From contig JASKMD010000008.1 of assembly GCA_030144725.1 (NCBI GenBank), positions 9,679,748 to 9,743,747 of the forward strand: 64,000 nt of DNA. Direction: 5' to 3'. The notes under the pieces are model-generated. The model had not been told where the DNA came from. It worked only from the letters and a program-made list of their open reading frames with translations, and did not search any database. This document shows, piece by piece, positions 1 through 64,000 of the stretch. This DNA is from Haematococcus lacustris. Lineage: Eukaryota > Chlorophyta > Chlorophyceae > Chlamydomonadales > Haematococcaceae. Both the position numbers and the translations under genes were made by a program. The stretch's first letter is position 1. The number at the start of each line of letters is the position of its first letter.

Positions 1-56
1 TGTGTACTGCCTATGGCGGGCGCAGGTGGGCGCATTACTTTTACCGGGTGAGTTGG

Positions 57-131
57 GCAGGTTAAAGCCTAGCAGCGTAGCTGTGAGGAACTGGTTCGAT
101 TCCAGGGGGCCCCGTTCTAAGCCCTAGCCCT
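57..131 (+). repeat. tRNA-like (SINE-type) repeat, copy 1
   Basis: This short segment holds a perfect RNA polymerase III box-B core (GGTTCGATTCC) inside a T-arm-like stem (ACTGG / CCAGG). It is followed by GGGGCCCCGTTC and AAGCCCTAGCC. A near-identical copy lies at 2206-2281. No complete cloverleaf or clear box A could be folded by eye, so a tRNA-derived SINE or tRNA pseudogene is more likely than a working tRNA gene. Confidence 0.4.
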
Positions 132-344
132 CTCACGAGGTTTTCTCTGTAACTCCGCTCCATGGCAGTTTCCTCGCAATTCACGCAAGACGGTTTATCG
201 GTCTAGCGTGCAACACAGCAAGCAGTTGCTTTGGCTTTGCGTGCGGCTCTGGCTGGTGCACTGGCGGAGGCTGCAGCCACCTCCTCCAGCCGAACCGTAG
301 TGCGAAGCTTAGGCAACTGTAGCGTGAAGTCATGCACATCAACG

Positions 345-506
345 CTGGTTGGGAGGGGGTGGGTTGGGAGGGGTGTGCTGGGAGGGGTGGGCTGGGAGGG
401 GGTGTGCTGGGAGGGGTGTGCTGGGAGGGGGTGGGTTGGGAGGGGGTGGGCTGGGAGGGGTGGGCTGGGAGGGGTGGCGCTGGGAGGGGTGGGCTGGGAG
501 GGGTTC
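345..506. repeat. G-rich minisatellite (GGGAGGGGTGGGCT-type)
   Basis: Degenerate tandem units of 12-14 bp built from GGGAGGGG and TGGGCT/TGTGCT. All six frames are open here only because of composition. The runs of three to four G on the plus strand could form G-quadruplexes. A related shorter array lies at 815-885, on the far side of the foldback element at 507-810. Confidence 0.8.
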
Positions 507-810
507 ACTCATAGAACTTAATCCCTGCATTTGATAGATGGTAGTTTGCAGAAAATAAAACATACTTTTTAAGAAAAGTATTTTGAATAGATCAAAAGCT
601 ATTGCGCTATGACCCGCAACCTATCCCTGCACTCAACCCTGCACATACGCCCCAGGGCCACAGCGCAACCTCCTTTGATTTTTTCAAAACATTTCTCCTG
701 AAAAATATGTTTTATTATTTGTAAACTACCATCTATCAAAATTGCAGCCTGCTCGGGCAAGGTCGGCAAAGTGCAGGGACAAATGCAGGGACTAAGTTCT
801 ATGAGTGTTG
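507..810. mobile_element. Foldback / MITE-like element with long inverted arms
   Basis: The left arm reads CACTCATAGAACTTA, ATCCCTGCATTTG and ATAGATGGTAGTTT near 507-565. The right arm (about 705-810) carries the reverse complement of the same blocks, ending CTAAGTTCTATGAGTG. The arms are imperfect and there is no coding potential between them. G-rich minisatellites flank both sides. A non-autonomous inverted-repeat DNA element is the simplest reading. Confidence 0.6.
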
Positions 811-814
811 AGTT

Positions 815-885
815 GGGGGGGGGTGGGCTGGGAGGGGGTGGGCTGGGAGGGGTGTGTTGGGAGGGGTGGAGCTGGGAGGGGTTGT
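815..885. repeat. G-rich minisatellite, second block
   Basis: Units of GGGTGGGCTGGGAGG type, the same family as 345-506 and in the same orientation. No gene is seen in this stretch. Confidence 0.75.
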
Positions 886-889
886 GCAG

Positions 890-2205
890 GCTTGATGAGC
901 TGGGCTCCCGCAATGATGGGTGAGGGGAGGCGGGCATGGTGGGTCGTTGCATGCCATGGCCTTGAATCTGCCTGGAGAACATGATGTCACTTTCAACTTG
1001 TTACATTAATCGATGCATTGGTTGTTTAATGTGCGATTTGTTTCAATAGATGCGCCAATGGGTCAAGAACAAACATTTTGTGGCCAGTTTCCAGTGGGTG
1101 CAACGGGTGCAACACAGTGGAGGACACAGTGGAGGAGGGGGGGTGTAAGCCGGGTGATACCTTAGTGTGCGCCGGCCCAGAAGGTGTATTCGGCGGAAGC
1201 GAGCACAAAACAATGTTTCAATCACCCCGTTCAGGCGCCCTGCACGCCCGGCAGGCATCGCGTTGGGTGTCGGCCGGACATTCCATTTGTGCACAACCAG
1301 CTCACTACGCTAGGTAGATGGGGTCACAGGGATGCGGCTCACCGTCTAAGAGAGACCCGTCTCGCCGCTGTGATTTGTTCGCGGGCACATGTGGCAGTAC
1401 GCGAGCAAAGAATGCAATGGCTTGCGCTGATGGTCAAATGACGCGCATTGATTTGCAGCTACCGATGTGACACACACTATCGAAAAAGATGCTGTATTGA
1501 GAGAGTACTTGCATGCATATTACCAACCCCATGTTGGGAGCGCCTGACTGGGGGCCTCAACATGCGTTATCATTTTATCAGCTATCAGGCCACCTGACCC
1601 GTTGGGGCAAAGACGTGCGGGACTCGTCCAAGATGGATTGTATGGCGTGATAACTGATAGGCGGATAAACCAGGTGTCCCCCTTGGTCATGGATTAGGGT
1701 CGCTGGTAAGGCAAGAGGCTGGCAACGACACAGCGAGAGCTTGGTTTGCTTGGGCGAAGCAAGGCAGCAACAAAACAGCTTAGCTGCCCTGGACCCCAAC
1801 ATGCTTTGTCTACTACCAACCACATCCAGCGCACCTCATATGGGGCTGGGGATGAGGGGGCCCGGGTGTCCAGGTGGCTCATCAACAGCCGCAACACAGC
1901 CCATCTTCCCATGCACAGTTCCCTTGGCGGCTGCCCCTCCGCATCTCCCTGGACCATCATTGCGTGCTCCTTGTCAGGGTCCACAGCCTTGGTCGACACC
2001 CTGGCACCGCGAATACCTGTGAGCAGCCCCCACAGGTGCCCCCAGGCGCACCCCGTGGCAATGCATTCCCTCCTTCCACTAAAAGCATACGATGCCACCG
2101 CTAATTGTAAGGGCGCGCTCGGCGCAGTCCCTTAGTGTCGTCTGGGCTGTCGCGGTTAAACCGAGGCAGCTACAGGATATCGGTCACACCGCGTCAGTGT
2201 GAGAT
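890..2205. other. No recognisable gene
   Basis: Short open frames on both strands (the longest about 130 codons near 1694-2135) overlap one another, have no recognisable domain and no convincing splice-site partners. I see nothing I can support as a gene here. Confidence 0.5.
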
Positions 2206-2281
2206 GGCAGGTTAAGCCTAGCAGCGTAAGCTGTGAGGATAACTGGTTCGATTCCAGGGGGCCCCGTTCGAAGCCCTAGCC
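2206..2281 (+). repeat. tRNA-like (SINE-type) repeat, copy 2
   Basis: Second copy of the 57-131 unit, with the same box-B core GGTTCGATTCC and the same downstream GGGGCCCCGTTC. It differs from copy 1 by a few single-base indels. Translation across its reverse strand gives the RTGPPGIEPV string typical of tRNA-like T-arms, which is not a protein gene. Confidence 0.4.
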
Positions 2282-2482
2282 TGCTGCTGGCTTCGGTCTC
2301 GAGCTTTGAAGCACCAGCGCATCGGCCTCGCGTTTTTAGGGCACCTAAAACTACCGGCGATTCCACTATCTACGACATAATACCACTAGACTGAATATGG
2401 TGAAGTTTTCCACGCTGAGATTTGGTGCAACGCTGCAACATTAGGTATGGTGCAGTATTGCACTGCAAGGAGTAGCTTAAAG

Positions 2483-2595
2483 TCAGGTTAGACAAGCAAG
2501 GTAAAAAAAAGTCATTTTTCGGACGGACCTAACTGACTCTACACACCGCTTTACGATGTAAGATTGGCACGCCTTGACGTAGCGCCGCGTATGCT
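2483..2595 (+). mobile_element. Orphan terminus of the element at 29.77-32.32 kb
   Basis: Starts GTCAGGTTAGACAAGCAAGG and continues through TTTTTCGGACGGACCTAACT and GATGTAAGATTGGCACGCC. The reverse complement of this stretch recurs at 32.22-32.32 kb, where it forms the right end of a 2.55-kb element. No matching second end was found nearby, so this is a solo end or a heavily deleted copy. Confidence 0.6.
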
Positions 2596-2644
2596 AGATG
2601 CTTACTTTAGCTTTCTTACTAGTGCCATCACCATGCCCTTGCCT

Positions 2645-2705
2645 CCCTTTGCTGCTCTACTAAATAGCTGAGCTACTAAATAGCTGAGCTACTAAATAGC
2701 CGAGT
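2645..2705 (+). repeat. 16-bp tandem repeat, three copies
   Basis: Three direct copies of a 16-bp unit (AGCTGAGCTACTAAAT) in a region with no recognisable gene. Confidence 0.8.
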
Positions 2706-2709
2706 CAGC

Positions 2710-3750
2710 TGCTGGGGTCTTCGCCTTGGCCAAAGCTGCGGCATGGGTGACTGCAAGGGCACGCAAGTTTGAGTGCTCAGAGGAGGATGCAGAGATATGC
2801 CGGCACTGCAAGCAGCCACAGGAGCACCACGACTTCATGGGGGAGGTTCAGTGCCCTAACTAGTGCAAAGTCAAGATTTGGTGACTTGCTGCACGGTGAC
2901 ACTACCCTTGCATACTGACTTTGACTGGGTGACCGGGTAGCTTGACATGGTGACATGTCCAAGAAGTGCTAGAACCATGGAGGATTGACATGGTATGCAA
3001 GGTATGGCAGCCTAGAATATTTATAAGCACACCCACATCCTCAGAACAGTGTTTTGCAGCAATGTTTGCATCGGGAAAAAATTATAATCTTTTTTTTGGG
3101 TCGGGAAAGAGTATTTAGTTTTGTTTTTCGGGGCCTCGCGAATCAAAAGAGATAGTACGGTAAAGTTGTTTTAAGCTGTCCTCACCAGTGCGCAGCTCGA
3201 GTGCCGTATATACTGTGCATCGCAGCGGATGCTGCCTCTCAGATTGAGTCATGTTATTTACATTGGCGCCCTCATTGTTCACCGCACGCGGGCATCGTTT
3301 GCATTATGTTTTGACAATGCCCTCCACGAACTCAAAGTCCCAAATTGCGATGAATTTGCAAGCCTGGATTTTCTCCATCACCATAGACGTGTCACTATTC
3401 TTGCCATTGTACTTCTTTTGTTTGATGGCGGCCATCGCCGATTGGCTGCCAATGCGGCTGCCGGCCTGCCTGCCGGCTGGAAATGACGATGTGACGCGCT
3501 TGTGTTGTGGGGAAGTCATCCAGCCCATCAGTCTTCTGTGTGTAGTGGCTATGGGCCTGTGATTGGTGACATGTTTCAGTGCGATATGTCGCTCTTAAGC
3601 TAGTTTTCTAGCAGTTGATGTAACGCAAGATCTGTGCTCCTCAACAGCTTGCCAGTGTGCTAGGGTCGCACGGCTGCACTCATAGCGCTCAGGGTCAAAC
3701 ATCGCCATCTAATACCCTACCCAATAACTACTAGCGACCAGGACTAATCC
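2710..3750. other. No recognisable gene
   Basis: AT-richer sequence with short overlapping open frames only. The small frames at about 3229-3562 on both strands have no domain or splice context that would support a gene. Confidence 0.5.
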
Positions 3751-3753
3751 AAG

Positions 3754-3858
3754 CCCTAACCCTAACCCTAACCCTAACCCTAAGCCTAACCCTAACCCTA
3801 ACCCTAACCCTAACCCTAACCCTAACCCTAACCCTAACCCTAACCCTGACCCTAACAC
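3754..3858. repeat. Interstitial telomere-type repeat (CCCTAA)n
   Basis: About 17 units of CCCTAA with a few variants (AAGCCTAA, CCCTGACC, CACTACC). The G-rich strand is the minus strand and reads TTAGGG. TTAGGG is a telomere motif of some Chlamydomonadales, whereas Chlamydomonas itself uses TTTTAGGG. Unique sequence and genes continue on both sides, so this is not a chromosome end. Confidence 0.9.
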
Positions 3859-3874
3859 TACCTAATACTAGGCT

Positions 3875-5160
3875 TGGGGGGCCGCTCCCTAGTTATAACT
3901 CACCCTTTGTCATTTGAGCTTGCACGCCCGGCAGTGGTGGGCGTGTGTGCTGGAGCGCGGGACCGGGTTTGTCTGAGTGAGCACGCCGTAGACAAGCTTA
4001 GAAAAAGTACTGATTTGTTGTGTGTGGGATGGCATATCTATTGCACTATCCCACTGCAGTCAACCAATGCTTCAGCACATGGGAGGCTTCCGCTTACCCT
4101 TTGAGCTCCATTGTTTCCACCTCGCTAGTCCACAACGCCCAATTGCCTCCTTTGGCTCGCATAAAGTCTTCGAGATCCTTCATGTTGGCTTCTATGCGCA
4201 GCAATGGCGTCGAACTGAGCTTAACAATAAGCGAGCACGACGCTGACACAAGAGTTGGCTGCATCGGCTGGTCAAAACATAGTTTGGAAATTGTATTGTT
4301 TACTTCACAGGATCAGCGGCTCGCATCACGCTCATGTTGCCCGCCCTCGGTTTGCGTTGGCTTGGTGTCTTACTTGCGTGCCCTGAGGAGCTCCGAGCTG
4401 TTTGGATCCTAGTGCTCTGATTGTCACTGAGTGTGTCGTGAGTCCGAGTGCTTGATGTTTGTGTGTGTGTGTGTTGATGAGAGTAATGCCACCTTCGGAT
4501 GTTGGCCTTGCCGTGGCTTGTTCTTGGGCGCTGGGCTTGCAAGCATGGCTGCTGCATGGCTCCTGTATTGCAGCGTTTTTTGGTTGCAGCAGTAGCAAGC
4601 GGTAGGGATAGGGTCAGGGGTAGGGATAGGGTCAGGGGTAGGGTAGGGATAGGGTCAGGGGTAGGGTCAGGGAGAAACCCAGGGTCAGATAAGTAAAAAA
4701 CGTATGCAGCCATGAAAAAGATGTGGCCCAAACTGTAGATGCACCTTGGGGTGTTAAGGTCCCTAGCCAGTGCAGCTTATCATTAGGTCTTAAGCTAGAG
4801 ACTTGTGAACTGCGCGTCCATACCGAACCTATCAGCACTACGTTGAGCATGGTGGTCATGAGACATAGCAAAGACTACATAGCAGCCGATTATAAGCTTG
4901 TCATCTTGTTGCACCTGAACCAAGCTTGTCATCACCTCACAACTAATGCAGTGTTGCATGTACACATGTCAATCTACATATGATACCTTGATGCCATGCG
5001 GTCATGTCTGCCATGCAGTCAAAAATGCCTTTAGGCACCATTGTGGACAGTGGCAGGCTCCAAGATGAGGATGAAGAAACGTAAGACTTGCACTACATGC
5101 CCTTGACAAGCACGATAACTTGCCATAACAGCCTAGCAAAAGCGATGCGTATGCTGATAT
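3875..5160. other. No recognisable gene; degenerate TAGGG/GTCAGGG repeats at 4597-4676
   Basis: The stretch holds short overlapping open frames without domains. At 4597-4676 units of GGTAGGGATAGGGTCAGGGG repeat in the opposite sense to the telomere-type tract. The 3' untranslated region of the minus-strand glucan synthase must lie in the right-hand part. Confidence 0.5.
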
Positions 5161-5165
5161 CATAT

Positions 5166-8100
5166 TTAAGTGTAGCGATGCTCTGACTGGTTGATGCTTC
5201 TGATACTGACTGCCATCGATGCCACTGTCCCCGCTGACACCACTCTGTCAGGCACGGCAGCCGATGGCGCCGCCACGGGCTGGCTGCCCCTGCTGTTGTC
5301 AAACCCGACCTTTTGCTCCTTCATGGCTCGCCCAATCTTCGCATGCTTGACTTGCTCTGAGAAGGTCTCGTTGAAGAGCAACTTCATTTGTAGCAGCCCA
5401 ACCACCCCGATGAAGGCGAGCAAGGCCATGAGGATGAACATGAGGTAGCCAATCATAGAGTCCACGGTGTAGAAGAACCAGTCAGAAAAGGCACGTACGT
5501 TGTTATGTTGACTGAGCATGGGGGTCGCCAACTTGTGGAAGGACACCAGCAGGTTCCAGTTGGCATAGATGACGATGAGCATAGCCTCAAAACCACTGCC
5601 TGTGTCAATGAATGACAGGGAAAGCAAGGACATCTTAGACAAGGACAGGGTGTGAAAACCAAGAGATGGATGAGTGGTGTAGACAAAGAGGCATGTGTGT
5701 TGATGCTAGACATGGCAGGTCAGCAGCCCTACTAGGCAGCTAGTAAACATAGCTGATGCACATGCTATAGAAATGAGGTGGGCTGGGTGCAATCTCGGAC
5801 CTGTCATGAAGCGGCTGATGCCAACGAAGAAGACGATGATGAAGACGACAAGGCCCAATGTCACAAACCATTTGTAGATTCGCCATGGCTTGTGGTTAGC
5901 CTACACACCATTGCAATTTTGCCACAGTAAGCACAAGAGGCAGCAACCGTCATCGACTCATTCTGTTTGTTTGTGACAGCTCACACACCTGCCATGCCCA
6001 CAAGCACTTCCCACACGGCACTGCTCATATCAAGCACTAACCTACCACCACTTTCATTGTCGCTGCAAGCCCTGCTGCCAACATTGCATATGCTCCATTA
6101 CAGCCACCTGTCTACATTTGTTGTGTTCTCCCGCCCTTACTTACAAACCCTCGTGGCACCTGCATACATTACTCCATTGCCATCCCTGACTCAAGCTGTG
6201 AGCAAGGCAAAGGCACCATTCACGCTCCCTGCTCATGCGAATAGCATCCAACCCACCAGATTAATCCAGTAAGCACGCAGAGTGATGGTCAGCCACACCA
6301 TGAACCAGATTGCTGAGGTGGCCATGAAGAAGATGACGTATGGGTTGCACACAGCTTGGATGCGTCGGTTGAACCTGTCTCCCACCACAATGTCTAGGCA
6401 GATGTCAAGCCGGGAGGCCGAGCCTAATGCCATGAGCATGTAGGGGGTTGTGGTGAACAAGGTGCCCAAGTGATTTAGCCAGACGTCAGTGTTGTTGCCA
6501 CCATCATTGCGGACCTTCTCCAGTTGCATGCTGCAAGGCAATCACACAGCATGGTAGGGCGATATTGAGTCAATACTAGTGATGCCGAAATGCTCTTCGG
6601 CGGTGAGCTTGCTTGCAGCAACTAACCTGTTCCAAGTGTACCAGTTTGATCCAGTAACAGCGTCAACATCGCCATCCATCCAACGCCGCCACACAAGGTA
6701 GTTATGGCTGATCTGCATAGCAAGTGACACCCGATGCAGCTGGTTAGCCTTCAGCCTGTAGAGAGCATGTCAGCTATGAGTATACAAAAGCAGACCATGC
6801 TGCTCAGGAGACAAGGGAAGGGGCAAAGCACAATAGCAACACTTGCCTTTCCCATGTCAAAGGAGAAGGGGTTGAACCACAGGGGAGAGAAGAGGAGCGT
6901 CACAGCCAGGAGCCAGGTTGACCAGGTGAGTGCTCCCATGTTGCAGCTGGCGCAGTCTCGCAGGAGGTACAATGTTGTCAGGGCGTAGATCATCTCGAAA
7001 CCCATGTACAAGTGCCTGCATCCCAGGCAACGGTACCAGTTTAGTGCATGAGGATGGTGCATGAGGACGAACTCCTGTGATAGTCAGCAGCATATGGCAG
7101 CATATGGCTTGAATGCCTGCAAGCTTCCTTACGATCTGCAGTAGAGTGAGAAGATCTTGACGAACTCCAATGAGACGAGGTTAAAGCCACGGCCAGTACC
7201 CACATACTTGCCACTGCCATACTTCATGTCGTATGCAAACGACTGCGCCACAGTCTGTTGTTGGAAGGTGTAGAACAGGAGGGAGCCTGCAAACATAGTT
7301 GACCAACAGACACCCACTGGGTGATATTCATTTGCTTTGAGGGGTGAACCATATGATCATGGGCCCTGCTGCTTCCCTTTCTGCAGGATCACCCCCCCCC
7401 CCTTGCGATGCTTACGCCCTTAACCAGGATGCATCAAAAGTAACAAACCCCTGTCTGTCCCATACCTGTTGCAATCTGACTGAACAACGTTAGTGCTGTC
7501 CTCACCACACCATTCTCCAACATCAGTTGCCCAGCATAAGGAATGAGAGCGAGTGTGCCCAATTGCAACACCTGCAGCGTGATCAAGGTGCAACTAGGAT
7601 AGGGCAGTGATGGACACACACACCAGCCCTCAACTGCCCGCTCTAGAATATGGTGCAGCTGGTCGTTAATACCTATACAAATGATTGCCGCACTGCATGC
7701 CGCACCTGCTGCACGTTGTACACATTTTGCAGAGCCCCAGCCTGGATCTCAGTGGCACGTGCCCAGGCAAAAAGGAGTAGTGCGTACGTGTTGAGGTAGA
7801 CAGCAAGGAAAGTGAACCAGCTGTTGACATAAAAGCCAACCTGCAGCAGTGCGTTCAAATGTGAGGCAAGCACATGGCCATCAGCCACATTGACGACCAC
7901 CAGGCCCTTTGCCTGCTTACATACAGGTCTATGTAGGTTTAAAGCTGCACCCACCCCTGCATGGTAGAATGACATGAGCCGGAAGAAGTCCAAGCGTGTC
8001 CCCATGCGGTAGCTCTCACGGCTGATTGCCCACTCGCCGCCACCCCCAGCAATCTGCAAGAGGGAGCGGTTATGATTTGAGCGAGGCTCACAAGAGGGTG

Positions 8101-11100
8101 TGCAGGACAAGGTCCGGAACCACACCTTGAAGTTGAAGCCATTGATGGAATCAAAGCCCATGTCTCGACCCTTGCCACAGCTGATGTACTCTTTGTATCT
8201 GATGCGAGCGCCCCGCAGTGTGTGATTGCAGCCGCAGAACACGTCCTCAGTCAGGTGCAGCAGTCGTGTGGCCTTGCTCATGCCGCCCCGTGTCATCACC
8301 TGCTCACACGCAGGGGCACGCATGCTATCATCATGACAACACAGAGGTAAGCCCAGTGTCATGCCTGAAGCAGATGCACTCACAAACAGCTTGTTGAAGA
8401 TGTCCGGGTGCCCGTAGTGGAGGCGTACGCGGGCAGGGTGCGTCATTGTCCTCTGCATGTGTCAGAGTCAGGGACAATGTGTGAGTACAGGGTTGGTCAT
8501 CGCAGCGACCTGGTTGAGGGTTGCCAGAGTGGGCAGCCAGCTGGGATGAAGGTGAAGCTACTCACCTGGGTGATGGTGCCAAACGCATACTCTGTGGCAG
8601 CAGCAAAACGCCCCAAGGCGCCTGCAGACTCAGAAAAGATGTACTCCCGGAACCCCACAATGGCTGTGAAAACGGAACCTGCTTGCCTTGACCGCACCAC
8701 TGAGTGAAGCTCAGATCCCTGCAGCCACGTTCAGACGGAGACATCAGGCTGTTTTGCCGCAGCAATGTGCACATAGCAAGCGTCCAGCTTGCGAGTACTC
8801 ACTGTCATGTCCGACGTGATGGTGAACTTCTCATCATCATCACAGAACAGGTAGGCATCGCCCCGTGATGATGGTTGCAGCTCTGCCAGCAGGTTTCGTG
8901 ACTTCAGCCACTCACACAGATAGCCGTCCTGGTTCCTGCAGCTCAGAGCCAAGTGTAGTGTGTATAAGAGCCGTGGATGTTGGTGCAGCCATGTTCTTGG
9001 ACCAGGCTTATGCACTCACATGTCAATGGCTTGGATCCCTTCCATGTGCGCAAAGATGACAGCATGGTTCTGGTTCTCCGGCTTGCCTTCTCCCAGGATG
9101 ACACCGCGTGAGCTGTACCTGTGTTGCAAGAGGAACGACACACACGCATGTGCCCTAAGGATGCTGGTGGCACTGGCGTCAAGCAGCCTGCCTGGTCCAC
9201 TCCCTTTGCTTGACACCGCACCTGTTTTGTGGCAGCCGCACCCGGTACTGCTCATACACAGGCTGGTCATCAAGGTGGGGCAACTGGTTCAGGTCTTCAG
9301 GGTCACGGCCCTGCATGGCGACCGCAGGAGCGCAAATGTCATGAACTCATTTTACTCGTCTACTTGCAAAATCATGGTTCATCATCTGATCTCCTACCTT
9401 GATGAGCACAGAGAACTCCACAGTCCCCATGCCATCCACCTCTGCCTTCTCCAAGAAAGCAGCTTTCAGGCAGCGGGGGTGCCGCTGCAGCATCAGGTCC
9501 ATGCTCTTGGACAGCCACCTGCGCAAGGGGGCGCAGCCAGCCAGGTTAGCAAGCGCTCAAGGACCAACATGAACAGATCCTGCTGTTAGGACGCAGGGCA
9601 GGGCTCACTTCAGCCGCACGTCTCGAGAATCGCGGTTCTTGCCATAGGTCTGGGGGGTGACCAGCATCTCAAACCGACTGCATACCTGCACAAGCGGTGC
9701 CAGGGAGTTGCCACTACCAGCGTCATCAACAGGCATCAGCTGCTGTAAGGACCCTTTGTATATGTGCCCTTTTGACAGCCCTTTGGAGGCGCGAGAGTGA
9801 GCGACACACGGGTATAAGTAGGTATCAGCAGGTGTGAGCAGTTATGAGCCTGGTGGCGCAATGGCCCAGTACCGCGGAGCAAGAGCCACATCCAACTGAA
9901 AGCCCGCAAAAACAAGATTCATCGTAGTCGTGGTCGTGGTGTGGTCCGCTGCAATTGTGCAGTCTGGTGAGGTCCGCGCTATGTGGGTCCTTACAGCACC
10001 CATAGCTAGCCAATGCATCACAACACCCACCAGCTTGTCAATCCAGCGCTGGTACTCAAGATCGGTCATGGTTGGTGGCATAGGATGCTCCAGCTTGGCC
10101 AGAACCCGCAGAGCCTGCATGGTGACCAGGTTCAGTACAGCATGTCAGTATCTGAGGGGGGTCCTCACGCATGGAGTGGAGCAACATCTGCAGACCCAGA
10201 GCGTTGAGCTACAATGCCGCTGTGTTGACAGGTTGGACCTTCATGACCCACTTTTTCATTTCGCATCATGCCATTGGCCGTGCGCCCCAGCAGCTGGCCC
10301 CTGCAGCTGGCCCACATCTGGAGCTCCAGTCGGTACTCATACAGCCAGTTGCCTGCCCAGCCACAGCCACAGCCAACAGCGCAGACATTACAGGAGCACT
10401 GATTGGCTCCAGTTATTGATAGGCTTGTGCTGGCAACCCACCTGGGGCAAAGTCAATCTCGCTGAGCTCCTTCACATTGATGTCAGGAATGATGGACTTC
10501 ATCCTTTCCTTGAAGTTCTCCCACTCATCGGGGAATGTTGCCTGTAGCCCGCAGTGCATAGGCACTTGTTTGTGCACTGCTTGTCATGAGCCACACCTGC
10601 CACGACTCCTTAGCTCCTGTGGTTGTTCTACTGCAGCAGCTGCATGTGTATGACGTTGGGGAGTTTTTGCTGTGCTGGAAGGTGGTGGACAGGTTACGGA
10701 TGTGTCTTGTGCATTAGGAGGAGTGGGGCAGCTGCAGCTTTGCAGCCAAGGTCCTGTAGCCAGGACTTCACCTTGAGGAACGCCATGAGCGACACTGAGT
10801 CATCACCTTCCGTCAACAGGTCAGTCATCTTCTTGGCTTTGAGCCCCAGCTGCACAAGAGCAAGTCACATAAGCAATGATTCCTTGAGGCAGCAGGGCAT
10901 GTCGGGCAGGGGTGCACTGAGCCAAATTGATGAAACCTGCACAAAAGAGTCGTTGCTGTACCGTTCTAACAGTAGGCTGAATGTTTCATAGGCAGCAGAG
11001 CCCACCTCTTTAGCCAGCGCTGCACTCTCCAGGGGGTACAACACATCCTCCTCATACAGCGGCGTCATGATGGTCCAGCTCCACATCTTCTCCAAGGAGC

Positions 11101-14100
11101 AGGGGCGGTCCAGGTGAGGGTGACCCAAGCTGCATGGGCAAGCACTCGACACAATTGTAAGATGGCCTGTGTTCAGCTGGCAGGCAAGCCTACAGCTGCC
11201 AAGTCACTTCACCTGTTGATGAAGAATCCCAGGCAGCGCTGTGTTTCTTCACTCTGGGGAGTTGCCTCTGCCACAGTGGCCAGGAGCATGCGCTTGATCA
11301 CCCGCACCTGGCATATCATGCAGCACAGCCAAGCCAGGGATGCCTGAAGTCATGGCTGATGCATACGTACGCTATCACATGTTATGGTGCAACTCGTCCT
11401 CAGACACTGATGAGTCAGGCTGATGGTCTGTCTCATCCACAGCCACACACACACCCACCACTTTGAGGAGCTCCCTAAAGTTGGCCGTTGCGCTAGTTGA
11501 GAGAGCGTTCTTGAAGATGACCTTCAGCCGGTCTGAGTCACGGGCTAATTCACGCTTCATCTCCTGAAAGGATTGCAAGGGCGTTTGGCAGGACGCCATC
11601 AATGATGCTCAGACTTGCTGGTGGGGTTACTGCCAGCATAATCACGGCTATAGACATGCAAAACGCACCTGCACAACCTCCAGCATGATGCTGCTGAGCT
11701 CCAGCTCCTCATCTGTGGCGCGCCCATACTCATGGGCCTTGCTCACAGCAAAGCACTCGCCTTCAAGGCTGGTCAGCAGCGTGTACAGATGGCCCGCAAA
11801 GTCACGCATCTCAAAGGGCACCTGTCAATAAGCCATGAGCATGAAGGAGCAGCGTGCATACATAGCTTGCTGAACAGTGCTTGGTGCATCAGCACTGACT
11901 GTGGAGGCTATCCAGCATCAGGACACCTCACCTCTTGCCTGGAGCACATGTCCTCCAACAGACCAATCAGTTGAACCCCAGCGTTGTAGAACCTGTGTCA
12001 AGGAGCAGTGAACAAACAGCAGTCAAGCCCAACCCTTGAAACAGGTCGGAGGAAATGAACGATACCGGACATGAGGCAGCCCGCACACTTTGCGCACCCA
12101 CTCACTTCTTGCGATGCAAAGCATGCTTGACGTTGACATTTGCAGAGCAGAAGGGTGCCGGGGTTATAACGTGGGCATGCTTGCCAGACAGCAATCCGAT
12201 CTGGCACCCAAGCCACACACAGAGGACCCGCAGCTCGCTTAACACCATGATTTGGGCGGTGGTCACCATGCCTGCACAACCACAGCCACAGATCTTACAG
12301 CAGTCAAGCACAGTGAAGACATGTGCTGCATCCGAGCCTGTGCTGCAATGCGACCCAATCGCACCTGTGTCCACCACTTTGCGGACTTGGCCGGCATAGA
12401 AGAAGGTGGGCAATAGAATAGGACGCAAGCCGTAGTGTCGGCTCCCAAGGTCGAGCCGGACAAACTTGAGCATCCCAATCTACAGGCAGCAGCAGTAGCA
12501 GTATCAGCAGCATTGGGTGGCGATAGGACTCCAAGTTTGCAATCGGGAAGCTGTCACGGACTGCTGCTCCCTTGACATCTGCACCCACCTCCTTGTCGGA
12601 GATGAGGTCTGCACCTCGAATGTCGTCAATGATCTCATCCCAGGCGCTGGCGAAGGCGTTCCACATCATCATCTGATAGTGCACATCGTCAATAGCCAGG
12701 TCCTCCGCGGTCAGACCAGTCTTGTCGTTTTCAGGTGGTGCTGCTGGGGCACTGCCGGCACTGGGGAGCTGCTGTTTGCCGTTGACGGTCAGCTGCACAC
12801 TCTGCATGCGCTTGGCCATGAGCATGGACTGCTTTGGCTTTGCTCCTTTGAAGGGTGCCTCCACATCGTTCTTCTTCCACAGGTTCAACTTGCTCATGAA
12901 GCCGCCCAACAAGGGGGCACTGTCATCCTCCTGGTTGGCAGCTGGCTGCAGGTGCAGTACAGCACAGCCAAGTGCTCAGCTGAGCATCAGGGAAGCGGTG
13001 CTGGCCCTAGCACCTTTGACCAGTTTCACTGCCATGGTCACCTTTCGTCTTGTGCCTCCAGCCTCCACATCTTCAGCATCCAGCATAGCCTTGAAGCTGG
13101 ACAGATGATTAAAGAGGCTGTCCCCGCTCCGCTGAGGAAGCTGCTGTCCCTGCTTTGGCGCTGCAAGCTTCGTCGGCTTTGGTTTGGCTTCAGTGCCACC
13201 TACATCATCTGCAAACCGTGCGCCCTGCAAGGCGGAGGACACTGTAGCTTAGCAATCACACAGCAGCATACATGGTTGTGGCATAATAAGCTCGATCCAA
13301 GACCTCAGCTTGCCTTCTTCACGATTGGAGAGGGCATGTCTTGCGGGGAGCCTGGCACCAGCAAGTGTGGCAGCGCCAGAGCAGGTTGCACGGCAGGGCC
13401 AGGTGTCTGCATGGAAACTCACAACCACACAGGGCTCTGAAGCAATTGTCCGTTGGGTCACTGTCATATCACACGCCATGTGCTACAATGTTCAAGGTCA
13501 GCACCTACCGGTGGAGTGGTATGGGGCAGCGGCCGGGCCTCCTCTTGAGTCATGCTGTTGGTGCGGGAATCAATGGGCTTGCCAAACAAGTCATCCAGCT
13601 CACTCTCCAGGTGCCCTCTGGCTGAAGTGCTGGCAGTGGCATGCGGGCTGCTGACCAGTGGCGGCAAGGGGCCCAGCCCTGGCCGGGCATCCTCAACCCC
13701 TTCACCTAGCGGCTGAGCTGCCGGGACTGTGACGTGAACAGAGGACCCATCGTGTTGGTTGCTTCCTGCTGCTGTGGGTGGTTCATCCACTGTCTCGGCA
13801 TTTTGCAGGGCCTGACCCAGCCACCACAGGCTGGCAGGGCCAGCATTCATAGCCAAGAGCTTGCCGGGTACCTTGCGCACAGCACGCAGGCGCTGCTTGC
13901 GTTGGGATGCACTCTCGATGGTGGCTTGCGCTGCTGCCATGAGTGGTGCTGCACTGCCTGAGCTGTCACTAGTGAGACTGCTGCTGCTGCTGGTTCGCCG
14001 CCAATAGGACGAGGTGTGTTTTGCAGTGGGTAGGTCTGCCCATGTTGAGCCGTGCTGCCGGCTTGAGCTCAACTCCACCTCCTGTGAAGGCAGCAAGCTC

Positions 14101-17100
14101 TCCGCCAGGGGCCCTGACTGCCCACCAGAGCGTGAGAAGCGGGACCGCCCAGCTGCATGGCGCTCGCTCAGGGTGGTTGGGGGAGCGGCCACAATCTCTG
14201 GGGAGGTGGTGGCAGTGGGCCGCAGTGGGCCCCAGGCCTCAGCAACGGGGCCGGAGGGTGCTGCTGCTGCTGCTGGGGAGGAAGCAGTGGGTGGGGGGCG
14301 GTCAGATGCTGCCAATAACACAGCAGGCATGCGAGCTCCGCCACTGGCCCTGCTGCTAGACGGCCTGTTGTCCTCCTCTGGAGCAACCGCAATAAGTGAC
14401 ACCTTCTTGCGGCCAGTGCTGCCAGAGCTTGGGCTGTTGGTCTTCAGGGATGACGGCATGGGGGTGCCTGTCATGAGGGGCGCTGCCGGGTATGCGGAGG
14501 CAGCCATCTGACCAGACGTGCCTGGAGCAGCCTCCTTCTTCTGAAGGGCAGCCCTTCGTGCATCTGCTGCCATCTTGTCCACCTCATCCACTTGCTCGGT
14601 CTTACGTGACAGAATCTTGCCAAGGATGCTGCTCACCTTGCCATCAGCCTTGCTGGCGGCATTGCTGCCGCCTGCCAGCTGTCGGCGGTCGCCAAGGTGG
14701 CCACCGAAGCCTGAGCCTGCCACTGACTCTACCTCCAGGGCATCACTGTCACCATCGTACCCACCACCCCACTCGCTGGCAGCCCGGGAAGGGGCTGCGC
14801 TGGCAGCTCTGGAAGGGGATGCACTGACTGCAGCGGTGACTGGGCGGGTCCTGCCACTCTTAGGGGCTTGAGACACTGACAGCGCAACCTTGTGCTGCCG
14901 GCCTGCTGGGCTGGGGGTGGGGCCTGTGTTGGCCTTACTCTTCTTCAGCTTAGCGGCGTCAGCTGCCATCTTGTCGACAGCATCGCCCTCACCAGCATCA
15001 CTGTGCACAAAGCGGTTGAAGATGCCCTGCAGCACACACATCACTATGCCAACCGGTTGAGCCTCTGACAATACACCAGCACACACATATAGGTTTTGCT
15101 GACCTGGTGGCATTGCAAGCGCCATACCTTGATGCCCGCGGCTTGCTGCTGCACCTCCTCGCCATCAGTGGCCGCCACATTGGGTGCCATGGAACCAGAC
15201 TGGGAGATGCCCATCACCTCCTTGTCTATCAGGTGGCCCTTGCCCGCCATGATGGCTGCTTTGTGCGCCTGAGCCTTCGCCTGGACAGCATTCCAAACCA
15301 CTGTGCCGCTGCCTGACAAAACTACCAGTGGTGTAAGCAGAACAAAAGCAACAGCAGCATGGGTGGCCTAGGCATTTCGGCTCTGCAGCGAGCCCACCTC
15401 GTCCTCCTTGTGGCGCTCGTCGCGCTTTTGAGCCTCCTCGTCTCGTTTCTTTTCGGATATGGCCACCCGGGTGCGGTTCGAGCTGCTGGGCAGCATGGCT
15501 GTCTTCCGCTCAGGCTTATCGGAGTGTGTGGCATCTTGCACCAGGGCCCGCATCCTGTCAATGACCCCTGACGGGCCAGAGCGTTGGGCTGCGTCACCAG
15601 ACATGGATCCGCCAGCACTGGACTTGCCCCGACCGTTGAAGTGCACCTGCATGGGGGTCAAGTTTTCGCCTACTGATGCCAAGCAGGTACTAATTGACGC
15701 CAGCAGACATTGGGTGGTCTTCCCCACCTTCTTGCCTAGAATCTCCTCAGGTGTCAGCACAGCCTTCTTAAACATCAGGCCGTCTGACACTTGCGTCACA
15801 TGACCTGTTGCGCTGTCCTCCACAAACATGCTCTGCTTCAGCTGCGCCAGTTGGTTGTCGTTGCCAAGCTCTGACATGCACTTGTGCCACCACCTGGCAG
15901 CCAAAGGCAGTTGACAGCTCAGGAGTTGAGCGTGATGTGCCCAGCAAGGACAAGCGCATTTGCAAGTGCCAACAGCTACCTTGCTGGCGCCCTGTAGAAC
16001 TCCTTTGTTACTTCATCCCAGGAGGTGAGGACGCCCAGGTCCAGCTTGAACATGCCTCTGAGGGGTGGGGCCACAAACACGCATGACAACAGTAACGTCA
16101 GCAAGGCAACGACCAGCCTCATGGTATTCCTGCAATTGGTTTTGTCCCCATACCTGAGGAGACCAAAAATGGTGATGGCGATTTGGTAAAACAGCGCAGT
16201 GTCCATGAAGATGATGACCATGAAGGGAGCCACTCTCCCGGCAAGCAGTAGCCAGTCACCGCCCAGACAAGGGAACGGGTATTTGCCAGTGTTCCCCAGC
16301 TCAGTGGGATACCTAGCGCAACAGCAGCAGGCATCCATACAACAGCATCAGCAAAGTCATCACCTGGTTGCATACCCCACATGGCCAGGCCCATGGTATA
16401 GTGCCCCGGCACACATTGGCTGCTGACACCATTTTGACACAAATGCTTGAGACCTCACCACTTGGAGGCACCGCCATCGCACGACAGCCAGTGCCGGTAC
16501 AGCACCACTCGCAACGGCACCACCACTGGCTTGGCAATCACAAAGTAGTCAAATGGCAGCTTCATAGCAAAGACCTGCAAGCACACACGGGCAGCTCACC
16601 AGTGATTGAGTCAGAAGACTGTGAGGGCAGCCTGGGAGCATGTATTGGCTGGAAAGGTATGCTCAGTACTGTCCAACATACTTAATGCGGAAAACAAGCA
16701 ACAGCATTCGATTGTGTGACTGGGATGTGTGAGCTGTTGTTAACATCCACTGCTGTGCACTTTGACCCAGGCTGGGTCCCAAGAGCCTGGGTAGGAGCCT
16801 GTCTCACAAGTCGTAGCGGAGACAGCGGCCATGATAGCATTGACCAACTCTTCACAAAGGGGATGTGTGTGAGCAAGAGCAGATATAATGACCAGGCTCG
16901 GACACCGCTTGATTAGGGCTTGCTGCTCTTGCCCTGCATGCTGGTCTATGTTCAGCACCAGGTGGGAAAGGGGTAACACAGCGGCGCATGTGACATAACT
17001 GTGGTAGCATGACGTGCCAGCCTGCATTGTCAACATGACGACTACTCTGGCAGCTGAACGTGCTGACTGCTCTGCTCTGACAATAGACATAAACAGGAAG

Positions 17101-20100
17101 GGTGACAGTGGCAGGCACCATAGGTGTCTCTTCCCCACTTGAGCAACGGGACAAGCAGGGAAAGGGGCAAACTACTAGCACCCCAATGCTATGCCTCCCT
17201 CACCGCAGCTTCCTTGTGTGCTGGGCACAGGCTGTCAAGCCCACCAGTGCGAGGCCCGTATTGCAGAGCCTAACACCATAACCAGGCACACGGTTTGACC
17301 AGGAGTGCACCCAGCACTCTAAAGTAAATGCATTGGAGAGAGCAAGCGGCGCCCATTGACAGCCGCAAGACAGCCTACCACCAAGGCCCAGCAGCAGCAC
17401 CAGTCTATGGCCAACGAGCGTGGGCTGTGTCAACGCTGAGTCAGCTTGCATGCGGCCACAGCAGGACTGCGCTGTCAATCGAGGTTTGCCCTTTGGAGGT
17501 GCCCTTTGGAGGCTTGCCCTTTGGAGGTGCGAGAGTGAGTGACATCGCCTCCTGGGTATAAGTAGGTATCAGCAGGTGTGAGCAGATATGAGCCTGGTGG
17601 CGTAATGCCTTCGAGGAAGCGGCCCAGTACCGCGGAGCAAGAGCCGCATCCGGTTGAAAGCCCGCGAAAACAAGGTCCGTCGTAGTCATGGTGTGGTCCG
17701 CTGCAACTGTGCTGGTGGCCAGAGCAGGGGAAGCTGCCAGCCCAGGGCAAGGAGTACCCTGGCCTGGGCTACAAGCGGCTGCGAGACAAGCCTCCTAAGG
17801 CCCAGCAGCAGCAGCAGCAGCAGCCTGCTGTGGCACAGTAGTGTGTGGCCTCCCTATCTTGAGCTGTCATCAGCTTACACTTAGTGCATGCAAGACATGC
17901 CAACTCTACACAATAATCCTCTGGGTCAGGCAATAGTGTAGGTGGTAGGCAACCATGACCATGTGTATGCCATGTGCATGTCATGTGATGGGAACACCAC
18001 ACAGACAAAACACCGTTTTGTAGTGATCCACATTTAGTGTTCGACTGCAATGAAGACTCAAGGTTGAGGGCCAAGGTGCTGAGTCGGCTTGCACTAGTGT
18101 TATACTGATACACTAGCCTGCCATACCAAGCTGGTAAATAACCCACTGACATATCAGACAATAGAGTAGGGGGTTGGCATCTGCACTTCAGGGACGCTAA
18201 TGTGGACATGGTGGGTTTGTAAGCTGACAGAGCGTGCTTACCAGTAGCCAGAAGAGGCCATTTAGGAAGAGCAGCTTCCACTTCATATGCATGGGCGCGC
18301 TGAGCCAGCAAGTGGCATCACCACGCAAGGTGGAGGCCCGGAAGATGGCAGGGAGCTTCAGCATGTGCGTCAAGCTCACCATGTAGCCGTCCCTCTGCAC
18401 ACCGCCCACCACAACGTCGACATTAGGCAACACACACGCCCCAATGACATGCACAGGTAGGAGTTCTTCGCAGCTTCACGCAGCAAGCATACATCACCAC
18501 ATCACTTTCACATCCACTGCTTGCACTCATGCTTGACAAAGGGATTAGGGACTACGACAGGACATATGCAGTTCAGAGCATCATCTGCATAGCTTCAATG
18601 CTGACCTACAGGCCAGTAGAGTATCATCAGATTGACAACATTTTTAGATGTGGGTCGAGATGCATGCAGGGTTTGACTCCAGCCAGTGGTGTGGCTCACC
18701 AATGTGAGGCACCAGTGCAGGAAGTGTAGGAAGACGTAGAGGCCAGCAAACACGCCCCACCACTCCCTGGCGTACGGCCGCAGCGGCGTTCTGTAGAACT
18801 GGAGGACATACCAGACCAGCATGAGTGCCGCCAGCACGATCCACTCCCACAAGCCCCAGATCCCTGCAGGTAAGGATAGCAAAGGATAGCCCCAGTTCCA
18901 CAAGGCATGCAGGATTGTCAACCTGTAAGAGTCCGCAGCTCTATGCAGGCATGCGCACCATGCAGGGGGGTGCCTTCCAGCCGGTGCTTGCGGCGCTTGA
19001 TCACTGTTTGGTGGCCCACAAACATCTGGGCGGAACGCGCCACGTCTGTGTTCTCTTCTGCCACCTTGTTCAGGCGCTGCACGGCCCGAATGCCAGCCTG
19101 GCTCATGCGGTACTTGCCCCTGCAGGCAGGGCACCTGGGTGTCTGGCCTGCATCCAAAGCAACCTGATGGCTGCAGCAAGTAAGGACCCACTGTGTGCTG
19201 AAGACCTTGGACAGGGTGGTGTTCAGCGGCTCTGGCGGCTCGCTGGTCATAAACCAGTTGCAGATGCGCTCCAATGCCTTCAAACAGGCGTGTGTGACCA
19301 GTGTCATGGACAGATAGCGCCAGTCCCAGCCCATGAAGGCCAACACCTGAGGCAGGCACACCAATAGTCTGGTTGGCCGCAGCAAGGCTGCGCTGTCAGT
19401 TGCGGTAGCGTGCATGGAAGGACAGCGTTGGTCAGCACTGACGGTGTACTGCATGTTGGCAGCGTACCTGGAGGAAATGGTACGCCACAAGGTGCACACA
19501 CCACACGCGGAAGTAGGCCCGATACATGGCTGCCCAGGTGCGGCGCTCACGGTATGTCTTCACAAACACCTTTGTATGCCAGAACTCAGCAGCGATCTGC
19601 AAGGAAGCACTTTCTCAGGTCAACCAACGCAACGCAAGATGGGTGCCTGTGGCATGACATGGGCCTTACTGAAGCTTGGAAGCCGCCCACAGATTGCAGC
19701 TTTGCAAATCCCAGGTTGGTCAAGGCAGTCCAGGCCTCGTTGGCGGTTGCAGACTGCAGTTGCTCTGGCTTCACACGCAGCGCTGCTACCGTGTCTGCAG
19801 GCGTACACCATCAGCAACGCATGTTGGGGGAGAGCTACAATGGGGTCCTTCACGCTGCCAATGTGCAGCGAGGGCGACCTGAAGCAACCAGGTGCAGACA
19901 ACTGGCACCTTGCACTATTTCTTTCACGTTCATGGTCTCGTTGAAGTCATCGTAGCCAATGCGGTGCGCGACGTCAATACCCAGGGTGCCCAGGTGGTCC
20001 ACCTGCATAAGGACCAGGCATTGTGGCTTGTACATGGAATGCAGCCTCTCCTGATGTCTTGGCAGCAGCCCGAACGCACCTCATATGCAAACACGTCAAA

Positions 20101-22067
20101 GATGGGCGTCACAATGCGGTCGCAGTAGAAGCCACCATCCCCAAACGCAATGAGGTCAGCCAGCAGGGCATAGTCAGCGGGCTCCACATCTGGCATTTCT
20201 TGCAACCTGGCTGAGATGGAACTGACTCGCCCGCAGTCCTCCGGCCTGACTCGGCGAGGGTAGATCTGTAGCTGCAGCTGCACATCCCTTATGCGGTGCT
20301 GGTGCAGGTTCCTCAGCTCAATGCGCCGCTCCCGGCACGCTACGAGGGAGGCAGACAGTCACACTAGTATTTCCTGATCATGCCCTTCCCCTGGCTGCCC
20401 TGCTACTGTGCAGTGGCAGCTGCATTGCACAGAACCATGAGTGCGGGCAAACAAGCTAGCGCATCCATGGACCTGTAGACATACCTGGTTCCAGAGGCGG
20501 CAGGTCCTTATGCCAGAAGTCTAGCATGATGTCAGAGTGGTTCATGCACCAGTAGAGGAACCACATCAGCTCGGGTGTGTGCCTCATTGAGCTGGATTCA
20601 GAGTAGATCAAGAACCATAAGCCTAGCTCGCACAGCAGGCCATGGATCACGCGAGGGTCACTGTAGCTGTAGCTGTCCAAGAACTGCGAAAGGCAGGTGA
20701 CAGCGTCAGTCAGCATCAGGAGCGATTGGTAAGTGATCAAGTATGCATGTTAGTCAGTTGTGAGAGCACTGGACAGCAGCATTTGCTCCCCAGGGATCAT
20801 GACCCCATGACCTCACCTGCTGTGCTGCATACGTGCGCCAAGAGAGGTTCACTAGCTTGGTCCACTGCTGCTCGTAGCTGTAGAAGATGTTGGTGTGCAG
20901 CTCAAAGAGGGCCTTTGCAAAGCGCTCATCATCAGTGTCCTTGGCACTTGGCCCCCTCCTCACATAGCCTGCCTTGCATAGCAGGCTGATGATGTGGTCG
21001 CTGGCAACAAAAATGCTGGCAGGCACATACTCCGCCATGCTCTGTAAGAGCATGCAGGCACAGGCAAGTGAGCCCAGTACACTTCAGTGCACTGCATATC
21101 TCCACTACAAACTACAGCCAGAGTGCTAGGATCCATACATAAGGCGCTGCCAAGACTTGGTGACGAGCTTGGTATGGCGCACCAGGTTTTGCGTCTTGGG
21201 GTTGCTGTTGAAGGCCTGGAAGCCAAAGTGACGGCCAACCTTCCAAACCACTTGGTGCACCACAGTCTCCCACTCTCCAGTGTCAAGCGAGGGCATCTGC
21301 ACACACAAGCACCACCTGGTGCGGTCAAATGGCACGTGCTATCAACACCGCACAAGAGTTGCAGTCTAGCAGCTGACATACAGATGAGCTGGGGCAGCAT
21401 ACACATCACACCTTGATTTCAAACTGCTGCGTTTCTGTGGGCCCATAAGCATTGCCATGTTTGCTGATCAGGGGCGACCCAGCAGCACGGTTATCTGCTG
21501 CACCCTTCAACACTCCACGCAGGGCTGGTTTTCCTGCTGCACCTGCTTCTGACACCAAGTTGTTTAATTCATGTAGCCCCTCTGCATGGTATGCCTGTTC
21601 TTCCTGCAGCTCCGCCACCAAAGACTTAGTGGTGCTTGGCCTGTGATGCTGTGCTGCTGAAGGATAGGCAGCGCTGTCAGCATCCTCATCATCATGCATG
21701 ACATCTGTACCCAGGAGAAACAGAGTATGGAGACTTCAGCAGCCTGCCGACCTCAAGAGCACACACAGGGGTTCTGCAAGCCAGGCTGAGGCGCATGATA
21801 TTCTCACAGACAAACTTTGCTCCGCTTCAGCAATGAGCACCGCGAGCATTAGCACAAGCAGATGTGCTTACTGTTCATGAAACTCCGCCAGTCCAGACTC
21901 TTTTCGCGCCCAGCCATGTCACTAGTTGGGCTCTTAACTGACCCAGGCTCTTGGTGCTCGCCGTGCTCGCGGGACACTGGGTGCATACCCCCGCTTTTAT
22001 CATCATCTATGAGCTCTTTGAGGGAGCCCCAAACTGCAGACTTGGAACTAGGTTGAGTCGCAGACAT
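5166..22067 (-). CDS. Callose / 1,3-beta-glucan synthase, GT48 (multi-exon)
   Basis: Integral plasma-membrane enzyme that polymerises glucose from UDP-glucose into 1,3-beta-glucan. Identity rests on many spliced blocks in family order. The N-terminal FKS1-type domain has WFLIYSESSSMRH (20.6 kb). Membrane blocks include VIIFMDTALFYQI (16.2 kb). WDEIIDDIRGADLISDKEV is at 12.6 kb, LYEEDVLYPLES at 11.0 kb and MWASCRGQLLGRT at 10.3 kb. The catalytic region has GEGKPENQNHAVIFAH (9.1 kb), VRLHYGHPDIFNKLF (8.4 kb), MTRGGMSKATR (8.3 kb) and CGKGRDMGFD (8.2 kb). C-terminal membrane helices run from 7.8 to 5.4 kb, with GTGRGFNLVSLEF and FSPLWFNPFSFDMGK among them. The ATG at 22067 begins MSATQPSSKSAVWG and its exon ends at 21872 on a GTAAGC donor. 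The stop lies at 5166 after a TM helix and a basic tail. About 40 small exons; exact borders were not all resolved. A Ser/Ala-rich linker (about 15.1-13.5 kb) is unusually long. Confidence 0.93.
9779..9965. mobile_element. Transposon-derived repeat in a glucan synthase intron, copy A
   Basis: Runs from GCCCTTTGGAGGCGCGAGAG through GTATAAGTAGGTATCAGCAG and CAGTACCGCGGAGCAAGAGC to GTGGTCCGCTGCAATTGTGC. The same series of blocks, with indels, recurs at 17512-17712, where it is fused to a Fanzor 3' end. It lies between two glucan synthase exons and so is presumably spliced out. Confidence 0.65.
13560..15125 (-). other. Low-complexity linker of the glucan synthase
   Basis: One long open frame of about 550 codons on the same strand as the enzyme, rich in Ser, Ala, Pro and Gly. 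It contains twice a block with the core VDKMAADA (near 14.97 and 14.56 kb). It falls after the N-terminal membrane helices and before the WDEIIDDIR block, that is, in the cytoplasmic loop that plant callose synthases use for regulation. No folded domain is recognisable. The duplicated VDKMAADA block suggests an internal duplication inside the linker. Confidence 0.65.
17512..17948 (+). mobile_element. Fanzor 3'-end remnant in a glucan synthase intron
   Basis: The left part repeats the 9779-9965 element. The right part encodes the C-terminus of the second Fanzor lineage in the plus direction (KEYPGLGYKRLRDKPPKAQ, a Gln run, then a TAG stop). It then continues into a non-coding tail almost matching 24535-24643 and ending at the same GGTGGTAG boundary (17941-17948). 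No RuvC motif remains. It is antisense to the host gene and lies between exons at about 18.2 and 16.6 kb. Confidence 0.75.
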
Positions 22068-22750
22068 TTCCCTGGGTTTACGACATTCGTTGGAAGAAGG
22101 GCCAGCGCACAAGCATGGCTACGATGGCCTAATTTGTTGAGCTGGCACACGTATAGGATGAAACGAGAATGTCCACGACAACATTCGGAATTGTATTTTA
22201 ACTTTGGTTCGTGGCACAGTTCTACAATATGGTAAGCGTGCGGGATGACATGCAACTCGCTACTACTCGCGCGATGGCAGGCCATTAGCTGTCTGGCATG
22301 TTGCACCCACAAGCCCACCACTCACATGCCCTATGGCTGTGCTGCCTTCACACCCCTGGCTGCAGATGAAGCGCGTAACCATCAGCTCTGCCCCGTGATA
22401 AGGCGGTGACGTCCTAGGCGCTGACACCTGCTGGGGTGACCTGAACACCCAGCGGCAATGGTCAGCAGTCGGTGCCCGTACCAGGACACCCAGTCTTGGA
22501 TGCTCTAGGTTGCACTGAATAGGCTGCCAGGCATGAGATGGGTGCTCAAGCGCTGACCCTGGAGCCGCTAGTATGCTGTGCATGGCTAGTAACCTGCACT
22601 TGCTGAATCATGAGGCTTGCAAGTTTCAATCCCTACAGCCCTCATGCTACACCAGAGTAAAGTAGGAGTTGTAATCAAACACAGGCTGCGAGATCGCTGT
22701 TGTTAAGGCTTCTGCTAGTGTTACATTTGTAGCGTCAGGCCAGTGCTTAC

Positions 22751-22834
22751 CTGATGATGTCGGTACTTGTTGTTGAGCACATCAGGCCCCGGACTTGGGA
22801 ACGCGTTGCCATACTTTTCACTGGCCGCAGCCAC
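22751..22834 (-). other. Orphan exon-like segment
   Basis: A minus-strand stretch bounded by a good acceptor (CTGCAG) and donor (CAG then GTAAGC) translates without a stop to 28 residues containing EKYGNAFPSPGPDVLNN. I do not recognise a domain. It lies upstream of the glucan synthase start and downstream of Fanzor fragments on the same strand. It may be a 5' exon of the glucan synthase with an unresolved splice, or a remnant of another gene. Confidence 0.3.
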
Positions 22835-22929
22835 CTGCATGGACACATGGGGAAAGGCACATTTGTAAGATCTGTCTCAACTTGACTCCACCACCTCCTA
22901 ACACTGCCAACCCCTCACCTTGACCCTAT

Positions 22930-23670
22930 CCTCACCCCCCACACCTGAGGGACTCTGGCGGCGTGTCAAGGAGGGTCTCGCTGGGGGTGTTGTCGGCTGA
23001 GCTGACCCGGCTGGTGCGGAACTCATCCACCAGCACCACACGCCCTGGCCTAAACTGCTTCACTGCCTCCTTCTGCATCTGGCTGACTGGGACACCCCTG
23101 CAGCCAATGGTGCCGGTGCCATTGAAACCAGCTGCCCCATAGGCCAGGGCCAGGATGCGGTCCGGCCACCGCTTCTGTGCCTGCTTCTTGACCTGCAGCC
23201 ACACATGGTACAGCACACAGTGGCACACATGTGGAAGGTCAGGTAGCAGCAGCAACAGAGGCAGCAACAGGAGCAACAGCAGCTGGCCAGGTGAGCTGAG
23301 TTAGGTTGGCTACTGTCTAGCTCCCAAGCCTACTGCTACTAGGCCTTACCTTGGACCAGAACGATGCCACCACGCGTTGCTTGCCACAATACAGCCGGAA
23401 CCTGGCGTTGGCCCAACGCGGCTTGGAGACCTCGGCCCACATGGCGTCGTACGTCGCCAGGACTGTGTCGGCGAACCGCCGGTACCAGGCCAGCGAGCTG
23501 GGCTTGCTGCTGACCTGCGCCAGGGCCTTGAGCTGCGGCTTCACCTTGGTCAGCCACGTCCGGGCGCTGGAGCAGTTCTTCAACAAGGTGAGAGTGGGGG
23601 AGGGAGGGTAAGGGACTGGGAGGGAGGGAGGGAGGGAGGGTAAGGGACTGAGAGGTGGTGGGTCGGGCAC
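22930..23670 (-). pseudogene. Fanzor fragment, lineage 2: helical region and RuvC-II
   Basis: Two exon-like blocks on the minus strand. The first (about 23.58-23.35 kb) encodes a helical segment with AMWAEVSKPRWANARF, clearly related to ALWEEYLKPRWRRQRL in the fuller copy at 50.6 kb. The second (about 23.19-22.95 kb) carries GTIGCRGVPVSQMQ and the RuvC-II block VVLVDEFRTSRVSS with its catalytic-type Glu. The 3' part with RuvC-III is missing on this strand. Probably a dead fragment; it meets a plus-strand fragment head-to-head at about 23.69 kb. Confidence 0.75.
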
Positions 23671-23699
23671 GAAACGAAAGAGTACTTGATTGTGCCATA

Positions 23700-24534
23700 C
23701 CTAACCGTGTGCCACCATGTCAGCCACCATGTATGTGCCTTGTGTGCATGGCTGCAGCTGGAGGAGGAGATGGCTGAGCTGTCCATGGAGCGCCACAATC
23801 ATGCCAAGCAGCTGGTGGTGTTCTTTGGTGCAGCTACCGTTGGCACTGGGGGTGGGTGGGGTGCTGATGCGGTGCTGCGAGCCTGCTGCAAGGTGGTGTG
23901 CAGGCCCAGGGGCGCAGGCCAGCGGCGAGGCAGGGTGGTGCTTGTGGATGAGCACCGCACCAGCCGGGTCAGCTCAGCAGTGAATGGCAAGCAGCCCTGT
24001 GAGGAGGAGCTGAACAAACTCAGTGCCACAAGGCCTGCAGGCTGGAAGCCCCCAGCAGGGCAGGTGGAACTCCGCATGTTGCGCCCAGCCTGGAGCCAGG
24101 AGCGTAACCAGCCAGTGCGGGGCCTGATGTGGTGCCCGGTTGTGGCCCCCCGCAAGCCCCCACAGGCCCCACGGAGCAGCCAGTCAGCCACACAGCCAGC
24201 AGCCTCAGAGCCAGGGCCCAGCACTTCCCCTCCAGCCGAGCGCAGCAAGCCGGCAGCTGAGCCCACCAAGGGCAGAGGCAAGGGCAAGGGCAAGGCTGCC
24301 AAAGCCAAGCCAGCACCACAGCCAGGCAGGTGGCTGGACAGGGACTGCAATGCAGCATTGAACATGCAGCGCATTGGGGAGAGCAGGTGGCGTCCACTGG
24401 AGCTGTGCTACTGGCCAGACCAGGCAGCTCTGCCAGCCAAGGGCAAGGAGTACCCTGGCCTGGGCTACAAGCGGCTGCGAGATAAGCCACCAAAGGCCCA
24501 GCAGCAGCAGCAGCAGCCTGCTGAGGCACAGTAG
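23700..24534 (+). pseudogene. Fanzor C-terminal fragment, lineage 2 (RuvC-II and RuvC-III)
   Basis: An open frame with LEEEMAELSMERHNHAKQL, then VVLVDEHRTSRVSS (RuvC-II, Glu present). A Pro/Lys-rich hinge follows, then WLDRDCNAALNMQRIGES (RuvC-III, Asp present) and RPLELCYWPD. It ends KEYPGLGYKRLRDKPP, a Gln run, and a stop at 24534. RuvC-I and the N-terminal half are absent, so it is a 5'-truncated copy. Where TnpB-type nucleases carry a CxxC knuckle after RTS, this protein has RVSSAV. Known family role: RNA-guided DNA cleavage. Confidence 0.8.
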
Positions 24535-24643
24535 TGTGTGTGCCCCCCCATCTGAGCTGTGATCAGCTTACAATTAGTGCATGTTTTGTCATGCCAAGTC
24601 TACACGATAGCCCTAACGGGTCAGGCAACAATATAGGTGGTAG
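24535..24643 (+). ncRNA. Conserved post-stop tail of lineage-2 Fanzor (candidate guide RNA 3' part)
   Basis: The non-coding sequence after the stop is conserved with 17830-17948. Its last 55 bases or so are also conserved with the minus-strand copy at 59275-59330. Shared blocks are CATGCCAA, TCTACAC, GGTCAGGCAA and the terminal GTGGTAG, after which the copies diverge. In characterised Fanzor and TnpB systems the guide RNA comes from the gene's 3' end up to this kind of boundary. Assignment as RNA is inference. Confidence 0.5.
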
Positions 24644-24679
24644 TAGTAGTTGTTATACTAAGGAGGTAGGGCTCGGGTG

Positions 24680-25200
24680 GATACAAGCCAACCTCCAAAG
24701 GTAAAAGACTTAGGAGAGAACAGAGAAAAAAGGAAAGAGAAGGGGAACTACCTAGGAGAGAAAGAACTCAGAGTAGGAAGGGGAAGGGAGCTAAAGAGAG
24801 CGGGTGAGAGACCTCGAGAAGCGGAGAAGTCAGAGAAGCGGAGGAGCAAGGGCCGCAAAAGGTTGGAGGGCTAGTAAGGACGCAAAAGTTAGGAGGGCTA
24901 GAAAGGAGAGGGGAGTGAAACACGTTAAGAGTCAGAGGGACTAGGAGGAGTAACCGGGAAAGTGACACTAAGGGATCCGTCTTGAGTAGAGATGAAGGGA
25001 TGGGGATGGGGGAGGTTCCAGCCAGGAGGGTTGGGATGGGCTAGGGTGAAGTCTTGTAGGTGAAGCCAAAAGGTAGAGATAGCAAGCTGGCTGGCTGCAG
25101 AAATGGGGGAAAGGGTGGTAGGAGCGGTCGCTTGAGTGGTGGGGTGATGGGTGAGAGCCCAGAGACGGCGACGGCCAAAGTCGTGGTAGGCGGCTCATGT
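24680..25200. repeat. Purine-rich tract, no gene
   Basis: The plus strand is overwhelmingly A/G (for example GGAAAGAGAAGGGGAA) over about 280 bases, then G-rich to about 25.2 kb. Minus-strand open frames here are Pro/Ser-rich by composition only. Confidence 0.6.
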
Positions 25201-25215
25201 GCCATGTGCACTGGG

Positions 25216-25345
25216 GTTATTCCACACAGCCCAATAACACCATTTGAGTCGGGCCACTATTGCCCACTAGTGTATTCCCGGTAGTGGCAGCTAGTGGCTA
25301 CTACTGGTCCGGCTCAAATGGAGGCCCTAGTGAGGGACAAGGGGG
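25216..25345. mobile_element. Short palindromic MITE, copy 1
   Basis: Left arm CCATTTGAGTCGGGCCACTA and right arm CTGGTCCGGCTCAAATGG form an imperfect hairpin with a short spacer. The element continues outward to CAGCCCAATAACA on one side and GGCCCTAGTGAGGGACAAG on the other. Copy 2, in the opposite orientation, lies at 59107-59245. Confidence 0.7.
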
Positions 25346-25361
25346 CTGTTTTCAGGCCTCG

Positions 25362-26507
25362 TTAATGTTTCTTTTTGTTTTCAGGCCCTTCAATGTACTT
25401 GCCCGGCTTCGCTGGGTCGGGTAGGGCACCGTTCTTGAACTTGTCCAAGGAGGTGATCCCCTCCTCCGTCAGCACCCCCAGCATGCGGGCTTCACTCATC
25501 AAGTTGTAGAGGCCAATGTGCCGAGCACGGCTCTTGCTAGTGGGAGTGATGGCATAGGGGGTGGGGGGGCGGCGGGGCCTAGGCTCAGACTGCTGCCCGG
25601 GCCTGGTGAGCTCTGACTGCTGCCAGGGCACCATATCCAGCTGCCAGGCTGCCATGGCTGCCTCCATCTCTTTGGTGGTGTGCACCGCATGGCGCAACAA
25701 CCGGCCTCGGTTCGCTGGATCCTCTACCCAGTCATCATCCACCTGCTCCCCCTCCCTCAGCTCAAGCAGGCCCCGTTGCAAAGCCACCTCAGCCTGCATG
25801 GCTGGAGTCACCACCACCCCACCCTCCTGCAGCAGCCAGCTGACGTCCAAGCCGCACACCATGCGGCGCACATAGGTGCACTGCCGCTTGGACCACGCTG
25901 GCAGGTGCCCACCACCCAGCCCCCTCACCCCAAATCTGCGCTGGTGCTCATGAGTGCCCAGCAAGACCTTGGCCCCGGCCAGGGACACTGAATTCTTGAG
26001 CCTGCCAGCGAAGACCAGCGTGAACATTTTGCTGAATGCGGTCTGCAGCTGCTGGCCAACGTGGTCCTCCATGTTGGAGTCTGAGAGGTATCGTGGGATT
26101 GCTTCGAGGCGGGCGCGAAGGTCGGGGTGCGCGGCCAGCACGGCAGCGACTGCTGCGCTTGGCCGAGTGTTCTCGCCGTCTCCGGGCAGGCCGCGGCACA
26201 GGTGCAGGTATAGGTTCCGGCAGGTTAGTTCCGGGATGGCTGCCTGAGACACTGGGATGTCCGTGTACACGGGCTGGCCGTGCTCGTCGAGTTGGTCAGC
26301 TACGTGCAGGGGAAACAGGTCCCGAACGAGGAAGCCCAGCAGCAGGCTGCCGATAACTGCCCGCTCGCTGCAGGCATCCACTCGTAGCAGCACAGCCAGG
26401 AGGAACGTAGCCAACAGCGCTTGCGGGAGGTGCTCGGTCAGGTGAGTTAGCTTACATTTCCGGGCGTGCCAGGTGTTACCAGAATTCTGAATCCTGTTCC
26501 TCCGGCG
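25362..26507 (-). pseudogene. Probable Fanzor N-terminal half, interrupted by a copia element
   Basis: A 350-codon open frame on the minus strand continues upstream in the same frame (KLTHLTEHLPQALLATF) to the 81-bp repeat next to the retrotransposon; the reading resumes beyond the insertion at 35718-35813. The block PYAITPTSKSRARHIGLY aligns with PFTMLPMVGVRARHFVID of the Fanzor at 51.2 kb, and the minus-strand Fanzor fragment at 23.7-22.9 kb lies downstream, so I infer a lineage-2 N-terminus. RuvC-I was not found. The alignment is short, so an unrelated transposon protein is possible. Confidence 0.45.
26427..26507. repeat. 81-bp direct repeat, left copy
   Basis: Begins GAGGTGCTCGGTCAGGTGAG and ends GTTCCTCCGGCG directly against the 5' LTR. 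The right copy at 35718-35798 has a single visible mismatch and lies one base past the 3' LTR. Confidence 0.9.
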
Positions 26508-26742
26508 TGTTAGAGAATACAGTCAAGCCATTGAGGCGACTCTTCGTCACCGGGTAGTGTGTGTTTGTGTGACCGGTAGGACTTAAGCAGACTCCTGCGT
26601 GAGGCACGACGGCACGGTCGTGCCCTCGCGCAGGTATGGTGTTGTTCCGCATTGCTATGCACATAGTTACAGCCGCTCATCATGTGCATATAATTGTTCT
26701 TCTCTTTACACTTGTAACAAGGCACGGTCGTGCCCTCGCGCA
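26508..26742 (+). repeat. 5' LTR of the copia element (235 bp)
   Basis: Starts TGTTAGAGAATACAG and ends CCTCGCGCA, with the TG...CA termini of LTRs. It contains two copies of GGCACGGTCGTGCC, itself a palindrome. It differs from the 3' LTR at one base (C at 26673, T at 35647). Confidence 0.93.
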
Positions 26743-26758
26743 GGTTATGGGCCCACCC
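26743..26758 (+). promoter_or_regulatory. Copia primer-binding site (initiator tRNA-Met internal type)
   Basis: GGTTATGGGCCCACCC directly follows the 5' LTR. It resembles the complement of the anticodon arm of initiator tRNA-Met (GGGCTCATAACC) rather than a tRNA 3' end (no leading TGG). Classic copia elements prime from an internal half-molecule of that tRNA. Confidence 0.7.
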
Positions 26759-26800
26759 ATTGCCAGTGCAAGTGGCTTCTAACCGAGGAAGAGCCACAAG

Positions 26801-28738
26801 ATGATTTCAGTACGCGCCGCTGCGGCGGACGTGGAGACTCTGATGGGGCAAAACTATTCGAAATGGAGTTGGGAGTGCAAGAACGCACTCGCCCTCGCCG
26901 GCCTGCTGGACGCAGTAATCGTGCCGCCGGTGCTCGCGGGCACCACTCCCACAGTGCCTGCGGGCACCCGAGCGTCAGTGCCCGCGGGCACTACTCCTTC
27001 AGTGCCCGAGGGCACTGATCAGGCAGAAGCCGGCTCCTCTGCTCAAGCGCGCCCGCGGGCCGCTACCCCCGCAGCCACTCCTGCTCTCCCGCTGGCTGCG
27101 CCAGCAACTGTGGACCGCGTCCAGGACCTGCGGGCACACGCCTTCATCTGTCTGACGGTGGACGCCACTCGATACCGGTCAGTGTGCGAGGCGAACCCTA
27201 CGGCCCGAGGGCTGTGGGATGCCCTGGCAGGCTTGCACGCGCAGTGGGCCTTGGCCAGCAGGGGGGTTCTGCTAGAGCAAGTGACGCGCCTCAGTATGCT
27301 GCCGGGGCAGTCAGTCACAGAGTATTGGGCTCATGCAGAGCAACTGCATGCAGAAGCAAACCCAGCCGGCAGCCCACCCATTGTCGACACCCTCTACTTT
27401 GCGCTGCGCGGCCTGCAGCCAGAATTTGACCCCGTCTCCAACCCTATGCTCACCCAACGCGATGCAGCTGTCACATTTGCTTCTGCGCTGCCAGCACTGC
27501 TAATGCACGAGCAGGTGTTGCAGCACCGGCAGTCAGCTGCGGGAGGCGTCGCCCTTCTGGCACACGGTGGGCCGGGCAGGGTTGGCAGCCATGGGCGGGG
27601 TACAGGGGGTGCGGGGCACAGGCGGGGCAGGGGGCGGGGTAGGCAGAACTCAGCCGGTAGGGAGGGCAGAGAGTGCTACAACTGCGGTGAGTTGGGGCAC
27701 TACAAGTCAGAGTGCCCTAGACCACCACGGGACAAGGGGGCAGCAGCAGGCAGCCCCAGCCGTGGCCGCTCAGTGGCTCACAGGCCACCCACACCGGCAG
27801 TGCGTGGCAGCAGCCCAGGCAGGCACTCTGCGCACCTGGCTGGTACCACTCCACCCTCCATGTCCTTTGCAGCAATAGATGTAGCTGCAGCTGCTGCGGG
27901 CGCTGCAGCCACAGCCACACCGCTGCGCACACAGTGGCTGCTAGACTCGGGCTGCAGCCGACACGTCACTTGCAACCTAGACATGCTGCATGATTACCAG
28001 CCGACACAGCCCCCGCATGCCATAGAGGTAGCCAACGGGGCACAGATGACAGCATGGGGAGAGGGCAGTGTCAGGTTTAGCACAGCTGCTGGGGAGGTTG
28101 TGCTGCTGCGGGTGCTGTATGTGCCAGATGCTTCAGCCAACCTGCTGTCCATGGGGAAGGCACTCAGGGGTGGGGTGGTCCCCCGCTTTAGGAGCGGGGG
28201 GTGCGATCTCTCCCCACCCGGCACAGCAGGCAGACCTTTCCTAATAGCCACCTTGTGCGGTGGGCTAGACCTGCTGGTGCTGGATCAGCAGCCCATCCCT
28301 GCTCCAATCTCCCACAGCATGTGCATGACAGTGTGCGCTGCGATGTGTCACCAGCCACAGCAGCTTGACAACAAGGTAGCCAAGGGAATCTTAGTGGGGT
28401 GTGAGCTGGGCTGCCGCAGCTACAGGGTGCAGGGCAAGATCAGCAAGAACGTGGTAATGGATGGGGAAGTGGAGCTGCGCCGCTCAGCACCAGCGGTAGT
28501 TGAGGATGAGTCAGAGCAGCAGGCAGCACCAGCGGTGGCTGCGCCCACTAACGTGAGCACAGCCAGTGGGGGAACAGCTGGTGCAGCAGAGGGAACAGGT
28601 GCAGCTGACAGTATAGCTGGCAAGGGTGCCGTCCCTTCTAGCAACCCTACAGCCTGTAGCATTGCGGCCAACCCGGTAGCCGGCAAGCGTGCCGTTCCCC
28701 CGGGCAGTACAGCACCTGCCGGGCCCCAGGGGCGGTGA
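26801..28738 (+). CDS. Copia Gag-protease polyprotein with internal deletion
   Basis: The 645-codon frame opens with a copia-type Gag (MGQNYSKWSWECKNALALAG). It then has a CCHC zinc knuckle, CYNCGELGHYKSEC (near 27675), and an aspartic protease, WLLDSGCSRHVTCNLDML (near 27940). It continues into the protease partner block VLYVPDASANLLSMGKAL. It then jumps to an integrase C-terminal piece, AKGILVGCELGCRSYRV (28380), so the HHCC and catalytic parts of integrase were lost between about 28290 and 28360. The tail is low-complexity Ala/Gly/Pro and ends before any reverse transcriptase. Gag packages element RNA and the protease would mature it. The ATG at 26801 is the first suitable start after the primer-binding site. 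Confidence 0.88.
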   Translation: MISVRAAAADVETLMGQNYSKWSWECKNALALAGLLDAVIVPPVLAGTTPTVPAGTRASVPAGTTPSVPEGTDQAEAGSSAQARPRAATPAATPALPLAAPATVDRVQDLRAHAFICLTVDATRYRSVCEANPTARGLWDALAGLHAQWALASRGVLLEQVTRLSMLPGQSVTEYWAHAEQLHAEANPAGSPPIVDTLYFALRGLQPEFDPVSNPMLTQRDAAVTFASALPALLMHEQVLQHRQSAAGGVALLAHGGPGRVGSHGRGTGGAGHRRGRGRGRQNSAGREGRECYNCGELGHYKSECPRPPRDKGAAAGSPSRGRSVAHRPPTPAVRGSSPGRHSAHLAGTTPPSMSFAAIDVAAAAAGAAATATPLRTQWLLDSGCSRHVTCNLDMLHDYQPTQPPHAIEVANGAQMTAWGEGSVRFSTAAGEVVLLRVLYVPDASANLLSMGKALRGGVVPRFRSGGCDLSPPGTAGRPFLIATLCGGLDLLVLDQQPIPAPISHSMCMTVCAAMCHQPQQLDNKVAKGILVGCELGCRSYRVQGKISKNVVMDGEVELRRSAPAVVEDESEQQAAPAVAAPTNVSTASGGTAGAAEGTGAADSIAGKGAVPSSNPTACSIAANPVAGKRAVPPGSTAPAGPQGR

Positions 28739-28811
28739 GCCAATCACGAGCTCCTACAGCCCTGGCATTGTACCGCCGGTCAGGTCTAAGGACACAGTCA
28801 GCCTGCTGGCC

Positions 28812-28895
28812 AGTGCGGCCAGTGCGGCCAGTGGGGACAGTGGGGGCAGTGGGGGCAGTGGGGGCAGTGGGGACAGTGGAGCCAGTGGGGGCAGC
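28812..28895 (+). repeat. GTGGGGGCA-type minisatellite at the deletion junction
   Basis: Tandem 9-bp units (GTGGGGACA/GTGGGGGCA) lie where the reverse transcriptase should begin. They may mark the deletion junction. Confidence 0.7.
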
Positions 28896-28958
28896 CATGC
28901 AACTGACCCGCAGTCATACCGGGAGCCCATGGACCGCCCTGACCCGCCCTGACCGCCC

Positions 28959-29525
28959 ATGCAACAACCCACCGTCCAGCACCACCAGGCAGCCACTGGC
29001 CTGCTGCGCTACCTCAAGCGCACAGCAGCCTGGGGCCTGGTGTACAGCAGCAGCGGCAGCTCACAGCTGCAACGCTATGCCGACGCCGACTATGCTGGCG
29101 ACCCTGACAGCATGCGCAGCACCAGCGGCACAGTCTTTGTGCTCAACGGCGCAGCAATTAGCTGGCGCAGCCAGCTGCAAACCACAGTGGCAGCCTCTAC
29201 CACAGCGGCTGAGACCCAGGCTGCAGCCGCAGCCACGAAGGAGGCACTGTCTCTGCGCAAGGTGCTGCACCACCTGGGTGCCAGCAGTGACCCTATCCCC
29301 ATCTTCTGTGACAACCAGGGGGCTGTGGCCCTCATCAAGAATCCGGTGGAGTCCAGCCGCAGCAGGCACATTGCTGTGGCTCACCACCTGGCCCGGGAGC
29401 GCCAGGCACGACGAGAGGTAGTCTTCACACACTGCCCCTCTACAGAGATGGTAGCTGATGCTCTAACAAAGCCACTGTCAGCCCAGCTGCTTCATGGCTG
29501 TGTCCGTGGCATGGGGGTCAGCTAG
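28959..29525 (+). CDS. Copia RNase H domain, detached remnant
   Basis: The frame begins with the linker that normally follows reverse transcriptase (QAATGLLRYLKRTAAWGL). It then carries RNase H motifs in order: YADADYAGDPDSMRSTSG, AAISWRSQLQTTVAAST, ETQAAAAATKEALSLRK, FCDNQGAVALIKNP and RHIAVAHHLARE. It ends with DALTKPLSAQL and a stop at 29525. It is in a different frame from the Gag frame and lacks the polymerase, so it is unlikely to be made as a working product. Confidence 0.85.
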   Translation: MQQPTVQHHQAATGLLRYLKRTAAWGLVYSSSGSSQLQRYADADYAGDPDSMRSTSGTVFVLNGAAISWRSQLQTTVAASTTAAETQAAAAATKEALSLRKVLHHLGASSDPIPIFCDNQGAVALIKNPVESSRSRHIAVAHHLARERQARREVVFTHCPSTEMVADALTKPLSAQLLHGCVRGMGVS

Positions 29526-30230
29526 AGCATGGCATGGGGGTCAACTATAGCATGAGGTCTCCACACATAGGCTGCAGCAAGTGACATGGCATGTGTGATG
29601 CAACGTTAGTTTCCTGAGTTGCTGGCAGAACCTGCCAGCATAGCACCTGTCTGACATCTGAGCATGACTGCATGCACATGTACATTCGAGCACATGTACG
29701 TTAGAGCACAATCATAGCATCTACACAAACACGCATGTTGCATAGACATGTTTCGTAGCCAAGCTGCTGGTCAGGCTAACAGGGAAAACTGGGTACCATG
29801 CTGTTCTCCACATCCAGACCACCATTTGCTACCGCGATTGCACCGCTACCTTCAGCGTGCTAAATCAGTGAGCGGCATCGATAGAGGCTCATTATGGGTG
29901 TTTGTGCCTGAAGTTGTGTCCACGCAATAAGGTCGTTGTAGGGAGCGGTACACATACGTATAAAGGCTAAGGCCGGGGCCCGTCTCTCTCGCTGGCCAGG
30001 TCCGTTCAGTCGGTTGTACTGGGTAGCTCGGCTTCCTAGCTCCCGCAAAGCTGTGGATGTTAATAACGCCCAAGCTCCAACCCCTCCTATCTGATAATGA
30101 AAAGCTGTTTGCGGCCCGTCCGGCCCGTCCGGCCCTCAACCATGAATCATTACATCTAAACTTACATCATGACTTGCTTAGGAAGTTGCTACCCACATCA
30201 TTATCATTACATCATGACATATAACCTATA

Positions 30231-30936
30231 TCAGTACATCAAACTGTCACGTGTTTTGCTGTCAATCACTGCATGCATGGTATAGGAAAGGGCCCTACAC
30301 ACCCACAGGCAGGGCAGGGCAGGGCAGGGCAGGGCAGGGCAGGGCAGGGCAGGGCAGGGCTGGGCTGGGCTGGGCTGGGCTGGGCTGGGCTGGGCTGGGC
30401 TGGGCTGGGCTGGGCTGGGCTGGGCTGGGCTGGGCTGGGCTGGGCTGGGCTGGGCTGGGCTGGGCTGGGCTGGGCTGGGCTGGGCTGGGCTGGGCTGGGC
30501 TGGGCTGGGCTGGGCTGGGCTGGGCTGGGCTGGGCTGGGCTGGGCTGGGCTGGGCGGCTGCTGCTGCCATTCCTGCTGCAGCTGCTGCCAGTCCTGCTGC
30601 TGCTGCTGCCAGTCCTGCTGCTGTTGCTGCCAGTCTTGGTGCTGCTGCTGCCAGTCCTGCTGTTGCTGCTGCCAGTCTTGCTTCTCCCGTGCATGCTCTT
30701 CCTGCACCTCTTGTAGACGTTGTTTGGTATCATTGAGCGTCTGAAGGCAACAATGCAACACCACATGCATCGGTATGGGGAAGGGCACAATGGCTGGGCT
30801 GGGCTAGGCTGGGCTGCCTTGCCTTGGCTTGTTTAGCGATGTAGTTAGCAGTGCGGGTCCATTGAGCACGGCCAGTGGATACAAGCGCAGCCATTGTGGC
30901 GGACCCGGCTAGGCTTCGCTTCGAGCGCCTGGTCAT
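30231..30936 (-). CDS. Hypothetical coiled-coil protein inside the nested element
   Basis: A start at 30936 gives a basic N-terminus ([19 protein letters not shown]). After a probable intron with acceptor TTGCCTTCAG near 30738, the frame reads [20 protein letters not shown]. About five heptads of the form DWQQQQQ follow, a glutamine-rich coiled coil encoded by a 21-bp repeat. Then comes a pentanucleotide array read as repeated SPAQP. The donor of the intron was not identified. No catalytic motif is seen. It could be an accessory protein of the surrounding element. Confidence 0.35.
30307..30555. repeat. Pentanucleotide arrays (GGGCA)n then (GGGCT)n
   Basis: About eleven GGGCA units switch abruptly to about forty GGGCT units. 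Two closely related pentamers in one block suggest a point variant that was later amplified by slippage. Confidence 0.95.
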
Positions 30937-31565
30937 GGCTTAAAACCATCTAAGTGCGGCTGGCATCGACCGAAAGGTCCATCGCCGACTCCGACGGCAG
31001 GAGTAGCTTCATAGCTTTTGTTCTTTCTACATTGGGTTGGCGAAAAGGCCAGCATTCGGGGCGAAAAGGCCCTGGCATGGGGAATCTGAGGCGAGTTATG
31101 TTTATCCTGAATTAGTACCAGCGGACATGCCATTCCGCTTGCAAAAAAACATCTGTGGTAGCGCCCACTGTGGTTGCCCCGGTGTCCATTGCAAGGCATT
31201 TGACACGTTTGGCATACAGTTAGATCTTTTGGCAGTGTGTCTCTCACCACCACCCGCCATTGACCGGGCTGATGCACGATGAGGTCGAAGAAGAAAGAAA
31301 GAAAGAAAACTACTCCGGTACAAACCGGCGTGCATTAAGGGAGGAGCTTCCGCCTGTGGCGCGGCCTGCTCCCACCTCCAAACGTTGGACACAGGCTGGA
31401 CATGTCCCCACCAAGCTGCCCTAGCTGTAGCCACAGACCACAGCTAGGAGCCAAGGCAAACAAAGAGGCATAAGAGGAGCAAAGACCAGTGCACTCGGCA
31501 GCTGGACCTAACTCTTCTCCTCGTTGACGAGAGCAGCTCCCGCCTTGTCCGTCGGATGTCGCATT

Positions 31566-31601
31566 AAAAGCTGAAGTTTAGGCTCCAAAAGTCCAAACTT
31601 C
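31566..31601. repeat. Short perfect hairpin
   Basis: AGCTGAAGTTT and AAACTTCAGCT are separated by about 13 bases, giving an 11-bp perfect stem. Meaning unknown. Confidence 0.6.
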
Positions 31602-32330
31602 AGCTGTCAGCCAACGTCCCGCGTTGAGGTAGCTCTGCTCCCTCCTTGACGACGCCAGCAACTCCACAACAGCTCGATGACCCGCAACGGTCGTGTGCGG
31701 CACCCGGACCTCATTTGTATTCCGCTGGACAAAGCGGTGCCCGTTCAAGCCTGGGAAGGCTGTCCCGTTGCATCCCAATTTATATACCGCTGGGTGCGGT
31801 GGTGAGGTAGCTTAGCCAATCCGTGCGACCGAAGTCAACGCGGATTGTTACCAGGGCCACCGCGTGGAGGTGCCTCACCGCCAGCCCCACGATGAGGTCG
31901 AGTCAGCGCCAGGGTGTTAGTGTGTGGTACAGCTAGCTGCTGAAGAAGTTTCAGGCCCAAAGCCTCACGGCGTACCCCCTCAAGCCGGCCATGAGACAAG
32001 CCTCTAGCAAACAACATGTAGCACACACTGTAGACACCCAGTAGGCACCTGAACATCGCCGAGGACATCGCCGCAACAGCACACATACTTTAGGGCGCAA
32101 ACAAGAGCGATGGAGCGCTCCTGGCGTTGTGTGGTGGTAAGGGCCCCCGAACATTGGACGGGGTCGCGGACCAGCCGATCACCATAGGCCTGTTCCTCTG
32201 AGCCGATGCTAGATTGTACGGCGCTGCGTCAAGGCGTGCCAATCTTACATCGTGAGGCGGTGTATAAAGTTAGTTAGGTCCGTCCGAAAAATGGGCCTTT
32301 TTTGGCTTGCTTGTCTAGCCTGACTGCTGG

Positions 32331-32945
32331 CAGAACCTGCTAGCATTGCATGTGCCTGCATTGCATTTACATTTGAGCATGACTGCATGCACATGTACAT
32401 TAGAACACATCTACATATAAAAAAAATAGGGGGTCAAGATGAAAAATGTGCTCGGAATGGCCTGCGATTCTGCGTGCGACCTCTCCTAACTTCAACACCG
32501 CATCGTACATCGAGGAAATCGAGCGCGACTTACTGTGCAGTAAGATCGAAAGTCGTTCTGAATTTTGGAGGTCTTAAAAATAGAGATGAGTAGTGGGTCT
32601 GGTAATGTAGATGCCAGCGCGTCTACTCGCGATGTTTCGTTTTGAATGGTCTGGCCGGCCCGTCAACCGACAGTTCAGTCAAACAAAGACCCCGAACCCT
32701 CGCGGAGTACAGCCCCGGCCCTAGATGAACATGACACAGGTTGGTCCATCATTTTGAACTGACAGCCGCAGTCCACTGGGCTGGACTGGGATGCACCTCG
32801 CGGATGCGGCGCTTGGCCGTGGCGTGCACGTCAACCTTGCGCACTGCCTATACGGTAAAACATATTCAGCCTCTGCTTCAGCGCGACGGAGCCTCATGTC
32901 CCCAATGCACCTGATGGCAGGTGTCTAGCCTCGAAAAGCAGCCAG
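32331..32945. other. Copia 3' sequence then unassigned DNA
   Basis: 32331-32400 repeats the copia 3' region (GCATGACTGCATGCACATGT also occurs at 29.66 kb). From about 32405 the sequence is unrelated to it and holds no recognisable gene. Confidence 0.5.
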
Positions 32946-32947
32946 GC

Positions 32948-34465
32948 TAGCAGCAGGGGCAGCAGCAGCAGGGGCAGCGGCAGCAGTGGCAGCAGGGGCA
33001 GCAGGGGCAGCAGCGGCAGCAGCAGCAGGGGCAGCAGCAGCAGGGGCAGCAGCAGCAGAAGGGGCAGCAGGGGCAGCAGGGGCAGCAGCGGTAGCAGCGG
33101 CAGCAGCGGCAGCAGCAGCAGCAGCGGCAGCAGCGGCAGCAGCGGCAGCAGCGGCAGCAGCGGCAGCAGCGGCAGCAGCGGCAGCAGCAGCGGCAGCAGC
33201 GGCAGCAGCGGCAGCAGGGGCAGCAGCGGCAGCAGCGGCAGCAGCGGCAGCAGCAGCGGCGGCAGGGGCAGCAGGGGCAGCAGGGGCAGCAGCAGCAGCA
33301 GCAGCAGGGGCAGCAGCGGCAACAGTAGGGGCAGCAGCAGCAGCAGTAGGGGCAGCAACAGCAGGGGCAGCAGCAGCAAGGGCAGCAGGGGCAGCAGCAG
33401 GGGCAGCAGCAGCAGGGGCAGCAGCAGCAGGGGCAGGGGCAGCAGCAGCAGGGGCAGCAGCAGCAGGGGCAGCAGGGGCGGCAGTGGCAGCAGGGGCAGC
33501 AGGGGCAGCAGGCGCGGCAGGGGCAGCAGGGGCGGCAGTGGCAGCAGGGGCAGCAGGGGCAGCAGCGGCAACAATGGCAGCAGGGGCAGCAGCTGCAGCA
33601 GCAACAGCAGCTGCAGCAGCGGCAGCAGCGGCGACGGCAGCAGCAGGGGCGGCAGCAGCAGCAGAGGCAGCAGTAGAAGGGGCAACACCAACAGGGGCAG
33701 CAGCAGCAGCGGCAGCAGCAGCGGCGGCAGGGGCAGCAGGGGCAGCAGCGGCAGCAGCAGCAGCGGCGGCAGGGGCAGCAGCGGCAGCAGCGGCAGCAGC
33801 GGCGACGGCAACAGCAGGGGCAGCAGCGGCAGCAGCGGCATCACTGGCAGCAGCGGCGATAGTAGCAGGGGCAGTAGTCGCAGCAGGGGCGGCAGTGGCA
33901 GCAGGGGCAGCAGGGGCAGCAGGCGCGGCAGGGGCAGCAGGGGCGGCAGGGGCAGCAGGGGCAGCGGCAGCAGGGGCAGCAGCAGCAGAAGGGGCAGCAG
34001 GGGGAGCAGGGGCAGCAGCAGCAGGGGCAGCAGCGGCAACAATGGGAGCAGCAGCAATAGTAGCAGGGGCAGCAGCAGCAGGGGCAGCAGCAGCAGCAGT
34101 AGGGGCAGCAGCAGCAGCTGTAGGGGCAGCAGCAGCAGGGGCAGCAGCAGCAAGGGCAGCAGCAGCAGGGGCAGCAGGGGCAGCAGCAGCAGCAGCAGCG
34201 GCAGCAGCGGCAGCAGCGGCAGCAGCGGCAGCAGCGGCAGCAGCGGCAGCAGCGGCAGCTGTGGCGGCAGCAGCAGGAGCAGCAGCAGCAGGGGCAGCAG
34301 CAGCAGGGGCAGCAACAATAGGGGCAGGAGCAGCAGGGGCAGCAGCAGTAGAAGGGGCAGCAGCAGCATGAGCAGCACTTGCAACAGTAGGGCGGCAGCA
34401 GGGGCAGCAGCAGCAGGAGCAGCAAGGGCGGCATGGGCAGCAGGGACAGCAGTGGCAGCAGCAGC
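32948..34465. repeat. 1.5-kb compound CAG / GGGGCAG / CGGCAG array
   Basis: Interleaved units of GCAGCAGGGGCA and GCAGCGGCA fill 1.5 kb. Several frames on both strands are open throughout (poly-Ala, Ala/Gly, Leu/Pro), which follows from composition. Larger segments recur inside it (for example CAGCAGGCGCGGCAGGGGCA near 33.51 and 33.92 kb), showing higher-order duplication. I do not annotate a protein. Confidence 0.93.
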
Positions 34466-34469
34466 AGCA

Positions 34470-35400
34470 GCTCTGGAACTTGCAGCTGCCGATCTGGAAA
34501 TTGCGGTAGCATGAAGTTACGGGTACACAAGAGGTGTACGAGCAGAAGCTACAGATGAAAGACAGATCGTGTGTTGCATCTGTGCTAAGACATTGCCATG
34601 CAGCCATGGACAGTTGGGAATGCTAACAGGTGTGGTGCCATGTGAACAAGGCCTATGCCATCCATTTAAACAAAAACGTGGAAACGTGCAGAACGACCGT
34701 TTAGTACACAAGGCAACGAAGCGCAAGGAGTGTACGGTTGAACCCCCGCAAGGAAAGCTCCCTAAAGGGCGTTTGGTGACAAAGTGGGTTGAAAGGCTCC
34801 TGTATTGCCACAAGGGAAGAAGCTGAAGGAAGAACTGAAGCAGCAGGATACCGTAAAGAACCAGGTCGTGTAGGCTTGCTTGACTGGCTTCATCAAGTGG
34901 GTTGCATCATTCGCATGTGGTGTCTGTGCTGCCTCTCCGTGCTGCCGCAGTTTACACTGAGATTGTGGTGTACACCAGGGTGTTTTATGCCTTGCCACCT
35001 GGCCCCGACGACGATGAGGGCTGGTGACAGGCCATGCCAACTTGCATTGACTTGGCACTGAGCTGGCACCACTGCTGTTGCCACTGTGACTGCAGCTGCA
35101 ATTGCTCTTGCCACACACTGTTGCTGCACCCACACACATCACACAGTGCAGAAGTGATAACTGGACAGCATGCTCACACACATTTTTCAGATGCCAAGGG
35201 ATGCAAAGCGAACATCATGCAAGCATGCGAACATCATTCATACACACATTGCAAGTGGACTTGGACATGCATAGTTTTGTTCGGCTGCATGCGGGCTTGC
35301 TTGACCGGCTGTCGGGCTGGTTGTTAAACAAATGTGGTGCGGCTGGAGGCCGCACATACATATGTTGCCTGCTGGCCGTCCGATGTGGGACGGGCCCACT
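34470..35400. other. No recognisable gene
   Basis: Overlapping short frames on both strands without domains. The stretch lies within the copia internal region and is presumably inserted DNA. Confidence 0.45.
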
Positions 35401-35481
35401 GCCCTAGTAGCATGTACACAGACACGCATGGATATGTTTCTAAAACTTAACACTGATTGCAATGGCTTTCCTGAGTGAGGG

Positions 35482-35716
35482 TGTTAGAGAATACAGTCAA
35501 GCCATTGAGGCGACTCTTCGTCACCGGGTAGTGTGTGTTTGTGTGACCGGTAGGACTTAAGCAGACTCCTGCGTGAGGCACGACGGCACGGTCGTGCCCT
35601 CGCGCAGGTATGGTGTTGTTCCGCATTGCTATGCACATAGTTACAGTCGCTCATCATGTGCATATAATTGTTCTTCTCTTTACACTTGTAACAAGGCACG
35701 GTCGTGCCCTCGCGCA
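35482..35716 (+). repeat. 3' LTR of the copia element (235 bp)
   Basis: Same length and sequence as 26508-26742 apart from one base. The purine-rich GAGTGAGGG abuts its left edge, as expected of the plus-strand priming site. Confidence 0.93.
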
Positions 35717-35717
35717 A

Positions 35718-35798
35718 GAGGTGCTCGGTCAGGTGAGTTAGCTTACATTTCCGGGCGTGCCAGGTGTTACAAGAATTCTGAATCCTGTTCCTCCGGCG
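35718..35798. repeat. 81-bp direct repeat, right copy
   Basis: Matches 26427-26507 and runs on into sequence that keeps the minus-strand Fanzor-like frame open (MYLDQRRRNRIQNS). This shows which side belongs to the original gene. Confidence 0.9.
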
Positions 35799-36037
35799 CT
35801 GGTCTAGGTACAACCTTGCGCCTTTTCTTTCTCGCCATTTGCCTTATATCTGCGCCACGCAGCGATATGTTGCAAGACCAGGTCTGTGTATGATACAGCC
35901 AACTAACTGCAACCAACAAGAGGCTTGCAGGCCAAGCTATGTAGGCGATGGGAATGCAGGCGTGCTTCCCGTCTGGGGCTATGGGGCGTGTAGCACTCGA
36001 GGAAAGCGCATCGTAGCGAACAGAGAGTGTCGCCGCA

Positions 36038-39000
36038 ATGGCCATCGGCAGCAACAAAGCATTCAGCAAGGTACATCGGCCGTCCCGCTTCACCTAGTGT
36101 GCGCGAGCTGCATACAGAGCCCCACACCTGTGACTACCCTGCAGAGCCAGCAGCCGACCACAGCGGACTTGCGGCAGCGTCGCCGCGTTAGGGCCTATGC
36201 AGCTGATGTGAGTGGTGCAAGGTTTGGATCCGGCATGAGGCTGGCCACTGCATGTCCTGACTGGGCCTTGCCTGCTTAACCAGGCGTCAACAAGCCAGCA
36301 GGAGCAGGCCAACAGCCCAGGGGCGAGCTTGGCAGCCCCCCCAGCAGGCCCGTTAGGCTCAGCCCTCCGCAGCCGGCTGCAGCAGCTTGTGCCCAGCCTG
36401 CCACCAGCAGTGCAGGAGGTGCTGCGGCCGCTGACCCACCCGCACCCTCAGCTGACCGCTGCGCAGCAGCTCCATGTGCCACCCCTACCTGAGCAGAACA
36501 ATGGGACCCTGACGGGAGGCAGGCAAGCCGCTGTGGCAGCAGCAGGACTCATTAGCGCTTGCCTGCCGGCCTGCCAGGTGCACAGTGTCTGGCTGGCTGA
36601 CTGCCCAGCCTGAGCTGCTGCCGGTCACTGTGCAGCTGGCCCTTCACGTATGACCCTGTGTACGGGCTGCCTGTGGTGAATGACGTGGCCACCTACAGCG
36701 CGGTGCTGCGGGGCATCCGGGAGGGCCAGGTGGCAGAGCTGCTGTGGTGGGTGCCTGGCTGGGCCAGTGGGCAGGCAGGGCAGAGGGGTGGCAGGCAGGG
36801 CGCAGGGGTGGCAGGCAGCTGGGCAGCCCTCCTGGTGTGCTCCTCAGCTGCTGATCTGGCCGCAATTAGCCCTACCCAGCCAGCCTGGCTAGCCTCACGC
36901 CTGGCGTCAAGGTTTTGGGGGCTGGCTCTGAGGGGTGTAGCGGCTGGGCTGCAGGTTCCAGGCGCCTGACCTGGCCAGCCGCACGCTGCTGGAGGGGCGC
37001 TGCCTGGTACGGTACCACAATGGGCGCGTGCAGCAGAGCGCGGTGCCGCGGGTTGACAGCCGGGTGGTGGAGGCCATGAGGGCGGCAGGCGTGAAGGCCA
37101 GCCTCATACCCCTGGAGCCAAGGCGGGGGGGCGGGCGGGTGGGGCAGCACAGTGCGGTGCTCAACAATCAGGGACAGTGGCCTGCTGTGGGGGTGGGGAG
37201 AGGGGGGAGGGGGTGGGGTGCAGGTAGTGCCCTGACGGTACAGGTGGTGACGCTGCTGTCCCCCACTGCCTGGTTCTGCCCCGTGCTCTGCCTGCCGCAG
37301 AGACGTGTTTGACGATGACGCGCCGTACTCACACCCCTTTGCACGCTGGTACCAGCGCCATGTCGCCTTCCCTCAGCAGGCGCCAGTGAGCAGGAGGTGG
37401 GCGGCGTGCACCCCTGCTGCCTCAGCCCCCACCTCCCTGCTCCTGCTGCTGCTGCTGCTGCTGCCTCTGCCCTGCCTCTCGGTCGATGCTGCTGCTGCCC
37501 TGCCTGCTGCCTCTACTGCTGCCGCTGCTACCCAATGTGGTGCGAGGGGAGGTGTGGCTGCAGGCGCGGCCCCCAGGTGGCGCCCACCGTGTCGCAGCTG
37601 TACCTGCTGCCGGGCGAGGAGAAGGACCGGGCGGCACGGGTGCAGGCTCAAATGGACGCGACCCAGGTTAGGGGCAGGGCAGGCTTTGGGCAGCAGCTGT
37701 GGCTAAGACCTAGTGCAGGGGCTGGACCTCAGGCCCCTGGGCCCTGATGACCGCTGGCTCCCCTGCCTGGCTGGCCGCCTTCTGCCTGGCTCCCCCTTCC
37801 CCTCCCCCCTAGCCTGCCCTCCCCTGCCTGACCCCCTGCCCGGCCTCTTGTTGCTTAGCCTCGCCCTGTGGTGCCGGAGCTGACTGCGGGTGATGGCTGT
37901 GGCCATGGCTGTGGCTGCAGGCCGAGCTGGATGTGGCCCAGCGCATGGACACTGAGGAGTGGGATGAGTACCTGGCGGGGGGCAAGCCGGCCTTCCGAGG
38001 GGAGACGCAGCCCGGGTGCGCGCTGGGCAGCTGCTGGGCCACAGCAGGCTGGGAGTGGCCTGCTGTGATGAGCGTAGTGTGGCCTCAGCCACCCCTGGCA
38101 CTGACCTGCAGCTGACCAGGTGAGGTGCGGTGTGTGGGCTGTGGCCGCAGTGAGGAGCCGCAGGCCCAGGTGGCCAAGAGGTCCTGGACCGACAACATTC
38201 AGATCAGTCAAGAGACGCAGGTGAGGGGAGGGGCGGTGAGCGTGGGCACTGCCAGGGGGTTGCAGCGGGTGATGCGTGCTGTACCCTTTGCTGCGTGCTG
38301 CAGGCTCTCATCATCCGCTGGGTGCCCATCCTGGGTCCTCTGCTGGGCAGCGCCTTCATCATTGGGCTGTACATGCTGTCACGCCTGGTCAAGGGCGACC
38401 TAACGGACCGCATGAACATGATGAACCAGGTGAGGGGCAATGTGTAGGGGAGGCAGAGAGGGGACGGGGCAGCAGCAGCAGCAGCTATAGGCCTATAGGT
38501 CCAAGCTGAGTTCAAGGCTGGTGAGTGGAGTCTCACATGTGTTAGTCCAGCCGGCTCAGGGCCAGCCGGGGTCAGGGTCATGCATGGCGCATGAAGCCAG
38601 TCTGTTGTGAGGCCTGTGTGCTGCCCTGTGTGAGTGTTGTGCAGGAGGACGAGAAGCGCAAGAAGTCTCAGCTGAAGGAGGTGCGCACCGCCTTCCTGGA
38701 GGAGGAGCTGCCGGCACTGGTGGCCAAGGGCATCACGCTGGGTGGGTTGTGCAGGGGCCGCTGGGGTCCCTGAGGGGCTGGGGGGGAGCTGAGGTGCGCT
38801 GCTCTGCCCCTGCACCCCTGGCTGCGCCTGCTGCTGGCTGTGTGGCCCAGCGCTGGTGCGGCTGCTGATGCCTGGTGTGGTGCAGAGGAGGCTCAGAAGC
38901 GCACCGCTGCCATCAACAAGCGGCTGGGCGCCAAGCTGCAGATCGGGGAGCAGGAGCTGGCCAGCACCTGGGAGGCGTGTCAGCTGCTGCTCAAAGAGGG

Positions 39001-42000
39001 GGCGGACCTGTCTGGAGGCAGCACCTCGGCCTCAGCGGCCAGCAAGCTGCTGGCAGAGGAGGAGTGAGGCGGGAGGGGGGCAGGCAGGGAGGGGCTGGCA
39101 AGGGCTTAGACAGAACAGGTGTGTGCAGCTGTGGTCCGGGTCAGTCTAGCTGCTGGTGGCGCCTCTGGACCTCAGCTGGGCATGTGGCCCCCCTGCTGCT
39201 GTGTGCGTGGCTGCAGTGCACGTCAGGAGGCTGCTGTGCGGCAGTCTGGTGCGGAGGGTGGCGGGGATGGGCAGGGGGGCGGCAATGACATGGATGCGCT
39301 GATGGAAATGGGCAAGCTGAACACTGCGCGCATCCGCAAGGCCACCGACCCCAAGATCATGGAAGTGAAGAAGCGCGTGCGCCAGGTCAGTGCGGGTAGG
39401 GGGGGAGCTGAAGGGGCAGGGAAGGCAGCTCATGCTGGCTGCATGAGCAACCCTATTGAGGCACTCTCCTAAGAGCATGACCTGCCGTGGTTGCTGGCCT
39501 ATCGCCTGGCAGTTGCGGTGCCCCTACTCCCATCACTGCTGCCCAGCTCTGCTGCCTGCCGCTGTGGTCCTCGGTGAGTGGGTGTCCAGTCTAGCTAACC
39601 CTGGACCCTGGGCCAGCCCCTGGTGCCTTGCCTCAGTCCCCGCCTGCTGCTGCCCTGCCCACCCTGCCTCCCTGCTGCTCCCGCAGGCCCGCCGTGCCCT
39701 GAAGCGTGAGAGCAAGGTGCAGCTGTCTGACGAGGTCATCTTCTTTGACGACGTGGCGGGCAATGCGGAGGCCAAGGTGCAGCTGGCAGAGGTGGTCGAC
39801 TTCTTCAATCAGCCCCAAAAGTTCAAGGCGTCGGGGGCCAGGGCACCCAAGGGGGTGCTGCTGGTGGGGTCGCCTGGCAATGGGAAGACACTGATGGCCA
39901 GGTGGGGCTGAGGGAAGGATCGAAGGAAGGGAGGGGGGAGGAGGGGGAGGGAGGGGATTGCGGCATGTCACTTTGAGCTATCGACCATGCATCAGGGCAA
40001 ACGAGACAACACACTGCTACACCTGTGTCTCCCTCCCTCCCTCTGCAGGGCAGTGGCTGGTGAGAGCGGCGTTGCCTTCATCAGCTCCAGTGCCAGCGAG
40101 TTCATAGAGATGTACATGGGCCTGGGGGCGGCGCGTGTGCGAGATGTGTTCCAAACGGTGAGCGCTGCAGACCCCGACCCCAGCCCTTACCAGGCCCTCT
40201 TTCCCTGCTCCTGCCCTGGCCCCTGCCGGGGCCGCTGTCGCCTCCCTTCCTCATCCCCCAGCTCCCTGTGCTGACAGCATAGCCTGGTTGCTGTCACCAT
40301 TCACCATCGCACCGCTGTCCTAGCACTGGCCAGTGGCTCGTGTGTGTGCGCCAATGCAGGCCTGGCAGGACTGCATGCCTTACTCTGCAGGCGCGCAAGC
40401 TTGCACCCTGCATCATCTTCATTGACGAGCTGGACGCAGTGGGTCGGGCCCGGCGTGGCGGCGGTGGTGGTGGCGGCAATGACGAGCGCGACAACACCGT
40501 GAACCAGCTGCTGGCTGAGCTGGACGGCTTCGAGGCTGAGCAGCAGGTGGGGGGTGGCAGGAGGGAGGGGGTGGGCTGCCCAAGCTAAGTCACCAACTAG
40601 CTTGATCAGGGTGGCTGGCCCTGTATGAGGCCGCCTAGCCCTGCTGCCCGCTGACGGCACGCAGGGCATCGTGGTCATGGCTGCCACCAACCGCAAGGAC
40701 GTGCTGGACTCAGCTCTGACCCGGCCTGGGCGATTTGACCGCTCCATTGAGGTGAGGACCCGGACCTGCCCCTCAAGGCTCCTGCCCCGCAAGTTGCAGT
40801 GGGCCACGCTGTGGCTAGGCCACGCGCCCAGCACTGAAGCCAGGCGGCGTCACGCCCCTGCCTCACGCAGCACTGGCGCCATGTCCATGCAGGTGCGGCG
40901 GCCCGACTTCCAGGGCCGGCTAGAGGCTGTGAAGGTGCACCTGCGCGACAAGCCTATCGCCCCGGACATCGACTACCGCGAGCTGGCCTCGCTGAGCGGG
41001 GGGATGAGCGGAGCGCAGGTTGCTGGCATGTGCAATGCGGGCGCGTTCCTAGCCAGCCGTGAGGGCCGCACCGAGGTGCGCATGGAGGACTTGCGGCGCG
41101 CTGCAGACATGAGCAAGTACGGCGTACGCCCTGAGGTGAACAGGTGAGTGGAGTCCGCACTGGGGCCCTGCCCTGCCCTGTGTCCTGTGCTCTGCTCTGG
41201 CGGTACCCCTGCAGCGCCCTCAGTGGGCCACCTCCACTGCCCACTGCCTCATTTCATCGCTTGCTGCATGTATGCAATGGTGCAGCTTTGCAGGCATTGG
41301 GCCGGGGCACATTGCATGGGCCGAACTGTCCCTAGGAGCCCCTGCTGCTGGCTCACCTGCTGCGCTGCCTGCCCCACTGCCTGCAGCTTTCTGTCCCCTG
41401 CCCGCCGCCAGCGCCTTGCCCTGGTGGAGGCTGGCATCTGCCTGGTGGCCAGCCTGCTGCCAGCCATCGAGCCTGTGGACTACGTGACGGCGCTGCCCTC
41501 AGCCAGGAGCCCAGTGGGCCGCACCGTGCTCAAGGTCAGGGCAGAGCTAGAGCAAGGCCGGAGCCAGGGCACAGCAGGCGGCAGGGAAGCGGATGGTGGC
41601 CGGGCTGGGCCCAGTAGCCAGCCGCCCTCTGGCCCTGCAGGGAGCAGTAGCCTAGGTGGACATGCACCGCCGCTAGTGGCACCAGGGCACAATGAGCAAG
41701 GGACGGGGTAGTGGTAGGGGCCGGCACGAGGGTCAGGGTCAGGGCGAGGGCGAGGACTGCACCTGCACCCAGCCTCCCAGGGCTGGAGGCTGTGCTATTA
41801 CATGCTTCCCCATTGCCTGGTCCTCCCCTCCATCTGACCCCACCCCTGGCCCTGCGCCTGGGCTGCTGCGCTGCAGCCTAATGTGGGGCGCTACACCACG
41901 GGGGTGTGGACCAAGCGCTACCTGCGGGAGCAGCTGCTGCTGGCACTGGCAGGCCGGGCGGCAGAGGAGCTGGTGATGGGCCGCGACGAGCTGAGCAGCC

Positions 42001-43023
42001 TGCATCAGTACCGCCTCATGCTGGCGCGGCAGATCGCCCACAAGCTGCTGAACGCAGGTCAGCCTCACAGCTGGCTGGTGCTGGGCAGTTAAGGTAGTGG
42101 TGGCGGCAGTGCAGTGCAGTGCAGCAGGGGCTGTTCAACAGCCCAGGTTCTGGTTTAGGTGGCTTGTGCCCGCCACCTGGCCAGGCCACCACCCACCCTG
42201 TATGCCTAGCACCCAGCCCTGCTGCTGAGCCCTGCCTGGCGCCCTTTGCCTGCTCCTCAGGCATGTCCGACCACCCTGACTTTGCCAACCTGCGGGCCCT
42301 GGGTGACCAGCACCTGGACCCATCATTCGAGCCCGGGCGCTATCAGGTCACCACGGTGCAGACGGACTACAACCAGGTGGGCCGCGCTGCGCCACACGCG
42401 CTTGTCGCACCTGCCCACTTGCCCAGCCTGACTCGGCCAGGCTGTGGCTTGCACAGAGACAGGAAGCAGGAGAGATAGTCTGCGGGGCAGTGCCTGGCCA
42501 AACCGCAGGGTCTAGCAGGCACAGGTTGCTGAACGTCAGGGAGGAGGGCTGCATGGCCGCACTTCATGGGCTGGCATGCAGCAGCGCAGGCGCAGTGCTG
42601 GCAGCTCACGCCACAGGGCACAGTCTCCCAGGCCCCTATCAGGTGCTAGTGTGGTGCTGGAAAGTGTGTACAGCACTGCCTGGCACCCCTGGTATGTGCC
42701 TGGTGCTGTGCAGACCCGGTCGGAGTGGGTGGATGTGGACATGGAAATGCACGCCCTGCTGAACGACAGCTACAGCGCCGTCAAGAACATGGTCGAGCGC
42801 AACAGGTGAGCACGTGCTAGCAGGCAAGCCAGCTACGCCACAGCGCTCGCTCAGCTCCGCCGTGAGCATTGTGCGCGGCAGGGCGTGCCTGGACCGGTTG
42901 GCGGAGCTGTTGAACGAGCGGACCCGGGTTGAGGGCGACGAGATCCGTGCCGTTGTAGAGCAGTTGGGTTGCAAGGAAGACCTGGTAGTGCGTGAGGAGG
43001 CCAAGCAGTTTGCATTCCTGTGA
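36038..43023 (+). CDS. FtsHi: protease-inactive FtsH-like AAA ATPase, plastid
   Basis: The ATG at 36038 opens a 33-nt exon, then 36145-36207 and an exon from 36284, all in phase. They give an Arg-rich transit-peptide-like N-terminus ([13 protein letters not shown]). A membrane segment, [20 protein letters not shown], lies near 38.35 kb. The AAA module follows: [19 protein letters not shown], Walker A GSPGNGKT (39.87 kb), pore region [19 protein letters not shown], Walker [17 protein letters not shown] (40.43 kb) and [20 protein letters not shown] (40.7 kb). In the peptidase domain HEAGH is replaced by VEAGI (41.43 kb), and the downstream metal-binding Asp also appears absent. The ATPase should work but proteolysis should not. 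Known family role: plant FtsHi proteins act with Ycf2 in a chloroplast inner-envelope import motor. The stop at 43021-43023 follows EEAKQFAFL. Confidence 0.92.
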
Positions 43024-44055
43024 GGAGCGGGGCAACCTGGCAAACCAAGATTGTAACGGGCAAGTCATGTGTTGAGAGAGACGTGTTCACCTCTAGGTGC
43101 CCCTGTGCCAGTGCTTAGGTTGCCCCATTCGACGATGGATGCAATGCGGGGGTAAGGTAAGGTCAGGGTGCAAAGCAAACCTGCCCGCCAGCTATATGCA
43201 GGGCCAGCTCACGTCTTAGTTCACGTTGCTGGGCAGCAAACCGCCACCTCTTGCGCGCAGCTGTGATCTCCCTGTGCACCCACTCATTGCCCGAATAGTG
43301 TACGGCGGGCTGTCCAGGGTAGCGGCACAGCTCGCAGGGCCAGTACCAGCTGGTCACGCACCGCATGCAGCACAGCACATGCACTCATGTGGTGCCCTGG
43401 TGCCTTGGGTGTTCTAGAACACCCCTGGGGACCTTGGCAGATGGGCGGTAGGGTTCAGGAAATGGGCTTGTTCCTTTGTTGTTTGTTAAGCTTTGTTAAG
43501 TACTAGCTAAGCTAGTATGAAGCCAAGTTGAGCTAGTATGAGGTCCTGTTTGCGAAGCGCTTAAGCGCTCCTGTCTGCCGGCCTTCAAACACTTCGGCCG
43601 AACACTCCGAGGCAGGCGCATACAACGCGGGGCCCTTCGTGGGCGCTGCTGAGCTGATGCTTTGGCCTGCTTGCAAAGCGCCTGACTTGGGCTTGAGCCG
43701 GAGGTGCCGCTGCTTTTGCCTGGTCCGCAGGCTCTAGCCTACGTTGGCCATGTGCATGCGTGAGACTGTTAGAAACCACTTCTCCTAGCCACTGTGTATC
43801 TCGGCGCCAAGATGCACAGTGGCTAGGAGAAGTGGTTTCTAACAGAGACTCGGAGCTTCGGCTGGCACGTATGCACTTGTACCACATCCTGCCTCCTTCT
43901 TGTGCGCTAAATCTTGCACATCGGCCCTGCCGCGCATCGGGGAAGGGGAAATGTAACCCTGATGTGTAACATTGACTGAATAAACTGAGGGAGCGGGCGA
44001 TCATACAACAATTGGTCCTGCTAGAACGTGGCAATAATAACAAAGCCTCGGCAAC
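43024..44055. other. Intergenic region with palindromes
   Basis: No gene is supported. It holds the 18-bp palindrome GGGTGTTCTAGAACACCC at 43407-43424 (with a TTCnnGAA core as in heat-shock elements), the palindrome AGCGCTTAAGCGCT at 43556-43569, and the long hairpin at 43766-43845. It contains the promoter of the RING-CH gene. Confidence 0.5.
43766..43845. repeat. 80-base hairpin with a 31-bp perfect stem
   Basis: The arm at 43766-43796 (beginning CTGTTAGAAACCACTTC) is the exact reverse complement of 43815-43845. A further ATCT/AGAT pairing lies inside an 18-base spacer. Nothing codes here. It could be a young MITE or a small-RNA precursor. Confidence 0.9.
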
Positions 44056-46349
44056 ATGGTCAACTACAATTCACCTCTCCCGGCACCGCCTGCTGCGCCA
44101 ACCAGCTGCGATGATAGCGCCAGTGACGTCTGCTGGGTCTGCCTGGGTGACGAGCAGCAGGTACTACTATACGATGCGAAGTGCTACGCAGCGCAACCCA
44201 CAAGGTCAGCGACATCAACATCAACTCCTTACTACACTGCCGGATGCGCAGGAGGAACTACACCTCCCCTGCCGATGCCCTCGTCCCGTGCACGCCGCTT
44301 GCTTGGCGCGCTGGCAGGTGGGTTGGGATGAGCAGATTGAGGCAGTGCGTTGACTTGTCGCGTCAAGAACGAGGCGCGCCTCGGTCCGTCCGAATCGCGT
44401 AGATACAACCCGCTAGGCTGACTGGCTCTCCCCCTGTGCTTCCCTTTTGCTGCGCAGCTTCAGTCTGCTGGACGAAGGTGAATGCAAGCGCTGCGCGCCT
44501 CGTTGTGTACAAAGCAACCCGTGCAGTGTTTTGGGGCAGCTAGTGTCAGGGTTGTGGGTGGTTTCCCTTCGATTGCTGGTGCTGACGTCCATCCCCTGCT
44601 GTGGTCGCAGTGAGGAGCAAACCTGCCGCTTCTGCCATGCTGTGCTGCCTGACTGGTGAGGTGCAACAGCCTGAGCAACATGGCATTAGGCAAGATGTGG
44701 CTGGCAATACACAGCTGCCACCTTGGCATGGCTGGGGCAGCAAATGCATCGACCACCTGCTGACAACCCACCCCTCCCATCACCCTGCCACCGCTGCTGC
44801 CCCTGATCCCGCAGGCGCCCCAGCTTGACCCCGGCTGGCCTGAGGCCCGCCTCTCCCATCATGTCCATCCACCACAATGGCGAGACCCACCTGGTGCGGC
44901 TACACCCTACACCCTGCACAGCTAGGTGCCAGCCACTAGTGCAAAGGGGCCTGCCTGGCTGCATTGCCATGGTGGCGTATGGTAGTGAACACCGCTTGCC
45001 ACTGGCTGCTGCAGGTCAAGGTGTCGCCGGGGCCTGAGGGGCTGCGCAGCTTCCAGGCGGAGGTGCGGCGTCTGCTGCGGCTGCAGGACGACCAGGAGTT
45101 TGAGATCAGCTTTGAGTGCAAGTGAGTGCAACCGTTGCAGCCGCTGTAGAGGGTAGACAGTGGGTGCAGACGCACCTGGCTGGTCAGCGAGCAGGTGCAG
45201 GTCAGTGGCAGGTGCTGGCCGTCAGCTGCAGCTGCCTTCAGGCCGGGTGCTGAGCTGGCTATGTGGCGCCGTGTGGCTGCAGGGTGCCGGGTGATGTGAG
45301 CAAGATGGAGCTGAAAGGCATGACCTCATACGACGCAGGCAAGCCAGGCCTGGGCTGCAGGGGATCACGAAGGAGTGCGGCAGAGGGGTCGCTGGGTGTG
45401 AAGCTGGAGCGGTGCTGGCGCACCACAATAGCTGTAGCTCAGCTGTCCGTCTTGTATGAACATCTGCCTGCACCAGTGTGCGGCTAGACTAGGACATTGC
45501 CTTGCACACATGCCACCCTGGTCCCTGCGCCCTGCCCGCTGTGCAGCCGTATACTGCGCCTCCATTACTGCGGCAGAGCGCCTGAAGCAGGCTCAGGAGG
45601 GGGCGCTGGCGACTCACGCAGAGGACCGCCCAGCCTCACCCCGCATGCCCCTCTCCAGCAGCCCTGCTGGCCCCACCGCTGCCGCCCCAGCCCCCCGACA
45701 GCGCCACTCTCTAAACGGGGTTAGGCCACACGTGCCCCCCACTGCCTCGTCCCTGCCTGCCCCCCTCTATTTGCGCCCTTCGCCCTCAAGCCCAGCCCCC
45801 GGGCCAGCAGGCCGCACGCCCCTCTCTGCCGCAACGCTGCCCCCAGACGCGCCCAGCGGCCGCCTGCAGGCCCTGCTGCGCCGCCACGCCACCCGCCTGC
45901 TGCGCTCTTGCCGCGGCTCCCTCTCCTGCATCAGCCCCATGCCGCTCCACAACCCCAGCACACACACAAGCAGCACCCAATATGCCTGGCCACTGCCTGA
46001 CTACCACCCAGCCAGCACTGCCCGCCCAGGGTATCAGGACAGGCACTCTGCAGGCGCCGTGCCCTTTGCCTCCCGCCCGCTGCCCACTAGCCAGCCGGCC
46101 CTGCTCACCAACACCATTAGCAGCCCCGGCTTCTTCCAGCCCACTGCACCCAGCCCGGCAAGCAATGCAGCTGCACGGGCTGCTCAACAAGGCCTGTCTG
46201 AGGTGACCCTGGCCATGGCCCCAGAGGCCGCGGCTCGCCCTCCTCAGGCCCCCGGGGAAGGGAGGTGTACCCAGCTGCAGCACCCCAGCATGGCCCGCTG
46301 TGCACAAGACCCCGCGGTGAGGGTGGCATCAAGCCGCGGCTCCTGCTAG
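44056..46349 (+). CDS. RING-CH (MARCH-type) zinc finger protein, probable E3 ubiquitin ligase
   Basis: Exon 1 (44056-44160) ends SDVCWVCLGDEQQ. Exon 2 (44252-44317) reads EELHLPCRCPRPVHAACLARWQ with its borders in phase. Exons near 44458 and 44611 supply LQSAGR and EEQTCRFCHAVLPDW. Together these give C-x2-C, C-x-C, H-x2-C and C-x2-C, the C4HC3 RING-CH order used to bind E2 enzymes. A later block (FQAEVRRLLRLQDDQEFEI then ECK-VPGDVSKMELKGM) looks like a PB1 or ubiquitin-like fold. The rest, to the stop at 46347-46349, is Pro/Ser/Ala-rich and probably disordered. No membrane segments are seen, so it is likely soluble, unlike many MARCH ligases. Substrate unknown. Confidence 0.8.
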
Positions 46350-48004
46350 CAGCTCGCGCATGCCACGACATGCGGGCCGCAACCGGCCTGAGTGGGACAA
46401 TAAGGCTGTTGGGCGCAGGTCAGCTCAAGAGCCAACACGCTGCTGGTTTGTCCAGTGCAGCTGCACGCACGCTCAAGGCGTACCAGCCTTTGTGATCTGA
46501 CCATTGTTCTTGCACACCTACTACTCGTCTATGCATGGCACTGCACCTATCTGTCATTGAGTTTCACCGTTGAATCCTTGCATGCACAGCTGCATGCCAG
46601 GCCGCCTGTGTTGTGTTTTCCAGTGAGTGAGACCGGCATGTGAGCATCCAACTCAGGGTACCACCTGTATATAGCAGGGCATGCACATAGCATTGACACA
46701 CAAACTTGATCTGCTTAACCCATTTGAACCAACATGATTTGTACTTTGTCCGTGAATGAGGTTAAGCAGCACCTGCTTCAACCCTTCACTTTTCTCATTG
46801 TTTCTCTGTAAGTCATGACGGCTGAGGGCGATGGGGAGCAGAAGGTTGCAGGACGACCAGGAGAGCCGACCAGGAGCGTCGATTGGGCTGAGGGGCTGGG
46901 CGGGGCAGGAGGGGGAGGGGCAGAGGTTCAGAGTGTCAGGGGGAGGGCAGATGTGGAGGTAGGAGGGACGTTGGCGTAGGCCGCTAGCAAGGTGAGATTG
47001 TCGACAAACCACGAGCCATGCACCCATGCTCCCCTGGCTACCCATGCGCCACTGGCCCCAACCTGAGTCCCCTGATGTTGACCATCATGGCCCCTCCACT
47101 GTGCTAGAGTGATGACATGCATGCTGCGCATCGCTGAGGGATGCTTGGCTGGGTTGCTGTAGCAAGGGTCTGCAAGCTGCTGCTGCTGCTGCTGCTGCTG
47201 CTTCGCCTGGCAATTGCGCCAAACCGCCTTGGCAACGCAGCTACTGCCACACAGCTCTCCCTGGCGGCTGGCGCTAGGTGTTGTGTGGTGCTGCGGCAGC
47301 CAGCGGTGAGCTAAAGGAGCAGGGTTTCCTACTCGCCCAGCTCAGTTCACACCTGGCAGGTGTGGGAGGCAACCTGGGGCGTCTTCGGCGGGGCAGTGCT
47401 CGCGGGGCATTGGCTAGGCCACAGCCTGCTGCCGCCCGCTGACCCCCTGGGCGCTGGATGCGGATTGCGGCTCGCCCAGCCACTCTGGCAGACCGTTTTC
47501 GACCCTGACAGCAACATCCCCGCCGCACCCATTCCACGTGCCCCACAGCGGGCCTAGGGGCCATGTCCATGGGCCTATGGGACCCTAGACATGGTCAGCT
47601 GCTGCCGGGTGTGAGGTGATGGCTAGGGTGTATTCGGAAAGGGGGTGCAGCACCCTGGCAATGTGCATTTGTTCCTGTTTGCTAGCTGCTGGAGTTGTTG
47701 GGATTCCTGCATCCTACTTGCTAATACATCACCTGGCAAGCCACCAAGGCCAAACCACCCTCTTAGTGAACCTTGCATTGCAGCAGCAGCAGCAACAGTG
47801 GCACTTGGGGTAGCAAGAGCAGCAGGCACCCTCCTCCCCTTAGCCGCCTCCCCTCCTTCCTTCATGCCATCCTCCTCACCCGCTCAACCGGCTGCTGACC
47901 CCTTGCTGCCCCTTTTACCTAGCTCAAGCCATGCTCATGTACGGAGCTCCGTTCTTACAATGGTGAAGGAGCTTAGGGATCCCCCCGGGCGTAGAGTTTA
48001 CCGG
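46350..48004. other. No firmly supported gene; possible exon at 47347-47557 (+)
   Basis: A plus-strand frame at about 47347-47557 (WEATWGVFGGAVLAGHWL ... QTVFDPDSNIPAAP) has protein-like composition and ends at a stop. No domain, start or splice partner could be fixed. A (CTG)n run lies at 47180-47200 and a CAG run near 47781. Confidence 0.35.
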
Positions 48005-48221
48005 TAGAGTGTATCAGTCAAACATAACTCATTCAACACGGAACAACATGTTTGACTGTGGGTAATCTCACTCAGCTACTCCAATTAAGTTAAAACATCC
48101 TCGGTCGCACCCTTGATGACCACAAACCCCACACCGGTGGCATTTCCCCCTGAAGCACTGGGCAACTAATCAAAACCAACAGCTTAATGTAAGGCTTACA
48201 GCCTCTGTACACTACTAGGGC
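48005..48221 (-). ncRNA. Post-stop tail of truncated Fanzor, lineage 1 (candidate guide RNA 3' part)
   Basis: Non-coding DNA downstream of the stop of the truncated copy. It aligns along its length with 48759-48993 (shared blocks CATCCTCGGTCGCACCCTTG, AACAGCTTAATG, GACTGTGGGTAA and ACTCATTCAAC). On the minus strand it ends GACTGATACACTCTACC. RNA function is inferred from the position alone. Confidence 0.45.
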
Positions 48222-48756
48222 CTATGCGTTATTGCGGGCCTGGCCATCAATGCCCCGGCGGTACTCTGCTGCACGCTGCAACCTCTGCCTGCCCTTGGAC
48301 AGCCGGTCATTGACCAGCTTGTAGCCTTGCTCTTACTACTCGCCAACGGGGGGCAGAGCCTCTAAGCCCTCATAGCTGCACAGCTCCAGGGGGCGCTGCA
48401 TGCTCTCCCCAATGCGCTGCAAGTTCAGGCATCCTTTGGTGTCCCAGTCCAGCCACCTGCCCCATGGGGGGGGCTGGGGCCGTGGGACTGGGCCAGGTGC
48501 AGCAGGGAGGGGCTGGGCCTGAGCAGGGGGAGGGGGAGGGAGGTTGGACGGCACCTCATGGCACCAAAGCATGCCCCGCACATACTTAGCATGCCGCTGG
48601 CCCCAGGCTGGGCGCACCAGCCGCTGGATGACCTGGCCTACTGTACCCAGTCTGCGGGCCTAGGCCGGTCACATGGCAGGTGTAGCTCACATGCCTGGGG
48701 TGCGTCCACAAACGGAACTCATCCACGATCACCAGCCTTTCAGGCCTGACAGACGC
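48222..48756 (-). pseudogene. Truncated Fanzor, lineage 1 (RuvC-II and RuvC-III remnant)
   Basis: Begins within a RuvC-II block (RLVIVDEFRLWTHPRHVSY), has LRPAWGQRHAKYVRGMLWCH-type sequence from the hinge, then a RuvC-III block changed to LDWDTKGCLNLQRIGES, and ends at the stop at 48222-48224. The N-terminal half, RuvC-I and the intron are missing, and the RTS motif after the Glu is lost. Clearly dead. It keeps TGG where the neighbouring copy has an in-frame TAG, which shows the ancestral state there. Confidence 0.8.
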
Positions 48757-48772
48757 CTGGAGTGTATCAGAC
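48757..48772 (-). repeat. 16-bp direct repeat at the 3' border of the Fanzor element
   Basis: CTGGAGTGTATCAGAC on the plus strand, identical to 52541-52556. It forms the end of the post-stop tail. Confidence 0.9.
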
Positions 48773-48993
48773 CAACAAAACTCATTCAACAAGGAACAAC
48801 ATGTTGGACTGTGGGTAAGCTCACTCAGCTACTACAAACACGTTGTAGCATCCTCGGTCGCACCCTTGATGACTACCAACCCCACGCCGGTGGCACTCGT
48901 TCCTGGCGCAAACCCCCTTGACCACTGGGCACCTCATCAAAACTAACAGCTTAATGCTTTGTAAGGCTAACAGCCTTCTCAAACTGCTAGGGC
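48759..48993 (-). ncRNA. Post-stop tail of full-length Fanzor (candidate guide RNA 3' part)
   Basis: About 235 bp between the Fanzor stop (48994-48996) and the element border, conserved with 48005-48221 although neither copy codes here. In studied Fanzor and TnpB loci the guide RNA spans the gene's 3' end and this region, and the guide itself lies just beyond the border. Here that would read into the truncated neighbour copy. Whether it is transcribed cannot be seen from sequence. Confidence 0.5.
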
Positions 48994-51900
48994 CTATGCG
49001 TCATTGCGGGCCCGGCCATCAATGCCCCGCCGGTACTCAGCAGCCCGGTGCAACCTCTGCCTGCCCTTGGGCAGCCGGTCATTGACCCGCTTGTAGCCCT
49101 GCTGGTACTCCTTACCAACGGGGGGCAGAGCCTCCCTGTCCTTCCAGCTGCACAGCTCAAGGGGGCGCTGCGTGCTCTCCCCAATGCGCTGGAAGTTAAA
49201 GCAGGCGTTGGTGTCCCGGTCCAGCCACCTGCCCCATGAGGGAGCCTGGGGTGGTGGCACTGGGCCAGGTGCTGCAGGGAGGGGCTGGGCCTGGGCAGGG
49301 GGAGGGGGTGGGGCCTGGGCAGGGGGAGGGGCAGGTGGGGGGGCCTGGGCAGGGGGAGGGGCAGGTGGGGGGTCCTGGGCAGGGGCAGGGGGGTTGGGCG
49401 GCACCTGATGGCACTACTGCATGCCCCGCACATACTTAGCATGGCGCAGGCTCCAGGCTGGGCGCACCAGCCGCTGGTTGACTTGGCCTGCTGGGGGTAC
49501 CCAGTCTTCGGGCCTAGGCTGGTCATCTGGCAGGTGCAGCTCACATGTCTGGCGGGCATGCACTGATGAGCTGACACGGCTGGTGCGGAACTCATCCACA
49601 ATCACCAGCCTGTCAGGCCTAGGATCTGTGCTGGGCCTGCTGGGCTGCTCCACCACCTTGCGAAACCCATCCCGCACTGCCTTGGCTTTCCACCCACCCC
49701 CACTGAAGTTGCCCGCTCCCAGGAACACCGCCACTCCCCTCTCCTGGTGGTAGTGCTGGCGTGACACCCACTTCATCCCATTCACCACCTGCAGGTCAGG
49801 TCAGGTCAGGTCAGGTCAGGTCAGGTCAGGTCAGGTCAGGTCAGGTCAGGTCAGGTCAGGTCAGGTCAGGTCAGGTCAGGTCAGGTCAGGTCAGGTCAGG
49901 TCAGGTCAGGTCAGGTCAGGTCAGGTCAGGTCAGGTCAGGTCAGGTCAGGTCAGGTCAGGTCAGGTCAGGTCAGGTCAGGTCAGGTCAGGTCAGGTCAGG
50001 TCAGGTCAGGTCAGGTCAGGTCAGGTCAGGTCAGGTCAGGTCAGGTCAGGTCAGGTCAGGTCAGGTCAGGTCAGGTCAGGTCAGGTCAGGTCAGGTCAGG
50101 TCAGGTCAGGTCAGGTCAGGTCAGGTCAGGTCAGGTCAGGTCAGGTCAGGTCAGGTCAGGTCAGGTCAGGTCAGGTCAGGTCAGGTCAGGTCAGGTCAGG
50201 TCAGGTCAGGTCAGGTCAGGTCAGGTCAGGTCAGGTCAGGTCAGGTCAGGTCAGGTCAGGTCAGGTCAGGTCAGGTCAGGTCAGGTCAGGTCAGGTCAGG
50301 TCAGGTCAGGTCAGGTCAGGTCAGGTCAGGTCAGGTCAGGTCAGGTCAGGTCAGGTCAGGTCAGGTCAGGTCAGGTCAGGTCAGGTCAGGTCAGGTCAGG
50401 TCAGGTCAGGTCAGGTCAGGTCAGGTCAGGTCAGGTCAGGTCAGGTCAGGTCAGGTCAGGTCAGGTCAGGTCAGGTCAGGTCAGGTCAGGTCATACCTTT
50501 TTGCAGAAGCCCTCAATGACGCGCTCCTGGGCATGGTGCAGTGCCAGCCGCTGCCGGCGCCAACGTGGCTTGAGGTACTCCTCCCACAGCGCGTCCCAGG
50601 TGGCCTTGAGGGCCAGGATGTGGGCCTGTAGGCCGTCTAGGGTGGTGCCAGCTGGGGTGGCAGCTGCCAGCTGCTGCAGCTGTGGCTGGATGGCAATTGA
50701 CCAACGAGCTGTGTCCTGCTTGGATTTGGTAAGCCCACTGTCATGCTTCAGGTGCCCCTTGCTCAGCTCCCACTCCCACTGCCTGACCTGTGACTGGGTC
50801 CCGCTGTGCATGCCCAGCCTTGATGGCCTGGGTGACGCCCGGGTCCACCCCAACAGCAATGTGGGTGGTGGGGTTGAAGTCGCTTGTTGCTGTGAGCTGA
50901 CGCCCTATGAAGGGCAGATCCACTGGCTCCTTGACTACCTGGCTGCGCACGAAGTGCACACTGATGCTCACCCCATCCGTCTCTACCCTGCGCGCAAAGT
51001 CCCACCCGTTGTTCTGCAGCTGGCTGTACTGTATGAACCGCTGCCACTGGGGTAGGCTGTTTGCCTCAACTTGGGGCCTTGTGAGGGTGGTCATGCCCAG
51101 GTCAGCCAGGACACCATGCAGCACCCTGTCATCAATGACAAAGTGCCGCGCACGCACCCCCACCATGGGGAGCATGGTGAAGGGGCGCGGGCACGTGTCA
51201 TGTTGTTGCCAGCCCTCTAGGCTGCGGTTGACAAACAATGCATAGCGCACCCTCTTCTCTAGGGGCAGCCTGCCTGCCCCCCCCTTCCCTATGTAGTCCA
51301 CTCCCTCCAGCCACCGGGCCTCCAGCCCCAGCAGGCTACGATGCTTGGCTACCTCCGCCACCCACCTAGGCTGCCGCAGCACACTATTGACTGGCAGGCG
51401 CCACCTGTGCTCCCGGTCTGGCAGGCTGTAGTCATGCCTGCCTAGCACCAGCTGGGAGAAATGTTTCTGAGCATTCCTGCTGAATCCCCCCTCAACCACC
51501 CCAATAGCTTTGCCCCACCACTTGATGAAGCGGCCCGGGTGCCGGTAGAACTCATTGATGCTGGTGCTGATTTTGGTGGCGTTGGCGTTGAGGGAGTTGC
51601 CATCCCCTGTCAGGCGCACCTCATCCAGCTGCTGGAGCATTGCCACCGGCCAAGCGCTGCTGGGCTGCTCAAACACAGCCACCTCGGCAGGCAGCAGCTT
51701 GATGCTGCTGTGGTGGGGACCACGCATCAGATGCTCAAGCACCCTAGCGATGTTCAGCAGCTCCATGGCATCTTTGATCTGTGACAGCAGCTTGGGGTCC
51801 AGGATGTTGAGCTGCACTGGGGGGGGCAGCTGCGCTGGGGCGGCTGCAGAGCGGGGGGAGCTGCGTGTGGCAAGGTGGGGGTGAGTATAGGGAGGGCAAG

Positions 51901-52353
51901 CTGGGTCAGGCGGGGGAGGGGCGCTTGGGGCTGGACCTGCTGCTGGGAAGCCTGCAGTGGGCTGGCCTAGGAAGGATTGGAGCAGCATGGAGAGGCACAG
52001 GACCGCTGTTATGCAACACTGCTTGCTCCCCATGGTCATGCGCTTGTTGACCTCCGCCACAACTGCGTCTACTTGCGCTGGGCTGAGATCAGGCAGCGCT
52101 GCCTCCACGAGGCCACGAATTGCAGCCTTGATGACATGGCGCCGCTCTCCAACTACCTCTTGCTGCCCACTTCCACTGGCACCTACATACATGGGACGGC
52201 ATAGCACACGCGCAGCAACTTGATTCAGGGGGTCGCAGTATCGCGTGGTGCACACTGCGTCGCTTCGTCAGGGGGGCCTCGTCAAGCTTTGCGGCTTTGC
52301 GGCTTACCGGCTGCACTCTGTGCGGGGCGCTTGCGCTTCTTATTCCGCGACAT
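48994..52353 (-). pseudogene. Fanzor RNA-guided nuclease homologue (RuvC-I, II and III), two lesions
   Basis: Eukaryotic TnpB relative. Exon 1 (52353-52308) encodes MSRNKKRKRPAQSAA, an NLS-like start, and joins in phase to the exon starting at 52182. The N-terminal half is helical, with INEFYRHPGRFIKWWGKA and LPLEKRVRYALFVNRSLEG. RuvC-I is AVGVDPGVTQAIKA (Asp codon 50843-50845, residue about 462). A helical stretch with ALWEEYLKPRWRRQRL follows. After the 708-bp intron comes RuvC-II RLVIVDEFRTSRVSS (Glu at 49591-49593), a Pro-rich hinge and RuvC-III WLDRDTNACFNFQRIGES (Asp at 49213-49215). All three catalytic acids are present. Lesions: a frame change near 50790 and a TAG at 49414-49416 where the sister copy has TGG. 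The CxxC zinc knuckle expected after RTS is absent. Confidence 0.9.
49789..50496 (-). repeat. Intron of the Fanzor gene made of about 140 CCTGA repeats
   Basis: Minus-strand donor AAAAAG then GTATGA at 50497/50496; acceptor CCTGACCTGCAG then GTGGTGAATG at 49789/49788. Everything between is (CCTGA)n with no visible interruption. Each unit contains CTGAC, a match to the CTRAY branch-point consensus, and the array is pyrimidine-biased. The plus-strand open frame of repeated SGQVR here is an artefact. Confidence 0.93.
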
Positions 52354-52480
52354 TTGAGGGCTTCAGCAACATTATCCAAGCGCAGTGGCCGTGCGGGGTG
52401 GTGCATCAGGTCGACATCCAACCGGAGTGCTGGTACCCGGAATGAGGCGGAAGTGATGTTACACATTTCACACAAAGGCA

Positions 52481-52540
52481 AAGGCAAAGGCAAAGAGCTC
52501 TAGCCAAGGCCCTTGTCTCTAGCCAAGGGTATATATATAG
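52481..52540. promoter_or_regulatory. Divergent promoter region with TATATATATA
   Basis: An (AAAGGC)n run at 52475-52497 and the TATATATATA at 52531-52540 lie between the minus-strand Fanzor start (52353) and the plus-strand U1-C start (52858). The TATA stretch lies next to the 16-bp direct repeat, on the Fanzor side. Function is inferred. Confidence 0.35.
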
Positions 52541-52556
52541 CTGGAGTGTATCAGAC
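52541..52556. repeat. 16-bp direct repeat at the 5' border of the Fanzor element
   Basis: CTGGAGTGTATCAGAC, identical to and in the same orientation as 48757-48772. Beyond it the sequence (GTTGCGAGCAGAGC) no longer resembles the Fanzor tail. Confidence 0.9.
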
Positions 52557-52857
52557 GTTGCGAGCAGAGCACTACCCCGCCAGCCAAGCCATGAAGCGAG
52601 ACAGCAAAGCAGCTGTCACAATGCTGACTCCGTAGATAGAACAGATGCTTTCCTTTCCTGCAGTATGCATGAACGCGAGTTCCATCTTAAAAAACTGTCG
52701 CAGCAGAAGTTACTCATTAGATGGAAATCGAATGCTGCACTGACCCATAGTGGTGACCTTGCCGGGAGCAAAAGGGTAGGGGCTTGGCAGAGAACATTAC
52801 AGGAATGTGCGGCGCGCAGTAGCGCCAAAGGAAGTGATCCCAGTAGCTTTTGGAGCG

Positions 52858-54006
52858 ATGCCCCGTTACTAGTAAGCGCGCCAGTAAGCTAGAGCTGCAG
52901 TAGTCGTTTCTACATCTTAGTCCACCAGCGACGCGTGCATTGTTACTTTGTTTCCCTGCAGCTGCGACTACTGCGACACCTATCTAACCCATGACTCGGT
53001 ACGCTGAATTCTGGCATGGCTTGAACAACAGCACAAGCCATGGGTGCAGTGCTCTTACTGCCAGGCTGTCTTTGCCTGCAGCCTGCCGTGCGCAAGCAGC
53101 ACAACTCGGGGTACAAGCACAAGGTGACTGTGTGACATGGCAGCGACAGCTGCAGCCGGGATCAGCAGGGAGCTCCTAAGCTATGGCGCAGAGGCTGGAG
53201 GGCACTGCGGCTCCGAGCCTGACATTCACTGCCTGGCTCTGCAGGCCAACGTGCGCAACTACTACTGCATCTTTGACGAGGTTATGGAGCAGAGAGAGAT
53301 GGACAGACGCATGGCAGGGGGGCCTATGGGCGGGATGCCGCCAGGGATGCCCAGGCCCATGGGACCAGGGATGCCCATGATGGGACCGGGTGGGCCCTTC
53401 CCTGGGCGACCGCCTTACCCTGGTACGCGGCACAGCACCTCATGGCAGGCATATGCCTTTGGCTCTGTGGACCTTCAGCACAGCCTCCTGACTGTACCAG
53501 GCTGCTGGCGTCAGCTCGAGGCTGGACACTGGTTGGCTTCAGCTGACCATGTGCCCTGAATCATGGGGAGCAGCCCACCCAGCATAGCCTGGAGGTCAGT
53601 TCATGACAGTGCTTGCCGGCACCAGTGGCCTAATCAGGGTGTGCTGTGGCGCTGTGCAGGGCTCATGGGGCCCCCAGGCATGATGCGGCCGCCTTTTCCT
53701 GGACCCCGGCCTTACATGGGCCCTGGACCAGGTGGGTGCGCTGCTGGCTGCAGCTGCTGCTGGAACCTCTGGCGCACAGAGCCTGGGCTGGGGCAGAGCA
53801 TACACGACTGGCTAGAGCAAGCAACAAGTCATGTGGGGATCTCATGACCCACCCTGCCCTCTGCTGCTGCAGGGGGTCCAGGAGGTCCTGGCGGGCCGCC
53901 CTTCCACCCGGGCATGGGCCCACCACCTGGCATGATGGGCGGACCCTACGGCGGGCCCCCTCCGCCCGGTATGATGGCTGGCGGCCCCCGGATGCCTGAT
54001 CACTGA
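52858..54006 (+). CDS. U1 small nuclear ribonucleoprotein C (U1-C)
   Basis: Component of the U1 snRNP that stabilises pairing between U1 RNA and the 5' splice site. Six exons: 52858-52871, 52962-52998, 53082-53123, 53245-53422, 53660-53731 and 53873-54006, all GT-AG and in phase. Exon 1 is only 14 nt (M-P-R-Y and two bases of the next Tyr). The spliced N-terminus is YCDYCDTYLTHDS, then PAVRKQHNSGYKHK, then ANVRNYY: the U1-type C2H2 zinc finger (Cys, Cys, His, His) with the conserved basic stretch. The rest is the expected Met/Gly/Pro-rich tail (PMGGMPPGMPRPMGPG and similar). It ends GGPRMPDH. The TATA-containing region at 52.5 kb is shared with the divergent Fanzor element. Confidence 0.96.
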
Positions 54007-54840
54007 CAACAGCTTGGTGTGCACGAGCGCTACCACTGTCTCTTAGTCGCTGAGTGTCATGGGTACGGATGAAGGGGGCTGCACCAGAAACATTAAGCCG
54101 GGGGCTACAGGGACTGCGCACAGGTTGTGGATGAGCTGCACATGAGTGCCCCTTGCAACCCAGTTGAGAAACGATGGCTGCGAGGTCCATCGATAAATGT
54201 GGTTTCCCATGGTATAGACCACCATCAGCAGCATGGGCTTGCATGCCCATTAGCAGCATGGGCGTCACTATCGGTACCCCGCTCCATGCTGGCGTGCACA
54301 TTGGTGGGTGTTCATAGCTCCACATTGACCATGGCCCGCGTCATGTCCCTGCTTCTTATACCTTAACCTAAGGTCTGCAGTGTGCTGTGGCAATGAGATA
54401 AGGTCACCCCCGCCATTGGCCCCGCAAATGTGAGACGGTCTGGGGCGCGAATCTCCGTGTAGCTCGCGACAAAGTTTTGGCGCAGTTGGGTGTAACAGGC
54501 GTATCCGGCACCCCGCAGCCGCAAAACACTAGCTCAGATCGGCGCCCGCCCAAACCTGACCTGTGCTTTCCGCTCCTAAAAGACTCACGCACATCATAAG
54601 GCGAGGCTGGCAGTCCTTCTACGCACGCCGTAAGCCAACGGCACAAGTGCAGTACGCCTGCTTGCATGTCAGTGCATGGAGCATATAATTCGTGCATATG
54701 CGCACAAGTCAGCAAGCTGGCACCCCTTACCTCACTTACGTTGCGGCATGACTCTATGTAAATGTAAGCTGCCTTATGACAGCGCTACATCATCACTTGG
54801 CAATATGTTGTCGGGATGCCTCGGGATGGCTCTGGCTTTC
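54007..54840. other. No recognisable gene
   Basis: Only short frames. A minus-strand frame at 54404-54715 (SPYDVRESFRSGKHRSGLGG) has no domain that I recognise. Confidence 0.45.
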
Positions 54841-54844
54841 AGTG

Positions 54845-55711
54845 TTACATGTGCCGTGGTGCCTCAACCTTCTTCCTCAACTTCAGCAGGCACATGTCAC
54901 GCAACTCATTCTTTGATTTACTTGAAACCCCTCTGATGTTATTGTGCTTGCACCATGCTTTCAATAGGTCCTTGTTCAGTGTATCCAATTGAGGCATATC
55001 AGGGGTGTCCAAGACCATGAGCCTGATACACTCTGCATTCAAAGCAGCTTGCCTAGCAGCTTCCACCTCCTGCTCCTTTTGCACCACATTGTAAGGCACC
55101 ACATTGTAAGGCACCACATTGCCAACACCTGCAAAACAAAAGACACATTACACAAGTTGTAGACCACTTCATTGGCACCTGACACATAGCTTCAACCACA
55201 GCCCTTACTACTTACTTGTGGGCAATGAAGGTGGGAGGTGGCTGCTGTGGCTGCTGGGTGGGGGTTGGAAGAGAGGGTCGGGGAGGGGAGGGTGGCAAGG
55301 GTGGCTGCAGCGGGGGGGAAGGCGGGGGGGAGGGGCATGGAGGCACTTGATCCTGGTGCTGGTCATCCAGCTCGGGGGGCAGGGAGGTGGGAGGGGGCTG
55401 CTGCTCCAGGGTCTGGCCATGTAGTGAGCGTGGCGGGGAGGGGGGAGGAGGTGTGGCTGCCGGGGTGGGGAGGGAGGAGGAGGATGTGGAGGGAGGCAGG
55501 AGGGGGGGAGGGAGGAGGTGGGGTGAGGTGGGGTGGGGAGGGAGGGAGGAGGTGGGGAGGGAGGAGGGGGGAGGGGGATGTGGCTGCCGGGGTGGGGATG
55601 GAGGAGAGGGTTGTTGCTTCTGGTGCACTCTGACTCTGCAATCTCTATGCGCCATTCCTTGCAGCTGGGTTCTTGAGATGGGGGTGATTTACAGGCATCC
55701 TGCACACACAA
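54845..55711 (-). CDS. Hypothetical protein with Pro-rich region and SAP-like C-terminus
   Basis: The last exon (55117-54845) encodes a charged helix, QKEQEVEAARQAALNAE, and then LNKDLLKAWCKHNNIRG followed by SKNELRDMCLLKL. This resembles the helix-turn-helix SAP motif that binds AT-rich DNA and is common at the C-terminus of algal transposon proteins. Upstream (about 55.65-55.21 kb) the same strand has a long Pro/Ser-rich frame from a purine-rich repeat, with exon-like starts (PSQEPSCKEWRIEIAESE). The start and exon joins are not resolved. It could be a transposon gene remnant. Confidence 0.4.
55240..55620. repeat. GGGAGG/GGTGGG purine-rich repeat
   Basis: Strong purine bias on the plus strand, with irregular GGGAGGGAGGAGG units. 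It makes the minus-strand Pro-rich frame unreliable. Confidence 0.75.
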
Positions 55712-55719
55712 TCAAAAAG

Positions 55720-56700
55720 ACAAGGGCGCTTGGGGCACACACCACAAAACATGGTTGGAAAAAAGTAGAAAACGTTCGAAACTCAGGCTCATGACAGTTG
55801 TGTGTTACCCACAGCTGTTCATGCCTGTCATGCGTTGCGCAAGTGTTCACACGAACATCAAACTGACCTAGACAAGGTGAGGTAAATTACAATCTTACTC
55901 ACCTCTTGCTCACTGTTTTCAAGAGCTGATTCCCTTGCTGCACTCCTGATTGGAAGAGCCTTGGGCTGCTGTGGGTTTGATGCTGATCCTCACAACTGCC
56001 AAGCACCTGTGGAGGTCAGCAGATTTGGTTGCATGTGTTGACATTGTATGCAATACGCACTAACAAACAGCACCCCGTGCTTACCTGGGATGTAATCGCG
56101 AGTTGCAAGTCCGACGGCAGCATAGGCTGCTCGGCACGGAAATGCCTCCGGCCACCAATTCATCTCTCCTGTTGCGACACGCATATAAACAGATGGAGAA
56201 TTACATTGCGAAGCTAATCAAGTCGTTGAGACAATGCAGTACAATCGACAAAAGATGGCCTAACCTGCTAGCGACACCGTTGTGAGATGTAGAGCCCAAC
56301 GGTGGAAGAATTACATGCAGCGGATCAAAGACGGTGCCAAAAAGTGAATTGCGGGGCCAATGGCGGGGGTGACCATAAGCTATCATTTCCATCATCTACC
56401 TGCCAACAGTTTTCCGACAGCTTGCACGCCATATAGACATTTGGTGCTGTGTGTCAAAATGTTGACATCCCCTAACTGTGGTATTCGAGTTTGGGTTCGT
56501 ACCTACAAACTCGGTCCGGCGGGAACCGGTTGATGGACGACCTGGTAGACTTTGCGAACATACCGACTGCTGTGCTTTGTAGACTGCAATGCAATCGTAG
56601 CGAGGTGGTAAGATTACGGAGAGGGCTGTGTCATACTTTTTCTCGTTCCGATTTGTTCCGAGCTCGGCGGCTGTACCTTACCAGCTTTTGACTGGGAACG
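55720..56700. other. No recognisable gene
   Basis: Short frames only. It includes the upstream region of the MAM33-like gene at 56701. Confidence 0.45.
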
Positions 56701-58329
56701 ATGGCTCAGCGACAGGCAGCCGAACTGCTCATTAGCCGCATCGCTGCACGGCTGTGCAGACATTCAACACATGCCATCACTGGCGCGGGCTCTTTGCTGG
56801 CGCCCATCTGCGTGGGCTCCAGCGTCTGTCTTGCTCAGCCCAGCGCCAGAAGTATCTGGTCTAGCTGCGCCCCCCAGATGAGCGCTGGCCTGATTTCCAA
56901 GCTGACATCCGAGTGGCAAGAGGAGAAGGACGTGTACAAGGCGCCGGAGCAAGTTCGCAGCGGCCCGCCAGCACCCTTCGTGCTGTCGGAAGCTCCTGGA
57001 GACACGATGCTGACCCTCACCAGGTCGGCCACTGATCTCTTGTTCACCAGGAGTGGAAGTCGTGCTGTCAGGGCCCTGCCTAACTTGTCCTGCCCTGCCC
57101 TGATCCTCCCCTGGCCTGTGCAGGACATACCAGGGCGAGACAGTCAGCGTAGACCTGCATGTGAATAACCAGCCAGCCTCAGAAGTGGGGAGTGATGACG
57201 ACGGTGATAATCTGAACACCGTAGTGTTCAACGTGCATGTTGTCAAGGGCGGGCATGCTCTGGTCTTTGAGTGCGAGAGCGATGGCACCTTCATGGCCAT
57301 CAACCACGTGTCGCATGAGCCAAAGGAGGGCGACGTGCCTGACAGCGCCTATACAGTAAGTGCACGGAATGTGTCTGCCGCCACAGCCATACAGCACTGT
57401 GCAGGGTGAGGTCGGAAGGGAGGGGCAGTGCCCGGGTATACGGTGGTCACTGCCATTCATCACTGTTTCTCCTGTTGGGTGCCAGCAAACCCGTCTTGCA
57501 TTACCTGAAGCATTACCTGAAGCATGCAGCTGTCCTGCTGTCAGTTGACCTCCTACTGTTGACCTGGAGTAGCCCTGATGGATGTGACACGCACAGCGCT
57601 CATGGGGCACTGGGGTGGGCTCTGCCATGCCGGCATGACTGCTGGGCCGCACATTAAGCAGGCTGTGGGGCCATCAGGCAGGTGTGTGGGGGCGCACTGC
57701 TGTTCCCAGGGGCCTGTCTTTGAGGAGCTGGACGAGGCGCTGCAGGGGCACTTCCGGGAGTTCCTTGCAGAGAGGGGCATCTCCATCGACCTGGGTGGGT
57801 GCCCAGTGCCAGTGGCAGTCACAGCAAGACATGCCGCAGAGTGCATGCTGAAATAGCATCTCTCTGGTGCAGATGTGCCTGGCTATACTATTAGATAGCC
57901 TAGCCTGGTTCCTTGGATTACACAACAAGCTGGTTTATTCCATTGCCCATGCACAGTTCAGCTCTGCACACAATTGCAGAGGTCATGAAATGAAGGTGGC
58001 AGTGCCGTGCAATTCAGCTGCAGTCCTGATAACAATGTGGCACGTCTGTTGGCTGTTGCAGCATAGTGCTGTGCAGTCACAGCGTTGCCAGTGTTGCAAG
58101 CAACGACTGCAAAGCTTGTGCCTCGCCGTGGTCTTGTTGCATGGATGGTGGGCAAGCGTTGCTGGCGCGCTGACGTGGCGTGCATGGTGTGTCGTGCGCT
58201 GACGTGGCGTACATGGTGTCACCTCGGCGCTGTGCAGGCGAGTACCTGCGCCACCTGGTGTACGACAAGGAGCAGCGCGAGTACATGGCTTGGCTAAACC
58301 GTGTGGCTGAGTTCGTTGCAAAGAAATGA
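56701..58329 (+). CDS. MAM33 / p32 (gC1qR) family mitochondrial matrix protein
   Basis: Acidic, trimeric, doughnut-shaped matrix proteins linked to mitochondrial translation and ribosome assembly. Four exons join in phase: 56701-57023, 57124-57355, 57710-57794 and 58238-58329. The N-terminus is Arg/Ala/Ser-rich with few acids (MAQRQAAELLISRIAARLC), a typical targeting presequence. The mature part begins LISKLTSEWQEEKDVYKAP. Then come VSVDLHVNNQPASE, an acidic GSDDDGDN loop, NTVVFNVHVVKGGHALVFEC, FEELDEALQGHFREFLAERG and the terminal helix EYLRHLVYDKEQREYMAWL, ending VAKK. This is the full family order. The predicted length of about 243 residues is normal for the family. Confidence 0.94.
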
Positions 58330-59106
58330 GGGAAGCAATGCCCGCCGCAGCCCAGCTTGCCCTGCGTTGCATTCCTGGATTGGGTTGTGCCTTTTTGGGT
58401 TGTAAGGTCCCTGGTGGCTGCAAAGCCACAGGGTCACTTGTCATGGCCACCAAAAGGAGCGTCAATGAAATAATACCTCCTTGCAAGAGGTCAACGCACA
58501 GGGCCATCAATATCCACGGCTGGTAGAAACCTGACGGTACAGGCGTGATGGAGAGGGCGGACATGCAGCGTAACAGTGATGGTGGTGTAAACGATGAGCG
58601 GACAGGCAGCACGGGACAGGCAGCCTAGTTCATGAGTGCCGGCTGATCCCAAACCTTCATAGACCCTAATGGTCCTGCGTCGCGAACGTCGAGACAGTGG
58701 CAATACACACAGCCTGCAGCTCTCGTGGTATGGCTGGAGCTTCTGTCGGACCCGCTGAGCAAACTCGAGACACTCCGTACATGAGGGTGACGCGGTACTG
58801 CGGGCAGCCGGCCCACTCCCTCGCTGCGGATGTTGCTTGAGGCCCGTCCACCGCCGCGTCCCCGCCGCAGAACCCCTTAAAGAGCGCCACAACAAGGCCA
58901 ACCGAGCCGATGTCGCCACTTTCCCGGAAAGCGAGCGCCGTCGCTGTCGAGCGCGATGGCTTCGGTTGGTGACACTTTCTATCGTTGCAAGAACTGATCG
59001 GTGCCCGTGCGGTCCCATCGTTGATTACCAAAAACAAAAAGGGGCGGGTATTGCTTCTCTTTGTTCTTTCTCTTTGTTTTCAATTTGGGCACCGTCTAGC
59101 AGCCCG
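58330..59106. other. No firmly recognised gene
   Basis: A 175-codon minus-strand frame (58491-59018) and an overlapping one (58666-59037) have no recognised domain. One of them could be real, but I cannot choose between them. Confidence 0.4.
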
Positions 59107-59245
59107 CTTGTCCCTCACTAGGGCCTCCATTTGAGCCGGACCAGTAATGACCACTAGCGGGAATACTAGGGACCAGTGGGTAATTCCCACTGGGAATACT
59201 AGTGGCCCGATTCAAATGGTGTTACTGGGCTGTTCGGAGTATACC
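59107..59245. mobile_element. Short palindromic MITE, copy 2
   Basis: Reverse-orientation relative of 25216-25345: TGTCCCTCACTAGGGCC, CCATTTGAGCCGGACC, then ACTAGTGGCCCGATTCAAAT and GTTACTGGGCTG. It lies 30 bases from a Fanzor lineage-2 end, as copy 1 lies beside a Fanzor-like exon. Confidence 0.7.
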
Positions 59246-59274
59246 CAATGCACGCGGACATGGTGCACGAGTTC

Positions 59275-59420
59275 CTACCACTTACACTATTGCCTGACCG
59301 CGAGGGCTACAGTGTAGAGTTGGCATGAAAACCAAGGGTGGCTTGTCTCGCAGCCGCTTGTAGCCCAAGCCAGGGTACTCCTTGCCCTTGGCTGGCAGAG
59401 CTCCCTGGCCCAAGGCCAAG
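59275..59420 (-). pseudogene. Fanzor 3'-end remnant, lineage 2, with conserved tail
   Basis: The minus strand reads ALPAKGKEYPGLGYKRLRDK and then, after a short deletion of the Gln run and stop, the tail CATGCCAACTCTACAC ... GGTCAGGCAATAGTGTA ending GTGGTAG at 59275. This is the third copy with the same boundary as 17948 and 24643. Confidence 0.75.
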
Positions 59421-59617
59421 ACACGATGCGGGGACACAAACAGTGCGGGGACACACAAGGCGAAGGCGGGGGCGGCAACTTACTTGACGTCTTTTCGTTT
59501 CTCAGCCATCCCGGCGCTCCTGTCGTTGTTTCCCTTGAGGGGAATGAGACGCTGCGATGGAACCAACAGGGGCGACTGGTTATCATACAGCGCGCAACCC
59601 ACGTACCCCACAGTCGG

Positions 59618-59803
59618 CTATGGACACGAACCTTTCGATTTCTTTGCCGGACCCTCCTTTTGCTTGTCAATGCCTTTCCGCTTCTTCTTCGCCATCACGC
59701 GATGTGCATTGAGACGGGTGGTGGCCTTTTCAAACAACTTGGGTTCCACGGGAGATTCATGGAGTGATGAATCATCACTGATGGTAATCCCACCATGGTC
59801 CAT
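59618..59803 (-). CDS. Hypothetical small Lys-rich protein
   Basis: A 61-codon frame from ATG 59803 includes RVMAKKKRKGIDKQKEG and AKKSKGS, NLS-like clusters. It lies 60 bp downstream, in its own direction, of the Fanzor-terminus motif at 59863-59890. No domain recognised; it may be an exon of a longer gene or chance. Confidence 0.25.
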   Translation of the reverse strand: MDHGGITISDDSSLHESPVEPKLFEKATTRLNAHRVMAKKKRKGIDKQKEGPAKKSKGSCP

Positions 59804-59862
59804 GGCGCAAGGGAAGCAAGATGTGTATTGAGATGTATTGAGATGAATTGAGATGTGGTGAA

Positions 59863-59890
59863 GTAGAGTGTATCAGTCAAACATAACTCA
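59863..59890 (-). repeat. Solo lineage-1 Fanzor terminus (28 bp)
   Basis: Identical over 28 bp to 48004-48031, the very end of the truncated Fanzor copy, with nothing else of the element next to it. It is preceded by short ATTGAGATG repeats (59827-59856). Confidence 0.8.
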
Positions 59891-59894
59891 GTGA

Positions 59895-60600
59895 CTCAGG
59901 CACCGTCTAGCACTGCTAGTAGCAGCACCTCAGCATGTGCGCCAGAGCTCATCATCGCAGCAGTATCACACAGCTCAGCGGAAGCTAAGGAACATAACTG
60001 GCCGGCCCAAGGGCATTATTAAAGCTCCAGTGCAAGTAACATGAAGTTGAGTGCATGCAGCAGCCCGAACTCCACGCCGTGCATGCAAGCAAATACCTAC
60101 CGGGGGTCATCGTCAACTGTGGGTGACTACCCAAGCCAGTCCTACCCTGCTTTCCATCAGCCTCGTCAACGGCCGCTAACTCAGTTCAAACCGCCTCAAA
60201 CATCCGCATGCAACTGTCCGTGATATGTCGCAGTGTAGTGCAAGCAGGTGCAAGCTACTCAGGACTAAGCAGCGGTTCATTGCCAGTATCGTAGGTCCTT
60301 GTCGCCTGGATGCTGCCCAGTCCTTGTCGCCAAATGCAGTCCGCTGTACAATGCAAGGAGGCAAGGGGTGGCATGGTGCCACGCAGCCAGCCCTCGCAAG
60401 GCCGGGCACAACACCCTGCCCTGCTACTGGCTTGCATGCATTGAGAATTCACACAGCGACCTGCCGGCACCCAGCGGCAGCCATGGCAAGGCATAACAGC
60501 ATCTGCACTGGACACACGAGGGGACAGCGCTTAGCCCAGTCCCCCATGAGCCAGGTAGGGAAGGGGTAGGGAGGGGCCAGCAGCTTGACACAGGGTCCCA
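59895..60600. other. No recognisable gene
   Basis: Overlapping short frames without domains; includes the region downstream of the minus-strand kinase-like gene. Confidence 0.45.
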
Positions 60601-60604
60601 GCTC

Positions 60605-63600
60605 CTACCGCCCTCCCTCCGCACTCGCCCCAGCTTCACCACTGCGCCTGTCCACTGGCGCTGCATCCTTGGTCGTGCTCTCCCCCTCCCCGCATGGTGC
60701 CTGGGAGGGGCTTGAGCCCACCTCAGCCCGCACACCCTGCCCTGCTGCCTGCCCTGCTGCCTGATTAGAGCCCTGCGGCAGCCCTAGGGCAGGTGGTGGC
60801 TCCCACACTGCTACGGGACCCAGCATCGCCAAGTCCGGTGGCGAACCCCCACCGCTGCTGCCGCTGACATACAGTCGGGGTCGGGGGTCACCGTCGTCGG
60901 AAACACACGGTTTCGGTTCCCCGTCTACAGGTCCGCGGCTGCCTGACCGCGGCTCCGCGGACAAGGGTCCGGCCATGTCGTCCGCCAGGCTGTCCAACCC
61001 GCTGGGTGCAGTCGCGGACCCAGGCATGTGCGAGTCACTGCCTGAGCTGCGCGCAACCACGTGCGGCGAGGGCGTGCCCTGGGGGCTGAGCGCGATGGAG
61101 TTGGTGCTGACGGCGCTGAAGCGCGACAGGTCAGTCAACCGACCAAACTGGAGTTCCGTGCCCGAGGTGCGGCCGCTGCGGCTAGGCACCAGGGAGGTGC
61201 GCGTCATGGCGGTCGTGCCGGCAGTCACAGAGCCGTCCGGCTCTCCCACAGAGCTACCCGGCTCGCCGCTGTCCGCCACCGAGTTGATGGTCTCCAACGA
61301 CCCAAACTGCCATTTGCGCTCAGTGCGGCGCTGCAGGGCAGGGCAGGCAGACAGGGGTGGAGCACCGAGCGGGTCTTCACTGCCCTATGCACCTCATCAT
61401 GCCAGGCTGCCGCTGGCACACATGGCCAGCCACTGACCCCATCTACCCCGAACCCTGGCCCTGAAGGACTCAGTGTGGCAGCACTGCGGGGCATGGTGTG
61501 GAGTGGTCAGCTGGACCTGCCCCTCACTAGCCGGCAGCCTGGCCCCCAGCTTGCGACCAGCATCCAGCTCCAGGCTGCTGTCAGCGCCACTAGCCACCTG
61601 CAGCCTACCCCTACACCCCTTCACCCCTTCCACACCTGGGTGGCGGCTGAGCCCTGCGGCTCCCCCAGGTGGAACTTGTTGAGCAGCTGCTGCATGCTGA
61701 GCGCCTCCTCCTGCGCTGCCCGCCCACCCTCTCCCGCCCCCTCCCCCTGCGCCCCCAGGCTGGGTGCTAGGGAGGCGTTGGCGTGGGGCTTGCAGCCTGG
61801 GTCGGCCTGCTGGGGGCCAGGGCCAGGGCCAGGGCCCTCCCAGGGGCTGTCCGTGCCGCTGTCGTGCTCCTCAGGCACCTGCTCCAGAGCCGGGGCGCGG
61901 CCGCCGCCACCCTGCCCTGACAGCAGCCCCTGGCTGTCCCGGGCCAGACCCGACTGCTCGCCTGGCCCTGGGCTGCTCACGTCTGCCTCCCTGCGCCCAC
62001 CCTGCCTGGAGCGCCGCCCTGGCCGCCCCTCAGGCCCCTGGCCCACCAGCTTGCTGAGCTTGACCAGCAGGCCCTGCAGCAGCCCCGGCTCATGCAGCCC
62101 AGGCCGGGTGCCCCCGCCCTCAACGCTGCGGAAGGAGGAGCTCAGGGTGGAGGGGGTGGGGGGGGTGCCGGGGGAGGCCAGGCCTGACGGGGGGCTGCGG
62201 CCACCCACCTCCCCAGCGCTTGAGTCCCCGCACTCGCTGCCACCCTGCCAGCTGCCCATGAAGGAGGACCGACCAAAGGGGGTGCTCGTGGCCAGGTCCT
62301 TTGACAAGCCCGCGAGGGGGGGGGTGTCGGCTGCACTGCCTACCGCGCCCAGACCTACAGCGCCCCCCCCCGCTGCCAGCGGCACCATGTCGCCCCATGA
62401 GGTGGGTGGGCTGCCGAATGCCAGCGGCCCCTGCCCCCCTGGCCTCCCCCCTGGCTGCGGCCCCATCAGGGTAGGGCTGCTGTCAGGGGCTAGGGATGAG
62501 TTGGGGGGGCTGGCAGTGTGCTGCGCAGAGTCGTGGCTCAGGGTGTGGTTGGGGGCGGAGGCGAGGGGGAGGGGCTGGGACCTGCGCGCCAGCTGCCCGT
62601 TGTCGCTGCCCCGGCCCAGCTGAGGCCGCGGCTTCAGGGGGTTGGCGATGTTGGTGGCGGAGGCGCGGATCATGTGCAGCGTGGTGTCCAGTTGCTTGCT
62701 GCAGGCGGACAAGGCAGGTGGCAGGGTGAGGGGGGAAGGGGGGGGTGGAGGGGTGAAGGGGTGGAAGGGGGGGTGGAGGGTTGGAGGGTGGAGGGGTGCA
62801 GGGTGAGGGGTGGAGGGTGGAGGGGTTCCAAAGGTTGATCAGGGCCAGTGCAGAGTGTCCAGCCCACTTCAACTAGCTCCCTCGGTTCGTCCACCTTCCC
62901 AAACACCATGCAAACACACCACCCCAGCAGCACCCGGGACAGCCCTGACCCCTGACCTGGCTGACCCGCCCTCAGCCTGCCTACTGCCAGCAAGCAGCGC
63001 TGCTCCGTCCCCTGCCCCCCCCCCTGCCCCCCGCTGCCCCCCCCCTCCCCCCCGCTGCCCACCTGTTGTCCAGGTCCAGGATGTAGGCCTGGGCCGTGAC
63101 CGTGAGCCGGATGCGCGTCACCAGGCTGCGCTGCCCGCTCCCTGGGAGCAGGTGCGGGGGGGCGGCTGAGGCCTGGTGGCTGTGCGGCAGCTGGCTGGGC
63201 TCAGCAGGGGGGGGCGGGGGGGGGGGGCTGCTGCGCCAGCGCCAGCATGTTGCGCACGTCCTGCTCCCGCTGGCTGGCCAGGTAGTGCCCCTGAGGCCAG
63301 GGGGCAGGGGGCGGGGGGGTGGGGGCAGGGGAGGTGGGGGCAGGGGGGGTGGGGGCAGGGGGGGTGGGGGCAGGGGGGGTGGGGGCAGAAGGTGTGGGAG
63401 CAAGGGGGACGACAATTAGAGCCAGTGCCCCTACAGTGAGCCACTGCCTGCCCTTAGCTAGGCTAGGCTAGCTGCCCTTCACAGCTGGGTCATGGGTGCG
63501 CACCAGGCGCTGTCGCTCCGTGACCTCGTCCTGGCAGGCCAGCAGGTCCTCCAGCGCCAGCTCGTACCTGCAGCCCCCACACAGCAGCGCTGCCAGGGCT

Positions 63601-64000
63601 CAGGGCCACGCTGCTCAGGGCTGGCAGCAGGGAGGAGCAGCAGCAGCAGCAGCAGAGGGAGGGGTGCTGGCCTTGGCATTGCCTGACCTTGCGGCTGCTG
63701 AGAGTGTGTGGTCCTGCCTGCTGGCTGTTGCAGGGCAGGGCAGCTGCAGAGGAGTCTGACGGCTGCGAGGCTGTGCCTGGGCTGCTGGGTGTATGCTGTG
63801 AGGGGAGCTCAGGGTGAGGGGGGGGCCGTCAGGGTGAGGGGGAGGGGGGCTAGGCATGGGGGTGATGGCTGCGTGACCTACTGCGGTGCCAGTGTGCGCG
63901 CCATCCAGGGGTGTTCCAGTATGAGCTGCACACCCAGCCGCTCCTCACCCTCACGCGCCAACATGGCCAGCACCAGGTCCTGGGCGCAGGGGGAGGGGGG
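60605..64000 (-). CDS. Probable protein kinase, C-terminal part (5' end outside the window)
   Basis: The exon at about 63979-63882, behind acceptor CTGCGCCCAG, encodes DLVLAMLAREGEERLGVQL and then ILEHPWMARTLAPQ. This fits kinase subdomains X-XI (the ..ML..R...L.HPWM pattern). Further exons read YELALEDLLACQDEVTERQ (63.57 kb), HYLASQREQDVRNMLALAQ (63.29 kb) and LVTRIRLTVTAQAYILDLDN (63.12 kb). A long Ser/Pro/Gly-rich tail follows, with QLDTTLHMIRASATNIANP (62.69 kb), MQQLLNKFHLGEPQGSA (61.69 kb) and RRTERKWQFGSLETINSVAD (61.33 kb). The stop is at 60605. The catalytic core lies beyond 64000, so kinase type and activity cannot be judged. G-rich repeats at 63.0-63.4 kb blur the exon borders. Confidence 0.55.
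62985..63060. repeat. C-rich tract in the kinase-like gene
   Basis: Plus-strand runs of CCCCCC with GCTG spacers lie in an intron of the minus-strand gene. Confidence 0.7.
63295..63400. repeat. G-rich 15-17-bp minisatellite
   Basis: Tandem GTGGGGGCAGGGGGG units, prone to G-quadruplexes, between two exons of the minus-strand gene. Confidence 0.8.

Follow-up and report, generated by a model that had tools for sequence, protein, structure and literature searches.

Does the locus at 48757..52556 of the window (the whole 64,000-nucleotide stretch of Haematococcus lacustris DNA analyzed here) hold a working gene of the Fanzor kind, and how did it come to be there? The host alga is grown for astaxanthin, and the complete 3' ends and truncated 5' ends of the copies described below prompt the question, which can be tested, of how such elements move. 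For the CRe-type Fanzor1 elements, the available part of their original description left the mode of movement open (PMC3627910). The element in the window is, in our opinion, probably a dead copy of a non-autonomous, high-copy Fanzor1-like family that is copied from its 3' end at nicked GN^CTG sites.

Anatomy of the element

The element and its surroundings contain the following features.

52541..52556, minus strand: target-site duplication, upstream copy, GTCTGATACACTCCAG
48771..52540, minus strand: inserted element between the duplication copies; ends from comparison with 29 other loci and from the duplication
52477..52540, minus strand: 5'-junction filler of 64 bp with a TATATATA stretch, unshared with the other copies compared
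about 48771-52476, minus strand: family homology inside the inserted element, from comparison with 29 other loci
52308..52353, minus strand: exon 1, NLS-like MSRNKKRKRPAQSAA; family proteins P0006 and P0011 have a similar N-terminus
52183..52307, minus strand: intron 1, GTAAGC...TGTAG, 125 bp; splice sites placed from relatives
50497..52182, minus strand: exon 2, holding the N-terminal half and RuvC-I, past which the frame is broken
50834-50854, minus strand: RuvC-I, VDPGV
49789..50496, minus strand: intron 2, 708 bp, 99% TGACC units; splice sites placed from relatives
48994..49788, minus strand: exon 3, RuvC-II, proline-rich linker, RuvC-III and stop
49580-49599, minus strand: RuvC-II, VDEFRTS
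49414-49416, minus strand: in-frame TAG between RuvC-II and RuvC-III
49204-49227, minus strand: RuvC-III, DRDTNA
48994-48996, minus strand: stop codon
48771..48993, minus strand: non-coding 3' tail, conserved; may form a hairpin at its end and may act as an omega RNA or as the signal that starts copying
48757..48772, minus strand: target-site duplication, downstream copy, GTCTGATACACTCCAG
48018..48748, minus strand: second family copy, more diverged and 5'-truncated, tail 77.9% identical
48007-48017: CTGATACACTC after the second, more diverged copy

A preliminary description of this DNA, which gave no strand, had placed a nearly complete Fanzor element between 48759 and 52556. Both of these ends fall within the two GTCTGATACACTCCAG copies, and the NLS-like first exon, RuvC-I, RuvC-II, RuvC-III, the stop and the tail that it listed are all present, every reported motif lying on the minus strand. 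The nearly complete gene at a single locus, however, could not be upheld. No single open gene exists: just past RuvC-I the reading frame is lost, and a TAG stands in frame at 49414-49416. Because of these two lesions we rejected a working gene at this locus: the copy is dead and is ordinary debris. Also at this locus are the second, truncated copy (48018-48748) and, filling intron 2, 140 perfect CAGGT repeats (49792-50493; (TGACC)n on the gene strand). Intron 1 measures 100-141 bp in the loci where its length was determined.

The duplication around the element is 14-16 bp long, and the two copies in the window, of unlike divergence, occupy one identical target sequence. Where the window copy has its 64 bp at the 5' junction, the sequence differs in the other copies of near full length that were inspected.

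The preliminary description was right about the conservation of the tail. As a guide (omega) RNA the tail is only a candidate, since its folding energy is ordinary (z -0.72) and its covariation is minimal. A search of Rfam gave six matches, all of them under their gathering scores.

Kinship to Fanzor proteins

In Fanzor proteins the RuvC-I aspartate lies inside a DPG motif, and the catalytic glutamate (E-alt) stands six residues ahead of the zinc-finger position (PMC10711439). Of the 105 family rows with a letter at the RuvC-I position, 95 carry the D and 96 the P (21 rows are gapped). The Fanzor-type glutamate is present in the window (VDEFRTSRVS) and in 120 of 123 rows, and the RD of RuvC-III is kept both in the window (WLDRD) and in the family, with D in 116 of 117 rows.

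The motif that Bao and Jurka give, in the available part of their paper (PMC3627910), includes a C4 zinc finger between RuvC-II and RuvC-III, which is found in many Fanzor/TnpB-like members, not all (PMC10711439). In the present family the first CxxC position, readable in 105 of 126 rows, reads SxxV, SxxL, SxxM or SxxA in 104 and NxxV in one; the second, readable in 99 of 126, reads CxxV or CxxL in 90. Judged from this alignment, the C4 zinc ribbon is lost in the family.

Sequence profiles were of little help. The Pfam search of the window pieces gave no relevant match, sister proteins P0146 and P0216 reached 25.3 bits for the Pfam TNB domain (cut-off 26.3), NCBIfam returned no match of the TnpB/Fanzor kind, and no relative passed the cut-off in the PDB sequence search. 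Hence, of the check that the preliminary description had proposed, the profile part came out negative for TnpB/Fanzor, whereas the fold search favors Fanzor and Cas12. The top Foldseek match was SpuFz1 for both models (E 3.2e-5 and 1.7e-4), which were built for relatives P0006 and P0081 and have low mean confidence. For the RuvC model, 49 of 50 VIA rows were Cas12 or Fanzor entries, and the best match in the viral library was Wsv486 (5e-12). The fold match of the RuvC lobe is thus to Fanzor/Cas12, and the fold does not separate the two. In both models the RuvC-III stretch, which would supply one of the three acids of a common active site, has a pLDDT below 50.

Taken together, the DPG motif, the Fanzor-type glutamate, the RD and the fold searches support kinship with Fanzor1. 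In view of the lost C4 zinc ribbon and of the sequence profiles, none of which passed its cut-off, we call the protein "Fanzor1-like". The choice of Fanzor1 over Fanzor2 is provisional, made from fold ranking and length rather than from a tree. An intact gene of the family would have several exons and specify a Fanzor1-like RuvC endonuclease whose start resembles an NLS. Kinship with Fanzor, as the preliminary description had read it, therefore stands; the working nuclease system does not, the copy being decayed.

The family in the genome and its mode of insertion

The exact 3' terminus of the element occurs 1345 times in the H. lacustris genome. The genomic matches show that the observation exceeds chance: with the 508-aa frame, 85 of 28432 first-look candidates were scored and 87 matches listed; with the tail, 40 of 2861 candidates were scored and 40 matches listed. 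The best 120 relatives of 141, of 123 and of 789 rows all bear Haematococcus names, in searches that used words from Haematococcus queries and may have missed distant relatives. Viral contigs gave 33 pattern matches for relatives, none of which was confirmed. The dN/dS is about 0.2-0.35, with medians of 0.23-0.35 by dS bin over 24 copies that have an open exon 2, which indicates that the protein of the family is under selection. With the zinc ribbon lost and the three acids kept, such a protein amounts to a natural test of the need for the ribbon.

Copies of the family have a constant 3' end and are truncated at the 5' end, to lengths as small as 41 bp, and they are inserted at GN^CTG with duplications of 10-16 bp. 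Repeats of at least 11 bp were found at 16 of 39 junctions, compared to 1 of 115 shifted controls. At the 16 non-redundant junctions, CTG occupies +1 to +3 in 15 and G occupies -2 in 15, and NCTG follows 1139 of the 1345 exact 3' termini. Even copies of 41, 68 and 155 bp are flanked by 16-bp duplications (three of the six loci looked at). CTG was considered as a Fanzor TAM and dropped, since GNCTG also stands at the 3' junction of the element itself, which would then be cut.

Where a spliced mRNA serves as the template, copies without introns are expected. For intron 2 we found no spliced junctions against 456 unspliced acceptors, and no copy without intron 2 was found; for intron 1 there were no spliced against 35 unspliced matches (collected loci only, the window being counted twice). 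Spliced mRNA was therefore rejected as the copying template, intron 2 never having been found removed.

The constant 3' end, the 5' truncation and the target-site duplications are traits of a TPRT-type retroposon. The one LINE family compared, the abundant family of P0190, was rejected as a sharer of the 3' end, as the ends differ. Two cases of tandem neighbors, L007 and L010, were examined for a shared target, but the adjoining stretches contained no recognizable 3' end of the element downstream.

Proposed mechanism and alternatives

We propose that copying starts from the 3' end of the element at a nicked GN^CTG site. In the simplest case, unspliced RNA would be copied by target priming, and the reverse transcriptase would come from another element. 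The intact protein may cut DNA like Fanzor1, using a guide derived from the 3' tail and the flank. In a fuller version, the element's own unspliced RNA would be copied by target priming at GN^CTG, its 3' tail would be both guide and copying start, and each copy's flank would direct cutting, and perhaps re-insertion, to that same target; as a whole this appears unlikely to us.

A possible, if doubtful, alternative is that a non-autonomous Fanzor1 element transposes one-ended in the Helitron2 manner, with RepHel from a Helitron acting in trans, as proposed for CRe-1, 2, 3. The syndrome is the same as in those elements: 5' truncation, internal deletions, intact 3' ends, variable duplications and extra sequence at some 5' junctions (PMC3627910, available part). 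Furthermore, the kept introns fit DNA copying, the genome encodes Helitron-like proteins (18 matches, 7 strong), and the tail has a possible terminal hairpin. However, the one Helitron family examined (two loci with strong matches) ends in CCCTAGTC, which does not match the tail, and it was rejected as a sharer of the 3' end. Helitron2 elements have asymmetric terminal inverted repeats; the longest exact inverted match between the ends of the window copy, whose true 5' end is uncertain, is 7 bp, which is within chance, as 65 of 500 shuffles reach at least 7. The target is GNCTG, and neither TTTT nor any of the T-rich tetranucleotides named for CRe stands ahead of any of the 16 duplications. 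The more than 1000 3' termini, the sharp target, the 41-bp copies and the never-removed intron make the Helitron route and target-primed RNA copying distinguishable.

The protein could also belong to a different kind of RNase H-fold proteins, transposases for instance, and resemble Fanzor by chance. This would agree with the failure of TnpB/Fanzor profiles and of PDB sequences to pass their cut-offs, but the DPG and the glutamate are placed in the way specific to Fanzor, and Fanzor and Cas12 entries dominate the fold rankings, which makes it very unlikely. A working Fanzor locus, which the preliminary description had suggested, is scarcely credible: its three motifs and tail are all there, but the frame break past RuvC-I and the stop ahead of RuvC-III contradict it unless the transcript avoids both.

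Comparison with known systems

In structure, the best match is SpuFz1 of Spizellomyces punctatus (PDB 8gkh, 9ceu, 9cez), which has the same order of RuvC motifs, although identity in the structure alignments is 9-16%. According to the available parts of the respective papers, SpuFz1 has a CCCC zinc finger, which is lost in the Haematococcus family (PMC10432273), and SPu-1 has 33-bp inverted repeats and putative TA duplications (PMC3627910).

The closest parallels in behavior are CRe-1, 2, 3 of Chlamydomonas reinhardtii, as far as the available part of their description goes (Bao and Jurka 2013, PMC3627910). They too carry a green-algal multi-exon Fanzor1 gene and are thought to be non-autonomous; they share the frequent 5' truncation, internal deletions and intact 3' ends, as well as duplications of about 7-19 bp and extra sequence at some 5' junctions. 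However, their target is T-rich, whereas that of the Haematococcus family is GNCTG, and their ends are common to a Helitron, whereas none was found for the Haematococcus family in the one Helitron family compared. The Haematococcus family further differs in the loss of the zinc ribbon, in an intron 2 that is a tandem array, and in copy number, with 1345 exact 3' termini compared to 150, 70 and 35 CRe loci. In abundance it resembles, by description alone, the Fanzor-encoding element of Auxenochlorella, another green alga, where the available part of the source names this element as the most abundant repeat (PMC12633428).

Target site and duplications

Comparison with 29 other loci shows that the 3' end is constant, that the 5' ends are variable and carry fillers, and that internal deletions occur. 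The 39 3' junctions compared differ in their flanks. At 16 of them, a direct repeat of at least 11 bp connects the junction with a point upstream, compared with 1 of 115 shifted controls; two loci among these 16, L032 and L046, are apparently second copies of other rows. A repeat of at least 9 bp was absent at 20 of the 39, with an upstream reach of about 1.5 kb in most loci.

A set of 16 non-redundant junctions was used to define the target. It leaves out the older window copy (48018-48748) and L032 (same site), L046 (flanks shared with L043), L041 and L044 (flanks shared with L008), L009/L011 and L070 (mismatched duplications) and L036 (without flank). The duplications in this set are 10-16 bp long, their 5' copy begins with CTG in 15 of 16 cases, and G occupies position -2 before the duplication equally often (15/16; chance of about 1e-7 at a G fraction of 0.29). 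The 308-Mb assembly carrying the window contains 1345 exact matches to the 20-nt 3' terminus, and NCTG directly follows 1139 of these, where about 1 in 64 is expected; the 1345 include duplicated loci, and CTG is provably part of the target only where the 5' copy is visible. Six extra termini, picked from the terminus list and all belonging to the GTTTG variant, show family homology over lengths between 38 bp and several hundred bp. At three of them, in copies of 41, 68 and 155 bp, there is a 16-bp duplication, with one mismatch in two of the cases, and no convincing duplication was found at the remaining three.

At the window locus, CTGATACACTC comes after the older copy, and CTGATACACTCCAG stands at both sides of the younger element. 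The younger element therefore lies inside the upstream duplication of the older copy, at the same GT^CTG. The region 48007-52556 is a single case in which the target sequence CTGATACACTC took up two insertions that differ in divergence, and it might reflect guided re-insertion. A second family piece in the same orientation was found within 250 bp downstream at 9 of the 48 3' ends examined, a count in which the window locus appears twice (also as L031) and which includes L032 with the same arrangement.

Gene structure and intron retention

The exon and intron borders of the window gene, including the splice sites of both introns, were placed by comparison with relatives, not from transcripts:

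52308-52353, minus strand: exon 1, encoding MSRNKKRKRPAQSAA, with a GTAAGC donor as its 3' boundary
125 bp, minus strand: intron 1
50497-52182, minus strand: exon 2, containing VGVDPGVTQ
49789-50496, minus strand: intron 2, from GTATGACC to CTGCAG
48994-49788, minus strand: exon 3, containing VDEFRTS and WLDRDTNA

Soon downstream of RuvC-I, the frame homologous to the relatives shifts between a 508-residue frame (50741-52267) and a frame at 50491-50904, and a TAG at 49414-49416 separates RuvC-II from RuvC-III. Because of this frame change and this stop, the window copy is dead as a gene.

No spliced intron 2 junction was found, compared with 456 unspliced acceptors (patterns of 31 and 35 nt, up to 3 mismatches), part of which belong to copies truncated within intron 2, where the junction could not show. 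Similarly, the examined loci contained no spliced intron 1, as opposed to 35 unspliced matches (window counted twice). Among 22 distinct copies that include both splice sites, intron 2 varies in length from 53 to 1055 bp. Exact TGACC units (9 to 187) account for 47-99% of the intron in 21 of these copies; that of locus L013 has other short repeats and no TGACC units. In the window, 702 bp of perfect CAGGT repeats (49792-50493) form almost the entire intron.

The family protein and the 3' tail

All relatives in the protein searches (the best 120 of 141, best 120 of 123 and best 120 of 789) are named Haematococcus lacustris. The top one, P0001, is 100% identical across 92% of the query and is taken as the gene model of the window locus. 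Exon 2 matches 87 places in the assembly among the matches listed (from 28432 first-look candidates), many with an open frame. Among 55 loci with a match, exon 2 is fully open in 14, exon 3 in 9 and both in 1, which are undercounts because the sequence around most loci extended only about 1.5 kb from the match.

For 24 copies selected because their exon 2 is open, dN/dS had medians of 0.32, 0.35, 0.30, 0.23 and 0.25 across rising dS bins (11, 10, 52, 48 and 153 pairs). The pairs are non-independent, the choice of open copies biases the ratios downward, and about 20 residues beyond the window copy's own frame break are part of its row. With these cautions, the ratios point to purifying selection on the family protein during its spread.

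The tail is highly conserved (94% mean column identity, 35 copies). Its folding energy is no better than that of shuffles (z -0.72), and two-sided changes occur at 2 of 61 predicted pairs. An 11-pair terminal hairpin, with 96.9% of cells paired versus 95.3% in shuffles and one compensatory pair, is weakly suggested.

We found no report of the Haematococcus family in those parts of the Fanzor literature that were covered, subscription journals lying largely outside, and the word Fanzor is absent from the main text of some Haematococcus genome papers. A Chlamydomonas protein was reportedly among the eukaryotic Fanzors described in Science Advances in 2023.

Other repeats

Two more Fanzor-like fragments lie on opposite strands at 22932-24534:

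23.57-24.53 kb (approximate), plus strand: sister-subfamily copy with RuvC-II and RuvC-III
22.93-23.70 kb, minus strand: more divergent fragment, containing VDEFRTSRVSS

The sister copy has an intron with a G-rich repeat at the position corresponding to intron 2. A telomere-like tract, CCCTAA x 18, occupies 3754-3860; the telomere repeat of Haematococcus lacustris has been reported as AACCCT (PMC7617258).

Elsewhere in the genome, the matches listed for a very young LINE family (3' ends in loci L061-L063) number 132; they lie at 97-100% to the piece used as query, and many have a long open frame. Gene models P0124, P0137, P0190 and P0058 fuse pieces of such a LINE with Fanzor-like pieces. Two copies, L066 and L067, which are 97.7% identical across 5.6 kb, represent a Helitron family that has CCCTAGTC as its 3' end and whose Rep-domain frames are open.

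How the copies may move

We propose that copying would start at the 3' end of the element and stop early, which would yield truncation, duplications and fillers. The simplest route may be target-primed reverse transcription from a never-spliced template, by an enzyme from a putative donor. Penelope-like elements are a precedent for retroelements with introns. The donor was not found in the one LINE family and the one Helitron family compared; the abundant LINE is ruled out as a sharer of the 3' end, as its own differs.

The rival explanation is one-ended Helitron2 transposition, which has been put forward for CRe-1, 2 and 3, the Fanzor1 elements of Chlamydomonas reinhardtii (PMC3627910). Against its extension to Haematococcus, the window copy, whose 5' end may not be the true one, has no terminal inverted repeat above chance, and the 3' end of the examined Helitron family is unrelated to that of the element. 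Furthermore, the target sequence of the Haematococcus family differs from that of CRe-1, 2 and 3.
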